Below are positions 1-64,000 of a stretch of DNA of 64,000 nt, piece after piece. How positions within the stretch are numbered: position 1 is the stretch's first letter; each line of letters opens with the position of its first letter. The translations under genes were made by a program, and so were the position numbers. The DNA is from Patiria pectinifera (Eukaryota; Echinodermata; Asteroidea; Valvatida; Asterinidae). The notes beneath the pieces were generated by a model, which saw nothing but the letters and a program-made list of their open reading frames with translations, was not told the origin of the DNA and ran no database searches. The stretch spans positions 36,786,900-36,850,899 of the forward strand of contig CM057149.1 of assembly GCA_029964075.1 (NCBI GenBank). Direction: 5' to 3'.

Positions 1-214
1 TGCCAGCATGCCAGAAAGAACAATTTCACAGGGAGTTTAGTGCCATTACTATCTTTAAACCAAGTACGCTTTTCAACAATAATTTTGTCAGTTACTTTTT
101 GGATAGCTGCAAATGATATACTCTACCTTTAAAATCATGATGCTAGCAAGATTAGTTGAAATTTGGATCACAAAAATTTAATTATCAGGACTAAAAATTT
201 AAAGGAGAAGTAAC

Positions 215-253
215 CTTGAATCTATTGCACTCTTCTGCTGTGACGCTCTGGAC
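215..253 (-). CDS. GRIPAP1: Possible GRIPAP1 exon 21
   Basis: Thirteen in-phase codons, [13 protein letters not shown], between TTCCGCAG| and AAG|GTTACT. The acceptor is good and the donor is weak. Phase fits exon 20, but I cannot confirm homology. Confidence 0.45.
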
Positions 254-3200
254 CTGCGGAAAGAATTACAATTGTTACCTTTAAGGATAAAGCACATTAC
301 AGTTACAAATTATCAATGCAATATGATTGAAACTTAATTAAATAAAAGGGTACAAAACAAGACAAAACAATGGATGCACCATTTAATGTTTCATGCAAAG
401 CATGTCAGCGGTATCACTGGGAATGGGACAGGTAAAAGTTACGACCAGGGCAGGTTGCAGGTTCGGATGAGCAAGCAAACCAAAAACTCAAGCAAATAAG
501 AAAATTTGATGAATAAATAGAGAAAGGCAAAATAATGGCATCAGTTTGGGTATTAAAAGACAATGAAAAAAGCACATTTTTCAAAATCTTTATTCAGTTC
601 AATAACATAAAACTTTCGTAACTCAAGATTTTTGCTGCTACATGTATGAACATGACATCGATATCACATGACCATGTGACCTTTTTATTATTATTTTTTT
701 TTAGTAATCTCTTCAGTGTGAGGTTTTAATTGAAAGAATGGTAAGCTTTGCCAAATTTTCTTGTGTAAATTTAAAGACAATCAAGAGAGAGAAAAAAAAA
801 GCATGCATGAAATTTCTCAAATTCTGGAAAAATTTCGATTTTTCTTGAAAGTTCCAAAAGTTGTGCATCATTAAAAAAAATTGAAAACAACTTTGTTGCT
901 GATAGCGTAGATGGGAAAAAAATGAAACAAAATAGCAGAAATAATGACAAAGGTAATGACAGTAATAATTGGAAAGGTTAATAATGAAGAGAAAAAAACT
1001 TGCTGCGCTCAATCCCTGAACACCAATAGACAATTTTGAAAATGTGAACGTTTTTAACACCAATATTCACAAAAGCTGACGTGATTTTTCCAGGCCATGA
1101 AAATTAAAATATTTCTCAAGAAAAAAATAGCTTTGTAAAAAAGGAACTACCAATCACGGTAAGTTTACATTGATGTTGGAATCTGAAAAAACTTCAGTTG
1201 AAAAGAGTGTAGAGTTGATTTTTGCCAAATCTAAAAATTTTCTTTTTTGACAGTTTTGTTTTTCCTTTAGAAAGAATAGTTTGCCAAAAACTATATTTCA
1301 TTATTTTCATGGCCTTATTTTTCAACATGAAATGACAGCAAAAGCAGAAAATGCCCTGCAAACAGATACCCAACACCTGTGAATGAAAACAGAAATTAAT
1401 AAATAAACCAATGAATATTAGCCATTCAGCTATGGGTTAGTACCTGTTTGGCCTGGGCTAGCTCATTGCTCAAACTTTCTAAAGAATCCCGGAAGATGGC
1501 TACCTGCTCGCTATTGGCTGCCTGTGTTGCCACGGCAATGGGTTATACCATGCGGTGGGCAAAGGGGGGAGGGAGGGGTGATTAGTAAAAGACAAGTTAA
1601 TAGGGCTCAGCCTGGGTATATCTCTGGGGCGCTAGACAACGGATCCCTCCAATAAATGAATGGATAAGTCACATCCAATTAAATAGATTGCAATGTAAAT
1701 GTTTTAATGCAATCCTCGAAAATGCATCTTTGTGTCCCATTTTTGTATTTTCAAATTGCCATTTTCAAGGGTATTTTGGTGCTGTTTTTTTCCGATTTTA
1801 TGTTAATGCAAAGTTCCATATTCATGAGCAAAAGTGTGATGTTATGCTGCGTTCCAATCACGTCGTGTTTTTCACGTCCACGAGTTGTGAGCTCGAGAAA
1901 CCAATTCTGCCTCCAGTTCACCACTGGTGAATACGAGTTACCAGGCGATAAGATCGCTATAATATGACTAGTGAACTCGTGAACAAGAGGGACACAACGT
2001 GACTGGAATGCAGCATCATTTCAGGCAGAAAGCGCAATGTTACAGCTATTTCAGCATTGAAAGTTGCCGAATTTTGGATATTTGGCTGTCGTAAAATTTC
2101 TTTTCTTCGGTGATTCGTTGCTGTGTCAGTACATGGCAGTAAGCCAATGAGCAAACTTTTCTCACTAATGTTTTCAATGCGCTACTTTTTGGGTTCACAA
2201 TTTGAACAGAAAGCCCCTAAACTGAACAGTGTCTTCCTGAAATGACATCACAGCAACAGCGCCCTGAGCTGTCCGGAAAAGCATGGAAAATATAAATGCT
2301 TAAAGAAGAGCACTTTTTAATAAAATTAACCAAAAAGGAATGTCAAATAGTTTTCACACATTTAAAAGGAGTAGAAAGTGGCGCAAAATGTGTTTCTAAG
2401 AAAACTTCATTTTGTGGACCCTTTAAACAAAATGCCAAACAAATTGTTTTCTTGAGAACTTGCTGAAACAGTGACTTTATAAAATGCAACTTTTTCCCCC
2501 TGAGCAAACAACCTTCTAACAAAGTCTCTTGAAAATATTCAAGTTTGTATTTTCAAGTCATCTTGCATAGTTTGCTATAGATGGTTAAATCAAAAATGCA
2601 AAATGTACCACGTTAAGACTAAAGGGGCAAGTCTAAGAAAAGATGCAGTTAGCCCAAAACAAACTATAAATGTCTCATCTTCCTTTGAGTACAGTGGTAC
2701 AATCACCATGCACATTCATAAGGGGAAACATTCGCAAGGCAATGCAAAAATATATTGGACAACCTGACTCTTTTCTTTCCTGACTCTCGTTCGAACCTCA
2801 TCATTTAGAATGAACAGCTGCAAGGTACAGTACGTTCAATTGACCTCTCAACTGACCTCTCACGTGACTCGTGGCTTACTGAGCAAGTAACCGAGCTACC
2901 GAGTAAGCCGAGGTGGCTTGGGTTATCCCAGGCATATATCATAAAAAACATGGCTGCTAATGGGATGCCCTAGAGCCTGTGAGCTGCTGTGCTTCCAGGC
3001 TAGCTGCACGCTTATTTATGGCCCGTCCGTCGTCGTATTTTCAATGGGCACCACACTAGAACCTAGCTTAGCAGTATGATGATGGGATGCAGCCTGTGTG
3101 TCATCATCAAACTTTCCTTTTCTCTTGCAAAAAACTTTACAAAACGAAACCGTTCGTTTATTTAGCTACACGCATGTATGTGTCACAATTGAGAGAGCCA

Positions 3201-6200
3201 GCGCGAGTAAGCTCGGGAATGTAATGGCAAGGGTCGACTGCAGAGAACTTGGGTTTGTGCTGCATAACCCAAAACTTGTGGGAGTTTTTTCAGTCCAATG
3301 GTTAGAGTTTTGTAAGGCTAGGATAAGCGTGAGTAAACTTATGTTTTTCTGAAACACGTCAATGTCTGGGTAATTCCAGCATTATGGAAGACAATGTTCT
3401 GTGTTGGCACCAGGTTTGCGCAAGTCGCGCTCAGGTAGTACGCATGCACTCCATGCCCTTTTGACCAACAGTGTTACCAAAATGCACACGGGTCTCGTCA
3501 TTAAGAATGCAAGTGGCGTGCTGTGAGTGTGGCACCATCTCAATGGTCTCTAATCTTCTTCGCCGGACTAATATATAAATAGTCAGCAGTTGGGAAAAAG
3601 TTCAAAAAAATCTTGTGCTGTTTGTCCGTCTGTCTGTTTGTTTGTTTGTCTTCTGTTTACATTACCTGAGTATTGAGTGTCCTGATGGATGTCTCCAGCT
3701 CCTGTATTCTCTGTTGGTTGTTGTCGTTCTGTTCTGCCATGGTCTTCAACGTGCAAAAATAACAGATGTGCGATTCAATGAGAGAAATTGATACAAATGT
3801 CTCAATGCACATTTCTGCATTCCTTTTCTTTATTTGGGCAAATAAAAATCTATTTAATCCTCGTTCACTTTTTTCATGTAGAATTTCAGTTGAGAAAAAT
3901 ACACTATTTATACAGGGTGAGTCAAAAAAGCGAAACCCAAATGTCGGGACTATTGTTTTATTGAAGTTTTGCATGTAGCACTTTAAAAATCTAGGATATG
4001 AAAGCCCAATTCATGAGCTTTCTTTTAGTACAAGAATCATTCCAATCGCTCATGCACTTTTTAAGCTACGGAATTTTAAACACAACCACCGTTTAAAGTT
4101 TCTGTCCACGGATCACAACATAGTTCAGTGTTCTTTCAGCAAAACGAAAACAAATCACATAGGGATGTGTGTGAATTGTTTTCGTTTTGCTGAAAGAACG
4201 CACACCTTTTTTTGTGATCCGTGGACAGAACTTTAAAATGGTGGTTGTGTTTAAAATTCTGTAACTTGAAAAGTACATGAGTGATTTGAATGATTCTTGT
4301 ACTAAAAGAAAGCTTATGAATTTGGCTTTTATATCCTAGATTTTGAAAATTCTACATGCAGAACTTCCCTAAAACAATGGTCCCAACATTTGGGTTTCGT
4401 TTTTTATTTTACTCACCCTGTACAACACTGGTTTGAGTCTTGCTCCTCTGACCAATTTGTTGACCTGACTTAATTATGCATGTTTTCAGACACTGCAGAA
4501 AATTCTACATAACAAAGAACCATTTTTAGCCCAAGGAAAATGAGTTTGACACCATATAGATACCCAAGTGAGAAAACTTGTTAATGTTTACTTACCTGCT
4601 TGGCTTTTGTCAACTCCTCCAGCACTTTCAATTTCTCTTTCTTCAAGTCCTGTAAAAAAAGACCAAGAAACAAAGCTTTTAGAGTATAACAATTAAAGAA
4701 CTGCAAACTTAGCCAAAGAGCACAATAAGGCCAAAAACAAACAAATAGTTCTGCTTCCGATTGCGTGGCATTTGAAAATAGGGTAGGCAGGTAGGGTATC
4801 TTTTTTGGGGGCAATTTTGTTTGTGTGCGATCATATGGAGTTGTCTGTGTGTAGTCAAGGGTAAAATGTAGTAATTGATGGTTTTGGGTTTTTTCCCCTC
4901 AATTTTCCCCCCAAAAAACTAGGGCAGTGGCTGTCAAAATAGGGTTGGTAGGGTAACTGGAAGCAGAACTATAATTTTTTTTTTGGCCTTAGGACTTTGG
5001 CACAAACTGTAGATAGCTTTGTGTGGCTTCTAACATTAACCCTCCAGCTATTTAAAGAGTCACAAACAGTCAAAATTCACTTCCACTTTCCCTGCTATAC
5101 TTCCAACAAAGGCTAGTCACCAGCAGTCAGATCATATGTCAAGCAAGCACTGTTTCTAGTCAAACTGGGGCAACAAACAGAGCAGGCAAGTTGTGGTCAC
5201 AGCTGTTTTATCACTCACCCGGAGTCAAAGCAAAGCTGTATCAAATTACTTAAACAGTCCCAGCCAGTCAATCCTGCTTTATGTAGGCTGGGAGCTCTTA
5301 ACTGTTGAAAACAGTCACTTGTTTGATTTTGACTGAAAGGACTACTTAGCACAGAATGTATGCTTGCACAGGAGGGTTAATAGCTTACACAACAAATTCT
5401 AACTGAAGAATGAGAGGAATGGTGTGAAAAGGAAAAAGAAAGAAAACATTTGAACAGTCAACAGAGTTCTGGAGGTTTTAAATTAAAAAATTCTAAGAAC
5501 AATGACTTTACCTCCGCTTCCTTCTCCTTTGAAGTTTGCAGGTTATCAAGTTGCTTCCTGAAGAAGAAAAAAAAAAACAATTAAAAAAAACCAAAAAAAT
5601 AATTTCTAATAAATTATTCTACAACAAATCAGCATGTTGAAATGAAAACCTGAATTAATACAAAACTGACTTCAAAAGACTAAATGCCTGATTTTTTTCC
5701 CTCGGTTCTTGTTTTTTCCTTCCTTCCCATAATCTATTTATATGGGGAAAAATTACTTGATATTGCATATTAAGCCAATGACTTTTCTAATACATTAACC
5801 GCTTCGCTCCGGGATTTTTTTTTGCCGAAAATTTCGATCTTCGCACAAGGAAAAATATTTCAGCCAACTTCTGATATACAGCCAAACGCCACAAATACTG
5901 ATTCGCAAGAGTCATTTCAACAGTATTTGTACAATATTTCTTGCCGAAACCTTGTATGTTTCAATACTCCGGGGTGTGCACTGGAGCGTAAATTGTACAA
6001 CAATAGGCCGTGCACAACGGCCAATTCAAGATCAACACACGGTCCGCCTCCACAGACTTCACAGACTTTGTGTGTGTGTGTACAAAAGGCACGAGGGATG
6101 AACATGTTTAGACATTACTCGGAGGCGAAGCAATCTTGACGTTTAAACCTGTCAGCCGTGCCTGTGTATAAAAACAGCCAGTGCATGTCCTCCGACGTAA

Positions 6201-9200
6201 ATTTGTTCAATTTTCAAATTTTTTGAAAGAAGTTTACACCAAACATTTATAATACACATCTATGCATGGGACCATTCTAAATTGATAAGCCGTGTCCGAA
6301 TTACTTGGCTATACGGCTTAAAATTACACACAAGTCTATGGCAAGTAGCTGTAGCCACTACTGTAGACTCCTGTGTAATTTTAAGCCGTAGTAAAGTAAT
6401 TCGGGCATGGCCATATTGCCCTGTTTACCATTGCAATAAGATAAAGATTCAGTCAATTCAGAGCAAGGACAATACACTAGAAGATATGTTTATGACCACA
6501 TCTAAACGAAAGGGCACCAATGACTCAAGGCTTCAGGTTAGTCTGTGTCATACATGTATCTGTGAGATAAAATTGAACAGACACCGTTGTTTGTTAAATG
6601 AATAGTGCAACCAGAGCACTCAAAGTGCCAGCACCTTTCCACAAACAGTAATAACTGGATATATTGACCGCTGTAATGTGCTTAATGAGTTTAAAGGGAA
6701 AATACAACATTTGCAAACATCAAAAAATAAAACTATCAAATCATTTTGAAATACCTTGCTGGACTGTTAGTGAATGACAGTGTAAAGCATCCTGTAAAAT
6801 CATGGCACCTGGTATACTGTCATTTTCAAGAAAAGTGGTATTTTTGTATCAATTTCCAACGCTGATCGGCCGATCAGCGTTGGAAAAAAACTGGCTTTTT
6901 TTCAAATACTAGCCCCCGTTGACCATCGCACTTGTTTGCAATCGATTACACACCTATGAACAGGTACAAGCCAGCTAGACTGGTTCCCTGACCTTACAAT
7001 TCCCCAATATATGTTAACTGCTCTGTTTCTTCTTAAATGGAGTCAGGGAACCAGACTACAGGAAAATGATTGTTTTTCTTGGTTTTAATAGCATTTTCGA
7101 ACCCAAAACCTCAAAAAAGTCAGTGTAACTATATTTGCTATATATTTCCAACCCCCCAATTCCATCCATTTCTGAAAATTACAGCAAAAGCAAATGATGT
7201 ATATTCCCTTTAAGGTACAAATACTTACTTTCCGTCACTATAAAGCTGCTCTTTTTCATTCTGCAGTTGCACAAGACTATGGGAAACATCCAAAAAAGAA
7301 AGTCACAATTATAAATTCACCTTAAAAACTGCTTTATATTTTAAATTGCATAAAACTGCATAGATCAGGCTTTCAATCAGACCCAGGTCAAAAAGTAGCA
7401 CAGTAGGATCAAAATCTTCAAAAAACATGGGACAAAAGTAGGAATTTGGAGGACAAAGTCAGAATAAAAGTAGGACTTTCGTAGGCTTTCAGGAGTAGTG
7501 TTTGTTGATACTCACCCATGTCCACAGCATCATAAGCCTCATTTGGCATGTTCTGTACTCACAACACTTGTGCTCCATCCTCAATTAAGCTCTTGGAAGT
7601 ACAGTTGCAGTACTCCTGCGCCCAAGCCCTTCATTGTGTGATTTACATATGACAGTGTGTAACACTGTTATGAAAAATATTCAATGAGATTTCATTTTTC
7701 GGAGTTGTGTGACAAAAAAAGTAGGAATTTCAAGAAAAAAAGTAGAAAAAGTAGCAGCAAGGTAAAAAAAAATAAAAATAGGAAAAAGTAGGAAAAGTAG
7801 GAATACTTGAAAGCCTGAAATATTTTAAACCAAAATTTATAACCATATAATCCTTTTCAAAAGCTTATGCTTGTGAAGACAAATTATTTAGACAATATAC
7901 CTTTCTTGTTTCTTCTTTGTCTTTTCTGTCAGCTGAAATGGAAAAAAAAAAACACCGTGAAGTTTAATTTCACAAATATTTCAATAACAATGATGGAATA
8001 ATGTGCTGGCAGTATTTCACGAGTGATATTATTCATAAAGTCGTCAGGTTGTTTTAACTAAGAAGCTGGATCATTCTGGTAAATGTCAAAAATAGGAATG
8101 CCCAATTTCAAACTACTAGCGTGTTCACTTGACCAAGTAATGTCTGAAGTTAAGTGAATATTAATGATCAATTTAATAATGCATAAATAAAATACAATGT
8201 CTATGGGCTCCGTGCACAAGTATCCCTTCAACGGCTAGAAAAGGAGAGTTGGGGGAGACCTGACTGGTTCCTGGTCCATCCACTGCGTATTTCCAATGAT
8301 CCAAAGTTATTGGGGGTGGGGATTAGTCTGCGATGACGCCTGATGCTTACGTGAAGACGCTGTGGCCAATAGCTTTGGCATATTCAGAAAGTGCACACGC
8401 TGTGTGTCCCTTCCACGGGGCTCTCAAAAGTGGCCAAAATGCGCCCTCTTTTGTTGGTGCACGGAACACATTGACCAGACTCACCTTAGCAACTTCTTGG
8501 GCCAAGCTGGCAACCTCAGCTTTGTGAGATTCCTGGAAAAGAGTTGCAAAACAAAATTGAGATAAATCGGGATGAAAAGTCTCACTTTATTTCTTGCATA
8601 AAACTTCCTCGTGTTTAGCCACTGCAAATCACTTGTCAAAACAGGCCTATTGTTGTACAATTTACGCTCTAGTGCACACCCGGAGTATTGAAACATATGA
8701 GATTTCGGCCAGAAATATCGTACAAATACTGTTGAAATGACTCTTGCGAATCAGTATATGTGGTGTTTGGCTGTATATCAGAAGTTGGCTGGAAAATTTT
8801 GCCTTTTGCCAAAATCGAAACTTTCGGCAAAAATAATTCCGGCGCAAAGTTGTTAAACCTAGACTTTGGAAGATTTAGGGTAGTATGTTACAGAAGAGAC
8901 TAATTTCCAAGGGAAGTTTTATGGAATATAGGCGTACCCTCTCATTTCTAATTTTTTTTCGTAAAAAAAGAAGAAATTCTACCTCTGCTTGTTGGAGTTG
9001 CTCTTTAAGTAGTCTTTTTTCTTCCCTTTCTGTGTCTATAATGAGCTGAAGATCTGTCCAAGAGAAAGCAAACATTTCAGTTTTGATTTTTAAAATTGTA
9101 TTCATTTATTTATTTATTCATTCCAAGTTTCAACAGCAGTAAAGTGTCAAGTACATGTTTAATTAAGTAGGCATCTATGATACTTAATGAAGTACCATGA

Positions 9201-12200
9201 TAAAAATAATGGAAAAAGACAACATCAAATTCAGACACAAATCTTTGATTTTACTTCAAAACTTCGGGAACTTCAAATCACTTTTCTTTTGTACTTGGTT
9301 CCATACTTAGATAAAATCAAAACAATCTACAAGGTTTCTAAAATTAATTATGGTTAAATCTCTCTTTTTCTTGCAATTGTATGGAACCTACAAAAATGAA
9401 ATAAACTGAAAAAAAAATAACTTTGTACTTTAATCACTCACCGTTAAGTTCTTTGGATGGCTTGTCCAAATTGCCCATTCCCTGTCATTCACCAAAGTAA
9501 GAGGAGAAAAAAAAATGAATGCTCACAATATTATCAAGCTACCTTCGCGACATTCATTCCTCACATTCGATTCAATATTCTAATTGAAGACAAAAAAAAT
9601 ACTGCATCATTCTGAAGATGAATACAAGAAAAACAAAGATTGGAATCAAATTATTTGAAGAAATTGCAGAGATCAAACCTTCACAACAAGCATACACTAA
9701 AAGCACTATGGACATGGGAACTATGCAGTGTTTAACTGCATTATGTATAGCAATACCTTATTAAGCCTTCTTGATACCCTTCTTTTGCTCTTGGTATCTT
9801 GTCTTGTACTGATTATCTCACCTTACAAAGTTGGTATATCATATGAGCAAACAGATGTTTGAACATGAAAAAATCCACCAATTCTTTCATTGTTAACCCT
9901 AACCCCCTAGTAGTTCCACAGGACTACCCTGCTAAATCCAACAGAGTCCAACCAGAGTGTCCTGCTCAATCCACTGTGCCTTATTTTCAGTTGTCTGCTG
10001 AATCCAACGGAGTCCAACATGGCGTTACAATGCGGCTCAGTTGCCTGCTGAATCCAACATTTTGCATCAGGAATGTACACAAGGGGTTTACTGCTCAATC
10101 CAACAGGCTCCATCGGGTATATGATATACTTGGATCCTGTTGGATTTAGCAGATTAAGGGTTAAATTAATGTTCACTTCTGTTGATACCTGTGCTGCAGA
10201 ATCGGGACTGTCAGTACTTTTTGGTTCTGCTTCATCTGCAAAATAACAAATGAAAGGCATCAATCAACACTGATCACTAAATGTGATGCAATCAAGCTAA
10301 ATGCGTCGTTTGTCGGGAACTTTCACTTGGAGATTCAGGCCAAAATAGGGCCACTTCATCATATCACTTCATCACATCTCTTGGTGTTCTGACTTCCATC
10401 ATTTTTGAACCAGCATGCGGTTTTCACAGCAGTAATGCTGAGATCGTGCTCTTTTCAAATCTAAAAAAAAAAAAATGACCAGGGTGGACAAACGACTCAT
10501 TCAGCTTGATCGCATCACAAATGTGTTCAAAGAGGACGAGACACAATATCAACATGGCTTATAAGAGTGGGTCTCCAAGTTTTTTGAACTTTTTCTCAGC
10601 AAATGAAAAAAACAAAAAAAACAGAAATTTTAAGCACAGAAGTTTGCTTAGCATGAAGACTTATTTGCTAAGCAAAAACAGTTACCGGCCAAACTCTCAT
10701 GCAATGCATATTGTACGTGGCCGGTTCCCTGCTGATTCTTGCTTAACGCTTAAACATGCTAAGCAGTATTTTCAGCTCAAATTTCTCCAAGCAATTTTGC
10801 CCTTGACGAGAAAAAAGGAAGCAAATATAACGTCAACTTTATTCTTTGGATTATGAACAAGTGGTAGTGTCTGAAAGACTGCAACAAGTAAGGATATAAT
10901 CTTCAAGTCTAAAAGCAAACACATATTATTGTCTTTGCTGCCAAACTAGCATCTTCAAGGTGTGGCTCTAGGAAACAAACTCAGAGACTACAAAAAAAAT
11001 ATTTTTTATTCATCTCTAAGCATTATTTACTTCTTGGCATCTTTCAGCATTATTCCCTTTCCATCTGTCTCAATTTGCGGTTTTTATGATTTTTCATTAT
11101 GGCAAGTGTATCTACCGAGGGTGTTTTACCTTTAGACATGAGTTTGACCAGACTTTCCATGTTGCGCACCAATGCTCCACTCAGTCTGTGTTTGAGTTGC
11201 TTGGCATGGCCCTGTAGTACTGTGACTGGATCTAAAAAAAGAAGAAAATGAAAAATTATTTAGTTTGTCTACATCTACCATTTATCTACTTAACAAAGAT
11301 ACAAATGTATATATATATTTTTTGGGGGGTGGGGGAGCAGCTTATCGTCCTTACTCGCAGCAGAAGCTGAATTGCGAAGGATGCAGCTACAATGTGGCCA
11401 GGTCAAAGGCATGTAAGAGCACTTAAGGCAGCTGCTATACAACCCATGTCTGACCACGGAGCACAGCCAGAGATCGAACGTGTCGATTTTTGCAGAGGGA
11501 GGAAAACCAGAAAACCCGGAGAAAATAAACCCTTGTGGCACAGGAGAGAATCAGCGGACAACTGTACCCACATATGACCGGAGCTGGGAATCGAACCCGG
11601 GCCAATGCGGTGAGAGGCAAGTGCTTTAGGCACTGGGCCACCCATGCCACCATTATGAAGTTTATCAGGATATCTTGTGAAATTTAACCTCAAACATACA
11701 TACACCTCCTTACACTCCAACAATATTTGTGAAATCTTTCATACTCTTTCAAAAATTAAAAACTTACAACTTTACCCAAACATTCAAAAGAAAAGCGGCT
11801 TCAGCAAGCTACAAACCTTTGGGTTCTAAATCATCGTCAAATTCACTAGTTACGTCGGACAACTTTACGTCTTCCAGAAAAGCTTCGAATTCATCGGCAA
11901 GTAGACTACCCAGCCCTGGCAAACCAATAACACAAAGGTGGATACACGTTCACATGCGACACCAAGCAGACATGTCATGCATGCATGGGAGTGGTGAGAA
12001 AAAAGACAAAAACAATAAAAACTTTGGGACAAAGCTTTTGAAATAAAATGGCAGTCACAAACTTTTTAACATCAATGTGCATTTCTCTATTTTTCATGCA
12101 GTTTAAGAAAATATTAAATTGATTTGATGTGAAATGAAGATGTATAGTCACTTTATCACAAATCTAAAATGCAGGTCTAACTTAAGAAATCCAGCTTGTG

Positions 12201-15200
12201 AAATAATAAATCAGCAAAGTTTTGTCAAAAACGTACAATTGGCCATGAATAGCTGTGAACTTTCCGAGCTCCTTCAAAATTCTGCACTGTGCAAGAAACC
12301 AAGGCTACATTCTCTGCACTTAAAAGAATTTCCAACAGGGCATCAAGCCCGGTGTTACGCAAAAGTGCCTGGGCTGTATCTTCCTCAAATCTCACAAATC
12401 CTTCAAAAATTTATTCTGATGGAATTTGAAGGCTCTAAAAGAAGAAGAGCAATTTATAATGACATCTGTTTTATCATTTTGGAGATGACTGAGTCGCAAA
12501 GAATTCCCAAGCAAATTAAACAATTCACACTGTGCATCATCAACCAAATGAATTGCAATGTTCACATAAAACACTTTTTAGAGCAAACCAAACCACAAAA
12601 ATCCATTTGAAAAAGGGGCGAAAAATCCACATTTATGAAAACCTATGGAGTATGGAAAATACACAGTGAAACACACATACTGGAATTTGTATCCTTGTGG
12701 AGTCATTTCTTTGTTCTCGTGTACTAAAGTTTTCGAGTTTGAAAGTGTACTTTCAAAATGCTCCTATTTTAACCAGAATTAATTTCCTGGGCTGAAATTC
12801 GGACTTAATATCCCTTACATAAAATACTTCAATTTGCGACAAATCAACACACCTTGGAAATTCCTAGTTTTTGAGTAAAATCCATATATCTATTTCGTGA
12901 TAACCTTGTGGAGACGTATTCACCTATAGAAATTGCTCTGTGGAGACGTATACAATCTTTTGTTCCCTATTGTGCACATGTCTCCACAGGGTACCGTGTA
13001 CCAGATCAGCTGTTTCTAAACTAAAATTTTTCACTTTATTGTATTCTTAACCACTTCGCGTCAGAGGACGTGATAACACAAACTGGCTGTTTTTATACAC
13101 AGGCACGGCTGACGGGTTAAAATGTCAAGATTGCCTCGACTCGCCTCAGGGTGATGTCTAAACACGCTAATCCCTCGTGCCTTTTGTACACAAACAAAGT
13201 CTGTGAAGTCTGTGGAGGCGGACCGTGTGTTGATCTTGAATTGGCCCCTGTGCCTATTGTTTTACAATTTACACTCCAGTGCACACCTCGGAGTATTGAT
13301 ACATATACGGTCTCGGCAAGAAAAGTTGTACAAATACTTTTGAAATGACTCTTGCGAATCAGCATTTGTGGCAAATGGCTGTTTATCAGAAGTTGGCTGG
13401 AGAATGTTGCCTTTTGCGAAAATAATCCTGGCACGAAGTGGTTAAATAGTGTTTAAGATATAACAGCCGTCGAAACTGAATTGGTCAACCAGGAGAGGGC
13501 GGTATTCTAAAAGGTAACAAAATGGCATTTATCGTGTTTTTGGAAACAAACTCTTCTAAATAAATGGCACTTTGATGAATGCTATTACTCATTATCACAA
13601 CAATGAACAGAAGCTTCAAATTTAAATGTTCTGACATCGAAATGTAACTGGAAAAAAATTTAAAAAAACCTAGACGCCATACCTGCTTCAAGTGCTGACT
13701 CTTCGTCCGTGCCCTTCCCAGGAGCCTTTGGGGTCATGTCAGGTGATTCCGTATTCGTGACATCATCATCACCCGGTGCCCCGGCTGGCGGTACCCTCTC
13801 ACCCAGGCCTGTGGAGCTTTCACTGATGCTATTAAAATACAACATAATAATAAAAAATACTTCAAGTGAGACTTGCGCAATCTTCCTGGCATCCTGGCAG
13901 TTTTTATAAAGTCAGTGTCCCTAACAAAAATGGAAGATTTCTATTGTTTTAGCAATAGTGACCGTGACCTTTGACCTGTCGGCCCCAAAATCAATAAACT
14001 TCTTAAGACTACCAAGAGCAACCCACAAACCCAATGTCAAGTTCCTAGGTAAAGTATTTCTCAAGTTATCGTGCTGACAATGTTTCTATTGTTTTAGCAA
14101 TAGTGACCTTGACCTTTGACCCGTGGGCCAAAAAGCGATAGGCTTCTTAAAACTACCAAAAACAACCCACAAACCAAATTTCAAGTTCCTAAGTAAAGTA
14201 TTTCTCAACTATATGCTGGTTGGCCGACCACCGTTTGAAAAATACCATTTGTCTTGAAAATGTCAGCACACCAGGAGCCACGATTTTACAGGATCCTTTA
14301 GACTGACAGTCCCTAACAATGCAGTAAGATATTTCGTGATAATTTGATCATTTTGTTTTTTGATGTTTGCAAATGTTGTATCTTCCCTTTAAAAATGAGA
14401 GACAAAGTATTCCCATTAGTTTGTAATAGTTGCCAAATGCCAGTGAGAAATTCATTAGAACAAGGGGAAAATATGCAGTTACCTGATTGTCTGCTTCAAT
14501 AAAGCTATCTCTGTTTCATGTTTTTCTTGAGTACCTAGCAATAAGAACAAAAAACAAAATGCTTCATGAGTTATCATAACAATGAATTTTAAGACTTTTA
14601 CAGGCATAACAAGGATGTCGCCAGTCTGCAAGCAACAATAACAAAATGATTTACAAAGTTCTTTTGATCAATTTTTTTTCCTGCACCTTCCTATTGTTTC
14701 TTTTTGTGTATATTTCGCTAAAGTAAAATTGTTTTGAGGTCTCATTTTGCTATACTTTTATTTTATTCTTTGAGTATTTTTCAAAAGTGAATAACTTTGA
14801 CTTTTTTTAATGTGTAGACATTTCACATTGAACTTTTGAAAGTTTTGGTCTATTAACACAACAGTATGTCCCAAAAAAAGTGTCTGTCTGACTGTTTTTA
14901 AAATAACTACAAAACCATGACATCAATTTTGAACATTTTTGTTTGTGCAGATACTTCTAATCCTTGGCCTCAACCCTTATGAGTTTCATTTAATTTTAGT
15001 CACGCATCTTTGCACAATTGTCAATTGATCACAATAACATTTTGGACACTATGACCAAGTTCCATGTCTTAATCTATATCAGTGCTGTGTTTTGTAAGCT
15101 GTGCCCTGTAGCGTAAAATCCTTCATGTTGTGAAAAAAGGCTGACGTGGTTTGGGATTGGAATCATTTGCCCTTGAGCATTAAACTGAGGTCTTGCCATG

Positions 15201-18200
15201 ATGACTGATAGCCAGGCAAATGATTCCAATCCCAACTGTAGCCCTTTTCACAACATGAAGCATTTTACATGGCTTACTTAACACAGTACTGAAGTTGAAT
15301 AAGGCAAGGATCAAAACTGTTGTTGTGATCAATTGATAATTGTGTAGTGATACAAGACAGAAATTAAATTAAACTCATAGGGGTTGAGGCCAAGGCTTAG
15401 GAGTATCTGCACAACCCAAAATTTTCAAAATTGACCTCATGGTTTTGTAGTTAGTCAGACAGACACTTTTTGGGGGACATACAGGGTGTCCTAAAAATAA
15501 TGGTGCATGTAAACCCCGCCATTTTCACCAATTTAAACTGGAATTTACTGCAAATGTTTACATGATCTTTAAGGTTACAGATTTAGCTTGAGAATACCGT
15601 CTGTTTAATTAAGATTGCTTTTGTAAATCCAGAGATATGTTTGAATAACTGCAAGGCCAAAAAAAACATTCTTTGAAGTGAGTGCTTCAAAGATCAGTGT
15701 AAGACAAACATTCCATTCACAAGTCAATATAGGGTTTTGTTCTTATGGTGAAATAATTTAATAGTACAGACAGGTTCATTTCTTTAAAATAATGAAAGAG
15801 TTCAATTAAATATAAATAAATATTGCACACTCTGCTTAAAAATGTTAAAATCACTAACAGTAAAGTGATTTGGTTTTAGGCTAGGACTATGCTGATTTTA
15901 ACTGCTTCACAGACTGTGGCACAAAATGGGTTTCTGTTATTCAAACATATCTTTGGTATTCTCAAGCTAAATCTATTACCTTGAAGATGGTGTAAACATC
16001 CGCAGAAATTTTTTTAGGACGCCCTGTACATGTAACTAATATTTTCAGTTTCTTATCAATAGTTTCTTAATGGACAGTCTCTTATCGGCAAACTGAGTAA
16101 TCACAATATGATTTTTAGCACAATATTCTTACTGTTCAGGTTTTTCTGCAGGACCGTGTTCAATGCCTGTAGCCTCCTCAACTCCCCCTGCAGGTCACTG
16201 TCGACATTGGTCGTGACCTCTGATGAACTCTGACCTGTTTTTAACCTGCTGACCTCTTTCTCTAGTTCTTCGTTGCTGGTACAAAGCTGGAGAAGATGAC
16301 ACGGTCCAAAAAATGGCAGGACACTTTTGACTAATTTTAACGATTCGGTAACCACAACAAAGTGAAAAACTTGGGTAATTTGTAATTTGACACTACAGAA
16401 GCATTACTACATTATACAGGGTGAGTAAAAAAAAAACGAAACTCAAATGTCGGGACTATTGTTTTAGGGAAGTTCTGCATGTAGCACTTTGAAAATCTAG
16501 GACATGAAAGCCCAATTCATGAACTTTGTTGTAGTACAAGAATCATTCAAATCACTCATGTATTTGTCAAGTTACGGAATTTTAAACACAACCACCGTTT
16601 TAAGGTTCTGTCCACGGATCACAAAAAAATTGAGTGTTCTTTCAGCAAAAGGAAAACAACTCACATAGGGATGTGTGTGAATTGTTTTCGTTTTGCTGAA
16701 AGAACGCACCCCTGGCATGCTGTGTACAAGCCAATGGGGGTCTTGACCAATATTGACCCAAGTAACAACCAGGTTGACAATGCATGTTTCCATAGGAGGG
16801 TTAATAGAGTCTGGTTTTGTTCTAAGCATCTGCCACAGTCCATCCTGCAACAAAGTCCGTAACTATTAAACTGTTCACACGTTGAACTTTTCATATACTA
16901 ATTTCAATCTTCCAAATAATGTTATTCGGCAAGACTATGAAACGTCAGTGTGAAACGGGTTTAAGATACCTTGGAGAGTTCCTCCATCAAGGTGGAGTTC
17001 TGCAACCTGAAGTCCTCCTCCTGGCTGTGCAGTTTCTGCTGAAGACTCTCCAGCTCCGACAGCAAGGCTTCCACATCCTGATCAACCACAGACAGTAAAG
17101 AATGAAAACCAACAATCAGATAAGAAAATGACACATCCACATCCTGATCAAACACAGACAGTCAAGAATGAAAAACAACCATCAGATAAGAAAATGACAA
17201 TGGTGCCAGCAACTTTTTTACTAATCAGAAGCTACAACAAAGACCAACTGCATGGAGCGGCTAAGCGCACAAATTCGCTCAGCACAGAAAAAAACCAGGT
17301 TACCAGCTGACATGTTGTGTGACATGTTATGCTGGTAACTGGTACCCAACTGAATTTCGCTTAGCAAGAATTTGGTAAGCAATATTTTCTGCTAGGCCAC
17401 TCTATGAAATGGGGCCAGCTCTTCAATTCACAAACGCTCTAGATAAGACACAATTGGTTCTTCTGTATAGAAAACTTTGTTTAATCACGACCCACATGCG
17501 ACAGTTTACTTTTGTAGTTTAATGTGACCGGATCCCACAAAATGAGTCTTAAGGACATTTTGTCTCTTATTAAGGGAATAAATATGGGTTTGGCCAGTTT
17601 TAAACACTACGTGTTTAGACTGGTTGGAGTCTCGATGCTGATAATTATCAGCATCCAGACTCCAACCGGTCTTAATACCAAGTGTTTAATACAAAAAAGT
17701 GTTTAAGACCAGCCAGCCGGTCTTTATCAACCGTTTAAAACCGGCCACGTGACTGGCCCTCAACCAATAGGAATGGGTAAACTGTATTAGGTATTTATGA
17801 ATACTTTTTAAATGTGCATCACAAAGAGCATACAGCTTTTTGAGAATACTCGTACTCGTACTTGTACTTGAATATCGAAATACTCGGACTCCAACTCACG
17901 GTACTCGTACTCAAGAAGCAAAGTACTTGGACTCGACCAGTCGATATCGTACACCATCATCAAAGTACTCATATTCATTTATAAGCAATCACGGAAAAAT
18001 CAAGTCATCTATTTTTGAATGAAAAACGTCTCCTCACTTGGAGACGCACGCCCATTTTATTCATACTTACTGAATTGTACCAGGTGATTATAGTTTCCCC
18101 TCATCACTTCAGATTGTAATTGTATTCACTTGAGCACTCCATAAAGTACTCGTAATAGATATCCAAGAACTCATACTTGTAGTCGGAAGGTCCAAATACT

Positions 18201-21200
18201 CGGCCGCGGCTTCACAAAACTTGTACTCAAAGGTCCAAATACTTGGACTCGGTTATCTATACTCGTTCTCAAGAGTCAAAGTCGAAGTTCCTATTGATTT
18301 CCATTGTGCAAAATATGCTTGAGAGCTTGTAACTTAATGTATTTCTGGTGACTTGAGACTCGTTTTGTTAGATTGGGCCACAATATAAAAACTTGAATAG
18401 GAATCAAGTTAATGACAAAAAAAGCCGTCAATGGCATACCCTGTCCTGTGACGTGAATCGCAAATCTCTGTTTGTTTGGAGCAAATAAGAGGGTTAATGG
18501 CTTTCACACTTCCGTTTTGGGGGCGACGCTTCGCTTATTGTCTGCAGCATCAATGACCTACATCAGTGACCTGCCTCAGTTTAACTTTCGTTGGGCTTCT
18601 GGTTAAAGCCTCTGTGACAGACTTTGCTGTATAGTGTCTCCAAAAAGTTGGTAAATAACCCTCCCTCTCTGGCTGGCAATTTCAAAAAGGCCAGCCCAGC
18701 AGTCCAAATAAATCAAGAGACTGTTTTTGACAGTTGAGTGCTCCCTGCCTTCATAAAGCAGGATTGACTGGCTGTGATTGTTATGAAACCTGATAGAACT
18801 ATGCTTTGACTGTAGGTGATTGATAAGCCAGCTGTGCCTACCAGTCGACTGCTTTTGTCTGTTAATATGGAATTTGATTAGTCACAGTGCCTCCAAGAAA
18901 TATGATCTGACTGTTGGTGACTAGCCTGTGTGTAAAAGGCATGGCAGGGGAACAGGATTGAGATTTTTTTTGACTGTCTGTGACTGATCAAACAAAAGGA
19001 GGGTTAATAGGTTTAGGGCTAAAACCTATCAATGTTAAAAAAAATAATTTCCTAACTTGATCACTTACCTTAGCTTTCTTGCTCTTACTGATAGTCTGAA
19101 ACAAAAAAATAGGAAAAATTTCCGTACTCGGACGTCACTTTTTTCAATTAATTTTCTAGTGCCAAAAGTTACATCTTTTATGGTTATTCCTCCACTTTCC
19201 CTCCACTACTCTCACCCTCTCCTTTCCTTAATTTCTATTTATTAATCAGTCAGTTACTTCATCGGGATTCGAACCTCTGATGCTTGCTTGATACACGAGA
19301 CTCTTAACCGCTAGGCAGCGCACGATCGCTGTTGCAATAATCAATCTTTGGACATATTTGAAGTATCCATTGAAATAAACTAAATATTCATGAGAAAATA
19401 AATATTCATAATGACGTGTTGCACTATCATTGGCAGGCTCATGCGATGTCAGTAAGTGTATGAAGAGTATTCGGAAGAATAAGATCTTCACAGACATTCA
19501 AGCCGCTGTTGTCATCAATAAGTCTAACTCTTTAGTTGATAGTTCGTGTGGTATTTATTAGTCATCAACCAATGACAACAGCGGCTGCAAAGTAAAGGAA
19601 AAGATTACATTATGAATCATAGTTCTATAATTTCATTTTTTTTTTTAATTATTCAATCCATGCTTAAATTACTGCAACAAAATCAAGTTAGGTTTTGCCC
19701 TTCACCGACGTTTAAACACTGTATACTCAGTCTGTATATACAGTGTTTAAACGTCGGTGAAGGGCAAAACCTAACTTGATTTATATCACCCCGACGCAAA
19801 ATTCCATCTTATAATACTGCAACAAAAGTTTAATGTTTTTTTTAGTTGAAGTTTGTACAGGTTCTTAACCCATCTCCCTAGGACATGTGAAAAATCAGAT
19901 AAAAATGGATGATTATCAGAACTGTTTTAATTTGTTAAACAGATGAAAAAAGCTAGAACATATAAACATACTGAAAATGTTCAAAACAGAGTAAATGAAA
20001 ATTTTTGAGAAGACATTGCATATTTCCATAAGAATATCCATGAGACATAGTTTTTCCTTCTACTTCAAAGTGTGATGAGTTTATTACACACTAGAGAGTA
20101 CCTTGTTTGCTTTCTGTAGTTCCTTTTCATAGTTGGAAGCAGTTGACTGAAGATTGGTTAACTCTGCAAAGACATGGATCAAGATTCAACAAAAACATGT
20201 CACACTGGATAAAAACTATGACTTCAATGGGGTCCAAACCATGAACCTCACTAACAACTTACTCTTCTATATTGTTCAACTAAAATGTTATTAAATTTGA
20301 CAGTAAAAGTGACAAATGACAATTCTATGGATAATGGAAATCAGAAAATGCGTTTTATAAAATTAATATTGAAATATTGATGTTATACTTGTCATTAGGT
20401 TCCACAAAATACATTATTTACCACCCCTGCCTGCATGAGTTTTGCTGGCCACATGGAAATTGTTTTTTTTTCTTCAAATTCCAAGTCAACATTACCATAA
20501 TTGTCTAATGTATGTTTATTACTACTTTAATGCAGAGTTACATTTTTCTTCAACTCAATAATTGTCTTTAATTTCAAGCGGAGTGTGGAGTTTGAGTGGT
20601 TAATTTTCAAATTGATTACCATTTTCCAGTTTTCTGCATTTGTCACCAAGTTGATAATTGGAAGTTCTCAGCTCCAGAAGTTGATTCTGCAAACAACAAC
20701 AACAACAACAACAAAATATATCAAAAGATGAGCATGACCACTACTGCATCATCTGAAAAACTTAGCCAAGACAAAATTTTGTACACAACCACAAAAGTAG
20801 TGTCAGGATAATAAATTCTTTAAAAAAATAGGTCTAGAAATCATAAATAACTGAATGCACAGAATATGTGCACGCAAATTATTTTTAACTTCCCAATGTT
20901 TGGGACTAGTATGGGACTAACTATTCTATTCATTACAACAAGCAATTTTATGTGAGGATAGGCTTCTTTGTTGGATTTCCATGGTTGGGGTAATGAACGT
21001 AAAAATTCGTCCAATTTTCAAATACCAATCCTAAAGCCTGCCAAACACCTTTTTGATTTTTTACTAGTTCCCACCAGAACATTGGACGTACAGATCGGAG
21101 AGGTGTGCGGCGGGCTTAAGGTCTGATCTTATGAACGGTCGGCCGCAATATAGTTGCGACTATTACTATGCTGTGAGAAGGCAAACCATATTATAAAGTG

Positions 21201-22903
21201 TGTGAGGGTGCTGTTCATTTGGTGACCCTTTTCTGAAAGGACATTGTGATTAAAATTTGAATTCTTGTTGCACATTCATAGTTTCATACTGCAATGTTCT
21301 GTTCTATTTAAAATTCAAATATCAAACTTTTTGAAATCATGACTGCCGTCTGCCATATATTTATTGAAATAAGCATGATTAAAGACAAAGATTTTGAGAA
21401 AATGTGAGTTTTGAGCATTTCGACCATATTTCTGCACTATGGACTCCAGAAGATGCCTACATTTCTGGAAAAATTGGATATAAGGACAACTAAACAACCT
21501 GGAGGAAAGAAGCTGAGACATCATAGAATAAAACCGTATGTAACACAATTTGCGCCATTTTAGCCAAATTTTAACTAAATTTGACAGAATTTTTCGTGAA
21601 AAAAAAACGAGTTTGACAGAAAATTTAACAAAATGAATTTTTTAGCAGATTTCTAGCAGAATTCTGTAAAATTGGTGATCTGACAGAAAAATATGGCAGA
21701 TTTGAAAAATAGGGCCTATAGCTGATTAGTTTTGAAAAACTTCAATTTGAGGTTCCCTGACGTGTATTACTAGTACACAGTCAAGTACTTTAGACCATTG
21801 ACATTGTAAACCAGGCAAGACACGTGCCAATTTAAAAAAAAAAAAAATTATTTCATTTTTAAATTTTAAACTAAAGGAAATTTTATGATTTTTGTTTTGT
21901 TTAGATAGTGGATATTTTGCCGGAGGTAATGACGGCAAACTAACGTTTACTAAAGGTTTGCCGGCGGCAATCCATATCAACAGAGGGCGCTGTACTCTTT
22001 AAGATAGGGCTGAATTATAAGATGTATTAAATTCCCATCAAAAGTTGTGTAGCACGTTTGGTGTAGTGGTTAAGCAGAAGCTCTAGTGAGCGGGATGACT
22101 CGAGTTCGAATCCGATCGCCGCCACATTTTAAAGTTTTTTTTTCCCATCCCCAAATAAATAAGAATATTCTTCTTTTATTATTTTAATATGTCTCAAACA
22201 TTTTATAGCAGAGTATTACATTTTCTTTTTCAGATTTGTGGCTCTGGATGATTTTTTTTAAAAGGGAAATAAAGTCCGAAATTATAAAATGGTCTGAATC
22301 CGATCTTGTGAATACGAGGTTAAAACAATAATATTGGCATGGAGCCAGACTAAAATTTGTCAGCGGAAAATGTTTTAAGTACAAAAAACCAGTAACTGCG
22401 CATGTTCAGTGCATATCCGGCAAACTAACGTTTACTAAAGGTTTGCCGTCTCCGGCAAAATATCCACTGCCTTTTGTTTATGCCTTTTTATGGAAATGTA
22501 ACTGATAACATCTGCACATGCATGACATGAGTATAACTGTGTGTATAATGTATTTCGTGTAATATAGGTGATTTGGCAGATTTTTGTTAAATCTAGCAGA
22601 TTTCTAAAGCTCATCTAGCAGATTTTACCATTACCTTACGGGCAAGAGGTACAGCCATGACAGCGCTGCAGTATTATTAATTACTGAAATTTTCGTGGGC
22701 AGTGCCAGTGCAGTAAAAACTAAAACTGTACAAACAAAATAGGCAAGAGACGACAAGAATCCTTCTTAACTACATCGAAATATCAAATGTTTCATTTGCA
22801 TGTCAGGGCTATAAAAGAGAGACATCGTTTGAGCTCTTTACATGAAAAACATAAAACAAACCTGCATTCGCTGGAACTCTTCGTCCGACAAGGACTGCGC
22901 CAT
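215..22903 (-). CDS. GRIPAP1: GRIP1-associated protein 1 (GRASP-1), 5' part of gene, spliced
   Basis: Coiled-coil scaffold; in vertebrates GRASP-1 is a Rab4 effector that links recycling endosomes to AMPA-receptor traffic. Coding exons in transcript order: 22903-22862, 20686-20620, 20163-20102, 19095-19069, 17077-16970, 16286-16133, 14534-14483, 13828-13683, 11915-11817, 11231-11130, 10235-10189, 9481-9442, 9053-8983, 8532-8485, 7932-7901, 7276-7229, 5557-5512, 4649-4596, 3743-3666, 1521-1444 and possibly 253-215. Lengths sum in phase with no internal stop. The start [14 protein letters not shown] and the blocks [16 protein letters not shown] and [11 protein letters not shown] match the vertebrate protein as I recall it. 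Residues 1-165 and 316-467 are heptad-rich. Residues about 170-315 form an acidic, Ser/Thr/Pro-rich stretch longer than in the human protein. The C-terminal half lies beyond the left edge. Assignment is from recalled homology, not a search. Confidence 0.9.
1444..1521 (-). CDS. GRIPAP1: GRIPAP1 exon 20
   Basis: Encodes 26 residues ([20 protein letters not shown] then LAQAKQ) that resemble the vertebrate stretch around TAKTQELNMLREQ. Donor CAG|GTACTA. The acceptor ACACAG|GCA has a weak pyrimidine tract. Confidence 0.75.
1844..2016. mobile_element. Short inverted-repeat element (MITE-like)
   Basis: In a GRIPAP1 intron. The ends ATGCTGCGTTCCAATCACGT and ACGTGACTGGAATGCAGCAT are imperfect inverted repeats of about 20 bp. 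The interior is about 130 bp and noncoding. Superfamily not assigned. Confidence 0.6.
2030..3660. other. Intron sequence without recognised content
   Basis: Part of the intron between GRIPAP1 exons 19 and 20. I see no gene; the open frames here are short and resemble nothing I know. A GT-rich microsatellite-like stretch lies at 3620-3655. Confidence 0.6.
3666..3743 (-). CDS. GRIPAP1: GRIPAP1 exon 19
   Basis: Encodes 26 residues (contains [19 protein letters not shown]). Donor CAG|GTAATG is good. The acceptor GTTGAAG|ACC lacks a strong pyrimidine tract, so the 5' edge is less certain. Confidence 0.75.
3913..4420. mobile_element. Mariner-like hairpin MITE, full length
   Basis: Flanked by TA (3911-3912 and 4421-4422), the target duplication used by Tc1/mariner elements. 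Ends CAGGGTGAGTCAAAA and its complement. Nearly the whole 508 bp folds back on itself around about 4150-4170, so an intronic transcript would form a long hairpin. No transposase frame. A truncated relative lies at 16417-16709. Confidence 0.85.
4596..4649 (-). CDS. GRIPAP1: GRIPAP1 exon 18
   Basis: Eighteen codons, [18 protein letters not shown], coiled coil. Acceptor TTTACAG|GAC, donor CAG|GTAAGT. Confidence 0.85.
4727..4991. mobile_element. TAAGGCC-A-run MITE
   Basis: Ends TAAGGCCAAAAAC and TTTTTTTTTTGGCCTTA, with inner inverted blocks AGTTCTGCTTCC and GGAAGCAGAACT. The interior is noncoding. A diverged copy in opposite internal orientation lies at 32312-32580 in a REXO4 intron, and other elements with the same kind of ends occur further right. 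Confidence 0.75.
5040..5376. mobile_element. TTAA-flanked MITE, CCCTCC family (piggyBac-like)
   Basis: TTAA at 5036-5039 and 5377-5380, with ends CCCTCC and GGAGGG. TTAA duplication is diagnostic of piggyBac-type transposition in known families. Noncoding, with scattered CAGTCA/TGACTG motifs inside. Confidence 0.8.
5512..5557 (-). CDS. GRIPAP1: GRIPAP1 exon 17
   Basis: Encodes [15 protein letters not shown] in phase. Acceptor CTTCAG|GAAG, donor GAG|GTAAAG. Confidence 0.85.
5799..6202. mobile_element. TTAA MITE, CCxCTTCG family, one end lost
   Basis: Left end TTAACCGCTTCG. The body matches 13051-13441 in inverted orientation (blocks CAGCCAACTTCTGATATACA and GGTCCGCCTCCACAGACTTC). The far terminal repeat is not recognisable. 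Confidence 0.7.
6283..6412. repeat. Imperfect inverted repeat, MITE-like
   Basis: Arms GTGTCCGAATTACTT...CGGCTTAAAATTACAC and their complements flank a short loop near 6340. Probably a small fold-back MITE; no target duplication established. Confidence 0.5.
6695..7209. mobile_element. TTAA-flanked MITE, AGGGAA family (piggyBac-like)
   Basis: TTAA at 6691-6694 and 7210-7213. Ends AGGGAAAATACAACATTTGC and GCAAATGATGTATATTCCCT. It contains a perfect 34-bp palindrome at 6853-6886. Related copies: 13925-14388, 40484-42007 and 48494-50012. Confidence 0.82.
7229..7276 (-). CDS. GRIPAP1: GRIPAP1 exon 16
   Basis: Encodes [17 protein letters not shown] across split codons at both ends. Acceptor CCATAG|T, donor AAA|GTAAGT. 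A TTAA-flanked MITE ends 16 bp from its donor. Confidence 0.87.
7365..7818. mobile_element. Inverted-repeat element with GTAGGAAAAA-rich interior
   Basis: Ends TCAGGCTTTCAA and TTGAAAGCCTGA are perfect 12-bp inverted repeats. The interior repeats AAAAGTAGGA-type words. It fills most of the intron between exons 15 and 16. Superfamily unassigned. Confidence 0.6.
7901..7932 (-). CDS. GRIPAP1: GRIPAP1 exon 15 (32-bp microexon)
   Basis: Encodes [10 protein letters not shown] plus two bases. Acceptor TTTCAG|CTG, donor AAG|GTATAT. It aligns with the LSEKLKKKQE block of the human protein. Confidence 0.85.
8485..8532 (-). CDS. GRIPAP1: GRIPAP1 exon 14
   Basis: Sixteen codons, [16 protein letters not shown], coiled coil. 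Acceptor TTCCAG|GAA, donor AAG|GTGAGT. Confidence 0.85.
8640..8852. mobile_element. TTAA MITE, CCxCTTCG family, partial
   Basis: The right half matches 13240-13441 (AGAAGTTGGCTGG block). It ends in GCAAAGTTG before TTAA at 8853-8856. The left end is missing. Confidence 0.65.
8983..9053 (-). CDS. GRIPAP1: GRIPAP1 exon 13
   Basis: Encodes residues 316-339 including [17 protein letters not shown], a close match to the human EKEEKRLLWEQLQ block. Acceptor GGACAG|AT, donor GAG|GTAGAA. Confidence 0.9.
9442..9481 (-). CDS. GRIPAP1: GRIPAP1 exon 12
   Basis: Acceptor ATGACAG|GGA, donor ACG|GTGAGT. Encodes [13 protein letters not shown] plus one base of the next Asp codon. Confidence 0.8.
9897..10160. 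mobile_element. TTAA-flanked MITE, CCCTAA family (piggyBac-like)
   Basis: TTAA at 9893-9896 and 10161-10164, ends CCCTAA and TTAAGGG. The interior repeats CTGCTxAATCCAAC several times. It ends about 25 bp from GRIPAP1 exon 11. Confidence 0.75.
10189..10235 (-). CDS. GRIPAP1: GRIPAP1 exon 11
   Basis: Encodes [16 protein letters not shown]. Acceptor TTTGCAG|AT, donor CAG|GTATCA. A TTAA-flanked MITE ends about 25 bp from this exon inside the downstream intron. Confidence 0.82.
10240..11129. other. Intron, mostly unrecognised
   Basis: Between GRIPAP1 exons 10 and 11. GCTAAGCA words recur around 10650-10770 and resemble 17245-17395, suggesting one diverged repeat family. Nothing else recognised. 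Confidence 0.5.
11130..11231 (-). CDS. GRIPAP1: GRIPAP1 exon 10
   Basis: Acceptor TTTTTAG|AT, donor AAAG|GTAAAA. Encodes 34 residues (contains [17 protein letters not shown]), predicted helical, and keeps phase with exons 9 and 11. Confidence 0.82.
11320..11653 (-). mobile_element. tRNA-derived SINE
   Basis: Read on the minus strand it starts GGTGGCATGGGTGGCCCAGT, with a polymerase III A box (TGGCCCAGTGCC) and a B box (GGTTCGATTCC). A body of about 260 bp follows. The head is tRNA-like, but the element is far too long for a tRNA gene. Confidence 0.8.
11817..11915 (-). CDS. GRIPAP1: GRIPAP1 exon 9 (acidic)
   Basis: Acceptor TTGCCAG|GG, donor AAAG|GTTTGT. Encodes an acidic segment, [18 protein letters not shown] then SEFDDDLEP, that could be a short linear binding motif. 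I recall no vertebrate counterpart. Confidence 0.82.
11920..13046. other. Intron without recognised genes
   Basis: Between GRIPAP1 exons 8 and 9. A 158-codon open frame (12134-12610, plus) has no recognisable domain and ordinary intronic composition; I treat it as chance. Confidence 0.6.
13051..13441. mobile_element. TTAA-flanked MITE, CCxCTTCG family, full length
   Basis: TTAA at 13047-13050 and 13442-13445, with ends CCACTTCG and CGAAGTGG. It is 391 bp and noncoding, and serves as the reference copy for 5799-6202 and 8640-8852. Confidence 0.82.
13683..13828 (-). CDS. GRIPAP1: GRIPAP1 exon 8 (acidic, low-complexity)
   Basis: Acceptor TAATAG|CATC, donor GCAG|GTATGG. Encodes 49 residues rich in Ser, Thr, Pro, Gly and Asp (for example [16 protein letters not shown]), probably disordered. 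This begins the stretch that is longer than in vertebrates. Confidence 0.85.
13938..14218. repeat. Tandem duplication, about 147-bp unit
   Basis: Two diverged units each begin TTCTATTGTTTTAGCAATAG and contain TGACCTTTGACC. They sit inside a copy of the AGGGAA-family TTAA element whose right end is at 14388. Confidence 0.7.
14219..14388. mobile_element. TTAA MITE, AGGGAA family, right-hand part
   Basis: Ends GCAAATGTTGTATCTTCCCT before TTAA at 14389-14392. The body is the reverse complement of the left part of 6695-7209. Confidence 0.7.
14483..14534 (-). CDS. GRIPAP1: GRIPAP1 exon 7
   Basis: Acceptor TTGCTAG|GT, donor CAG|GTAACT. Encodes [17 protein letters not shown] in the phase required by exons 6 and 8; end of the first coiled coil. 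Confidence 0.85.
14871..15479. mobile_element. Fold-back MITE with GTATGTCCC ends
   Basis: Ends GTATGTCCCAAAAAAAGTG and CACTTTTTGGGGGACATAC. The two halves are diverged inverted copies of each other (AGTGTCTGTCTGACT near one end, AGTCAGACAGACACT near the other). The form is mariner-like. It directly abuts the next element. Confidence 0.7.
15482..16026. mobile_element. Mariner-like MITE with CAGGGTGTCC ends
   Basis: TA at 15480-15481 and 16027-16028. Ends CAGGGTGTCCTAAAAA and TTTTTAGGACGCCCTG. Noncoding, about 545 bp. Confidence 0.8.
16133..16286 (-). CDS. GRIPAP1: GRIPAP1 exon 6
   Basis: Largest exon seen, 154 bp. Encodes residues 103-153 (starts [11 protein letters not shown], contains [16 protein letters not shown]). 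Acceptor CTCCAG|CTT, donor ACA|GTAAGA. Confidence 0.92.
16417..16709. mobile_element. Mariner-like hairpin MITE, truncated copy
   Basis: Begins at TA (16415-16416) with CAGGGTGAG and follows 3913-4420 through the central loop. It stops after GCTGAAAGAACGCAC, losing the second arm. Confidence 0.75.
16970..17077 (-). CDS. GRIPAP1: GRIPAP1 exon 5
   Basis: Encodes residues 67-102 with the conserved block [16 protein letters not shown]. Acceptor ATCAG|GATGTGG, donor AAG|GTATCT. The acceptor region is duplicated just upstream, giving a possible alternative in-frame acceptor at 17143/17144. Confidence 0.92.
17071..17200. repeat. Tandem duplication spanning the GRIPAP1 exon 5 acceptor
   Basis: About 66-bp unit: CCACATCCTGATCAACCACA at 17071 and CCACATCCTGATCAAACACA at 17137, followed by matching sequence. 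It duplicates the branch/pyrimidine region and the first bases of exon 5. Confidence 0.85.
17619..17670. repeat. Near-perfect palindrome, 26-bp arms
   Basis: Centred at 17644/17645 on ATAATTAT, with arms containing GGTTGGAGTCT and AGACTCCAACC. The surrounding sequence also repeats TTTAAAC/GTTTAAA words, as in a small fold-back element. Confidence 0.75.
17836..18290. repeat. Degenerate TACTCGTACTC repeat
   Basis: Irregular tandem words of the type ACTCGTACT and ACTCGGACT on both strands, interrupted near 18000-18130 by unique sequence. Noncoding low-complexity DNA in the intron between exons 4 and 5. Confidence 0.7.
18659..19003. mobile_element. TTAA MITE, CCCTCC family
   Basis: Same family as 5040-5376: ends CCCTCC and GGAGGG, right TTAA at 19004-19007, left flank mutated to ATAA. 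The right end lies about 65 bp from GRIPAP1 exon 4. Confidence 0.72.
19069..19095 (-). CDS. GRIPAP1: GRIPAP1 exon 4 (27-bp microexon)
   Basis: Only nine codons, TISKSKKAK, with a strong TTTCAG acceptor and GTAAGT donor. It matches the SKSKKA block of the vertebrate protein. Confidence 0.88.
19252..19328 (-). mobile_element. tRNA-like SINE head
   Basis: The minus strand has an A box TGCCTAGCGGTTAAGAG and a B box GGTTCGAATCCC at tRNA spacing. Acceptor-stem pairing is poor, so I read it as a SINE head or tRNA relic, not a working tRNA gene. Confidence 0.5.
19680..19782. repeat. Perfect hairpin, 46-bp arms, 11-bp loop
   Basis: Arms 19680-19725 and 19737-19782 are exact reverse complements; the loop is CTCAGTCTGTA. 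It lies in the intron between GRIPAP1 exons 3 and 4. Perfect arms imply a recent origin or constraint. Confidence 0.9.
20102..20163 (-). CDS. GRIPAP1: GRIPAP1 exon 3
   Basis: Acceptor TTTGCAG|AG, donor AAG|GTACTC. Encodes residues 37-57, coiled coil, beginning ELTNLQ after the split codon. Confidence 0.88.
20620..20686 (-). CDS. GRIPAP1: GRIPAP1 exon 2
   Basis: Acceptor TTTGCAG|AAT. Encodes residues 15-36 (begins [13 protein letters not shown]). Donor ATG|GTAATC leaves one base that completes a Glu codon with exon 3. Confidence 0.9.
20690..21540. other. Intron without recognised content
   Basis: First GRIPAP1 intron near exon 2. Apart from an AAC microsatellite at 20693-20713 I see nothing recognisable. 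Confidence 0.6.
21904..22471. mobile_element. hAT-like MITE with 9-bp target duplication
   Basis: Flanked by TTTTGTTTA at 21895-21903 and 22472-22480. Ends GATAGTGGATATTTTGCC and GGCAAAATATCCACTGCC. Subterminal palindromic blocks (CGGCAAACTAACG, TTTACTAAAGG, TTTGCCG) recur at both ends. 8-9-bp duplications are typical of hAT elements (8 bp). It holds a tRNA-like module. Confidence 0.8.
22052..22125 (+). mobile_element. tRNA-like SINE module inside the hAT-like MITE
   Basis: A box TGGTGTAGTGGTTAAGC and B box GAGTTCGAATCC at normal spacing. A second version sits at 25196-25275 in the sister element, so it was there before the two copies separated. Confidence 0.6.
22862..22903 (-). CDS. GRIPAP1: GRIPAP1 exon 1 (start codon)
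   Basis: Encodes [14 protein letters not shown], phase 0. The donor reads CAG|GTTTGT. The ATG is chosen because this peptide matches the vertebrate N-terminus almost residue for residue. Confidence 0.9.
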
Positions 22904-23650
22904 TTTGGATTGTGTTGCTTTTAAAGGGTTTATTTTGGAACGGTCGGTTGATGTGAAATTTCATTTGCGGGTTTTCGTAATTTACAATGTTTAATATAAA
23001 AAAATCAACACAACCTTATAATGAAATACATTTGGATGGTAACGATTTTATTTAGTTGCGATGTAAGTAATCCTAGGAAGTATTTATCTTCGCTCCCTTA
23101 TGTGATGCATGAACTGCACGTTATAATTTTTACAATTCTACCGGAGCCCATCCTTCGTCTTTACAACAAATTAATTAATTTCCCACTTATTAATCGGACT
23201 GTCACATTAGTGGCCAACATATCAGAGTGGCGATTATTTTACCTTTTTATATTTTTTTTTATATTTTTATATAACTTAAGTGATCAAATCAAACAATGAT
23301 TGATGGTTTAGAGCTAGCTAGGTAATGCATTAAGTATCGTGGGTAATGTGTGATCATTTGTTAGTGAGGAACAACAGTGGTATTCCAAACGATAAATGTT
23401 TGTTCGCTTCAAGTAACAAACTGGCGCCGTTCACATGATCGGCAGATTTCTCGTATGATGACAGGATACCAGACGTAATACACACGGCGCGCGATAGTCG
23501 CAAGTTGCACGTGTGTGCAACGGTGGAATCAGGTACGAATTTTTCACCTTTTTCAAGATGGTTTGTTTCAAAAGTGAAGAGTCTTATTACCACCACTATA
23601 CCATTACGTGATACACTATGTTCTATCGCAAATATTGAAAAAAATTAAAA
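22904..23650. promoter_or_regulatory. GRIPAP1 5' flank and start of divergent spacer
   Basis: Upstream of the GRIPAP1 start codon and expected to hold its promoter. I see no TATA box at a fixed distance and no CpG-rich core, so no precise site is claimed. AT-rich around 22980-23290. Confidence 0.35.
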
Positions 23651-24100
23651 TTTTGGAAAGAATGTTGCAACCTGACGCGAGACGCTGCTTCAGCATTGTT
23701 CAGCATGTTCAGTGCGGCGGTTGTGTACAAAGTCAATGGAGCTATGGAGAGTCAAGAAGTATTTCCTACCAAAATTGGAAATGTTTCTCATGTCTTATCA
23801 TCATTTTTGCAAAGAATGACATTCATTAAGATGATATATGAAGAAAAAAGAAAAAGATTCCCATATCTGGCCATCACTTTTCACTCTTTCTTTGCACTGG
23901 TCTGAAAATGTTTTAAGCAGTGTTTTCAGTTTTCTTATCAAATAAATACTCCAAAATTTTCTCTGCTAAAATTGCCTCTTTAGGACATATTATCACCTTC
24001 TGATGGCTAAATATTTACTGAAGGAAAAAAAATAGCGATGGCCAGATATGGGAATCTTTCTGAAAAAAAGCAGTGTCAGGTTGCAACATTCTTTCCAAAA
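23651..24100. mobile_element. Inverted-repeat MITE, GTTGCAACCTGAC family
   Basis: Ends TTTTGGAAAGAATGTTGCAA and its complement at 24081-24100 form terminal repeats of about 28 bp. A diverged partial relative lies at 54720-54920 in the P450 intron. Confidence 0.75.
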
Positions 24101-24161
24101 TGTAATAGGCCTACCAGAATTAAAATGATCCCCCCCCCCCGAAAAAAAAAAGGTTGGCAGT

Positions 24162-24665
24162 GGCTATTGTTACGGCAGCCGTAACGTAATTTTCAACTGA
24201 TATTGCTATTGTTACGGCATTGCAAAAATACCATTGTGAATCTATCAACCATCTGGTTCCCTGACATAGGCCTAGTATTCAACAGGATATTTGGCTGTTG
24301 GAACCAGACTATCAACCAAAACATACGAAAGGTTCTGCGACTTTCACTTTATTTCCCTTTTAAAAAAAATCCTCCGAAGCCACTGATTTGAAAAGAAGAA
24401 AATAAAATCTACTTAAATAAAAAGATTTGATTAACAATATGAAAGTAAAGAAAGCTAAAAAAGACCGCACAGCGCGTATTCAATCCGGGAACCTTCGGCA
24501 TGTAGTACTATGTAGTACTTTTTAGTAGTCAAATGTTTCAACCAATTGAGCCACTGAAGTGCTCTGGTTGGTCGGGTAGTTATAAATGTTACATACTTAG
24601 ATTCGCAATGGTGTTTTTGCAATGCTGTAAGTTTGGGGTGAGTTGCAGTTGCAATTAGTGTGTAA
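24162..24665. mobile_element. GTGGCTATTGTTACGG repeat, copy 1
   Basis: Begins GTGGCTATTGTTACGGCAGC and runs parallel to copy 2 (24849-25944) without its internal insertion. The right terminal repeat is not recognisable. Confidence 0.65.
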
Positions 24666-24848
24666 CGGGGACAAAATTCAACATTTTCCAAATTTTTTTT
24701 GCCTATACTATCGTTTTCGAGAAAAATGAGCTCCAGCTCTAGATGACAACCCAATGATAAAACTCAGAGCTGGGTAACTCCAGCTAGGCCTACCAGAATA
24801 AAAATGATTCCCCCCCCCCCCCCGAAAAAAAACAAAAAAAATGATGGC

Positions 24849-25944
24849 AGTGGCTATTGTTACGGCAGCCGTAACGTAATTTTCAACTAATATTGCTATT
24901 GTTACGGCATTGCAAAAATACCATTGTGAATCTATCAACCATCTGGTTCCCTGACATAGTATTCAACAGGATATTTGGCTGTTGGAACCAGACTATCAAC
25001 CAAAACATACGAAAGGTTCTGCGACTTTCACTTTATTTCCCTTGTAAAAAAAAGATAGTGGATATTTTGCCGGAGGTAATGACGGCAAACTAACGATTAC
25101 TAAAGGTTTGCCGGCGGCAATCCATATCAACAGAGGGCGCTGTACTCTTTAAAATAGGGCAGAATTATAAGATGTATTAAATTCCCACCAAATCTTGTGT
25201 AGCACGTTTGGTGTAATGGTTAAGCAAAGGCTCTAGAAAGTGGGATGACTCGCGTTCGATTCTGACCGCAACACATTTTTAATATTTTTTTTCTCATCCC
25301 CAAATAAATAAGAATATTCTTCTTTTATTATTTTAACATGTCTCAAACATTTTTTGCAGAGTATTACATTTTCTTTTTCAGATTTGTGGCTCTGGAGGAT
25401 TTTTTTTAAAAGGGAAATAAAGTCCGAAATTATAAAATGGTCTGAATCCCATCTTGTGAATACGAGGTAAGAACGATAATTTTGGCATGGAGCCAGACTA
25501 AAACTTGTCACCGGAAAATGTTCAAGTACAAAAAAAACAGTAACTGCGCATGTTCAGTGCATATCCGGCAAACTAACGTTTACTAAAGGTTTGCCGTCTC
25601 CAGCAAAATATACACTGCCTAAAAAAAATCCTCCGAAGCCACTGATTTGAAAAGCAGAAAATAAAATCTACTTAAATAAAAAGATTTGATTAAAAATATG
25701 AAAGTAAAGAAAACTAAAAAAGACTGCACGGCGCGTATTCGATCCGGGAACCTTCGGCATGTAGTACTATAATGTAGTACTTTTTAGTAGTCAAATGTTT
25801 CAACCAAATGAGCCACTGAAGTGCTCTGGTTGATCGGGTAGTTATAAATGTTACATACTTAGATTTGCAATGGATTTTTCGCAATGCTGTAAGTGGAACG
25901 ATAGCAGTTGAAAATCGCATTACTGCCGTAACAATAGCCACTAC
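24849..25944. mobile_element. GTGGCTATTGTTACGG repeat, copy 2, with nested insertion
   Basis: Ends GTGGCTATTGTTACGGCAG and CTGCCGTAACAATAGCCAC. It is interrupted at 25054-25619 by a hAT-like MITE; the sequence resumes at 25621 exactly where copy 1 continues. Confidence 0.75.
25054..25619. mobile_element. hAT-like MITE nested in another repeat
   Basis: Sister of 21904-22471. Flanked by TAAAAAAAA at 25045-25053 and 25620-25628. It contains the second tRNA-like module. Confidence 0.8.
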
Positions 25945-26023
25945 GTAAAGTAATATCGAATTGTAGGCCCGTTCCTTTGCCCAACAAACTTTTGCATATC
26001 CATTGCGCCTTAGGCTTGCGTAC

Positions 26024-26065
26024 TCCTAGAACTATGATGCTCCGCGTGACATAGTTCTAGGAGTA
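26024..26065. repeat. Short perfect hairpin
   Basis: Arms ACTCCTAGAACTATG and CATAGTTCTAGGAGT with a loop of about 13 bases, 400 bp upstream of REXO4. It could be a transposon footprint or a structured element. Confidence 0.6.
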
Positions 26066-26069
26066 AGGC

Positions 26070-26471
26070 TTGCGTGTGCCGCATTACAACACCCAGTAGG
26101 CAGTACCTTATCCAGACAACTCGAATGTTTGCCAACTCGACTCACAAGTACTTCAAGAACTACATGTACCTGTAGAACGAACACACGGTTGCATTCTAGT
26201 CAAAGAAGTACATGCAATCACAAGTAAATAGATATTGGGGAAAATAATAGAGAATATTTTTATTGAAGCCAGTTTTTTTGTTGAAGCAACAAAGGACTAA
26301 ATATCATCAGATATAATGATCATGTTTTTTTATGCCGTTATGTGATAAACTTATGATTGATATATTGCAGTTTTTATTTTTCACTCAAAAATAGGGCCTA
26401 GTATGGGATTTATATTCATTGTTGTATTTTTTTTCAGTTTTTGTGGTTTGTCAGTGCTACCTACAGTTGTA
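26070..26471 (+). promoter_or_regulatory. REXO4 5' flank and possible 5' UTR acceptor
   Basis: A pyrimidine run ending TTTTTTTTCAG at 26437 could be a 3' splice site for a 5' UTR intron, placing the ATG 35 bp into the next exon. No clear TATA box. The transcription start cannot be fixed from sequence. Confidence 0.35.
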
Positions 26472-27452
26472 ATGATGGGCAAAAGAGCGCTCTCAGGTTC
26501 GTCCAACGTTCACGATGGTGCAGAAAAGAAGAAACCAAAATCCGATGATACCAAGCAGCGATTTGCTCCAAAAACGTCCAGCACTGATGGAAAGAAAGTT
26601 AATAAGAATTCCTCAAAGAAGTTCAGTGAAAGCCAGGACTCGGGTTCCAAAAAGACTGTCAAAAATTTCTGGTGGCATTCCAAAAAGGTGAAAACGATTA
26701 AGACTAGTGAGGGAAATGCGGGTGACAAGAAAGCAAAAGCGTCGATGGGTACAGGACCTGCTAAGTTGGAAGCAGAAGGAACCGCAGAAAAGAGCGTGAG
26801 AAGAGAGGATGCGAAAATCAGCAAGAAGAAAGCACTGCAGTTGAAAAAGAAAAGACAGAAGAAAAACCGACGGCTCCGAAAGCAGCTGAACCCCGGTGGA
26901 GAGTCAGTCGGCGACCTGCTGCGAGAGCCGAAAACTTGGGGGAAATCTAAGAGCCTAAAGCGTGCCGGGAAAAAGACTGGTGTCGGGAAAATGAAAAACA
27001 AAACAGGAGAGGGGAGTGAAAAAAAGAGCATGAAAACCAAATCAGAAATTGATCATCGGACCTCTGACCCAGCTGTCCATAGCTCGAAAGTAAAGGCTCC
27101 AAAGCAAGGACTAAACTCGGCTCTCAATCCGCAAGGATCTTCCCAAATTTTGAATCTTCAGAAAACTGGTGGACAGAAGGAACGCAAGAGGAAGAAGCCT
27201 AAAAAGTTCAAGAAGTCAAAGAGTGCCAAAGATACTGCATCTGTGACTGGTGGAGAGACTAGCAAGGCACTCAAGGCTGGAGACCGTGCTGGGCTGGCTT
27301 CTACAGCAAAAGAGGGCAGCAGACATGTCAAGAACGCTAAGAACAGTAAACCTTCCGAAGAGAGCAGTACAGACAAACTTGACAGTAGTAAGACGGAAAC
27401 TAACAAAGGAAGGATCGAGGAGGTGTCCTCAAATTGGAAAGCTTTACTGCCG
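26472..27452 (+). CDS. REXO4: REXO4 exon 1 (Lys-rich N-terminal region)
   Basis: Encodes 327 residues beginning [11 protein letters not shown], very rich in Lys, Ser and Thr. It ends SSNWKALLP, which matches the NWKAL box of vertebrate REXO4. Donor CCG|GTGAGT. Confidence 0.9.
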
Positions 27453-30400
27453 GTGAGTTCTTCGTCAAGATTTCCTGATGTTATTACAAGGTTTTTCTTT
27501 CATTGAACCAGGCAGCTGTGTGTCCGGCTCATAAGTGTGACATCATTTAAACTTAAACCACGCCCACTGCTCACGGATTAGTATTGGAACCATTGGAACC
27601 TGAAGTAGTACAAAGGTATGTTGAGCCAATGGGAGCTAGTAATCAGTGGTGCGTGCGCCTGTATGATGCAGTTACTTATGAACCGGATTAACACAGAGCT
27701 ACTTGAAATTTTTTTTTTTAAATTATACTAACATTAAGAGATCCTGAATAGTCAGTCTTTTGAACTCAAGAAGTGTCAGAAAGAGTTCAGGCAAGTTTTT
27801 AATAATGGAGAAGTTGCAGAAAGTTATAAATGTTGACAACATTTTTGACTAAGTTTGTCCAGTCGTTTTTCAATTGACAGTAATTACATGAAATTTTGAC
27901 ACTTATGCTTGAGAAACAGATTATCACAGGTAAAAGCTCCCATGATTTTAATTGACTGGTAATTTTGTGATTAATTTTGTCTCCCCTGACTTTCAGATTG
28001 TAGAAAAGTCCAAAGAATCAGATGCAATGAGACGCAAGAAATTTGGAAAGGGAAAGACAAGTGAGGAACAAAAAGCAAGGTGACTATGTTCCCAAAATAA
28101 AGAGCTGTCATGAAGCCCTTTTTGAAGTCTCCAAGTGTAATTATTTTACAGAAATGTTGGGTTGCCCAGTAGAAATAACACATAACTATCAAGGCTAGAT
28201 TGGACACAACATGTCAGTCTCTATTTGATCTTGTTGATCTGAGTAAAGTAAGTAAAGTCTGTCACAAGCCAAATTGCCCATCAGGCCGGCGTTCATCTCC
28301 GGTTTCCTTGGCACGAAACGACTCAGAATATTTCTTTTCTGCCTGGATGGGATGCCAGTCCAGCGCAGGTCACTCCCCAGCTAATGCCGGCACCTATTTA
28401 CACTCCTGGGTGAAGAGAGGCTAGTGAGGGTGAAGTGGCTTGCCCAAGGACACAAAACATATGGCAAGCAGCTGGATTTGAACCCCTGACCCACTGATCA
28501 CAAGTCACGAACACTAACACTTGTTTTCAGAAAAGATAGGAGGTTATTAGAGTCCAATTGTAAATTGCAAAAAGTATCAGGTAAAATTTACCGTAATTAT
28601 GCTAGGTGTTTAGTGATATCGTATTGATATGTTAGGAATTGACCTCCTTCAACCTTGCAAAATTTCAGCATTGAAAAATGCTATGTGGACCTTTAAACAA
28701 GCCAAGTGTACTGATTCCTTTTCTGTGAGTAGCAAGCCAGACATCTGGTTCGACGATGTTGACCCCTCGTTGATCAGAGCCAATGAAAATGCAGAACTTG
28801 ATGACGAGGTCCAATCAGAAACGGGCTACAATCCACTCATCAGAAAGGATGCGCAGGATTTGTGAGTTGTATTTCCCATCTTGGCTTTTACATTTTTTTA
28901 TTAACATTTTAAGTTTTAGTAATTTGTGCAGCAACAAATGTTAGTCACACTCATACATTCCAAAAAAGAGCATGTCGTTGTGTACGTGCAACAAGGTCGT
29001 ATCTCGCAAAACAGCGTGTGACGTCATGTACGCGAAATGCGAGTTTTCAATGCCAAAAGGTCGTATCTCGCCTAAAATAACCCAGATGTACACACAAAGT
29101 CAATGGAAGTCGTGATACGCGAGATACGACCTTGTTGCACAGAGCATTTTCACGCGAGATATGACTTTGTTGCAGAATCGAGTTACGACCGTGTTGTACT
29201 GATGCAATGATATTCAAGCTAGAATGTCCATTTTATGCTGGAAAAAAATCTATTGGATGGTTTTTCACGAATTTTGAATTTTGTTTTTTAGCCTGACTAA
29301 GTGCTTGGCAATGGACTGTGAGATGGTGGGTACCGGCCCAAAAGGCTCGCAGAGTGTTCTTGCCCGCGTGTCTGTCGTGAACCAGTTTGGCGCCTGCGTC
29401 TTCGATAAGTACGTCAAATCACGGGAACCAGTGACGGACTACCGGACGTTTGTCAGCGGTATCCGGCCACAGGACCTCAGAGAGAAAGGTATGGAGTCGT
29501 AGTGCAATGGAGTTATAGTGCAATGGAGCACATGTGAACTAAAAGGGTTAAATTGGAATGAGCACTTTGTTGACACTAAAGGGCCTACTTGTGAGTTAAA
29601 CAAAGAGCCTGCACCCGATTTCATCAAACTCTTCGTAACTTATGATGCATCACAGCGCTGCGATGCGTCGTATCTCCTACGATGCATCGCAGGTGTATTT
29701 ATTGCACAACTCGGTGACTGTTTTATGTCTTTAGTCAGCGTACAGTAAATAGTCGTCGGATCTCCGCCGAAAATTTGTTAAAACGTCAAATAAAATGGCG
29801 GCCGTGTGATGCAATTTTACGGGAAAACAAGCTCTCAGTGGACTGTATATCTACTTTGAAATTTTAACTGCAATATTCCAGGCTATGTCATAATTGTTCA
29901 ATGAATTTTCTATTTACAACTTTACACACATTGCCTCGGTATTATAGTCTCAATTATGTGATGTTTAAGGCATAAAACTGGCTAAGAAAGGGACTCTTCT
30001 TATTTTGCGATGACCACTAGATACGTCGTAACTTGGGACATGTTTTAAGCCGTTGTCAAGGAACTTACGACACGTTCAACACATCGCAAGTTTCGTGAAA
30101 TGGATTGTGCGAGTTGCGACGTGTCGCAATGTTTAGTGAAATCGGGTGCAGAATCCAAATTTCTTGGGCATCAATTCACTGAATAGAAACAAATATAATA
30201 TAGGTTTTCCCGGCTATTTTAAAACGTTTATCATTGGAATTCACCATTACTAATATTCAAATTCGTCCGTGAACATCGATTAAGTTCACTCCCAATGTTT
30301 AATTTCGTCTTTTGTCAGACAATTTCAAATTCATTTCAAGCAAATTCAAACAATGTTTACACGTTTTCGCCCCAGAGTATTCAATTTGGTCTCGTCTACG

Positions 30401-33400
30401 CCAAACCTTATTATTCAGAAATCAAATTCGTCTAACTGATATATGCAAGACAAATTTGATCTCTGAATGCTGCCATTTGGCAGCAGCTTAGATGAATTTT
30501 ATCTGTGATGATGAATATTTTAGGCCTGGTGACTAAAGAGGTTGACCAAACTTTAAAATAGAATGGTTAATGACTAAATTGGTTTTGGTAAAAGCGAGTA
30601 AAAGTGTTCGTGGGCAAAATCGAATGTTAGAGCTGGTGAATTTGTATGAAAAATCTCTGAAAATAGCCGGGAAAACCTATGAATGATGGGGTTAGACCTT
30701 TTTGATTTGGTTTATTCAATTGATTGAATAAAGTTGTCTTTTGTTGGTTTAAGTTGGCACTACACTGTACATCAGACAGGAAATGGAGATTTTTTAATAC
30801 ACAACAATGACTCCATTGATTATCATGCATATCAAGAGCAGAGAAATCAAGACGCGTTTGTATCGTGCAACCTTTATCTCATCAGTAAGCAAAGTAACAA
30901 AATGTTGATTGTTGTCTCTATTTGTATTTTGTACTCTGATATTCGGACAGGCGAAGACTTTGAGAAAGTCCAAAAGGAGTTGTCAGACTTACTCAAGGGA
31001 AGGATTGTAGTGGGGCATGCTCTTCATAATGACTTCAAGGTAAAGAAGAGTTCAACCTTAACTTCAAGCCAGATTTGTTGATTTGTTTTTACTCACATTT
31101 GTCTTTTCCACTCCTTGGCGCATTTTTCAAAGTGCTCTTGAGATATTTCGTTCTTACTTATTTGTGTTAAATAATTATGAGGTTGAATAAGGTATTTGAC
31201 TGGAACAAGATTTTAAATTCTTGACATGTGGCATATTTTTCGAAAACATGTTATCTGGGGGTTTGTTTGTACGCTTGCCAACTCCACTCTTAAAATACAA
31301 CGTGCGTCATTTTTCTATAGTTAACAATGGACTCGGTGTGAGAACATGGAGGATGTTGTGTTACAAGCAAGAGCATCCTGTGTAAACGACACTTCACTGG
31401 TTCCCCGCATGCTGTTCATTGTTTATATCATTATAGGAAACCAGGCGAAGTAGTCCTTCATTATTGCTCTCTTTTTTTTCACCATTGATGGGACTTGCGC
31501 TCAAGGGATTCATGAATACTCGCATGTAGCACAGTGGAGCAGATTGTATAATCTTTCCCTGTCTGAAACGCTGTCAAAGGGTGTGTTTGTTTAGCACACC
31601 CGGGTCGACACGGGTCGGCCCTGTGCCGTTCGATTCGCTCTGACCTCATTTTCAGGGCTCATCCGGGTCAGCCACCACAGACCCTGCTCATGCAGCAGAG
31701 TCAGTGGTTGAAATATGTCACATGCATGCATTGTTCATTCCATGAATCGGACGAATATGGCGGCCGGACGGCGAAAATCTCAAGTGGACTTAAAAATTAA
31801 TTTGAAGCCTAAAGGTTATCATTTATTGAGTTCGTTGCGACTTTTGGGGCTATGATTCCAGCCAAACTTTGTTGAGTTTTGCAACTGACTGAGAAGCAGT
31901 AAATCCCAAACTAAAACCCAAATCGAAACAGGCGTTTTTGTCTGTGGCTACGGCCATGATGGGGGGCTGTTGTGGCTAACCCGTCTGCCTTTACCCAAGG
32001 TGACCCGGATAAGCTACTCGAACGCACCCAATGTTTGCTGCAACTTCCTACATAATGAATATTCATTAGTTGCCTCTTTGGTTTTCCCTTTAGGTATTGT
32101 ACTTCAATCATCCTCGCAGCCTGATTCGAGACACGTCAGCTTACCAACCATTCAAGGATCTTTTCAAGGTTGGTGGACTTTATACAGTCAGACATGGACT
32201 AAAAAGAGATATATACTCATCCATGATTATGAGATACCATAGGGTGCCATAAATAAGATATAACAGGCATTTGTAAGAGATAACGTGAGATATTGTACAA
32301 ACATTACATGGGTGTAACTGATAAGGCCAAAAAAATATTCTGCTTACCCTACCTACCCTATTTTAACTGCCCCTACCCTAAAAAAATTTTGGAGGGGGAG
32401 AAAGAGGGGGAAAAAACCTGAAAACCATCAATTACTACCTTTCACCCTTTACTACACACAGACACCTCCATATGATCGTATACAAAAAAAATTTGCCTCC
32501 TCCCAAAAAAATTCCCTAACTACCTACCCTATTTTTAAATGCCAAGTAATTGTAATCGGAAGCAGAACTAATTTTTTTGTTTACCTCAATTTAGTATTTT
32601 GCTCGTTGTTAAATGAGGCTTAGGAGGACCATTTAAAAACATATGGGATCATTTGCTTTTCATGCATTTACTTCATTTCCGATAACAACACCAATCAAAA
32701 TCCAAAGAAGAATGTTCCAAATCTGCTAAATTTTCAGCTCAGTGGATGTTAAACCATGCATGTTTCGATCAGAACAACACTATTTGTCCATAGCACTCTT
32801 TTATTCCAAAAATCAGTCAATTGAATGATCGTTGGAAATATCCTACATTTCTTGGTTTCTTCAAACTGAAAGACAGAATAATTTCACGGGGTGTTTAGTA
32901 CCAGTATGATCTTTAATCCACATAAGATTTTTGATAATATTTTGGTAGGTTACTTTTGGGATAAGTGCAAATGATCCTATATGCCTTTATTGGCAAGTGC
33001 ACATTCTGATTATAAATATTTTTCAATATTACATGGTTGACGTTACAGCCATTGGCTTATTTTTCTTTCACCTTTTAGAGTAAAAGACCAGGCCTCAAAA
33101 AGTTGACGGAGCTCGTTTTGAAAGTCAAGGTTCAAAAAGGAGAGCACAACTCGGTGAGAACCACAAACTTGTTGGCATGAAAGTCCCCCTTCCAAATTAT
33201 GTCAATTATGTGATATTTTTTGCCTGTCTGGGTAATATTTACAGAACAAGAATATACTTGCCTAGTTGAACTGGATTTGTAAGTCTCAGTTATGGCGTTG
33301 TTTGTATGCGGTGACTCGGTCAGCCTTAGTGACTCGGGGAGTCAGTCGGGGAGTCAGTTGGGGAGTCAGTCAGTCAGGGGAGCCAGTCAGTGACTCGGGG

Positions 33401-34097
33401 AGTTTGTCAGTCAGTGACTTGGGGAGTCAGTCAGTCAGTGACTCTGGGAGTCGGGGAGTCAGACAGTCAATGACTAAGTCAGTGAGTCAGTGACTCCGGG
33501 GGTCAGTCGGGGAGTCGGGGAGTCAGTCAGTCAGTGACTCTGGGAGTCGGGGGGGGGGGGGGAGACAGTCAGTGACTAAGTCGGGGAGTCAGTGGGGGAG
33601 TCAGTCAGTCAGTGACTCGGTCAGTCAGTGACTGGGGGAGTGAGTCTCCCCGACTCACTGGGGGGAGTGAGTTGGGGGGGGGGAGGAGTCGGGGAGTCAG
33701 TCAGTCAGTGGCTCAGTCTCCCCGAGGACAGTATGCTAGCCCTTTGGGTCTGGCAAAAAGTTTACAGTTTCTTGTGAAATTGCCCAACCAGAAACTCAGT
33801 TCACAAAAAAACAATTACCTGATTAACAGTTGGTCAAAGGTCTGTTGTCTCTTGAAGTCAACCAACCTGATTTGATCTCATGTAAAATTATATACAAATT
33901 TGTGAACCATTTATTTTCCCAAACTAACCGACTCCTTCATTTGTTTCAAGGTTGAAGATGCCCAGGCTGCTATGAAACTCTATCTACTGCACAGACGACA
34001 GTGGGAGAAGTCATTGAGAGAGAAGACTCGTCAGCCGACTGCCAAGAAGTCAGTGGCCAAGAAGCTCAAGAAGCCAAAAACGGAAGCACTTGTCTAA
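26472..34097 (+). CDS. REXO4: REXO4, DEDDh-family 3'-5' exonuclease, complete spliced gene
   Basis: RNA exonuclease 4 homologue (XPMC2H family), normally nucleolar. Exons: 26472-27452, 27997-28079, 28733-28861, 29292-29488, 30951-31039, 32094-32168, 33079-33153, 33951-34097. Joined length 1776 bp, 591 residues plus TAA, all phases consistent. Residues 1-327 are Lys/Ser-rich with nuclear-localisation-like clusters. Then come the conserved IWFDDVDP box, LAMDCEMVG (D406, E408), HALHND (D491), and H541 with VEDA (D546): all five DEDDh residues are present. It is longer than the human protein (about 420) mainly through exon 1. The in-frame ATG at 26403 is judged non-coding because a splice acceptor lies between it and 26472. 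Assignment is from recalled homology. Confidence 0.93.
27997..28079 (+). CDS. REXO4: REXO4 exon 2
   Basis: Acceptor TTTCAG|ATT, donor CAAG|GTGACT. Basic linker of 27 codons plus two bases ([20 protein letters not shown] at the start). Confidence 0.85.
28245..28512 (+). mobile_element. SINE/LINE tail of the CTTGCCCAAGGACAC type
   Basis: Contains GGATGCCAGTCCAGCGCAGG, CTAATGCCGGCACCTATTTA and GGCTTGCCCAAGGACACAAA followed by GGATTTGAACCCC. This pattern is shared by many animal L2/CR1-type tails and their SINEs. In REXO4 intron 2. Confidence 0.65.
28733..28861 (+). CDS. REXO4: REXO4 exon 3 (tandem acceptor)
   Basis: Encodes [20 protein letters not shown] and onward. The acceptor is GAGTAG: cutting after TAG (28733) or after GAG (28730) both keep the frame and differ by one Ser. 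Donor TTT|GTGAGT. Confidence 0.85.
28964..29200. repeat. Inverted/direct repeats of GGTCGTATCTCGC
   Basis: The word and its variants occur twice directly and three times inverted, with GTACAACA-type outer words, as in a small inverted-repeat transposon. It lies in the intron before REXO4 exon 4. Confidence 0.6.
29292..29488 (+). CDS. REXO4: REXO4 exon 4 (Exo I motif)
   Basis: Acceptor TTTTTAG|CCTG, donor AAAG|GTATGG. Carries [14 protein letters not shown] with catalytic D406 and E408, then [14 protein letters not shown] and [11 protein letters not shown], all highly conserved. Confidence 0.95.
29609..30151. mobile_element. CTGCACCCGATTTCA MITE
   Basis: Ends CTGCACCCGATTTCA and TGAAATCGGGTGCAG. 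Inner blocks ATGCATCGCAG and TGCGACGTGTCGCA. Noncoding, about 540 bp, in REXO4 intron 4. Superfamily unassigned. Confidence 0.72.
30200..30680. mobile_element. ATAGGTTTTCCCGGC MITE
   Basis: Ends ATAGGTTTTCCCGGCTATTT and AAATAGCCGGGAAAACCTAT are perfect 20-bp inverted repeats. The interior repeats AAATTCGTC words. It sits 48 bp after the previous element. Confidence 0.78.
30951..31039 (+). CDS. REXO4: REXO4 exon 5 (Exo II motif)
   Basis: Acceptor GGACAG|GCG, donor AAG|GTAAAG. Encodes the block ending [14 protein letters not shown] with catalytic D491. Confidence 0.94.
31040..32093 (+). other. REXO4 intron 5
   Basis: No gene seen. A repeat-like segment with GGTTCCCCGC and GGAAACCAGGC words lies at 31300-31450. 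The rest is unrecognised. Confidence 0.5.
32094..32168 (+). CDS. REXO4: REXO4 exon 6
   Basis: Acceptor CCCTTTAG|GTA, donor AAG|GTTGGT (weak). Encodes [20 protein letters not shown] and KDLFK, matching the FLDHPKKKIRDTQ region of human REXO4. Confidence 0.92.
32312..32580. mobile_element. TAAGGCC-A-run MITE, diverged copy
   Basis: Begins ATAAGGCCAAAAAAATATTC and ends GGAAGCAGAACTAATTTTTT. The body is the reverse complement of 4727-4991. In REXO4 intron 6. Confidence 0.68.
33079..33153 (+). CDS. REXO4: REXO4 exon 7 (Exo III, His)
   Basis: Acceptor CTTTTAG|AGT, donor TCG|GTGAGA. Ends VQKGEHNS with catalytic H541. Confidence 0.93.
33308..33725 (+). repeat. GAGTCAGTCAGTGACTCGGG minisatellite
   Basis: Irregular array of AGTC and GGGGAGTC words, G-rich on the plus strand with a poly-G stretch at 33550-33561. 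In REXO4 intron 7. Open frames across it are repeat artefacts. Confidence 0.88.
33951..34097 (+). CDS. REXO4: REXO4 exon 8 (last coding exon)
   Basis: Acceptor TTTCAAG|GTT. Begins [11 protein letters not shown] (catalytic D546) and ends in a basic tail before TAA. Confidence 0.93.
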   Translation, partial: VEDAQAAMKLYLLHRRQWEKSLREKTRQPTAKKSVAKKLKKPKTEALV

Positions 34098-34144
34098 CAA
34101 TTCCCTGCTTCTTAACCCTAAAAGGGCCGGGTTATTTTGACCAT

Positions 34145-34411
34145 CTCTCATGCAGGGGGGGGGGGGGTTTACTTCAGACGTCTTTTTTTCTTGTAATTTC
34201 ATGTTGGAGTTTAGATACGTTAAAGTGTCCTAAATGAACCTGTAAATTACTCAAAATTGAGGCGTCTGAAAAAGGGGAATAATGGGGGGGGGGGTTACTT
34301 CAGACGTCTTTTTTCGTGTAATTTCATGTTGGAATTTAGATACGCTAAAGTGTCCTAAATGAACCTGGAAATTACTCGAAATAGAGGCGTCTGAAAAAGG
34401 GGGAATAATGT
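34145..34411 (+). repeat. Tandem duplication in the REXO4 3' UTR region
   Basis: Two units of about 128 bp, each a G run (34155-34167 and 34284-34294) followed by ACTTCAGACGTCTTTTT, then AATGAACCTG and GGCGTCTGAAAAAGG. The GACGTC and GCGTCTG words can pair within a unit. Confidence 0.85.
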
Positions 34412-34477
34412 TCTATAGCTGTAAAGAAGGTGAGTGTGCTTCTAAAGCATACATAAACTACAAAGTCTAAATGTGAA

Positions 34478-34483
34478 AATAAA
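34478..34483 (+). terminator. Likely REXO4 polyadenylation signal
   Basis: AATAAA 380 bp after the stop codon. A second AATAAA at 34994-34999 could serve a longer transcript. Confidence 0.5.
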
Positions 34484-34499
34484 AACTTGACAAAGTTCT

Positions 34500-35860
34500 A
34501 CATTTTCGGGTTCATGTGCCAAGTGTGGCCTTTATTTACGGAGGTAGTCCAGTAAATTGGCCACATTTATAGGCTAAATTTCGGATGGCATTGCTCAATT
34601 TCAGTAATTCTTTTTCATACAAGTTGAAAAACATGCTCTTTTAAGGCACTTCATCGGTGTACCAAATCTGATTGCTTTTTAAGAAATAAAATTGTTAATC
34701 CAGGTCAGTTTTTTTTCAACTCCCCCTGATTGCTTGTGGGTGATTCTCGGTAAAAGTATTCCTGCTAAGCACACACATTTTGCTGATCAATATTATCTGC
34801 TTTGCAGCGCCTTAAAACTGGGCCCCATCCAATAATTCTCAGCCTAAATTTTAGATTGATTTTTAGCATGGGTTATGTAATTTGTGAAGTGCAAATAGAA
34901 CGTGTCAGATCGATATCAGTTGTTTTTTAATCAATGTAAAGATACATTATGGCCCAGTATAATCCGTTTTGCTAAATGTTTTGATCACAAGAAAATAAAA
35001 AGTTAAACTGGACAGTCTGTTGTTGTGTTATTGCTAATTTTTGCTCATTGCCACATTCTTCACGTAAATTCAACAATATTAGGCTGCATCTAAATCAACT
35101 GTCTAGAGCTAGGTCTAGGTCCGCGCCCATTGAAAATACGAGGGGACCACGTATGTTTCAGCCCCATAGACCGTGCGTGCATTTAGTTGTCTTCTCACGC
35201 ATGCGCAATGGTTTCCTCCGCGTCGTCGGCTTGCAAACAGCGGTAGCAGACGACGCACTGAACGATTGTCTGGTTTTCATGTCGTAAAATGTATCCTTCT
35301 CAAACGTACTTAAAAGATGATTCAAACCAAAAATTATCAGTAGACCAAGTGAACAAAGATATAAATTGTCTCTACAGTGTGGTAACGGCGCTAAAAACCT
35401 TTTCAAATATATAAAAAAGCAATAACGTACAAAATGAAAAGGAAAAACGTTCGCTTTTGAGTTTGGTTTACACATTTGGACAATTTGCCGGGTTTACCTC
35501 AGATCAGCCGTAGTACCATCGGAAAGGATGATAGATTATTTTCATTTTACAGGTGATTTGATGTAAGAAGGAAACCTGTAGCTTATAAAAATCGTCATTT
35601 TTCGAGTAAACCCATTTTGAAAGCTTCGTGCACAAATACACTGGTCCCAGTGCCCTCTATGATCGTACTTAACTGCATTTCAGGGCCGGGAACCAGTCAG
35701 TTGTAAATCGTTTCAGTTAAATGTGTACATTTCCAACACGTCAAAAGATTACAAACGGAGCGGCGCGTGGCGCCTGGCTAGCCATATGTTTACGGGCCAG
35801 ATTCCAGGGTTTGTGGACAGGTATGTGCACACGAACGTTACATTCAACGAAAAAAACGTA
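34500..35860. other. Intergenic spacer
   Basis: No gene recognised. Short open frames near 35048-35475 show no domain. A CTGGTCCCAG / GGGAACCAG inverted pair lies at 35641-35696. Confidence 0.55.
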
Positions 35861-35861
35861 T

Positions 35862-35940
35862 AAGGGGCCATTCAGAATTTTCAATGTTTTAAAATTTCGA
35901 CTTTTTTTCCAAATTATTTTGACCCACCCACCCACCCCTA
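35862..35940 (+). repeat. GGGGCCATTCAGAATTTTC repeat, copy 1
   Basis: About 60 bp here match in inverted orientation the segments ending at 39645 and 47656. Followed by CCCACCCACCCA. Probably one end of a dispersed element. Confidence 0.6.
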
Positions 35941-35963
35941 ATTTCGATTAATAAAAAACTGAA

Positions 35964-36022
35964 CATGTACATGTACATGCACTTGCATGTACATGTACTT
36001 GAACACCATGTACATGTGTGTC
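35964..36022. repeat. ACATGT-rich run
   Basis: Overlapping TACATGTACATG words. Short runs of the same kind recur at 42136 and 54129. Confidence 0.7.
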
Positions 36023-36358
36023 TAGTTCAGTGACGGCGTGAAGTTGTCGGTCTTCCTCTTTTGCACTGGTGACCTTCAGTTTTCTTGTGTCTTGCTAGCT
36101 GATATGCTGTTGGAAATGACAGCTGTTGCAGTTTTGGAAGCCACAAAGATGACCGTGGTTTTGTCGTTTTCTGGATGAGGTGGATGACATGTGACATACG
36201 AGGTTGTGCCTGTCATGTGAGATAGCTGAGAAAAACATTCGCTCGTATCCCCCACAGGCTACGGTCCTCGTAGTCGTGGAGTCCAGTGGTTGAATAGTCC
36301 TTTTTTTTTTATAGCGAATGGATACACGTAGGCCTACATGACGTACATGTACAGTACA

Positions 36359-36532
36359 CAGTGGCGTAGCCACGGGGGGCGTGGGGGGGCGACAGCGACA
36401 GCATGAAACCTTGTCGCCCCCCAGTCGCCCCCTGAGATTTTGAGTTTCTAAAAAAATTATCATTGATCTACATGACGCCCCCCCATGAAATGTTCCAGCG
36501 CCCCCCTTGAACAATTCCTGGCTACGCCACTG
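36359..36532. mobile_element. hAT-like MITE, CAGTGGCGTAGCCA family, copy 1
   Basis: Ends CAGTGGCGTAGCCA and TGGCTACGCCACTG. The body contains GAAACCTTGTCGCCCC and TGATCTACATGACGCCC. Left flank ACAGTACA (36351-36358) is not repeated at its own right flank but is found right of copy 2. Confidence 0.82.
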
Positions 36533-36539
36533 GCTCCGG

Positions 36540-37385
36540 TTGACCATGCACACCATGGCTCGAACTATAGTGTGATCCGGTACACTCGCTGGCCCCGTCC
36601 AGCTGTTGCTTCCCCGTCACTGTAGCGGTCCGCTCCCGCTTCAGTCCGGCCGTCTCTGCGAAGCGAAAGCTCGTACCGTGCCCACTCGGTTCAGCTAGAA
36701 TCTTTGGCATACTTGGTTCCCCCAGTTAGTGTTGTGAGATTCCGACACCGGTGTTGAAACCAAGGAAAAGCCTGACGTTGGAGGAATCCCCACGCAGTTA
36801 AATAAACCAGTAAAGTCACTGTGAGAAAGCTCTGTTTCCCGCCAAATTCGTTATCATAGACAATAATGTTGATTCTAATATAAATTTAATGAACTAATAG
36901 GGAATGCAACAATAATTTCAGGAATGAATTGCAGGGCAGCTCCGTCGCACAGCCTTTAACGTTTCACCACTTGAAACTTAGAACTGATAGAAACATGGAT
37001 TACAAGATACGAGAACTGTTCGATTGCCTCATTGATGTTCTCCGAAGTCTTCGTGTTAAAATTAGAAAAAGTTTTAACTATGGAAGGTTATGAATCTTTT
37101 CTTTCAAAACTGAGGGAGGAATTATTGCAGTCATATTTATTTTATCGTCAATGTAAAATTGTGTCTTATTTCATTTTGTTCCCGGGTATTTTCTTGTTGT
37201 TTCTTTAGTGTGTGTATTTAATGTGAGTGTAGACCTATGTATGTCAACTAGGTTGTTTGTTTTTATGGTTTGCATTTTTCTCTCTGGGGAATGGGATTGC
37301 TTTTGTTTCTCGGTTTTGTTTTGTTTTGTTTGTAATAATCTTTTTAGCCCGTTTGTCATTCATTCCCGTTATTGAGTCTGGTTGT
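36540..37385. other. Spacer left of the tandem duplication
   Basis: 36540-36720 is GC-rich with open minus-strand frames but no domain I recognise. The rest, including a GTTT-rich stretch at 37255-37385, is unassigned. Confidence 0.45.
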
Positions 37386-37912
37386 TTGTTTTGTTTGTTG
37401 GGGTGTTTGTTTGTTTGTTTGTTGGGTTGTAAGAGTATTTATTTATTAGTTCGTATTTATTTGTTAGATCTGGAAGGCTCATGTCACGGAATGTCCCATT
37501 AAATTGTTTAGAAATTATGTTGAAAATAACATCTTCATGGATTCCCAGCACAACTCCTCACAATAAGCCAGTGTTAACAATATTTCTCGTTGTGGGTCTG
37601 AACATGAAAATTGTCGGTTTGTGTATTATGAATATGATCAAGTGAAATTATTTACGCACTATTTTGCCCATTTCCCTCAAAATTGCATTTTGCAATATTG
37701 TACATCTTTATCAATTTGCTATAATATGTGATACCTCACCAACAAGTATCTTTTAACGAAATTCAATCAGAATATTTATCAATTTTTTTTAATTGTTTTA
37801 GTTGTTGTGTAACTTGTTGGTGTCCCTGCCACACTGTACGATGGTGTAGCCGTGCGTTATGCACGTGGATTACTTTCGTTTTGACGGAGACGGATTACTT
37901 TCGTTTTGACGG

Positions 37913-38601
37913 AGCGCCACTGCAAGTATATATGTTGCGGATTATTTAATTCGTTATTACGGATTATTAATTCGTTATTACGGATTACTAATTCGTTATT
38001 ACGGATTATTAATTCGTTATTACGGATTATTTAATTCGTTATTACGGATTACTAATTCGTTATAACGGATTATTTAATTCGTTATTACGGATTACTAATT
38101 CGTTATAACGGATTATTTAATTCGTTATAACGGATTATTTAATTCGTTATTACGGATTATTAATTCGTTATTACGGATTATTAATTCGTTATTACGGATT
38201 ATTTAATTCGTTATTACGGATTATGAATTCGTTATTACGAATTACTCATACGTTCTGAGTCATTACTCGGCAAGTATGGCACAGGAGTGCAAACGTTGTA
38301 TGCAAAGATACACAGGCCCCTGGTCACGTGCTCTTCACGTGTGAGAACATCAGACCTAATTCGTAATAACGAATTAATAATCCGTAATAACGAATTAATA
38401 ATCCGTAATAACGAATTAGTAATCCGTAATAACGAATTAGTAATCCGTAATAACGAATTAATAATCCGTAATAACGAATTAAATAATCCGTAATAACGAA
38501 TTAAATAATCCGTAATAACGAATTAGTAATCCGTAATAACGAATTAATAATCCGTAATAACGAATTACATAATCTGTAACATATATACTTGCAGTGGCGC
38601 T
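37913..38601. mobile_element. Fold-back element with tandem-array arms, copy 1
   Basis: Outer inverted repeats AGCGCCACTGCAAGTATATA and TATATACTTGCAGTGGCGCT. Inside these, each arm is a tandem array of 17-19-bp units such as CGGATTATTAATTCGTTATT (about 16 units left, about 12 inverted units right). A unique spacer of about 110 bp holds two CACGTG words. No coding frame. GCGC directly flanks both CACTGC ends and may be a 4-bp target duplication. Confidence 0.85.
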
Positions 38602-39235
38602 AATGGGCTTTCGTAGAATAGAGTCTGGTGACTGTACAAAGAAATTTCTTTGAATAAAAGTCGAATCGTTCATTCATGTGTACTTGTTATGCAAAGCAGG
38701 GGGCAGTGGTTCAAGGATATCTATGTCGAATTGCAGAAAGTGTGCAAGAACGCGACTTGAATGCTTTTATGTGTTCGCAATACAACGACGCTGTTTAGTT
38801 ATTTCACTGTGTGACCCAGTGAGAAATTTTGGAATCATAATGGCGTCAGCGATACTTGCCATGGGGAACTCTTGCGTACGACTTTCTGTGCTTTGGTACT
38901 GTTGTTTCCAGGACAATTGTTTGTACGGTAACCCGACGTACCCAGATTTTTAAAGACGAAATTGCCGACCTCAAACTTGTTAGTGCCATATTTGGCAACT
39001 ATATGTGCGTTATTAGTTTAATTAAACATATGAACAGGTTAATTAAACATAGTACCATTGAAGGTAAACAGTAAACATAACAGCATAGAAGACCGACAGA
39101 CGAACATAAAATGTTACAAAATAAACATATTTGTCTGGATAATTTGTTAGGGCGTTACCGGCAAGTTAACACAAACTTGGTGTCAAATAGATGACTTTTC
39201 ATACAAGTTTACATAAACTTTAACTGTATGACCTG

Positions 39236-39422
39236 CAGTGGCGTAGCCACGGGGCGTGGGGCGACAGCCCCCTGAAACCTTGTCGCCCCAGTCGCCTCCC
39301 CCACTGAGATTTTGAGTTTCTAAAAAAATTATTAGTGATCTACATGACGCCCCCCCATGAAATGTTCCAGCCCCCCGGGCGCCCCCCCCCCCCACACTGA
39401 AAAATTCCTGGCTACGCCACTG
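39236..39422. mobile_element. hAT-like MITE, CAGTGGCGTAGCCA family, copy 2
   Basis: Same ends and body as copy 1, with a longer C-run. Its right flank is ACAGTACA (39423-39430), identical to the left flank of copy 1. Confidence 0.82.
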
Positions 39423-39569
39423 ACAGTACATACAGGGGACGAAGTTGGAAAAGAAACACGCATCGCGATATCGGAACGCTTGTGCGTAGTTCAGGCAAGT
39501 CAAAAGATCTATCTTTCTTTGTTTTTTCATCTTTTTTTCCATGGAAAGTGAATTTCGATTTTCAATTAT

Positions 39570-39645
39570 TTAGCTTGACCCACCCACCCACAATTTGGAA
39601 AAAAGATCGAAATTGTAAAACATTGAAAATTCTGAATGGCCCCTA
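39570..39645 (-). repeat. GGGGCCATTCAGAATTTTC repeat, copy 2 (inverted)
   Basis: Reverse complement of the 35862 copy, next to CCCACCCACCCA. Its duplicate in unit 2 ends at 47656. Confidence 0.6.
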
Positions 39646-40483
39646 ACGTGAGACCTTACTTTTCCATTGAAACGGTTTCCGACTTAAATGATATTTATAC
39701 ATCGCACTTTCCGTGGCATCCTTTACCATTTTTCAGTGAAGACAAGTTTACAATTACTCGGCAAAACTGAAAAATTATCCCCTAAACTGTCGCCTGTTTT
39801 GAATTTGTGACCCAATACTTTCGTACTACACGACACGGAAAAACAAAACAAATGCATCAAATACTCTCTGTTTTTTTTGCGCTAAGGTTTGCAAAAGTGA
39901 CTTTGATTGCCTAAAATTCCTGTCCACGTGGAAAGAAAAATTTATCAAAGTATTTCGAGCATGATGTTGACCGATACTTCAGTGGGTCAAACTGCGACTG
40001 CAAACATCCATGTTTGCTGATTATCAGTATTTCATATTTTGAGTGCGCATGCGCGCAAACTAAATGAGCGGCTGAAACATACGTGGGACGCGCTGACAAT
40101 AGACGTAGCCGTAGCTCTGGAAGCCCATTTCGGACACAGCCTTATATTACTGGATTAGGCACATACAGTGACCTATCGCGGTAGAATCGAGTTGGAATCA
40201 CGTCAATGCAGCTTGTGAAATATTGTCCAGTTACATGATATACAAATGGACGGGGAAAGCGCAAAATCTGAGACAAACAAAATTTAGTGTACAAAAACTC
40301 CATAGGGTTGTCTATTAAGGGGCGTGGCTAACTCGCAAACGGCGATAGGTCTATAGACCTTATACTTAGTGGGTGTATCAGAGGCTGTTCTTTGTTATTT
40401 AATTTTGTCAACAATGACTGCACAAAAGGTTTACTCATGCTTATGTACGCCATACAAAACCATTGCCCTCTGTCTACGCCCTG

Positions 40484-42007
40484 AAGGGAAGATACAACAT
40501 TTGCAGACATCAAAAATTGAAATGATCAAATTATCACAAAATACTGGATTGTTAAGGAATGACAGTCTAAAGCATCCTATAAAATCATGGCTCCAGGTGT
40601 GCTGACATTTTCCAGAAAAACTTAATTTTTCCAACGAAGGTCGGCTGACCAGAAAAAACTGGCTTTTTTTTCAAAAACTGCTCCAAATTTTTCAAATTTA
40701 GTTCATTGTGCGCATTTTCTGTGCAATTGATTACACACATGTGAAGGGGTACAAGCCTGCTATAGACTGATTCTCTGACTTAACAATTCCCCAAAGTCTA
40801 TAAATTGCTCCGTTTCATCTGTCAAGTGGGGTAAGGGATCTTCAATGTAGTTCCCATGGAAAATTTTCCCATGGGACCCCATGGAAATTGCATGGTGAAT
40901 TGGACACCATGTGGCATGAATTTTTTTTCCCATGGGAGTTTTCCCATTGGCTTTTTTTCCATGGGAAATTTTATATGGGATTTTTTCCCATGTATGATTT
41001 CCTGTCATTTGTCAAAAGATTCCAAATTGCTCCTATGGTATTTTTCAATAACAACTTTTTAAAATACATTTTAACCCTGCGTGTTTTGTGCTATTTACCG
41101 AATACGTAAAGCTCATCGTGGAACTCCGATGGGGGTTGTTCCACGTATTATTAGTGGCTTATGCACTTTTTGACAAATATCCACATTATTGCTCCCATAC
41201 CGGACCACTTGTCAAGTTGTACCATATTATCTCAGTGTACCCAATTTGTTTTCTCATAAATGTTTCAAACCAAAATAACAAATGAATCATTATTATCCAA
41301 ATATTATTGAATGACACATTTTCCACATAAAAAAATACTGTATGCTTCAAGTTGACTTTGAAGCAATTCTCACAATTCTCATCCCCATGGTGTTCCCATG
41401 ATGACATAAAATCCCCTTGGTGTCACCATGGTGTCCATAAAATCCCCATGGTGTTCCCATGGTGTTCATAAAATCCCTATGGTGTTCCCATGGTGTCTAT
41501 AAAATCCCCATGGTGTTCCCATGGTGTTCATAAAATCCCCATGGTGTTCCCATAATGTCCATAAAATCCCCATGGTGTTCCCATGGAGCTCATAAAATCC
41601 CCATGGTGTTCCCATTTTGTCCATTCAATCTCCATGGTGTTCCCATGGAGCTCATAAAATCCCCATGGTGTTCCCATGGAGCTCATAAAATCCCCATGGT
41701 GTTCCCATGTTGTCCATGCAATCTCCATGGTGTTCCCATGGGTTTCCCATGATGAACATAAAATCTCCCATGGTGATCATTTGAACTCACATGGTGTTCT
41801 TGATGACCCCAAGGGTTTCCCATGGGGTCCCATGGGAATCCCATGGGATGCTCAAGGGACATTTCTGTTAGGGCATGATTGGTTTTCTTGGTTTTTCCAG
41901 CATATACAAGCCCCAAACGTGAAACACGTCAGTTTAATAATATTTTAAATCCTCCAAACCATTTATTCCTGAAAAATTGCAGCAAAAGCAAATGTTGTAC
42001 ATTCCCT
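40484..42007. mobile_element. TTAA element, AGGGAA family, expanded copy in unit 1
   Basis: Left end GAAGGGAAGATACAACATTT, right end AAATGTTGTACATTCCCT before TTAA at 42008-42011. The core matches 6695-7209 but is enlarged to about 1.5 kb by CCATGG-rich minisatellites. Confidence 0.75.
41388..41850. repeat. CCATGGTGTTCC minisatellite, unit 1
   Basis: Imperfect units of about 30 bp: CCATGGTGTTCCCATGG then a variable TGTTCATAAAATCC. Both strands are open over short stretches because of the repeat. A smaller CCATGG cluster lies at 40854-40990. Confidence 0.88.
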
Positions 42008-42262
42008 TTAATGCATAAGGTCTATTTTCGTACAGTGCCCTGAAGCAGAGTCTAGTCTGATCGGCCCCTCCCTCCCCGCACATTATCGATCACCAACTTC
42101 TTGGATTGACTAGGCCTACCTGTCGCAACTTAAATACATGTACATGTATTACCCAAAAGCAGATGTCCACTTTTGAACCTCCATACTTTTCGGCCACCTG
42201 AGTAAAATCTGCTTTTCAGGTAGCAGAAAAGCAGAAAAATGCATTGTCACAAACCGTTAGTA

Positions 42263-42310
42263 TTGTGGCGACCCTGACCCGGCGCTATAAAAGTTCCTGG
42301 CCTTGGCAGC
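42263..42310 (+). promoter_or_regulatory. TATA-box-like motif in unit 1
   Basis: CGCTATAAAAG sits in a GC-rich context about 290 bp before the 15-bp minisatellite. The same motif recurs at 50289 in unit 2. Promoter function is an inference only. Confidence 0.3.
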
Positions 42311-42575
42311 GAGCGGTCTAGCAGGCCAAGAGAGCAGATCCGTTTTGGGGAAATCTACCGCCAGGCAATGGGCACAATCACATAAGGGGGAATACAATCA
42401 GTTTAAATGACACAGAAACATGCGAGCACTCAAGTCTAATGAATTGGAGGCGTAAATAAATTACCAATGAATGTAACTTCAATCACGAATTCAACTTCGC
42501 GTATCAATACAATGCAATAACTATTACATTACATAAGAAGAATTCATAAAACCCATTTAACATGTGTCTCCTTCA

Positions 42576-43138
42576 CCAGGTGCCCCTGCCCCAGGTGCCC
42601 CTGCCCCAGGTGCCCCTGCCCCAGGTGCCCCTGCCCCAGGTGCCCCTGCCCCAGGTGCCCCTGCCCCAGGTGCCCCTGCCCCAGGTGCCCCTGCCCCAGG
42701 TGCCCCTGCCCCAGGTGCCCCTGCACCAGGTGCCCCTGCACCAGGTGCCCCTGCACCAGGTGCCCCTGCACCAGGTGCCCCTGCACCAGGTGCCCCTGCA
42801 CCAGGTGCCCCTGCACCAGGTGCCCCTGCACCAGGTGCCCCTGCACCAGGTGCCCTGCACCAGGTGCCCCTGCACCAGGTGCCCCTGCACCAGGTGCCCC
42901 TGCACCAGGTGCCCCTGCACCAGGTGCCCCTGCACCAGGTGCCCCTGCACCAGGTGCCCCTGCACCAGGTGCCCCTGCACCAGGTGCCCCTGCACCAGGT
43001 GCCCCTGCACCAGGTGCCCCTGCACCAGGTGCCCCTGCACCAGGTGCCCCTGCACCAGGTGCCCCTGCACCAGGTGCCCCTGCACCAGGTGCCCCTGCAC
43101 CAGGTGCCCCTGCACCAGGTGCCCCTGCACCAGGTGCC
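42576..43138 (+). repeat. 15-bp proline-coding minisatellite, unit 1 (about 37 copies)
   Basis: Unit GCCCCTGCACCAGGT, with GCCCCTGCCCCAGGT variants clustered at the left. All plus frames and two minus frames are open (PGAPA, LHQVP or CTRCP repeats), as expected for a stop-free 15-mer. One unit near 42850 is a base short. A pyrimidine tract and CAG precede it, so an exon is possible but unproven. Confidence 0.93.
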
Positions 43139-43198
43139 TGCCCCTACATCAGGTGCAACCACTTTAGCAGGTGTCCCTGAACTTTCGGAGATTGCTAC

Positions 43199-45272
43199 TG
43201 TAGCGGGATCCTACTGGGCTCTTGTCCGCCAAATCCGGCCAAACGCAAGAAAAGGGGACAGACAGACGGGATTTCTAACTCTGAAGGAAGATCTCATTTA
43301 TTTCGCCATGCGGAGTCTGCGGGCAACTTGCCGCACCGCTACCAGAACTGCAACTGATCAATTCCCAGCATAGACATACACACAATCTGAACAAATGTAT
43401 ACAAATGTAGCAACTTTACCCAACTCTGGAATCCAGCCAAGTTCTTCCCGCGCAATTGAACAAAAGAACCCCACTTAGGCAACCTATTTGTAGAGCCTAT
43501 TTCCGGAGCGCGCGCTAGCCAGACCCAAATCCAGGTCAGGTGCGCGCCGCCGGAGCCCCTCCGCCGGAGCACTAGTGCTAGAAAGCAATAACAAAAGTGT
43601 GCACAGACTGTCCGTTACACTACCCCCTCATTAAATTGGGTCTATTCTCCTGAATAGGGGCACATATACAACACATTTTACATGAACTTTGTTTTTTTCT
43701 TTAACCCAACATTGGGTGTCCTCAAAGGATGTGGAGCAACGTTGATCTGGTCCCCAAAATGGTTACTCAGATCAAACGTTAATCCAGCAATCCATGATGA
43801 CAACCTCTTCAACAGGGAAAACATTTTTGAAACAACATGAGAAATCAAACACTTTAGGCCAAAAAAAAAAAGTCTCCGATTTCTGGTATGCGCGCGCGTC
43901 GCCGTAGCCATGCGCGTCGGCAAAATGAAAAGTTTTTTTTTTCAATGAAAAATGATGTCTCAAAACCGCCAAACTCACTGGTTTGACTGGAATCCTGCTA
44001 CTGCACAATTTTAACGTGTTTTTAGATGGGGTTATGATCGAGAATAAGCTTTATGTGGCCTCTCTGGACTCCCATATATTTGCACTAAGTTTAGTCGGGC
44101 ACCATTTGCAGTCATCAGCCGACATTTGAAGCAAAAAAATCAGGTAAAAAAAAAAAAGCCGCGTCGCCGCACCACTTTTTGGCTAAGGTCCATACCAGAA
44201 ACCGGAGACTTATTTTTTTTGGCCTTACTTTCTTTATCAATGGGTGTCCTCAATGGAAGTTGATCAGCGTTGATTCTAGTCCCCAGACTGGTGCACAGAA
44301 TCAAACAGTGATACAACAAACCGTGACGATTACCTTACAACAATTTCAACACATTCTTTTACATTTTTTTTCTTGTTCACTTTACTTGGAAACTGTCCTT
44401 TATGTCCTCACTATTTCACAAAACAATGTCCACCCAAGAGAGAACTTCTCTCCAGTCTCTGTCTGTGTTGCACTTCGCAAGCTTTAGTGTCTTCAGCCAA
44501 GTACACAGGTCACGTCGCTGTACTCCTTCCACCTGGTCGTTGACTTCCCAACCTTGCTTTGGTCCCGTTGTCTTCCGTGGTGTCTGTCCACGCACTGTTG
44601 TCTTCTCCGGCAGCCTTGTCTTCTGTGGTGCACCCCGCACCGGCGGATTCCCCGTCTTTTTCGGCGGCCTCGTCTTCTGTGGTGCACCCTGCACCGGCGG
44701 ATTCCCAGCCTTTGATGCTCCCTGCATCAACGGGTATCCTGTCTTCTGTGGTACTCCCTGTACCTTCGGCCTCGTCTTCTTTGATGCGTCCTGCATCGCC
44801 AGATCCGCAGTCTGTTGGCTTACCGTTCTTGTCCCTGTCACGTGCACCTGCGGTCTGAAAGTCAATGTCGTTGCTTGCTCCAGCGGGGCTGCTTTCGCCG
44901 GGGGATAGTGCCGCTCCGGCTCGGTTGCCGTCACCTGAACATGAAGGTCAGTGTCTTGTGGTCGATTGTCCGTGGTCTGAGTTGCTGTCCCGGCAGTACG
45001 GCGGTCGATGAGTTCAGCGTGCTCTGGCTGATTGGCATGCACCAGCGGAGCCGTCCACAACGGTGGATCAGTGTGCATCGATGGGGATGTCCGCAACGAT
45101 GGAGCTATCGATGTGCAGCTTAAGTTCTCCGCAGCAGTTGGATCAGGACTGGAAAAGTCAGTGCATCCACGAACCTCGATCCGATGGACAGCCGCCATGC
45201 TCGCCAGTATCACGGGACGGGGCTCCACGTCAACAGCAGGGCTATCATCGCTTGCAGCGGCCTCCCTACTCG
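43199..45272 (-). mobile_element. LTR retrotransposon, partial copy in duplication unit 1
   Basis: 3' LTR at 43199-43619 plus the adjoining internal region. The copy ends at the segmental-duplication boundary, so it arose by duplication of the 50995-53878 insertion or its ancestor and not by a second integration. Confidence 0.88.
43855..44227. mobile_element. TAAGGCC-A-run MITE nested in the LTR element, unit 1
   Basis: Ends TAGGCCAAAAAAAAAAAG and TTTTTTTTGGCCTTA. Inner inverted blocks TCTGGTATGCGCG and CATACCAGA. It lies inside the internal region of the LTR element; its copy is at 51651-52023. Confidence 0.75.
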
Positions 45273-45799
45273 TTGTTTTGTTTGTTGGGGTGTTTGTTTG
45301 TTTGTTTGTTGGGTTGTAAGAGTATTTATTTATTAGTTCGTATTTATTTGTTAGATCTGGAAGGCTCATGTTACGGAATGTCCCATTAAATTGTTTAGAA
45401 ATTATGTTGAAAATAACATCTTCATGGATTCCCAGCACAACTCCTCACAATAAGCCAGTGTTAACAATATTTCTCGTTGTGGGTCTGAACATGAAAATTG
45501 TCGGTTTGTGTATTATGAATATGATCAAGTGAAATTATTTACGCACTATTTTGCCCATTTCCCTCAAAATTGCATTTTGCAATATTGTACATCTTTATCA
45601 ATTTGCTATAATATGTGATACCTCACCAACAAGTATCTTTTAACGAAATTCAATCAGAATATTTATCAATTTTTTTTAATTGTTTTAGTTGTTGTGTAAC
45701 TTGTTGGTGTCCCTGCCACACTGTACGATGGTGTAGCCGTGCGTTATGCACGTGGATTACTTTCGTTTTGACGGAGACGGATTACTTTCGTTTTGACGG

Positions 45800-46617
45800 A
45801 GCGCCACTGCAAGTATATATGTTGCGGATTATTTAATTCGTTATTACGGATTATTAATTCGTTATTACGGATTACTAATTCGTTATTACGGATTATTAAT
45901 TCGTTATTACGGATTATTTAATTCGTTATTACGGATTACTAATTCGTTATAACGGATTATTTAATTCGTTATTACGGATTATTAATTCGTTATTACGGAT
46001 TATTAATTCGTTATTACGGATTACTAATTCGTTATAACGGATTATTAATTCGTTATTACGGATTATTTAATTCGTTATTACGGATTACTAATTCGTTATA
46101 ACGGATTATTTAATTCGTTATAACGGATTATTTAATTCGTTATTACGGATTATTAATTCGTTATTACGGATTATTAATTCGTTATTACGGATTATTTAAT
46201 TCGTTATTACGGATTATTAATTCGTTATTACGAATTACTCATACGTTCTGAGTCATTACTCGGCAAGTATGGCACAGGAGTGCAAACGTTGTATGCAAAG
46301 ATAGCGCCGCCTAGCGGCGCTATATACACAGGCCCCTGGTCACGTGTTCTTCACGTGTGAGAACATCAGACCTAATTCGTAATAACGAATTAATAATCCG
46401 TAATAACGAATTAATAATCCGTAATAACGAATTAGTAATCCGTAATAACGAATTAGTAATCCGTAATAACGAATTAATAATCCGTAATAACGAATTAAAT
46501 AATCCGTAATAACGAATTAAATAATCCGTAATAACGAATTAGTAATCCGTAATAACGAATTAATAATCCGTAATAACGAATTACATAATCTGTAACATAT
46601 ATACTTGCAGTGGCGCT
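45800..46617. mobile_element. Fold-back element with tandem-array arms, copy 2
   Basis: Same structure as 37913-38601, with about 22 left-arm units and a spacer carrying an extra 23-bp palindromic segment at about 46304-46326. Confidence 0.85.
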
Positions 46618-47251
46618 AATGGGCTTTCGTAGAATAGAGTCTGGTGACTGTACAAAGAAATTTCTTTGAATAAAAGTCGAATCGTTCATTCATGTGTACT
46701 TGTTATGCAAAGCAGGGGGCAGTGGTTCAAGGATATCTATGTCGAATTGCAGAAAGTGTGCAAGAACGCGACTTGAATGCTTTTATGTGTTCGCAATACA
46801 ACGACGCTGTTTAGTTATTTCACTGTGTGACCCAGTGAGAAATTTTGGAATCATAATGGCGTCAGCGATACTTGCCATGGGGAACTCTTGCGTACGACTT
46901 TCTGTGCTTTGGTACTGTTGTTTCCAGGACAATTGTTTGTACGGTAACCCGACGTACCCAGATTTTTAAAGACGAAATTGCCGACCTCAAACTTGTTAGT
47001 GCCATATTTGGCAACTATATGTGCGTTATTAGTTTAATTAAACATATGAACAGGTTAATTAAACATAGTACCATTGAAGGTAAACAGTAAACATAACAGC
47101 ATAGAAGACCGACAGACGAACATAAAATGTTACAAAATAAACATATTTGTCTGGATAATTTGTTAGGGCGTTACCGGCAAGTTAACACAAACTTGGTGTC
47201 AAATAGATGACTTTTCATACAAGTTTACATAAACTTTAACTGTATGACCTG

Positions 47252-47435
47252 CAGTGGCGTAGCCACGGGCGTGGGGGCGACAGCCCCCTGAAACCTTGTC
47301 GCCACCCCCCCCAGTCGCCTCCCCCACTGAGATTTTGAATTTCTAAAAAATTATTAGTGATCTACATGACGCCCCCATGAAATGTTCCAGCCCCCCGGGC
47401 GCCCCCACACTGAAAAATTCCTGGCTACGCCACTG
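47252..47435. mobile_element. hAT-like MITE, CAGTGGCGTAGCCA family, copy 3
   Basis: Counterpart of copy 2 in duplication unit 2, with the same flanks and a shorter C-run. Confidence 0.82.
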
Positions 47436-48493
47436 ACAGTACATACAGGGGACAAAGTTGGAAAAGAAACACGCATCGCGATATCGGAACCCTCCTCCGT
47501 AGTTCAGGCAACTCAAAAGATCTATCTTTCTTTCTTTTTCTTTTTCTTTCCATGGGAAGTGAATTTCGATTTTCAATTATTTGGTTCGACCCACCCACCC
47601 ACAATTTGGAAAAAAGATCGAAATTGTAAAACATTGAAAATTCTGAATGGCCCCTAACGTGAGACCTTACTTTTCCATTGAAACGGTTTCCGACTTAAAT
47701 GATATTTATACATCGCACTTTCCGTGGCATCCTTTACCATTTTTCAGTGAAGACAAGTTTACAATTACTCGGCAAAACTGAAAAATTATCCCCTAAACTG
47801 TCGCCTGTTTTGAATTTGTGACCCAATACTTTCGTACTACACGACACGGAAAAACAAAACAAATGCATCAAATACTCTCTGTTTTTTTTGCGCTAAGGTT
47901 TGCAAAAGTGACTTTGATTGCCTAAAATTCCTGTCCACGTGGAAAGAAAAATTTATCAAAGTATTTCGAGCATGATGTTGACCGATACTTCAGTGGGTCA
48001 AACTGCGACTGCAAACATCCATGTTTGCTGATTATCAGTATTTCATATTTTGAGTGCGCATGCGCGCAAACTAAATGAGCGGCTGAAACATACGTGGGAC
48101 GCGCTGACAATAGACGTAGCCGTAGCTCTGGAAGCCCATTTCGGACACAGCCTTATATTACTGGATTAGGCACATACAGTGACCTATCGCGGTAGAATCG
48201 AGTTGGAATCACGTCAATGCAGCTTGTGAAATATTGTCCAGTTACATGATATACAAATGGACGGGGAAAGCGCAAAATCTGAGACAAACAAAATTTAGTG
48301 TACAAAAACTCCATAGGGTTGTCTATTAAGGGGCGTGGCTAACTCGCAAACGGCGATAGGTCTATAGACCTTATACTTAGTGGTTGTATCAGAGGCTGTT
48401 CTTTGTTATTTAAATTTGTCAACAATGACTGCACAAAAGGTTTACTCATGCTTATGTACGCCATACAAAACCATTGCCCTCTGTCTACGCCCT

Positions 48494-50012
48494 GAAGGGA
48501 AGATACAACATTTGCAGACATCAAAAATTGAAATGATCAAATTATCACAAAATACTGGATTGTTAAGGAATGACAGTCTAAAGCATCCTATAAAATCGTG
48601 GCTCCAGGTGTGCTGACATTTTCCAGAAAAACTTAATTTTTCCAACGCAGGTCGGCTGACCAGAAAAAAACTGGCTTTTTTTCAAAAACTGCTCCAAATT
48701 TTTCAAATTTAGTTCATGGTGCGCATTTTCTGTGCAATTGATTACACACATGTGAAGGGGTACAAGCCTGCTATAGACTGATTCTCTGACTTAACAATTC
48801 CCCAAAGTCTATAAATTGTTCCGTTTCATCTGGTAAGTGGGGTAAGGGATCTTAAATGTAGTTCCCATGGAAAATTTTCCCATGGGACCCCATGGAAATT
48901 GCATGGTGAATTGGACACCATGTGGCATGAATTTTTTTTCCCATGGGAGTTTTCCCATTGGCTTTTTTTCCATGGGAAATTTTATATGGGTTTTTCCCCC
49001 ATGTATGGTGTCCTATCATTTCTCAAAAGATTCCAAATTGCTCCATGGTATTTTTCAATAACAACTTTCTTAATACATTTTAACCCTGTGTGTTTTGTGC
49101 TGTTCACCGAATATGTAAAGCTCATCGTGGAACTCCGATGGGGGTTGTTCCACGTATTATTAGTGGCTTATGCACTTTATGACAAATGTCCACATTATTG
49201 CTCCCATACCACTTGTCAAGTTGTACCATATTATCTCAGTGCACCCAATTTGTTTTCTCATAAATGTTTCAAACCAAAATAACAAATGAATCATTATTAT
49301 CCAAAGTTCTTTGAATGACACATTTTCCACATAAAAAAAATACTGTATGCTTCAAGTTGACTTTGAAGCAATTCTCACAATTCTCATCCCCATGGTGTTC
49401 CCATGATGACATAAAATCCCCTTGGTGTCACCATGGTGTCCATAAAATCCCCATGGTTTTCCCATGGTGTTCATAAAATCCCCATGGTGTTCCCATGGTG
49501 TCTATAAAATCCCCATGGTGTTCCCATGGTGTTCATAAATTCCCCATGGTGTTCCCATGATGTCCATAAAATACCCATGGTGTTCCCATGGAGCTCATAA
49601 AATCCCCATGGGTGTTCCCATTTTGTCCATTCAATCTCCATGGTGTTCCCATGGAGCTCATAAAATCCATGGTGTTCCCATGGAGCTCATAAAATCCCCA
49701 TGGTGTTCCCATGTTGTCCATGCAATCTCCATGGTGTTCCCATGGGTTTCCCATGATGAACATAAAATCTCCCATGGTGATCATTTTAACTTACATGGCG
49801 TTCTTGATGACCCCAAGGGTTTCCCATGGGGTCCCATGGGAATCCCATGGGATGCTCAAGGGACATTTCTGTTAGGGCATGATTGGTTTTCTTGGTTTTT
49901 CCAGCATTATACAAGCCCAAAACGTGAAACACGTCAGTTTAATAATATTTTAAATCCTCCAAACAATTTATTCCTGAAAAATTGCAGCAAAAGTAAATGT
50001 TGTACATTCCCT
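48494..50012. mobile_element. TTAA element, AGGGAA family, expanded copy in unit 2
   Basis: Counterpart of 40484-42007; right TTAA at 50013-50016. Small indels lie in the CCATGG array. Confidence 0.75.
49387..49860. repeat. CCATGGTGTTCC minisatellite, unit 2
   Basis: Counterpart of 41388-41850 with several single-base and unit differences. Confidence 0.88.
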
Positions 50013-50580
50013 TTAATGCATAAGGTCTATTTTCGTACAGTGCCCTGAAGCAGAGTCTAGTCTGATCGGCCCCTCCCTCCCCGCACATTATCGATCACCA
50101 ACTTCTTGGATTGACTAGGCCTACCTGTCGCAACTTAAATACATGTACATGTATTACCCAAAAGCAGATGTCCACTTTTGAACCTCCATACTTTTCGGCC
50201 ACCTGAGTAAAATCTGCTTTTCAGGTAGCAGAAAAGCAGAAAAATGCATTGTCACAAACCGTTAGTATTGTGGCGACCCTGACCCGGCGCTATAAAAGTT
50301 CCTGGCCTTGGCAGCGAGCGGTCTAGCAGGCCAAGAGAGCAGATCCGTTTTGGGGAAATCTACCGCCAGGCAATGGGCACAATCACATAAGGGGGAATAC
50401 AATCAGTTTAAATGACACAGAAACATGCGAGCACTCAAGTCTAATGAATTGGAGGCGTAAATAAATTACCAATGAATGTAACTTCAATCACGAATTCAAC
50501 TTCGCGTATCAATACAATGCAATAACTATTACATTACATAAGAAGAATTCATAAAACCCATTTAACATGTGTCTCCTTCA

Positions 50581-50934
50581 CCAGGTGCCCCTGCCCCAGG
50601 TGCCCCTGCCCCAGGTGCCCCTGCCCCAGGTGCCCCTGCCCCAGGTGCCCCTGCCCCAGGTGCCCCTGCACCAGGTGCCCCTGCACCAGGTGCCCCTGCA
50701 CCAGGTGCCCCTGCACCAGGTGCCCCTGCACCAGGTGCCCCTGCACCAGGTGCCCCTGCACCAGGTGCCCCTGCACCAGGTGCCCCTGCACCAGGTGCCC
50801 CTGCACCAGGTGCCCCTGCACCAGGTGCCCCTGCACCAGGTGCCCCTGCACCAGGTGCCCCTGCACCAGGTGCCCCTGCACCAGGTGCCCCTGCACCAGG
50901 TGCCCCTGCACCAGGTGCCCCTGCACCAGGTGCC
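50581..50934 (+). repeat. 15-bp proline-coding minisatellite, unit 2 (about 23 copies)
   Basis: Same unit; 14 copies fewer than unit 1, and it lacks the one-base-short unit. The flanks on both sides are identical. Confidence 0.93.
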
Positions 50935-51650
50935 TGCCCCTACATCAGGTGCAACCACTTTAGCAGGTGTCCCTGAACTTTCGGAGATTGCTACTGTAGC
51001 GGGATCCTACTGGGCTCTTGTCCGCCAAATCCGGCCAAACGCAAGAAAAGGGGACAGACAGACGGGATTTCTAACTCTGAAGGAAGATCTCATTTATTTC
51101 GCCATGCGGAGTCTGCGGGCAACTTGCCGCACCGCTACCAGAACTGCAACTGATCAATTCCCAGCATAGACATACACACAATCTGAACAAATGTATACAA
51201 ATGTAGCAACTTTACCCAACTCTGGAATCCAGCCAAGTTCTTCCCGCGCAATTGAACAAAAGAACCCCACTTAGGCAACCTATTTGTAGAGCCTATTTCC
51301 GGAGCGCGCGCTAGCCAGACCCAAATCCAGGTCAGGTGCGCGCCGCCGGAGCCCCTCCGCCGGAGCACTAGTGCTAGAAAGCAATAACAAAAGTGTGCAC
51401 AGACTGTCCGTTACACTACCCCCTCATTAAATTGGGTCTATTCTCCTGAATAGGGGCACATATACAACACATTTTACATGAACTTTGTTTTTTTCTTTAA
51501 CCCAACATTGGGTGTCCTCAAAGGATGTGGAGCAACGTTGATCTGGTCCCCAAAATGGTTACTCAGATCAAACGTTAATCCAGCAATCCATGATGACAAC
51601 CTCTTCAACAGGGAAAACATTTTTGAAACAACATGAGAAATCAAACACTT

Positions 51651-52023
51651 TAGGCCAAAAAAAAAAAGTCTCCGATTTCTGGTATGCGCGCGCGTCGCCG
51701 TAGCCATGCGCGTCGGCAAAATGAAAAGTTTTTTTTTCAATGAAAAATGATGTCTCAAAACCGCCAAACTCACTGGTTTGACTGGAATCCTGCTACTGCA
51801 CAATTTTAACGTGTTTTTAGATGGGGTTATGATCGAGAATAAGCTTTATGTGGCCTCTCTGGACTCCCATATATTTGCACTAAGTTTAGTCGGGCACCAT
51901 TTGCAGTCATCAGCCGACATTTGAAGCAAAAAAATCAGGTAAAAAAAAAAAAGCCGCGTCGCCGCACCACTTTTTGGCTAAGGTCCATACCAGAAACCGG
52001 AGACTTATTTTTTTTGGCCTTAC
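51651..52023. mobile_element. TAAGGCC-A-run MITE nested in the LTR element, unit 2
   Basis: Counterpart of 43855-44227, so it was inserted before the segmental duplication. Confidence 0.75.
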
Positions 52024-52210
52024 TTTCTTTATCAATGGGTGTCCTCAATGGAAGTTGATCAGCGTTGATTCTAGTCCCCAGACTGGTGCACAGAATCAAA
52101 CAGTGATACAACAAACCGTGACGATTACCTTACAACAATTTCAACACATTCTTTTACATTTTTTTTCTTGTTCACTTTACTTGGAAACTGTCCTTTATGT
52201 CCTCACTATT

Positions 52211-53239
52211 TCACAAAACAATGTCCACCCAAGAGAGAACTTCTCTCCAGTCTCTGTCTGTGTTGCACTTCGCAAGCTTTAGTGTCTTCAGCCAAGTACA
52301 CAGGTCACGTCGCTGTACTCCTTCCACCTGGTCGTTGACTTCCCAACCTTGCTTTGGTCCCGTTGTCTTCCGTGGTGTCTGTCCACGCACTGTTGTCTTC
52401 TCCGGCAGCCTTGTCTTCTGTGGTGCACCCCGCACCGGCGGATTCCCCGTCTTTTTCGGCGGCCTCGTCTTCTGTGGTGCACCCTGCACCGGCGGATTCC
52501 CAGCCTTTGATGCTCCCTGCATCAACGGGTATCCTGTCTTCTGTGGTACTCCCTGTACCTTCGGCCTCGTCTTCTTTGATGCGTCCTGCATCGCCAGATC
52601 CGCAGTCTGTTGGCTTACCGTTCTTGTCCCTGTCACGTGCACCTGCGGTCTGAAAGTCAATGTCGTTGCTTGCTCCAGCGGGGCTGCTTTCGCCGGGGGA
52701 TAGTGCCGCTCCGGCTCGGTTGCCGTCACCTGAACATGAAGGTCAGTGTCTTGTGGTCGATTGTCCGTGGTCTGAGTTGCTGTCCCGGCAGTACGGCGGT
52801 CGATGAGTTCAGCGTGCTCTGGCTGATTGGCATGCACCAGCGGAGCCGTCCACAACGGTGGATCAGTGTGCATCGATGGGGATGTCCGCAACGATGGAGC
52901 TATCGATGTGCAGCTTAAGTTCTCCGCAGCAGTTGGATCAGGACTGGAAAAGTCAGTGCATCCACGAACCTCGATCCGATGGACAGCCGCCATGCTCGCC
53001 AGTATCACGGGACGGGGCTCCACGTCAACAGCAGGGCTATCATCGCTTGCAGCGGCCTCCCTACTCGTGGTCTCCCTATTCACGCGACAACCCAGCCTAG
53101 CATCAACTTCTGCCTCCGGACCGCTGAACAGGCTTGCTCGTCGTTCATCTTCATCCTGATCCGCACTGGTAGAATCATCGGAGCTGTACATCGCTTCCAA
53201 TTCGGCGATCATTTTATTGAAGCATTTCCTTTGGTACAC
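52211..53239 (-). mobile_element. Open frame of the LTR element (gag position)
   Basis: About 340 residues in the place where gag is expected. Charged N-terminal part and a low-complexity part with repeated QGAPQKT-type words. I see no zinc knuckle or protease motif, so the gag label is positional only. The frame at 44416-45438 corresponds to it in unit 1. Confidence 0.5.
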
Positions 53240-53882
53240 ACCAACCGCTGATCCCGTGGCCTATGGATTACGTCCACGTTTGTCCGAGGAATAGGCTGAT
53301 CCAGAAATCTGCCGCTCCAAGGAATCCTCCAGCTTCCGAATGTCAATCATGACATCGTAAATGGCGTCCACGATTTCAACTGCGGTTGTGTACTTCGTCA
53401 TTTTCAGTCGGTCCAAAATCCCGTCAATATCCCACCAGCTGCCACCATTTGTAGCGGGATCCTACTGGGCTCTTGTCCGCCAAATCCGGCCAAACGCAAG
53501 AAAAGGGGACAGACAGACGGGATTTCTAACTCTGAAGGAAGATGTCATTTATTTCGCCAAGCGGAGTCTGCGGGCAACTTGCCGCACCGCTACCAGAACT
53601 GCAACTGATCAATTCCCAGCATAGACATACACACAATCTGAACAAATGTATACAAATGTAGCAACTTTACCCAACTCTGGAATCCAGCCAAGTTCTTCCC
53701 GCGCAATTGAACAAAAGAACCCCACTTAGGCAACCTATTTGTAGAGCCTATTTCCGGAGCGCGCGCTAGCCAGACCCAAATCCAGGTCAGGTGCGCGCCG
53801 CCGGAGCCCCTCCGACCGCCGGAGCACTAGTGCTAGAAAGCAATAACAAAAGTGTGCACAGACTAGCTGTCCGTTACACTAC

Positions 53883-54357
53883 CAATCATGCAATGCAATT
53901 TCTTAGATCTGAGCGGATAACAGAATCGGTAAACTTCTGAGTGTCATCTTAATTCTTTACTAAACTCTTGGTTCCCTGAACACCTTTGCATACACTTGGT
54001 TCTCGAAACATTTCCACTTATAAATGTCTTGCGCTAACCACAACTTTTCTGTGCTTATGCTCAGGCACGCACAGTGTAACTACAGTCCTTTGAATTCCAC
54101 TGTGCTTGTGGGCCCTATTCAATAATGCATGTATGTACATGTACATGTACAAACCACGTAGAAGGTCAAATCTGTTTACACTGCACTGAATATCGAAACT
54201 GTACATTGCGTTACAGTATTCATGTTTATCATGAACATAACTACATACGCACTGGGGTCAAAGTGCCACATTATCAATAGTTGCACAGCTAAAATCGGTG
54301 CCTGGTAAGCCAGGGTTCGCTGAGTCCTAGGCCTCAGAGACAGATCTGTCTGCCAAC
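53883..54357 (+). promoter_or_regulatory. 5' flank of the cytochrome P450 gene
   Basis: Sequence between the LTR element and the P450 start codon. No TATA box at a convincing distance. An ACATGT run lies at 54129-54150. The LTR insertion ends 476 bp before the ATG. Confidence 0.4.
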
Positions 54358-54641
54358 ATGGCGATCACGGACAGAGTCATCTCCGTTTTGACAAACACCA
54401 ACTACATTTCTACCGTGCCTTTCCTCCTTTGTGCGGTCGTGACTTTCTTGGTCACGGCGGTGGTATGGCGGCGACTGACGTACTGGAGCAAATACACCTG
54501 GCCGCCCGGGCCTCGGGGCTGGCCCTTGGTCGGTAATTCACTGCTGATCGCTCCACACTCTGGACAGACTAATGCCAATATCACCAGGATTGGAAAGCAG
54601 TACCATCCAGATATGTTCACGCTGACTTTGTACTTTGGAAA
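54358..54641 (+). CDS. Microsomal cytochrome P450 (CYP2-like), first exon
   Basis: 94 codons plus two bases, ending GGAAA|GTAAGT, a strong donor. Residues about 19-39 form a hydrophobic membrane anchor, followed by basic and aromatic residues and the proline-rich hinge WPPGPRGWPLVGN (residues 48-60), which is diagnostic of microsomal P450s. It ends YHPDMFTLTLYFGK, matching the YGPVF-type segment that closes exon 1 in CYP2-clan genes. The haem-binding Cys loop and later exons are not found before 64000, so the gene continues to the right or is broken by repeats. Heme monooxygenase of the endoplasmic reticulum; substrate unknown. Confidence 0.88.
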
Positions 54642-55763
54642 GTAAGTATTATTACATGTACTTTTCTTACTTCTCTGTGAACTACATTTACCTCGGCATA
54701 ATGTAGGGGAAAAAATGTTTCAACTTTCAACCTGACGCCACTTCAGCAGTTGTGTACAAAGTTTATGGAGAGTCAAGGCAATTTTTAAAGTATTTCCTAA
54801 CAAAATTGGAAATGTTTCTCAGTCCCAGATTCAAGGTAAAACAGAAATTTTCAGACCAGTCTCAGGGTTTGTGCACAGGGTGACAAGTGATGGCCAGATA
54901 TTGGGAATCTTCCCCCCCCCCCAAAAAAAATAGAACAAACCAAACCGGTCTGCATTTTTATATGACCACGGCATGGCATTATTTTGATCAATTTTTAGTC
55001 AAATGTTTTTGGTAAATTTGCGGGGACAAACAGACAGACGACAGACAGACAGACAGACAGCACGACAGACCGACGGATCACCAAGTGTCACACAGAAGCT
55101 CTCGCCATAGCTTAAAAAGAGAATTTTATTGCAACCCATTGTGTTTGTCAGTGGTAAGTGAGGATGATCGCAATAATGGGCCCATTTTCTTGATTCAGTT
55201 TAAGAGATCCACGATTCTCCTAAAGCCAGATTTAATCATCACCAATATAAAAAACAACAACACCAGTTCTCTGTGGAGACGAATGAACGGCTTTAATCCA
55301 AATTTAGAACTGCTCTGTTGTGTTGTCTTCGAAATGTTTGATAGATTATCCAAGGTGTGGAGTCCATGAAACGTTGGTAATGTGCTGCACAGCGTAGAAC
55401 AAATATTCGTGTTATTCTCAAATTTTACCAAAATGATCAAAGTGCACAAATTAATGTTTGCTTGCGATAAATTTAGGCCTCACTATCATTCCATAACGGT
55501 TTCTGATACTGGACTTCAAGTACATGTAAACATGTATTATTTGTGGCGGAAAGTGTTTGTTTGTGACGTCATACCATAGCACTAACGCTTAATCACTTGT
55601 ATGCAGTGACTGGGCGGAGCTTACGAGCTCCGTGGGCTGCTTGATTAATGGCCAATAACTCCCATAGGTTTAATAGGGTTAGTACTAGGCTTTCGCCCAG
55701 GCCATCGTGGCTTAGAGCGGCGGAGTTGCGATGTGCTAAAAACATGCATGAAATGGTTAGTTA
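54642..55763 (+). other. P450 intron 1, left part
   Basis: 54720-54920 resembles 23651-24100 (TGATGGCCAGATATTGGGAA block). GACA microsatellite at 55030-55072. No second P450 exon recognised. Confidence 0.5.
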
Positions 55764-57035
55764 TGTCGAGCGCAATTTGAGTCCCCCGCGCAAGTTTAAA
55801 CTTGCGCGAGCAAGTTTAAACCTGCGCGCACGCAAGTTTAAACCTGCGCGCTACATAGATTTTCCCCATGCATGCAAAGCCGCTAAACTATTTTTTTTTC
55901 CCTGGTAAACTCATGCAGATAATAACATTATTTTTAAAGCAGATTTTTCTCCGAATAATAGCACCACTGTGCTTCGTGAGACAATGCCTTTTTTGAAACA
56001 TTTTATCAACAGTATTATGCTAATGAGGTTGACTGCATGTTTAGAGGATCAGAGATAAGGGGTGGTAATGCCAACAATTTATGCACTTTATTTGCATCAT
56101 GATGTGTATTATTGTTTATGGCTCATTAGGATTTTTGTTTAATAAACAACATATTTATTCATTAATTCGAATTAATTAATTCAATTAATAATTTGAATAA
56201 ATTAATTAAATCATGAATAAATTTATTTACTTTTTAAAATAATTAGGCCATTTTATGGGCATAGCATTTTTAAGTTAAAGCATGTAAACATTAATATGAA
56301 TTATTGAGCCTGCAAATGAAATAGTTGTTAAAATAATAAATTAAATTAATTAATTAAATTAGTAATGAGTTCATTATTTTTTTTCGAATTATGCATTTTT
56401 AAAGTGTACACAGCGCTCGAAATCCATGTTATGCAAAGTATTTTTAAAAACAAAATGAATTATTGTACCGTCCAATTAATTGCTAAATTAATTAAATGAG
56501 TATTTTTTTAAGATTAAGTACTTTTTAATTGTCACAATACATGTAAATTAAAGCATTTAAAAAATAATGTAAATGATTACTATAACGTCAAAACTTGAAC
56601 AATTGAAGGGATCATAATCATTCTTTTTACGTTAACAATGGGTTACCCCTAAGAAATAATGGTTTATTTAAATTAAAGAATATAAATAACATGCTAATTA
56701 GTTTTACAAGGCAAAAAAACTTGAAGCTGGTCTCCATTATTGAACAACTTCAGTACACTTACCAAGCAATCGGCGTGCTTATTGATTGCTTGCCTGGTTG
56801 ATTTATTGGTTGATTTATTTCTCCATGTACTCGTGTTTTGAAATTTTTTTTCTTCGTTCATGAAAATCCCGCCCGCAAGGTTCTCAAATTGCGATCGCCT
56901 TTGCGCAAGTTGTAACGTGCGATCGCAAATTAAAATGGCGCGGTGTAATTTGCGTGCTTCGGGAGTTGCTCGCGCAAGTTTAAACTTGCGAGCGCAAGTT
57001 TAAACTTGCGTGGGGGACTCAAATTGCGCTCGACA
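55764..57035. mobile_element. DNA transposon with palindrome-rich ends
   Basis: Flanked by GTTA at 55760-55763 and 57036-57039. Ends TGTCGAGCGCAATTTGAGTC and its complement. Subterminal copies of GCGCAAGTTTAAACTTGCGC occur at both ends. The interior of about 1 kb is very AT-rich and noncoding. Superfamily unassigned; non-autonomous. Confidence 0.75.
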
Positions 57036-57059
57036 GTTAATGTTTTAGACCCTCAAAAA

Positions 57060-58022
57060 CTCATTTTTGGTATCTTTTTTTGCTATTATGCTTCAAATTC
57101 AAAAAGGCGGCCGATTTGGTGGCCAATTTGGCCGCCATAATGGTAAAAAAAAATGGAAAAAGTCACATATCAGCCTAATAGCGCGCGCGTCGATTTTAAT
57201 CATGCGCGTCAACCTTTTTTTTTTCTCAAATTAACACAGAAGCTACAACAGCGCCCTCTATTGCCGTGCCTCCTCGAATTTTTGTACCAAGGAGCACCAA
57301 GGAATGGGGAAATTGCCCCAAGGCAAATGATAAAGGGCACCAAGGCAAATTATGGAGGACACAAATGTATAATGAGGACACAAAAAAGCAAAATCATACC
57401 CACCTTGTCTTTACAATACAAGCTTGAAGAAAAAAAAAGCCACCCCCCCCAAAAAAAACCGCGTCGCTGCATCAATTCCGGAACTTCGGTCTGACCAGAG
57501 ACCGACTGTTTTTTTTTTTGGCCTTACCGCTTTTGGAGGCCATATTTGCAGCCATCCTGGCCGCCATCTTAAATTTGAAGCATGTTAGCAAAAAATAGGA
57601 TACCAGAAATGATTTTGCGAGGGTGAAAAACATAACTAACAATTTTATTGACTACACTTTTTGGCTAATATATGACTTTTTTTGACTTTTGTTTACCATT
57701 TTGGCGGCCATATTGGCCGCCATCTTAGCCGCCATCATGCATTTGAAGCATGATAGCAAAAAAGCGATACCAGAAATGAATTTGTGAAGGTAAAAAACAT
57801 ATAACTAACAATTTTACTTATGATTTTTTTCCCATTATTTGGTTGATATATGACTTTTTAAATTCTTTTGTACCAATAAGGCGGCCATATAGGCCACTAT
57901 AAATTATGTGCCGCCATATTGGCCGCCATTTTAAATTTGAAGCATGATATCAAGAAATAGATACCAGAAATGAATTTGCAAGGGTAAAAAACATATAACT
58001 AACAATTTTATTGATGCTTTTA
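57060..58022. repeat. GCCGCCAT-rich tandem repeat
   Basis: Units of about 160-205 bp, each with GGCCGCCAT, ATTTGAAGCATG, GATACCAGAAATGA and ACATATAACTAACAATTTTA; an inverted partial copy lies at 57070-57145. A TAAGGCC-type MITE interrupts it. Confidence 0.78.
57147..57528. mobile_element. TAAGGCC-A-run MITE, diverged
   Basis: Left end GGTAAAAAAAAATGG (diverged), right end TTTTTTTTTTGGCCTTAC. GCGCGCGCGTCG and CATGCGCGTC blocks are shared with 43855-44227. It is inserted in the GCCGCCAT repeat. Confidence 0.55.
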
Positions 58023-58039
58023 TCTCATTTTATTGCTAA

Positions 58040-59933
58040 CTAGTGCAGTGCCCGTCTAAAATGTGCATGTTCGGGAAACGCAAATTGCTTTGCCGCTGGT
58101 ATAGGCAGTGCATACTTGCAGAGTTTTGGAGAACTGCTCGTGCAAACAACGCACGCGATTCAATGGTGTTGTTTTCACAGGTTGAACGCACACTTACGTC
58201 AACATTTTTCGCCAAGTTTGAAGTTCGACCACCTACAATGGTCGCTCAGTCGACTACAAAAATAATGTGCCCGTGTACATACGAAAACATGGTATGCAGT
58301 GCTATCCACCCATTGATCCATTAGTATTCACCCATACTGGACAATGTATCGCCCTGCAATGCACGTGCGCGTGCCCGTCCTTTTTGCATTGTTTGCGTCA
58401 TATTGAGCATGCGCGCTTTAGCTTAAACATGACGTAAACAATTGAAAAGAACGGCAGTGCGTGCGGGTGTTATGTTCTAAGCTATATACTGCCACGTTTG
58501 CGTCCGAAAATACTGCTTTTTTGCAGCTTTTTGGAGAACCGCTCGTCCAAACCACTACAAACTTTGCACTGCACATTCTGTTGTCCCGAAAAATATACCC
58601 GCCGATTTTCAATTTCATACGGTGCCCGGTTCTGGAGATAATCGACGGACAGACAGACAGACAGAGATTCCTGGAATTATAGTAAGACTAGTGCAGTGCC
58701 CGTCTAAAATGTGCATGTTCGGGAAACGCAAATTGCTTTGCCGCTGGTATAGGTTGCATACTTGCAGAGTTTTGGAGAACTGCTCGTGCAAACAATGCAC
58801 GCGATTCAATGGTGTTATTTTCACAGGTTGAATGCACACTTACGTCGAAGTTTGTGCCAAGTTTGAAGTTCGACCACCTACAATGGTTGCTCAGTCGACT
58901 GCAAAAATAATGTGCCCGTGTACATACCAAAACATGGCATGCAGTGCTATTCACCCATACTGGACAATGTATCGCCCTACAATGCACGTGCGCGTGCCCG
59001 TCCTTTTTGCATTGTTTGCGTCATATTGAGCACGCGCGCTTTAGCTTAAACATGACGTAAACAATTGAAAAGGACGGCAGTGCGTGGTGTTATTATGTTC
59101 TAAGCTATAAACTGCCACGTTAGGCCTCAGAAAATACTGCTTTTTGCAGCTTTTTCGAGAACCGCTGGTCCAAACCACTTCAAACTTGACACTGCACATT
59201 CGGCTGTCCCGAGCAATACACCGGCCGATTTTCAACTTCATACGGTGCCCGATTCTGGAGATAATCGGCGGACAGACAGACAGACAGACAGAGATTCCTG
59301 GAATTGTAGTATAGACTAGTGCAGGGCCAGTCGAAAATGTGCGTGTTCGGAAGGGGCAGTTGAGAACTGCAGCTCGTGCAAATAACGCACATTATTCAAT
59401 GGTGTGAACGCACACTCGCAAGTTAAACGCACAAAATGTCGTCAACCCCCGGCACTGATATTTACCCCTACTGGACAATATGGTATCGCCCTACCACTGT
59501 AGGGCGTAGGGCGGTACCATATTGTATTAGAGTTGCTCAGTCGACCGCCTACATACAGTGCAGTGATGGTTGCTCAGTTGACTACAAAATGCATGTGCCC
59601 GTGCCCGTGCATGCCACTCACGTACGAAGACATGATGGTGTGCAGTGCTATCGCCCTACAATGTGCCCGTCCTTTTTTCCATTGTTGCGTCATATCAAGC
59701 ACGCGCGCTTTAGCTCAAACATGACGTAAACAATTGAAAAGAACATCAGTGCGCGGAGTTCTAGGCTATTATTCTGGCGCGCGCGGCTTCAGAAAATACT
59801 GCTTTTTTGCGGCTTTTTCGAGAACCGCTGGTCCAAACCACTTCAAACTTGGCACTGCACATTCGGTTGTCCCGAGCAATGCACCCGCCGATTTTCAACT
59901 TCATACGGTGCCCGGTTCTGGAGATAATCGGCG

Positions 59934-59979
<46 letters not shown>

Positions 59980-60270
59980 GATTCCTTGAATTGTAGTATA
60001 GATAGATAGACTAGTGCAGTGCCCGTCTAAAATGTGCATGTTCGGGAAACGCAAATTGCTTTGCCGCTGGTATAGGTTGCATACTTGCAGAGTTTTGGAG
60101 AACTGCTCGTGCAAACAACGCACGCGATTCAATGGTGTTCTTTTCACAGGTTGAATGCACACTTACGTCACAATTTTTGCCAAGTTTGAAGTTCGACCAC
60201 CTACAATGGTCGCTCAGTCGACTGCAAAAATGATGTGCCCGTACATACGAAAACATGGTATGCAGTGCTA
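58040..60270 (+). repeat. Tandem satellite, about 650-bp unit, 3.4 copies
   Basis: Units start CTAGTGCAGTGCCCGTC at 58040, 58688, 59316 (diverged) and 60011. Each contains CGGGAAACGCAAATTGCTTT (degraded in the third), then CAGTCGAC and GGAGATAATCGxCGGACAGA, and ends in a GACA run of variable length. The fourth unit is cut at about 60270. No coding content. Confidence 0.9.
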
Positions 60271-60732
60271 TTTAGTTGAGTTGAGTTGAGTTTGCCCAGC
60301 TCTATGAGGAGTTGGCTCTGACGAAAACGTCCCAAAATTTCTGTTCCCGACAATATTTGCTCGCTTATATCCGACAACACCAAGATGTAGGCGTATGGAC
60401 GGCACAGGGAAGTTTGGTGACGACTTGAGGAGATTCTTGAAGTGTTTCTTGACAAAACAAGGTGAAAATTGTGAACTTTTTGGGCAACGGCTGTATACGT
60501 GCGCGTATATCAGCAGCGTCATATAGAACAATCTGACAACAACTTATCGTGCGCTGAACTAACTGTATCGTGTTCTATCTTGCTGGGAGTTGTGTGCGTC
60601 GAGCTATACGCTACCAGTATTCCATTGTTGACGTCACTGAAGTAAGAACCATGTAGCACATTTCACCTTGGATACGAACTCTTCTGAGAAATGGAGACGC
60701 CCATCTCTCTCTCAGTACACCTTAGTGCATGA
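60271..60732 (+). mobile_element. Probable 5' region of the LINE
   Basis: Starts with a TTGAG repeat at 60274-60291 where the satellite stops, then non-repetitive sequence up to the LINE reading frame. I infer it is the LINE 5' untranslated region; the exact 5' end is not provable here. Confidence 0.4.
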
Positions 60733-63700
60733 AGTCTACTGTGGCAGACAAGGCGGACCCAGCAGATATGCTACATCAACCGGCTTGGATGGCACAGCAG
60801 CGAAGCTTTGTGGAGAGCTCAGGTCATCGGTACGGGCGCACAAGGTACTGCAGGCCATCCACTACAGCTGAACCCATCTCCAGACGTCTCGACTCTGTCT
60901 TGCCTCTGGCCCCAGATGAGCGAAGCCGATAGAGTGAGGTTGACTCAGCGCAAATCTTCTTCACTTAAATCAAAGTCACGCGCAGGTGCCGTAACATCTC
61001 CACCGTCCTCTCCCCCCCCCCTACCCAGACACATTCTCCAGGACGATCTTTCTACCGTGAGTGATCATCAAAACGAAATGTCGACAACTTACTCACACAG
61101 CAAGCATACCAATTGCAGGAATGCAAAACAACGTCCGCTTAACTTTGCGGCATGGAATGTGCGAACACTCCGCGATGCCCCTAATAGACCTATACGAAGA
61201 ACTGCACTCGTTGGCAGAGAGCTCGCCAAATACAACATTGACATAGCAGCACTTAGTGAAACTCGTTTTGCTGAGAAAGGTCAACTCAAGGAACTTGGTG
61301 CTGGTTACACCTTTTTCTGGAGTGGTCGTCCCAGCAATGAACGTCATGAAGCTGGTGTTGGATTTGCCGTGAAGAATCACATCGTAGATAATCTTGAAAA
61401 TCTACCAGTGGGTATCAACGACCGCTTAATGACTTTGCGTCTGTTACTCACAGCGAAACAACATGCCACCATAGTCAGCGTGTATGCACCTACCATGACA
61501 AACCCGGATGATGTCAAAGGCAAGTTTTATGATGATCTGGAACAAGTAATCTCCCAGGTTCCCACGAAGGACAAACTCATAATTCTTGGCGACTTCAATG
61601 CTCGTGTTGGCTCTGACCATCATACATGGCAGGGCATAATAGGGAACCACGGTATTGGAACATGCAATTCAAATGGTCTCCTTCTCCTCACAAAATGTGC
61701 AGAACACAACCTCACCATCAGCAACACTTTGTTTCGACTTCCAAATAAAAACAAAACGTCATGGATGCATCCCCGTTCAAAACATTGGCACCTGATTGAT
61801 TATATTATAATCAGGAAGAGGGACATTGCAGATGTGAAAATCACCAAGGCTATGAGAGGAGCTGACTGCTCGACTGACCATCGACTCATCCGTGCGAAGT
61901 TCAACTTCAACATCAAACCACTCAGGAGACCTCAGGGCAAGAAGCCACCAAAGAAGCTCAACGTTACCAAATTAAAGACCGCCGCTGTAAAATGTGAACT
62001 GTGCAGCGCAATGTACCAGCAATTCATCTCTACTGACTTGGTCTCAGGCGACATTGAAAAGGACTGGAAATGCTTCAAAGATGCAGTCCACACAGCAGCT
62101 TTCGAAACTTTGGGCCCTGTTGTTCGGAAACACCAAGACTGGTTTGATGAAAATGACGAGGAGATCAAGAAACTTCTTGAAGAGAAACACCGCTTACACC
62201 TATCCATGATCAATGATGAACAATCCGCATCAAAGAAAGCAGCCTTCCAGAGAATCCGTAAGACACTGCAGGCCAGACTCAGAGCTATGTGCGACTCATG
62301 GTGGAGCAAAAAAGCGGACGAGCTCCAGTCCTACTCAGACTGTAAAGACATGAAGAAGTTCTATGATACGCTCAAGAAAACTTATGGGCCAAAATCATGT
62401 GGTTCTACCCCCGTCGTGAGCTCTGATGGAACCACACTAATCACAGAAAAGAACCATATCATGGACCGTTGGGCTTCTCACTTCGAAAATCTGTTAAACA
62501 GAGACTCAAACATCAGCACTGAGGCATTAGATCAACTGCCTCAGAGCACTGTCAATGTAGCCCTAGCTGAAGTGCCCACTACCTCCGAGACTGAAGAAGC
62601 CATTGATGTACTATCCATGGGTAAAGCAGCTGGTTCCGACTCAATTCCCGCCGAGATATACAAAGCAGGAGATGCTTCGTTCGTGCAACGCCTCACAGAG
62701 CTATTCCAACTGATGTGGATCAAAGGAGTGCTTCCTCAAGAGTTCAAGGATGCCTCCATTGTCCACATTTATAAGAAGAAAGGCAACCGTTTCATTTGTG
62801 ACAACCACAGAGGAATCTCCCTGCTGGTCATTGCTGGTAAGATCCTCGCCAGAATCATGCTTAATCGCTTCACAACACACATTGCCAACACATTTCTACC
62901 CGACAGCCAGTGTGGTTTCAGAAAAGGAAGAGGTACAGGCGACATGATCTTTGCAGCCCGGCAGCTACAAGAGAAATGCAGAGAGCAGAATACCGACCTC
63001 TACTGTGTCTTCGTCGACTTGACAAAGGCATTTGACACCGTCTGTAGAAAAGGACTCTGGAAACTCCTGTCCAAAATTGGCTGCCCTGAAAAGTATATCG
63101 AGATGGTTAAGCAGTTTCATGATGGTATGATGGCGCGAGTAACGGACGATGGGGAGTCTTCAAAACCCTTCCCAGTATCAAATGGAGTTAAACAAGGCTG
63201 TGTCCTTGCCCCAACGCTCTTCAGTGTCGTGTTTGCTAGCATGCTCCTTGATGCTTTCCGTGACATCAGCATCGGCGTGAAGATGAGATTCAGGACTGAT
63301 GGTAAACTCTTCAATCTGAGAAGACTTCAAGCAAAAACAAAGGTATTCGATGAATTGGTTCGTGAACTCCTATATGCCGATGACTGTGCTCTTGTCGCCC
63401 ACACCCAGGAAGACTTACAACTCATCATGGACTGCTTCGCAACGGCTTGCTCACGCTTTGGACTTTCAATCAGTCTGAAAAAGACAGAAGTGATGTTTCA
63501 ACCTGCTCCAAGTAAGCCATATGTTCCACCCGTTATCACCATTGGAGATCACATCCTTCATTCTGTTGACAAGTTTACATACTTGGGCAGCACCCTGTCA
63601 AGAGAAGTCAACATAGACCAGGAAATCACAAATCGGATATCCAAAGCCAGCTCAGCTTTCGGAAGATTTCGTGAGCGTCTGTGGAATAGGAGAGGCATAA

Positions 63701-64000
63701 GCTTGAAAACAAAGCTGCGTGTGTATCAAGCTGCAGTCCTGACTTCCCTGCTGTATGCCTGTGAAACTTGGACTACCTACAGCCGCCACATCAGAAAGCT
63801 GAACCACTTCCACCTTTCCTGCATGCGTAAGATCTTGCGCATCAGATGGCAAGACAAGGTCCCAGACACTGAAGTCCTCAAGCGAGCGGAATTGCCCAGT
63901 GTAGGTGCTTTGATCATGAGAGCTCAACTTCGCTGGTCAGGTCATGTAGTACGGATGCCTGATGATCGACTCCCCAAAAAGATCTTCTACGGTGAACTAA
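60733..64000 (+). mobile_element. Non-LTR retrotransposon (LINE) ORF, endonuclease plus reverse transcriptase, cut by the window edge
   Basis: One uninterrupted frame of 1089 codons to the right edge; the first ATG in frame is at 60916. Apurinic-type endonuclease: AAWNVRTLRD (61147), LSETRF (61252), VYAPT, ILGDFNARVG (61582) and STDHRLI (61873). Reverse transcriptase: AAGSDSIPAE, HRGISLL, FVDLTKAFDTV, NGVKQGCVLAP, catalytic YADD at 63373-63384, and GLSISLKKTEVM. After it come YLGSTLS and LLYACETWT blocks typical of RTE-like elements (endonuclease of the type annotated as craniofacial development protein 2-like). The open frame suggests a recent, possibly intact copy. Clade assignment is moderate. 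Confidence 0.93.

Follow-up and report, generated by a model that had tools for sequence, protein, structure and literature searches.

Two near-identical stretches of about 7.8 kb lie end to end in the 64,000-nucleotide window of the Patiria pectinifera genome analyzed here (C21:36786900–36850899; assembly of 613.5 Mb in 1020 contigs), raising the question of whether they represent a true duplication and, if so, how the two units were joined and what has since happened to them. We consider it likely that this is a true head-to-tail duplication formed by non-homologous joining, followed by losses in the tandem arrays and by allelic exchange or assembler switching in two divergent patches. The duplication is present in the assembly and probably in the animal, and it is of an ordinary kind, recent non-homologous tandem duplications being common.

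Structure of the repeated unit

Self-BLAST and global alignment resolved a direct repeat of two adjoining units with exact edges: copy 1 at 37386–45272 (+ strand, 7887 bp) and copy 2 at 45273–53067 (+ strand, 7795 bp), confirming the two direct copies and the lengths proposed in an initial annotation of this DNA. The BLAST match comprised the segments 37386–38244 with 45273–46130 (98.1% identity), 37935–42928 with 45929–50934 (97.4%) and 42780–45273 with 50575–53068 (99.7%), and in the global alignment the 7887 and 7795 bp were collinear over their entire length. A collinear match of 7.8 kb is not explicable by chance. Segmental duplications are defined as stretches of at least 1 kb with at least 90% identity, a class that includes this unit, with its 7.8 kb and BLAST segments of 97.4–99.7%. 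The T at base 45273 can be read as closing copy 1 or as opening copy 2, in agreement with the approximately 1 bp of common sequence noted earlier at the junction; base 53068 also equals 45273.

Elements at and within the unit

The left breakpoint (37386) lies inside an element with dispersed copies (35861–39646), whose body (35864–39643) has GGGGCC termini and GGGGCCATTCAGAATTTTCAATG terminal inverted repeats, with TAA on each side (35861–35863 and 39644–39646). We take this to be a Harbinger-like (PIF/Harbinger) element on the basis of its ends: like PIF/Harbinger DNA transposons, it is flanked by a 3-bp TAA on each side and has terminal inverted repeats of the form GGGGCC... Its role here is that of a breakpoint site. 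It carries a nested insertion (37892–38615), an inverted-repeat element with terminal inverted repeats near 37913 and 38601, which is missing from the three closest copies of the Harbinger-like element (L021–L023). The arms of this insertion consist of 21-bp repeats in opposite orientation (37938–38244 and 38357–38579 in copy 1; 45825–46237 and 46373–46595 in copy 2). A short dispersed repeat is located at 39660–40085, between the two breakpoint elements.

The other breakpoint falls within an LTR element, as had been annotated. The full element extends across the right edge of copy 2 (50995–53878, minus strand), with LTRs at 50995–51415 (421 bp) and 53450–53878 (429 bp) and CTAC at 50991–50994 and 53879–53882. 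Its counterpart in copy 1 (43199–45273, minus strand) has an LTR at 43199–43619 (421 bp), preceded by CTAC at 43195–43198, and is cut by the seam. No substitution separates the copy-1 LTR from the copy-2 LTR, or the two copies anywhere in the 2714 columns of 41990–45272, compared with 2 substitutions over 421 aligned columns in the element's own LTR pair; assuming independence, the chance that both substitutions fall in the LTR pair is ~0.02. These observations support the earlier proposal that the duplication is younger than the LTR insertion, mainly because the seam truncates the element, with the substitution counts adding modestly. The three proteins translated from the long minus-strand frames of the LTR element and from one array frame contained no domain above the curated cut-off; the array frame matched Extensin_1 with an E value of 2.2e-9, but its score of 38 bits fell short of the cut-off of 105. 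Six frames in the flanks lacked a Pfam match at an E value of 0.01.

A single new joint, at the seam

At the seam (45272–45273), the interior of the LTR element is joined to the interior of the Harbinger-like element with 1 bp (T) of microhomology. Sections of 201 bp, one over each outer edge and one over the seam, were compared with 16 fetched loci, accepting local scores above 120. The left-edge section was matched across the breakpoint by 6 of the 16 loci, over all 201 bases in L021–L023 and partly in L024, L030 and L031, and the right-edge section over all 201 bases by three (L032–L034). Seven loci matched the seam section, always on one side, with an overrun past the joint of at most 4 bases, and none of the 16 spanned the seam beyond that point. 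Since relatives cross both outer edges and not the seam, the outer edges preserve the original order and only the seam is a new joint; native outer edges with one novel inner joint, as seen against these 16 loci, are the configuration of a tandem, head-to-tail duplication.

Comparison of the two breakpoints revealed no homology, the best local score being 18 against a mean of 17.8 and a maximum of 32 in 200 shuffles. The left breakpoint falls in a TTGT-rich tract. A 1-bp joint lies within the range of zero to a few base pairs that characterizes end joining or microhomology-mediated template switching, and the lack of homology between the breakpoints argues against homologous unequal exchange at this seam and favors end joining or template switching.

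Tandem arrays and palindrome

The length difference between the copies had been ascribed mostly to three tandem arrays; we found it in two. The 31-bp CCATGG-rich array (41381–41741; 49386–49745 in copy 2) has 11.7 units in each copy and the second 21-bp array measures 223 bp in either, whereas the 15-bp array is longer by 209 bp in copy 1 and the first 21-bp array by 106 bp in copy 2. The 15-bp array has 38 units in copy 1 (42570–43138) and 24 in copy 2 (50575–50934). Past its first variant unit, with P and A denoting two unit types and a denoting a 14-bp unit, the array has the order P9 A9 a A18 in copy 1, against P5 A18 in copy 2, so that copy 2 equals copy 1 less one contiguous block of 14 units (209 bp). 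This suggests a loss in copy 2, because the reverse direction needs at least two gains against one deletion. In the 21-bp array, copy 2 has an extra contiguous block of five units in an order unseen in copy 1, together with one unit bearing a substitution; a single loss of five units from copy 1 is the simplest explanation. As each difference can be one block deletion, the locus offers two events and no rate, which weakens the suggestion that it would be useful for measuring array turnover.

A 23-bp palindrome is present in copy 2 (46301–46323) and missing from copy 1 at 38308. The palindrome-less form had one genome match at up to 2 mismatches, namely copy 1, and the right border of the palindrome-bearing form had 58, each with at most 2 mismatches. 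A query with the palindrome-bearing form had 40 other matches, of which 33 spanned from the first to the last or last-but-one base; this list is biased in that it omits copy 1, and the direction was settled by the direct counts of both forms. Since copy 1 alone shows the palindrome-less form and the right border of the other form has 58 matches, the palindrome was lost from copy 1. The extra stretch in copy 2 has ATA at either end, as slippage over a hairpin would predict.

Divergence is concentrated in two patches

Masking of the 21-bp and 15-bp arrays left 6811 columns in the alignment of the copies, with 66 substitutions and 51 merged events. The substitutions are distributed very unevenly: 2 of 1351 columns are substituted in the block 37386–39253, none of 785 in the block 39588–40372 and none of 2714 in the block 41990–45272, which holds one 1-bp indel. 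The remaining substitutions lie in patch 1 (39254–39587; 47270–47598 in copy 2), with 19 of 341 columns substituted, and in patch 2 (40373–41989; 48384–49994 in copy 2), with 45 of 1620. Thus, the clean blocks, ~71% of the comparable columns, differ at 2 of 4850 columns (0.04%) versus 64 of 1961 (3.3%) in the patches, which are ~80 times more diverged than the remainder. The block edges were chosen post hoc, but the permutation test takes all events and is independent of them: the variance-to-mean ratio of events per 400 columns was 4.28, compared with a maximum of 2.79 in 20,000 permutations, and the longest run without events extended over 1375 columns (p = 0.00055).

A single duplication ageing evenly fails to give this contrast, which can arise through exchange between alleles or through a change of haplotype within the assembly. 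The description of the duplication as young therefore has to be qualified: a single young age for the entire unit is unsupported, given two patches at 3.3% against 0.04% in the clean parts. More generally, sequences that are 97–99% identical overall may still combine nearly unchanged blocks with strongly diverged ones, and such a figure is no basis for assigning a single age.

Direction of change in the patches

Patch 1 was polarized against ten other copies of the Harbinger-like element. Between 39441 and 39576, 13 of 14 substitutions are derived in copy 2: at those sites nine or all ten element copies have the copy-1 state, and not one has the copy-2 state. The exception, 39531, lies beside a T run and favors the copy-2 state. 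Elsewhere in the patch, site 39316 shows the copy-1 state in all seven element copies that have a letter there, and columns 39254–39257, in a G-rich run, show mixed states, probably owing to a shifted indel. In copy 2, eight successive substitutions within 58 bp (39478–39535, leaving aside 39531) each produce a C on the + strand and are followed by further transitions. Allowing up to 3 mismatches, a 37-base piece of the patch matched the genome once in its copy-2 form, at copy 2 itself, and 240 times (127 + 113) in its copy-1 form, copy 1 included; both reversed forms, used as controls, gave zero matches. As the copy-2 form is unique in the genome, copy 2 did not acquire the cluster from any other of the listed element copies, and the cluster is private to it. 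The same counts give no support to ectopic conversion of patch 1 with a different Harbinger-like copy as donor. The cluster might instead record a mutation shower from error-prone repair synthesis by a C-inserting translesion polymerase, perhaps during the duplication event itself, an idea that we hold to be very doubtful.

Patch 2 was polarized with a relative on the unplaced contig C904, which is ~79–83% alike and only partly alignable. A second, weaker relative occurs on C14. Judged by the C904 relative, copy 1 carries the derived state at 40587 and 41914, and copy 2 at 40808, 41903 (1-bp indel), 41960 and 41989; by eye, 40843 also seems derived in copy 2. Sites 40659 and 40663 (scored by script as derived in copy 1) and 40823 (derived in copy 2) were discounted as parts of shifted or gapped stretches. 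Derived changes therefore occur on both copies, which is what two diverging alleles would show.

Origin of the duplication

In the sequence of events that we favor, the duplication would have come after three insertions: the Harbinger-like element, the inverted-repeat element nested in it, and the LTR element. A DNA end or a stalled nascent strand in the LTR element would then have joined, or switched, to the Harbinger-like site ~7.8 kb upstream at one T of microhomology, with homologous unequal exchange playing no part. Losses of 14 units from the copy-2 15-bp array, of five units from the copy-1 21-bp array and of the 23-bp hairpin from copy 1 would have followed. The patches, at ~3.3%, most likely derive from a different allele, either by conversion or crossover in the ancestry or by a change of haplotype in the assembler; one conversion tract does not account for the two of them, because the 785 columns in between are without difference. 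The seam is known from one assembly, and consensus error or haplotype switching could lie behind the patches. The derivation of 13 of 14 patch-1 sites in copy 2 alone counts against this account, as ordinary allelic divergence does not predict it.

A somewhat unlikely alternative is that two alleles of a single-copy locus were assembled end to end, one haplotype per copy. The initial annotation cautioned that wrongly joined haplotypes could look the same, and fairly so: a false join yields the same layout, with native outer edges and a chimeric seam devoid of homology. The patch divergence of ~3.3% is, moreover, comparable to the heterozygosity of very heterozygous animals, such as the 3.2–4.2% given for amphioxus in PMC12862219, and false duplications are described as common and sometimes adjacent in PMC9516828, which names gaps between the pair, half depth and single-copy k-mers as their marks. 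However, no gap separates the copies on their scaffold: the seam is free of N, and so is the entire window, although one of the 16 fetched stretches has 500 N. If the alleles differ by ~3%, the 2714-column block without substitution (41990–45272) is unexpected. A false duplication might show allelic-level divergence throughout, and the observed values, 3.3% in the two patches and 0.04% elsewhere, may be compatible with either reading. Among the best 40 candidates scored in each case, we found neither a further complete copy of the unit's middle part nor a haplotig of the right flank (1101 bases), whose matches were to gene families and repeats, the longest being 87% identical over ~616 bases. 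A 4.3-kb piece of C904 had no near-identical, allelic partner among the best 40 candidates, which were only repeats of at most 92%.

The highly uneven divergence and the derived changes on both copies of patch 2 would also fit an older duplication whose outer parts were lately homogenized by gene conversion between the copies, leaving the true age in the patches. Yet both copies carry a young LTR element, its own LTRs 2 substitutions apart, truncated in copy 1 exactly at the seam, which requires either that the element was there beforehand or that copying between the units ran up to the seam; the clean 785-column island requires an additional tract. We therefore regard an older origin as quite improbable. 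That both breakpoints lie within dispersed repeats might suggest homologous recombination between repeats at the unit ends (NAHR), but these repeats belong to different families without similarity at the breakpoints and share 1 bp of microhomology, rendering this route extremely unlikely. Returning to the non-homologous duplication that we favor, if its patches are allelic, the locus could allow duplication, conversion and haplotype switching to be separated in one place.

Comparison with known systems

The layout resembles that of the false heterotype duplications described in PMC9516828, which are likewise adjacent and near-identical; it differs from them in a seam without a gap and in a unit most of which is nearly free of differences. 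Further parallels are found in yeast, in the MMIR events of PMC2518615 and the CUP1 arrays of PMC4232551, which likewise involve direct copies with little or no junction homology and with breakpoints in transposons or low-complexity sequence. According to PMC2518615, MMIR junctions have 5–10 bp of microhomology or low-complexity stretches, compared with 1 bp here, suggesting that end joining is an equally likely origin for this seam.

Substitutions and repeats within the duplication

In copy 2 of the 7.9-kb head-to-tail duplication, eight consecutive substitutions private to that copy, all to C, fall within a span of 58 bp at 47491–47546 (39478–39535 in copy 1); site 39531, which adjoins a T run, was omitted from this series. 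At a tolerance of up to three mismatches, a 37-base piece in its copy-2 form occurs once in the genome and the same piece in its copy-1 form has 240 matches. The series may represent a mutation cluster, a rare allele or a consensus error.

Both copies carry an inverted-repeat element (37892–38615 in copy 1, 45779–46631 in copy 2) whose arms are 21-bp repeat arrays in opposite orientation. The loop of the copy-2 element contains a 23-bp palindrome, and a query with the loop returned 41 matches among those listed, the window's own included. Among the matches listed for the surrounding Harbinger-like family (35861–39646), several other copies in the genome display paired similar pieces spaced by ~1 kb (C14:46474315 and 46475231; C19:31513775 and 31515041; C1:28401888 and 28402802; C16:11626089 and 11627378).

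The unplaced contig C904, which bears locus L028, measures exactly 25,000 bp, a round size that suggests excision by scaffolding software.

Region to the right of the duplication

Self-comparison revealed further imperfect direct repeats at 58039–60272, namely 58039–58722 with 58687–59350 (89%) and 58644–58951 with 59958–60272 (93%).

By its motif, the frame at 54331–54645 resembles a cytochrome P450 start. Its P450 matches in phmmer were weak (E 0.03–1 only), and a Pfam search of the frame gave no match. Among the matches listed, this region has DNA matches of 87–96% at five further sites within ~180 kb on the same contig (C21) and at one on contig C901. Judging from these sequence matches, several of them nearby, the duplication may adjoin a recently expanded tandem gene family.
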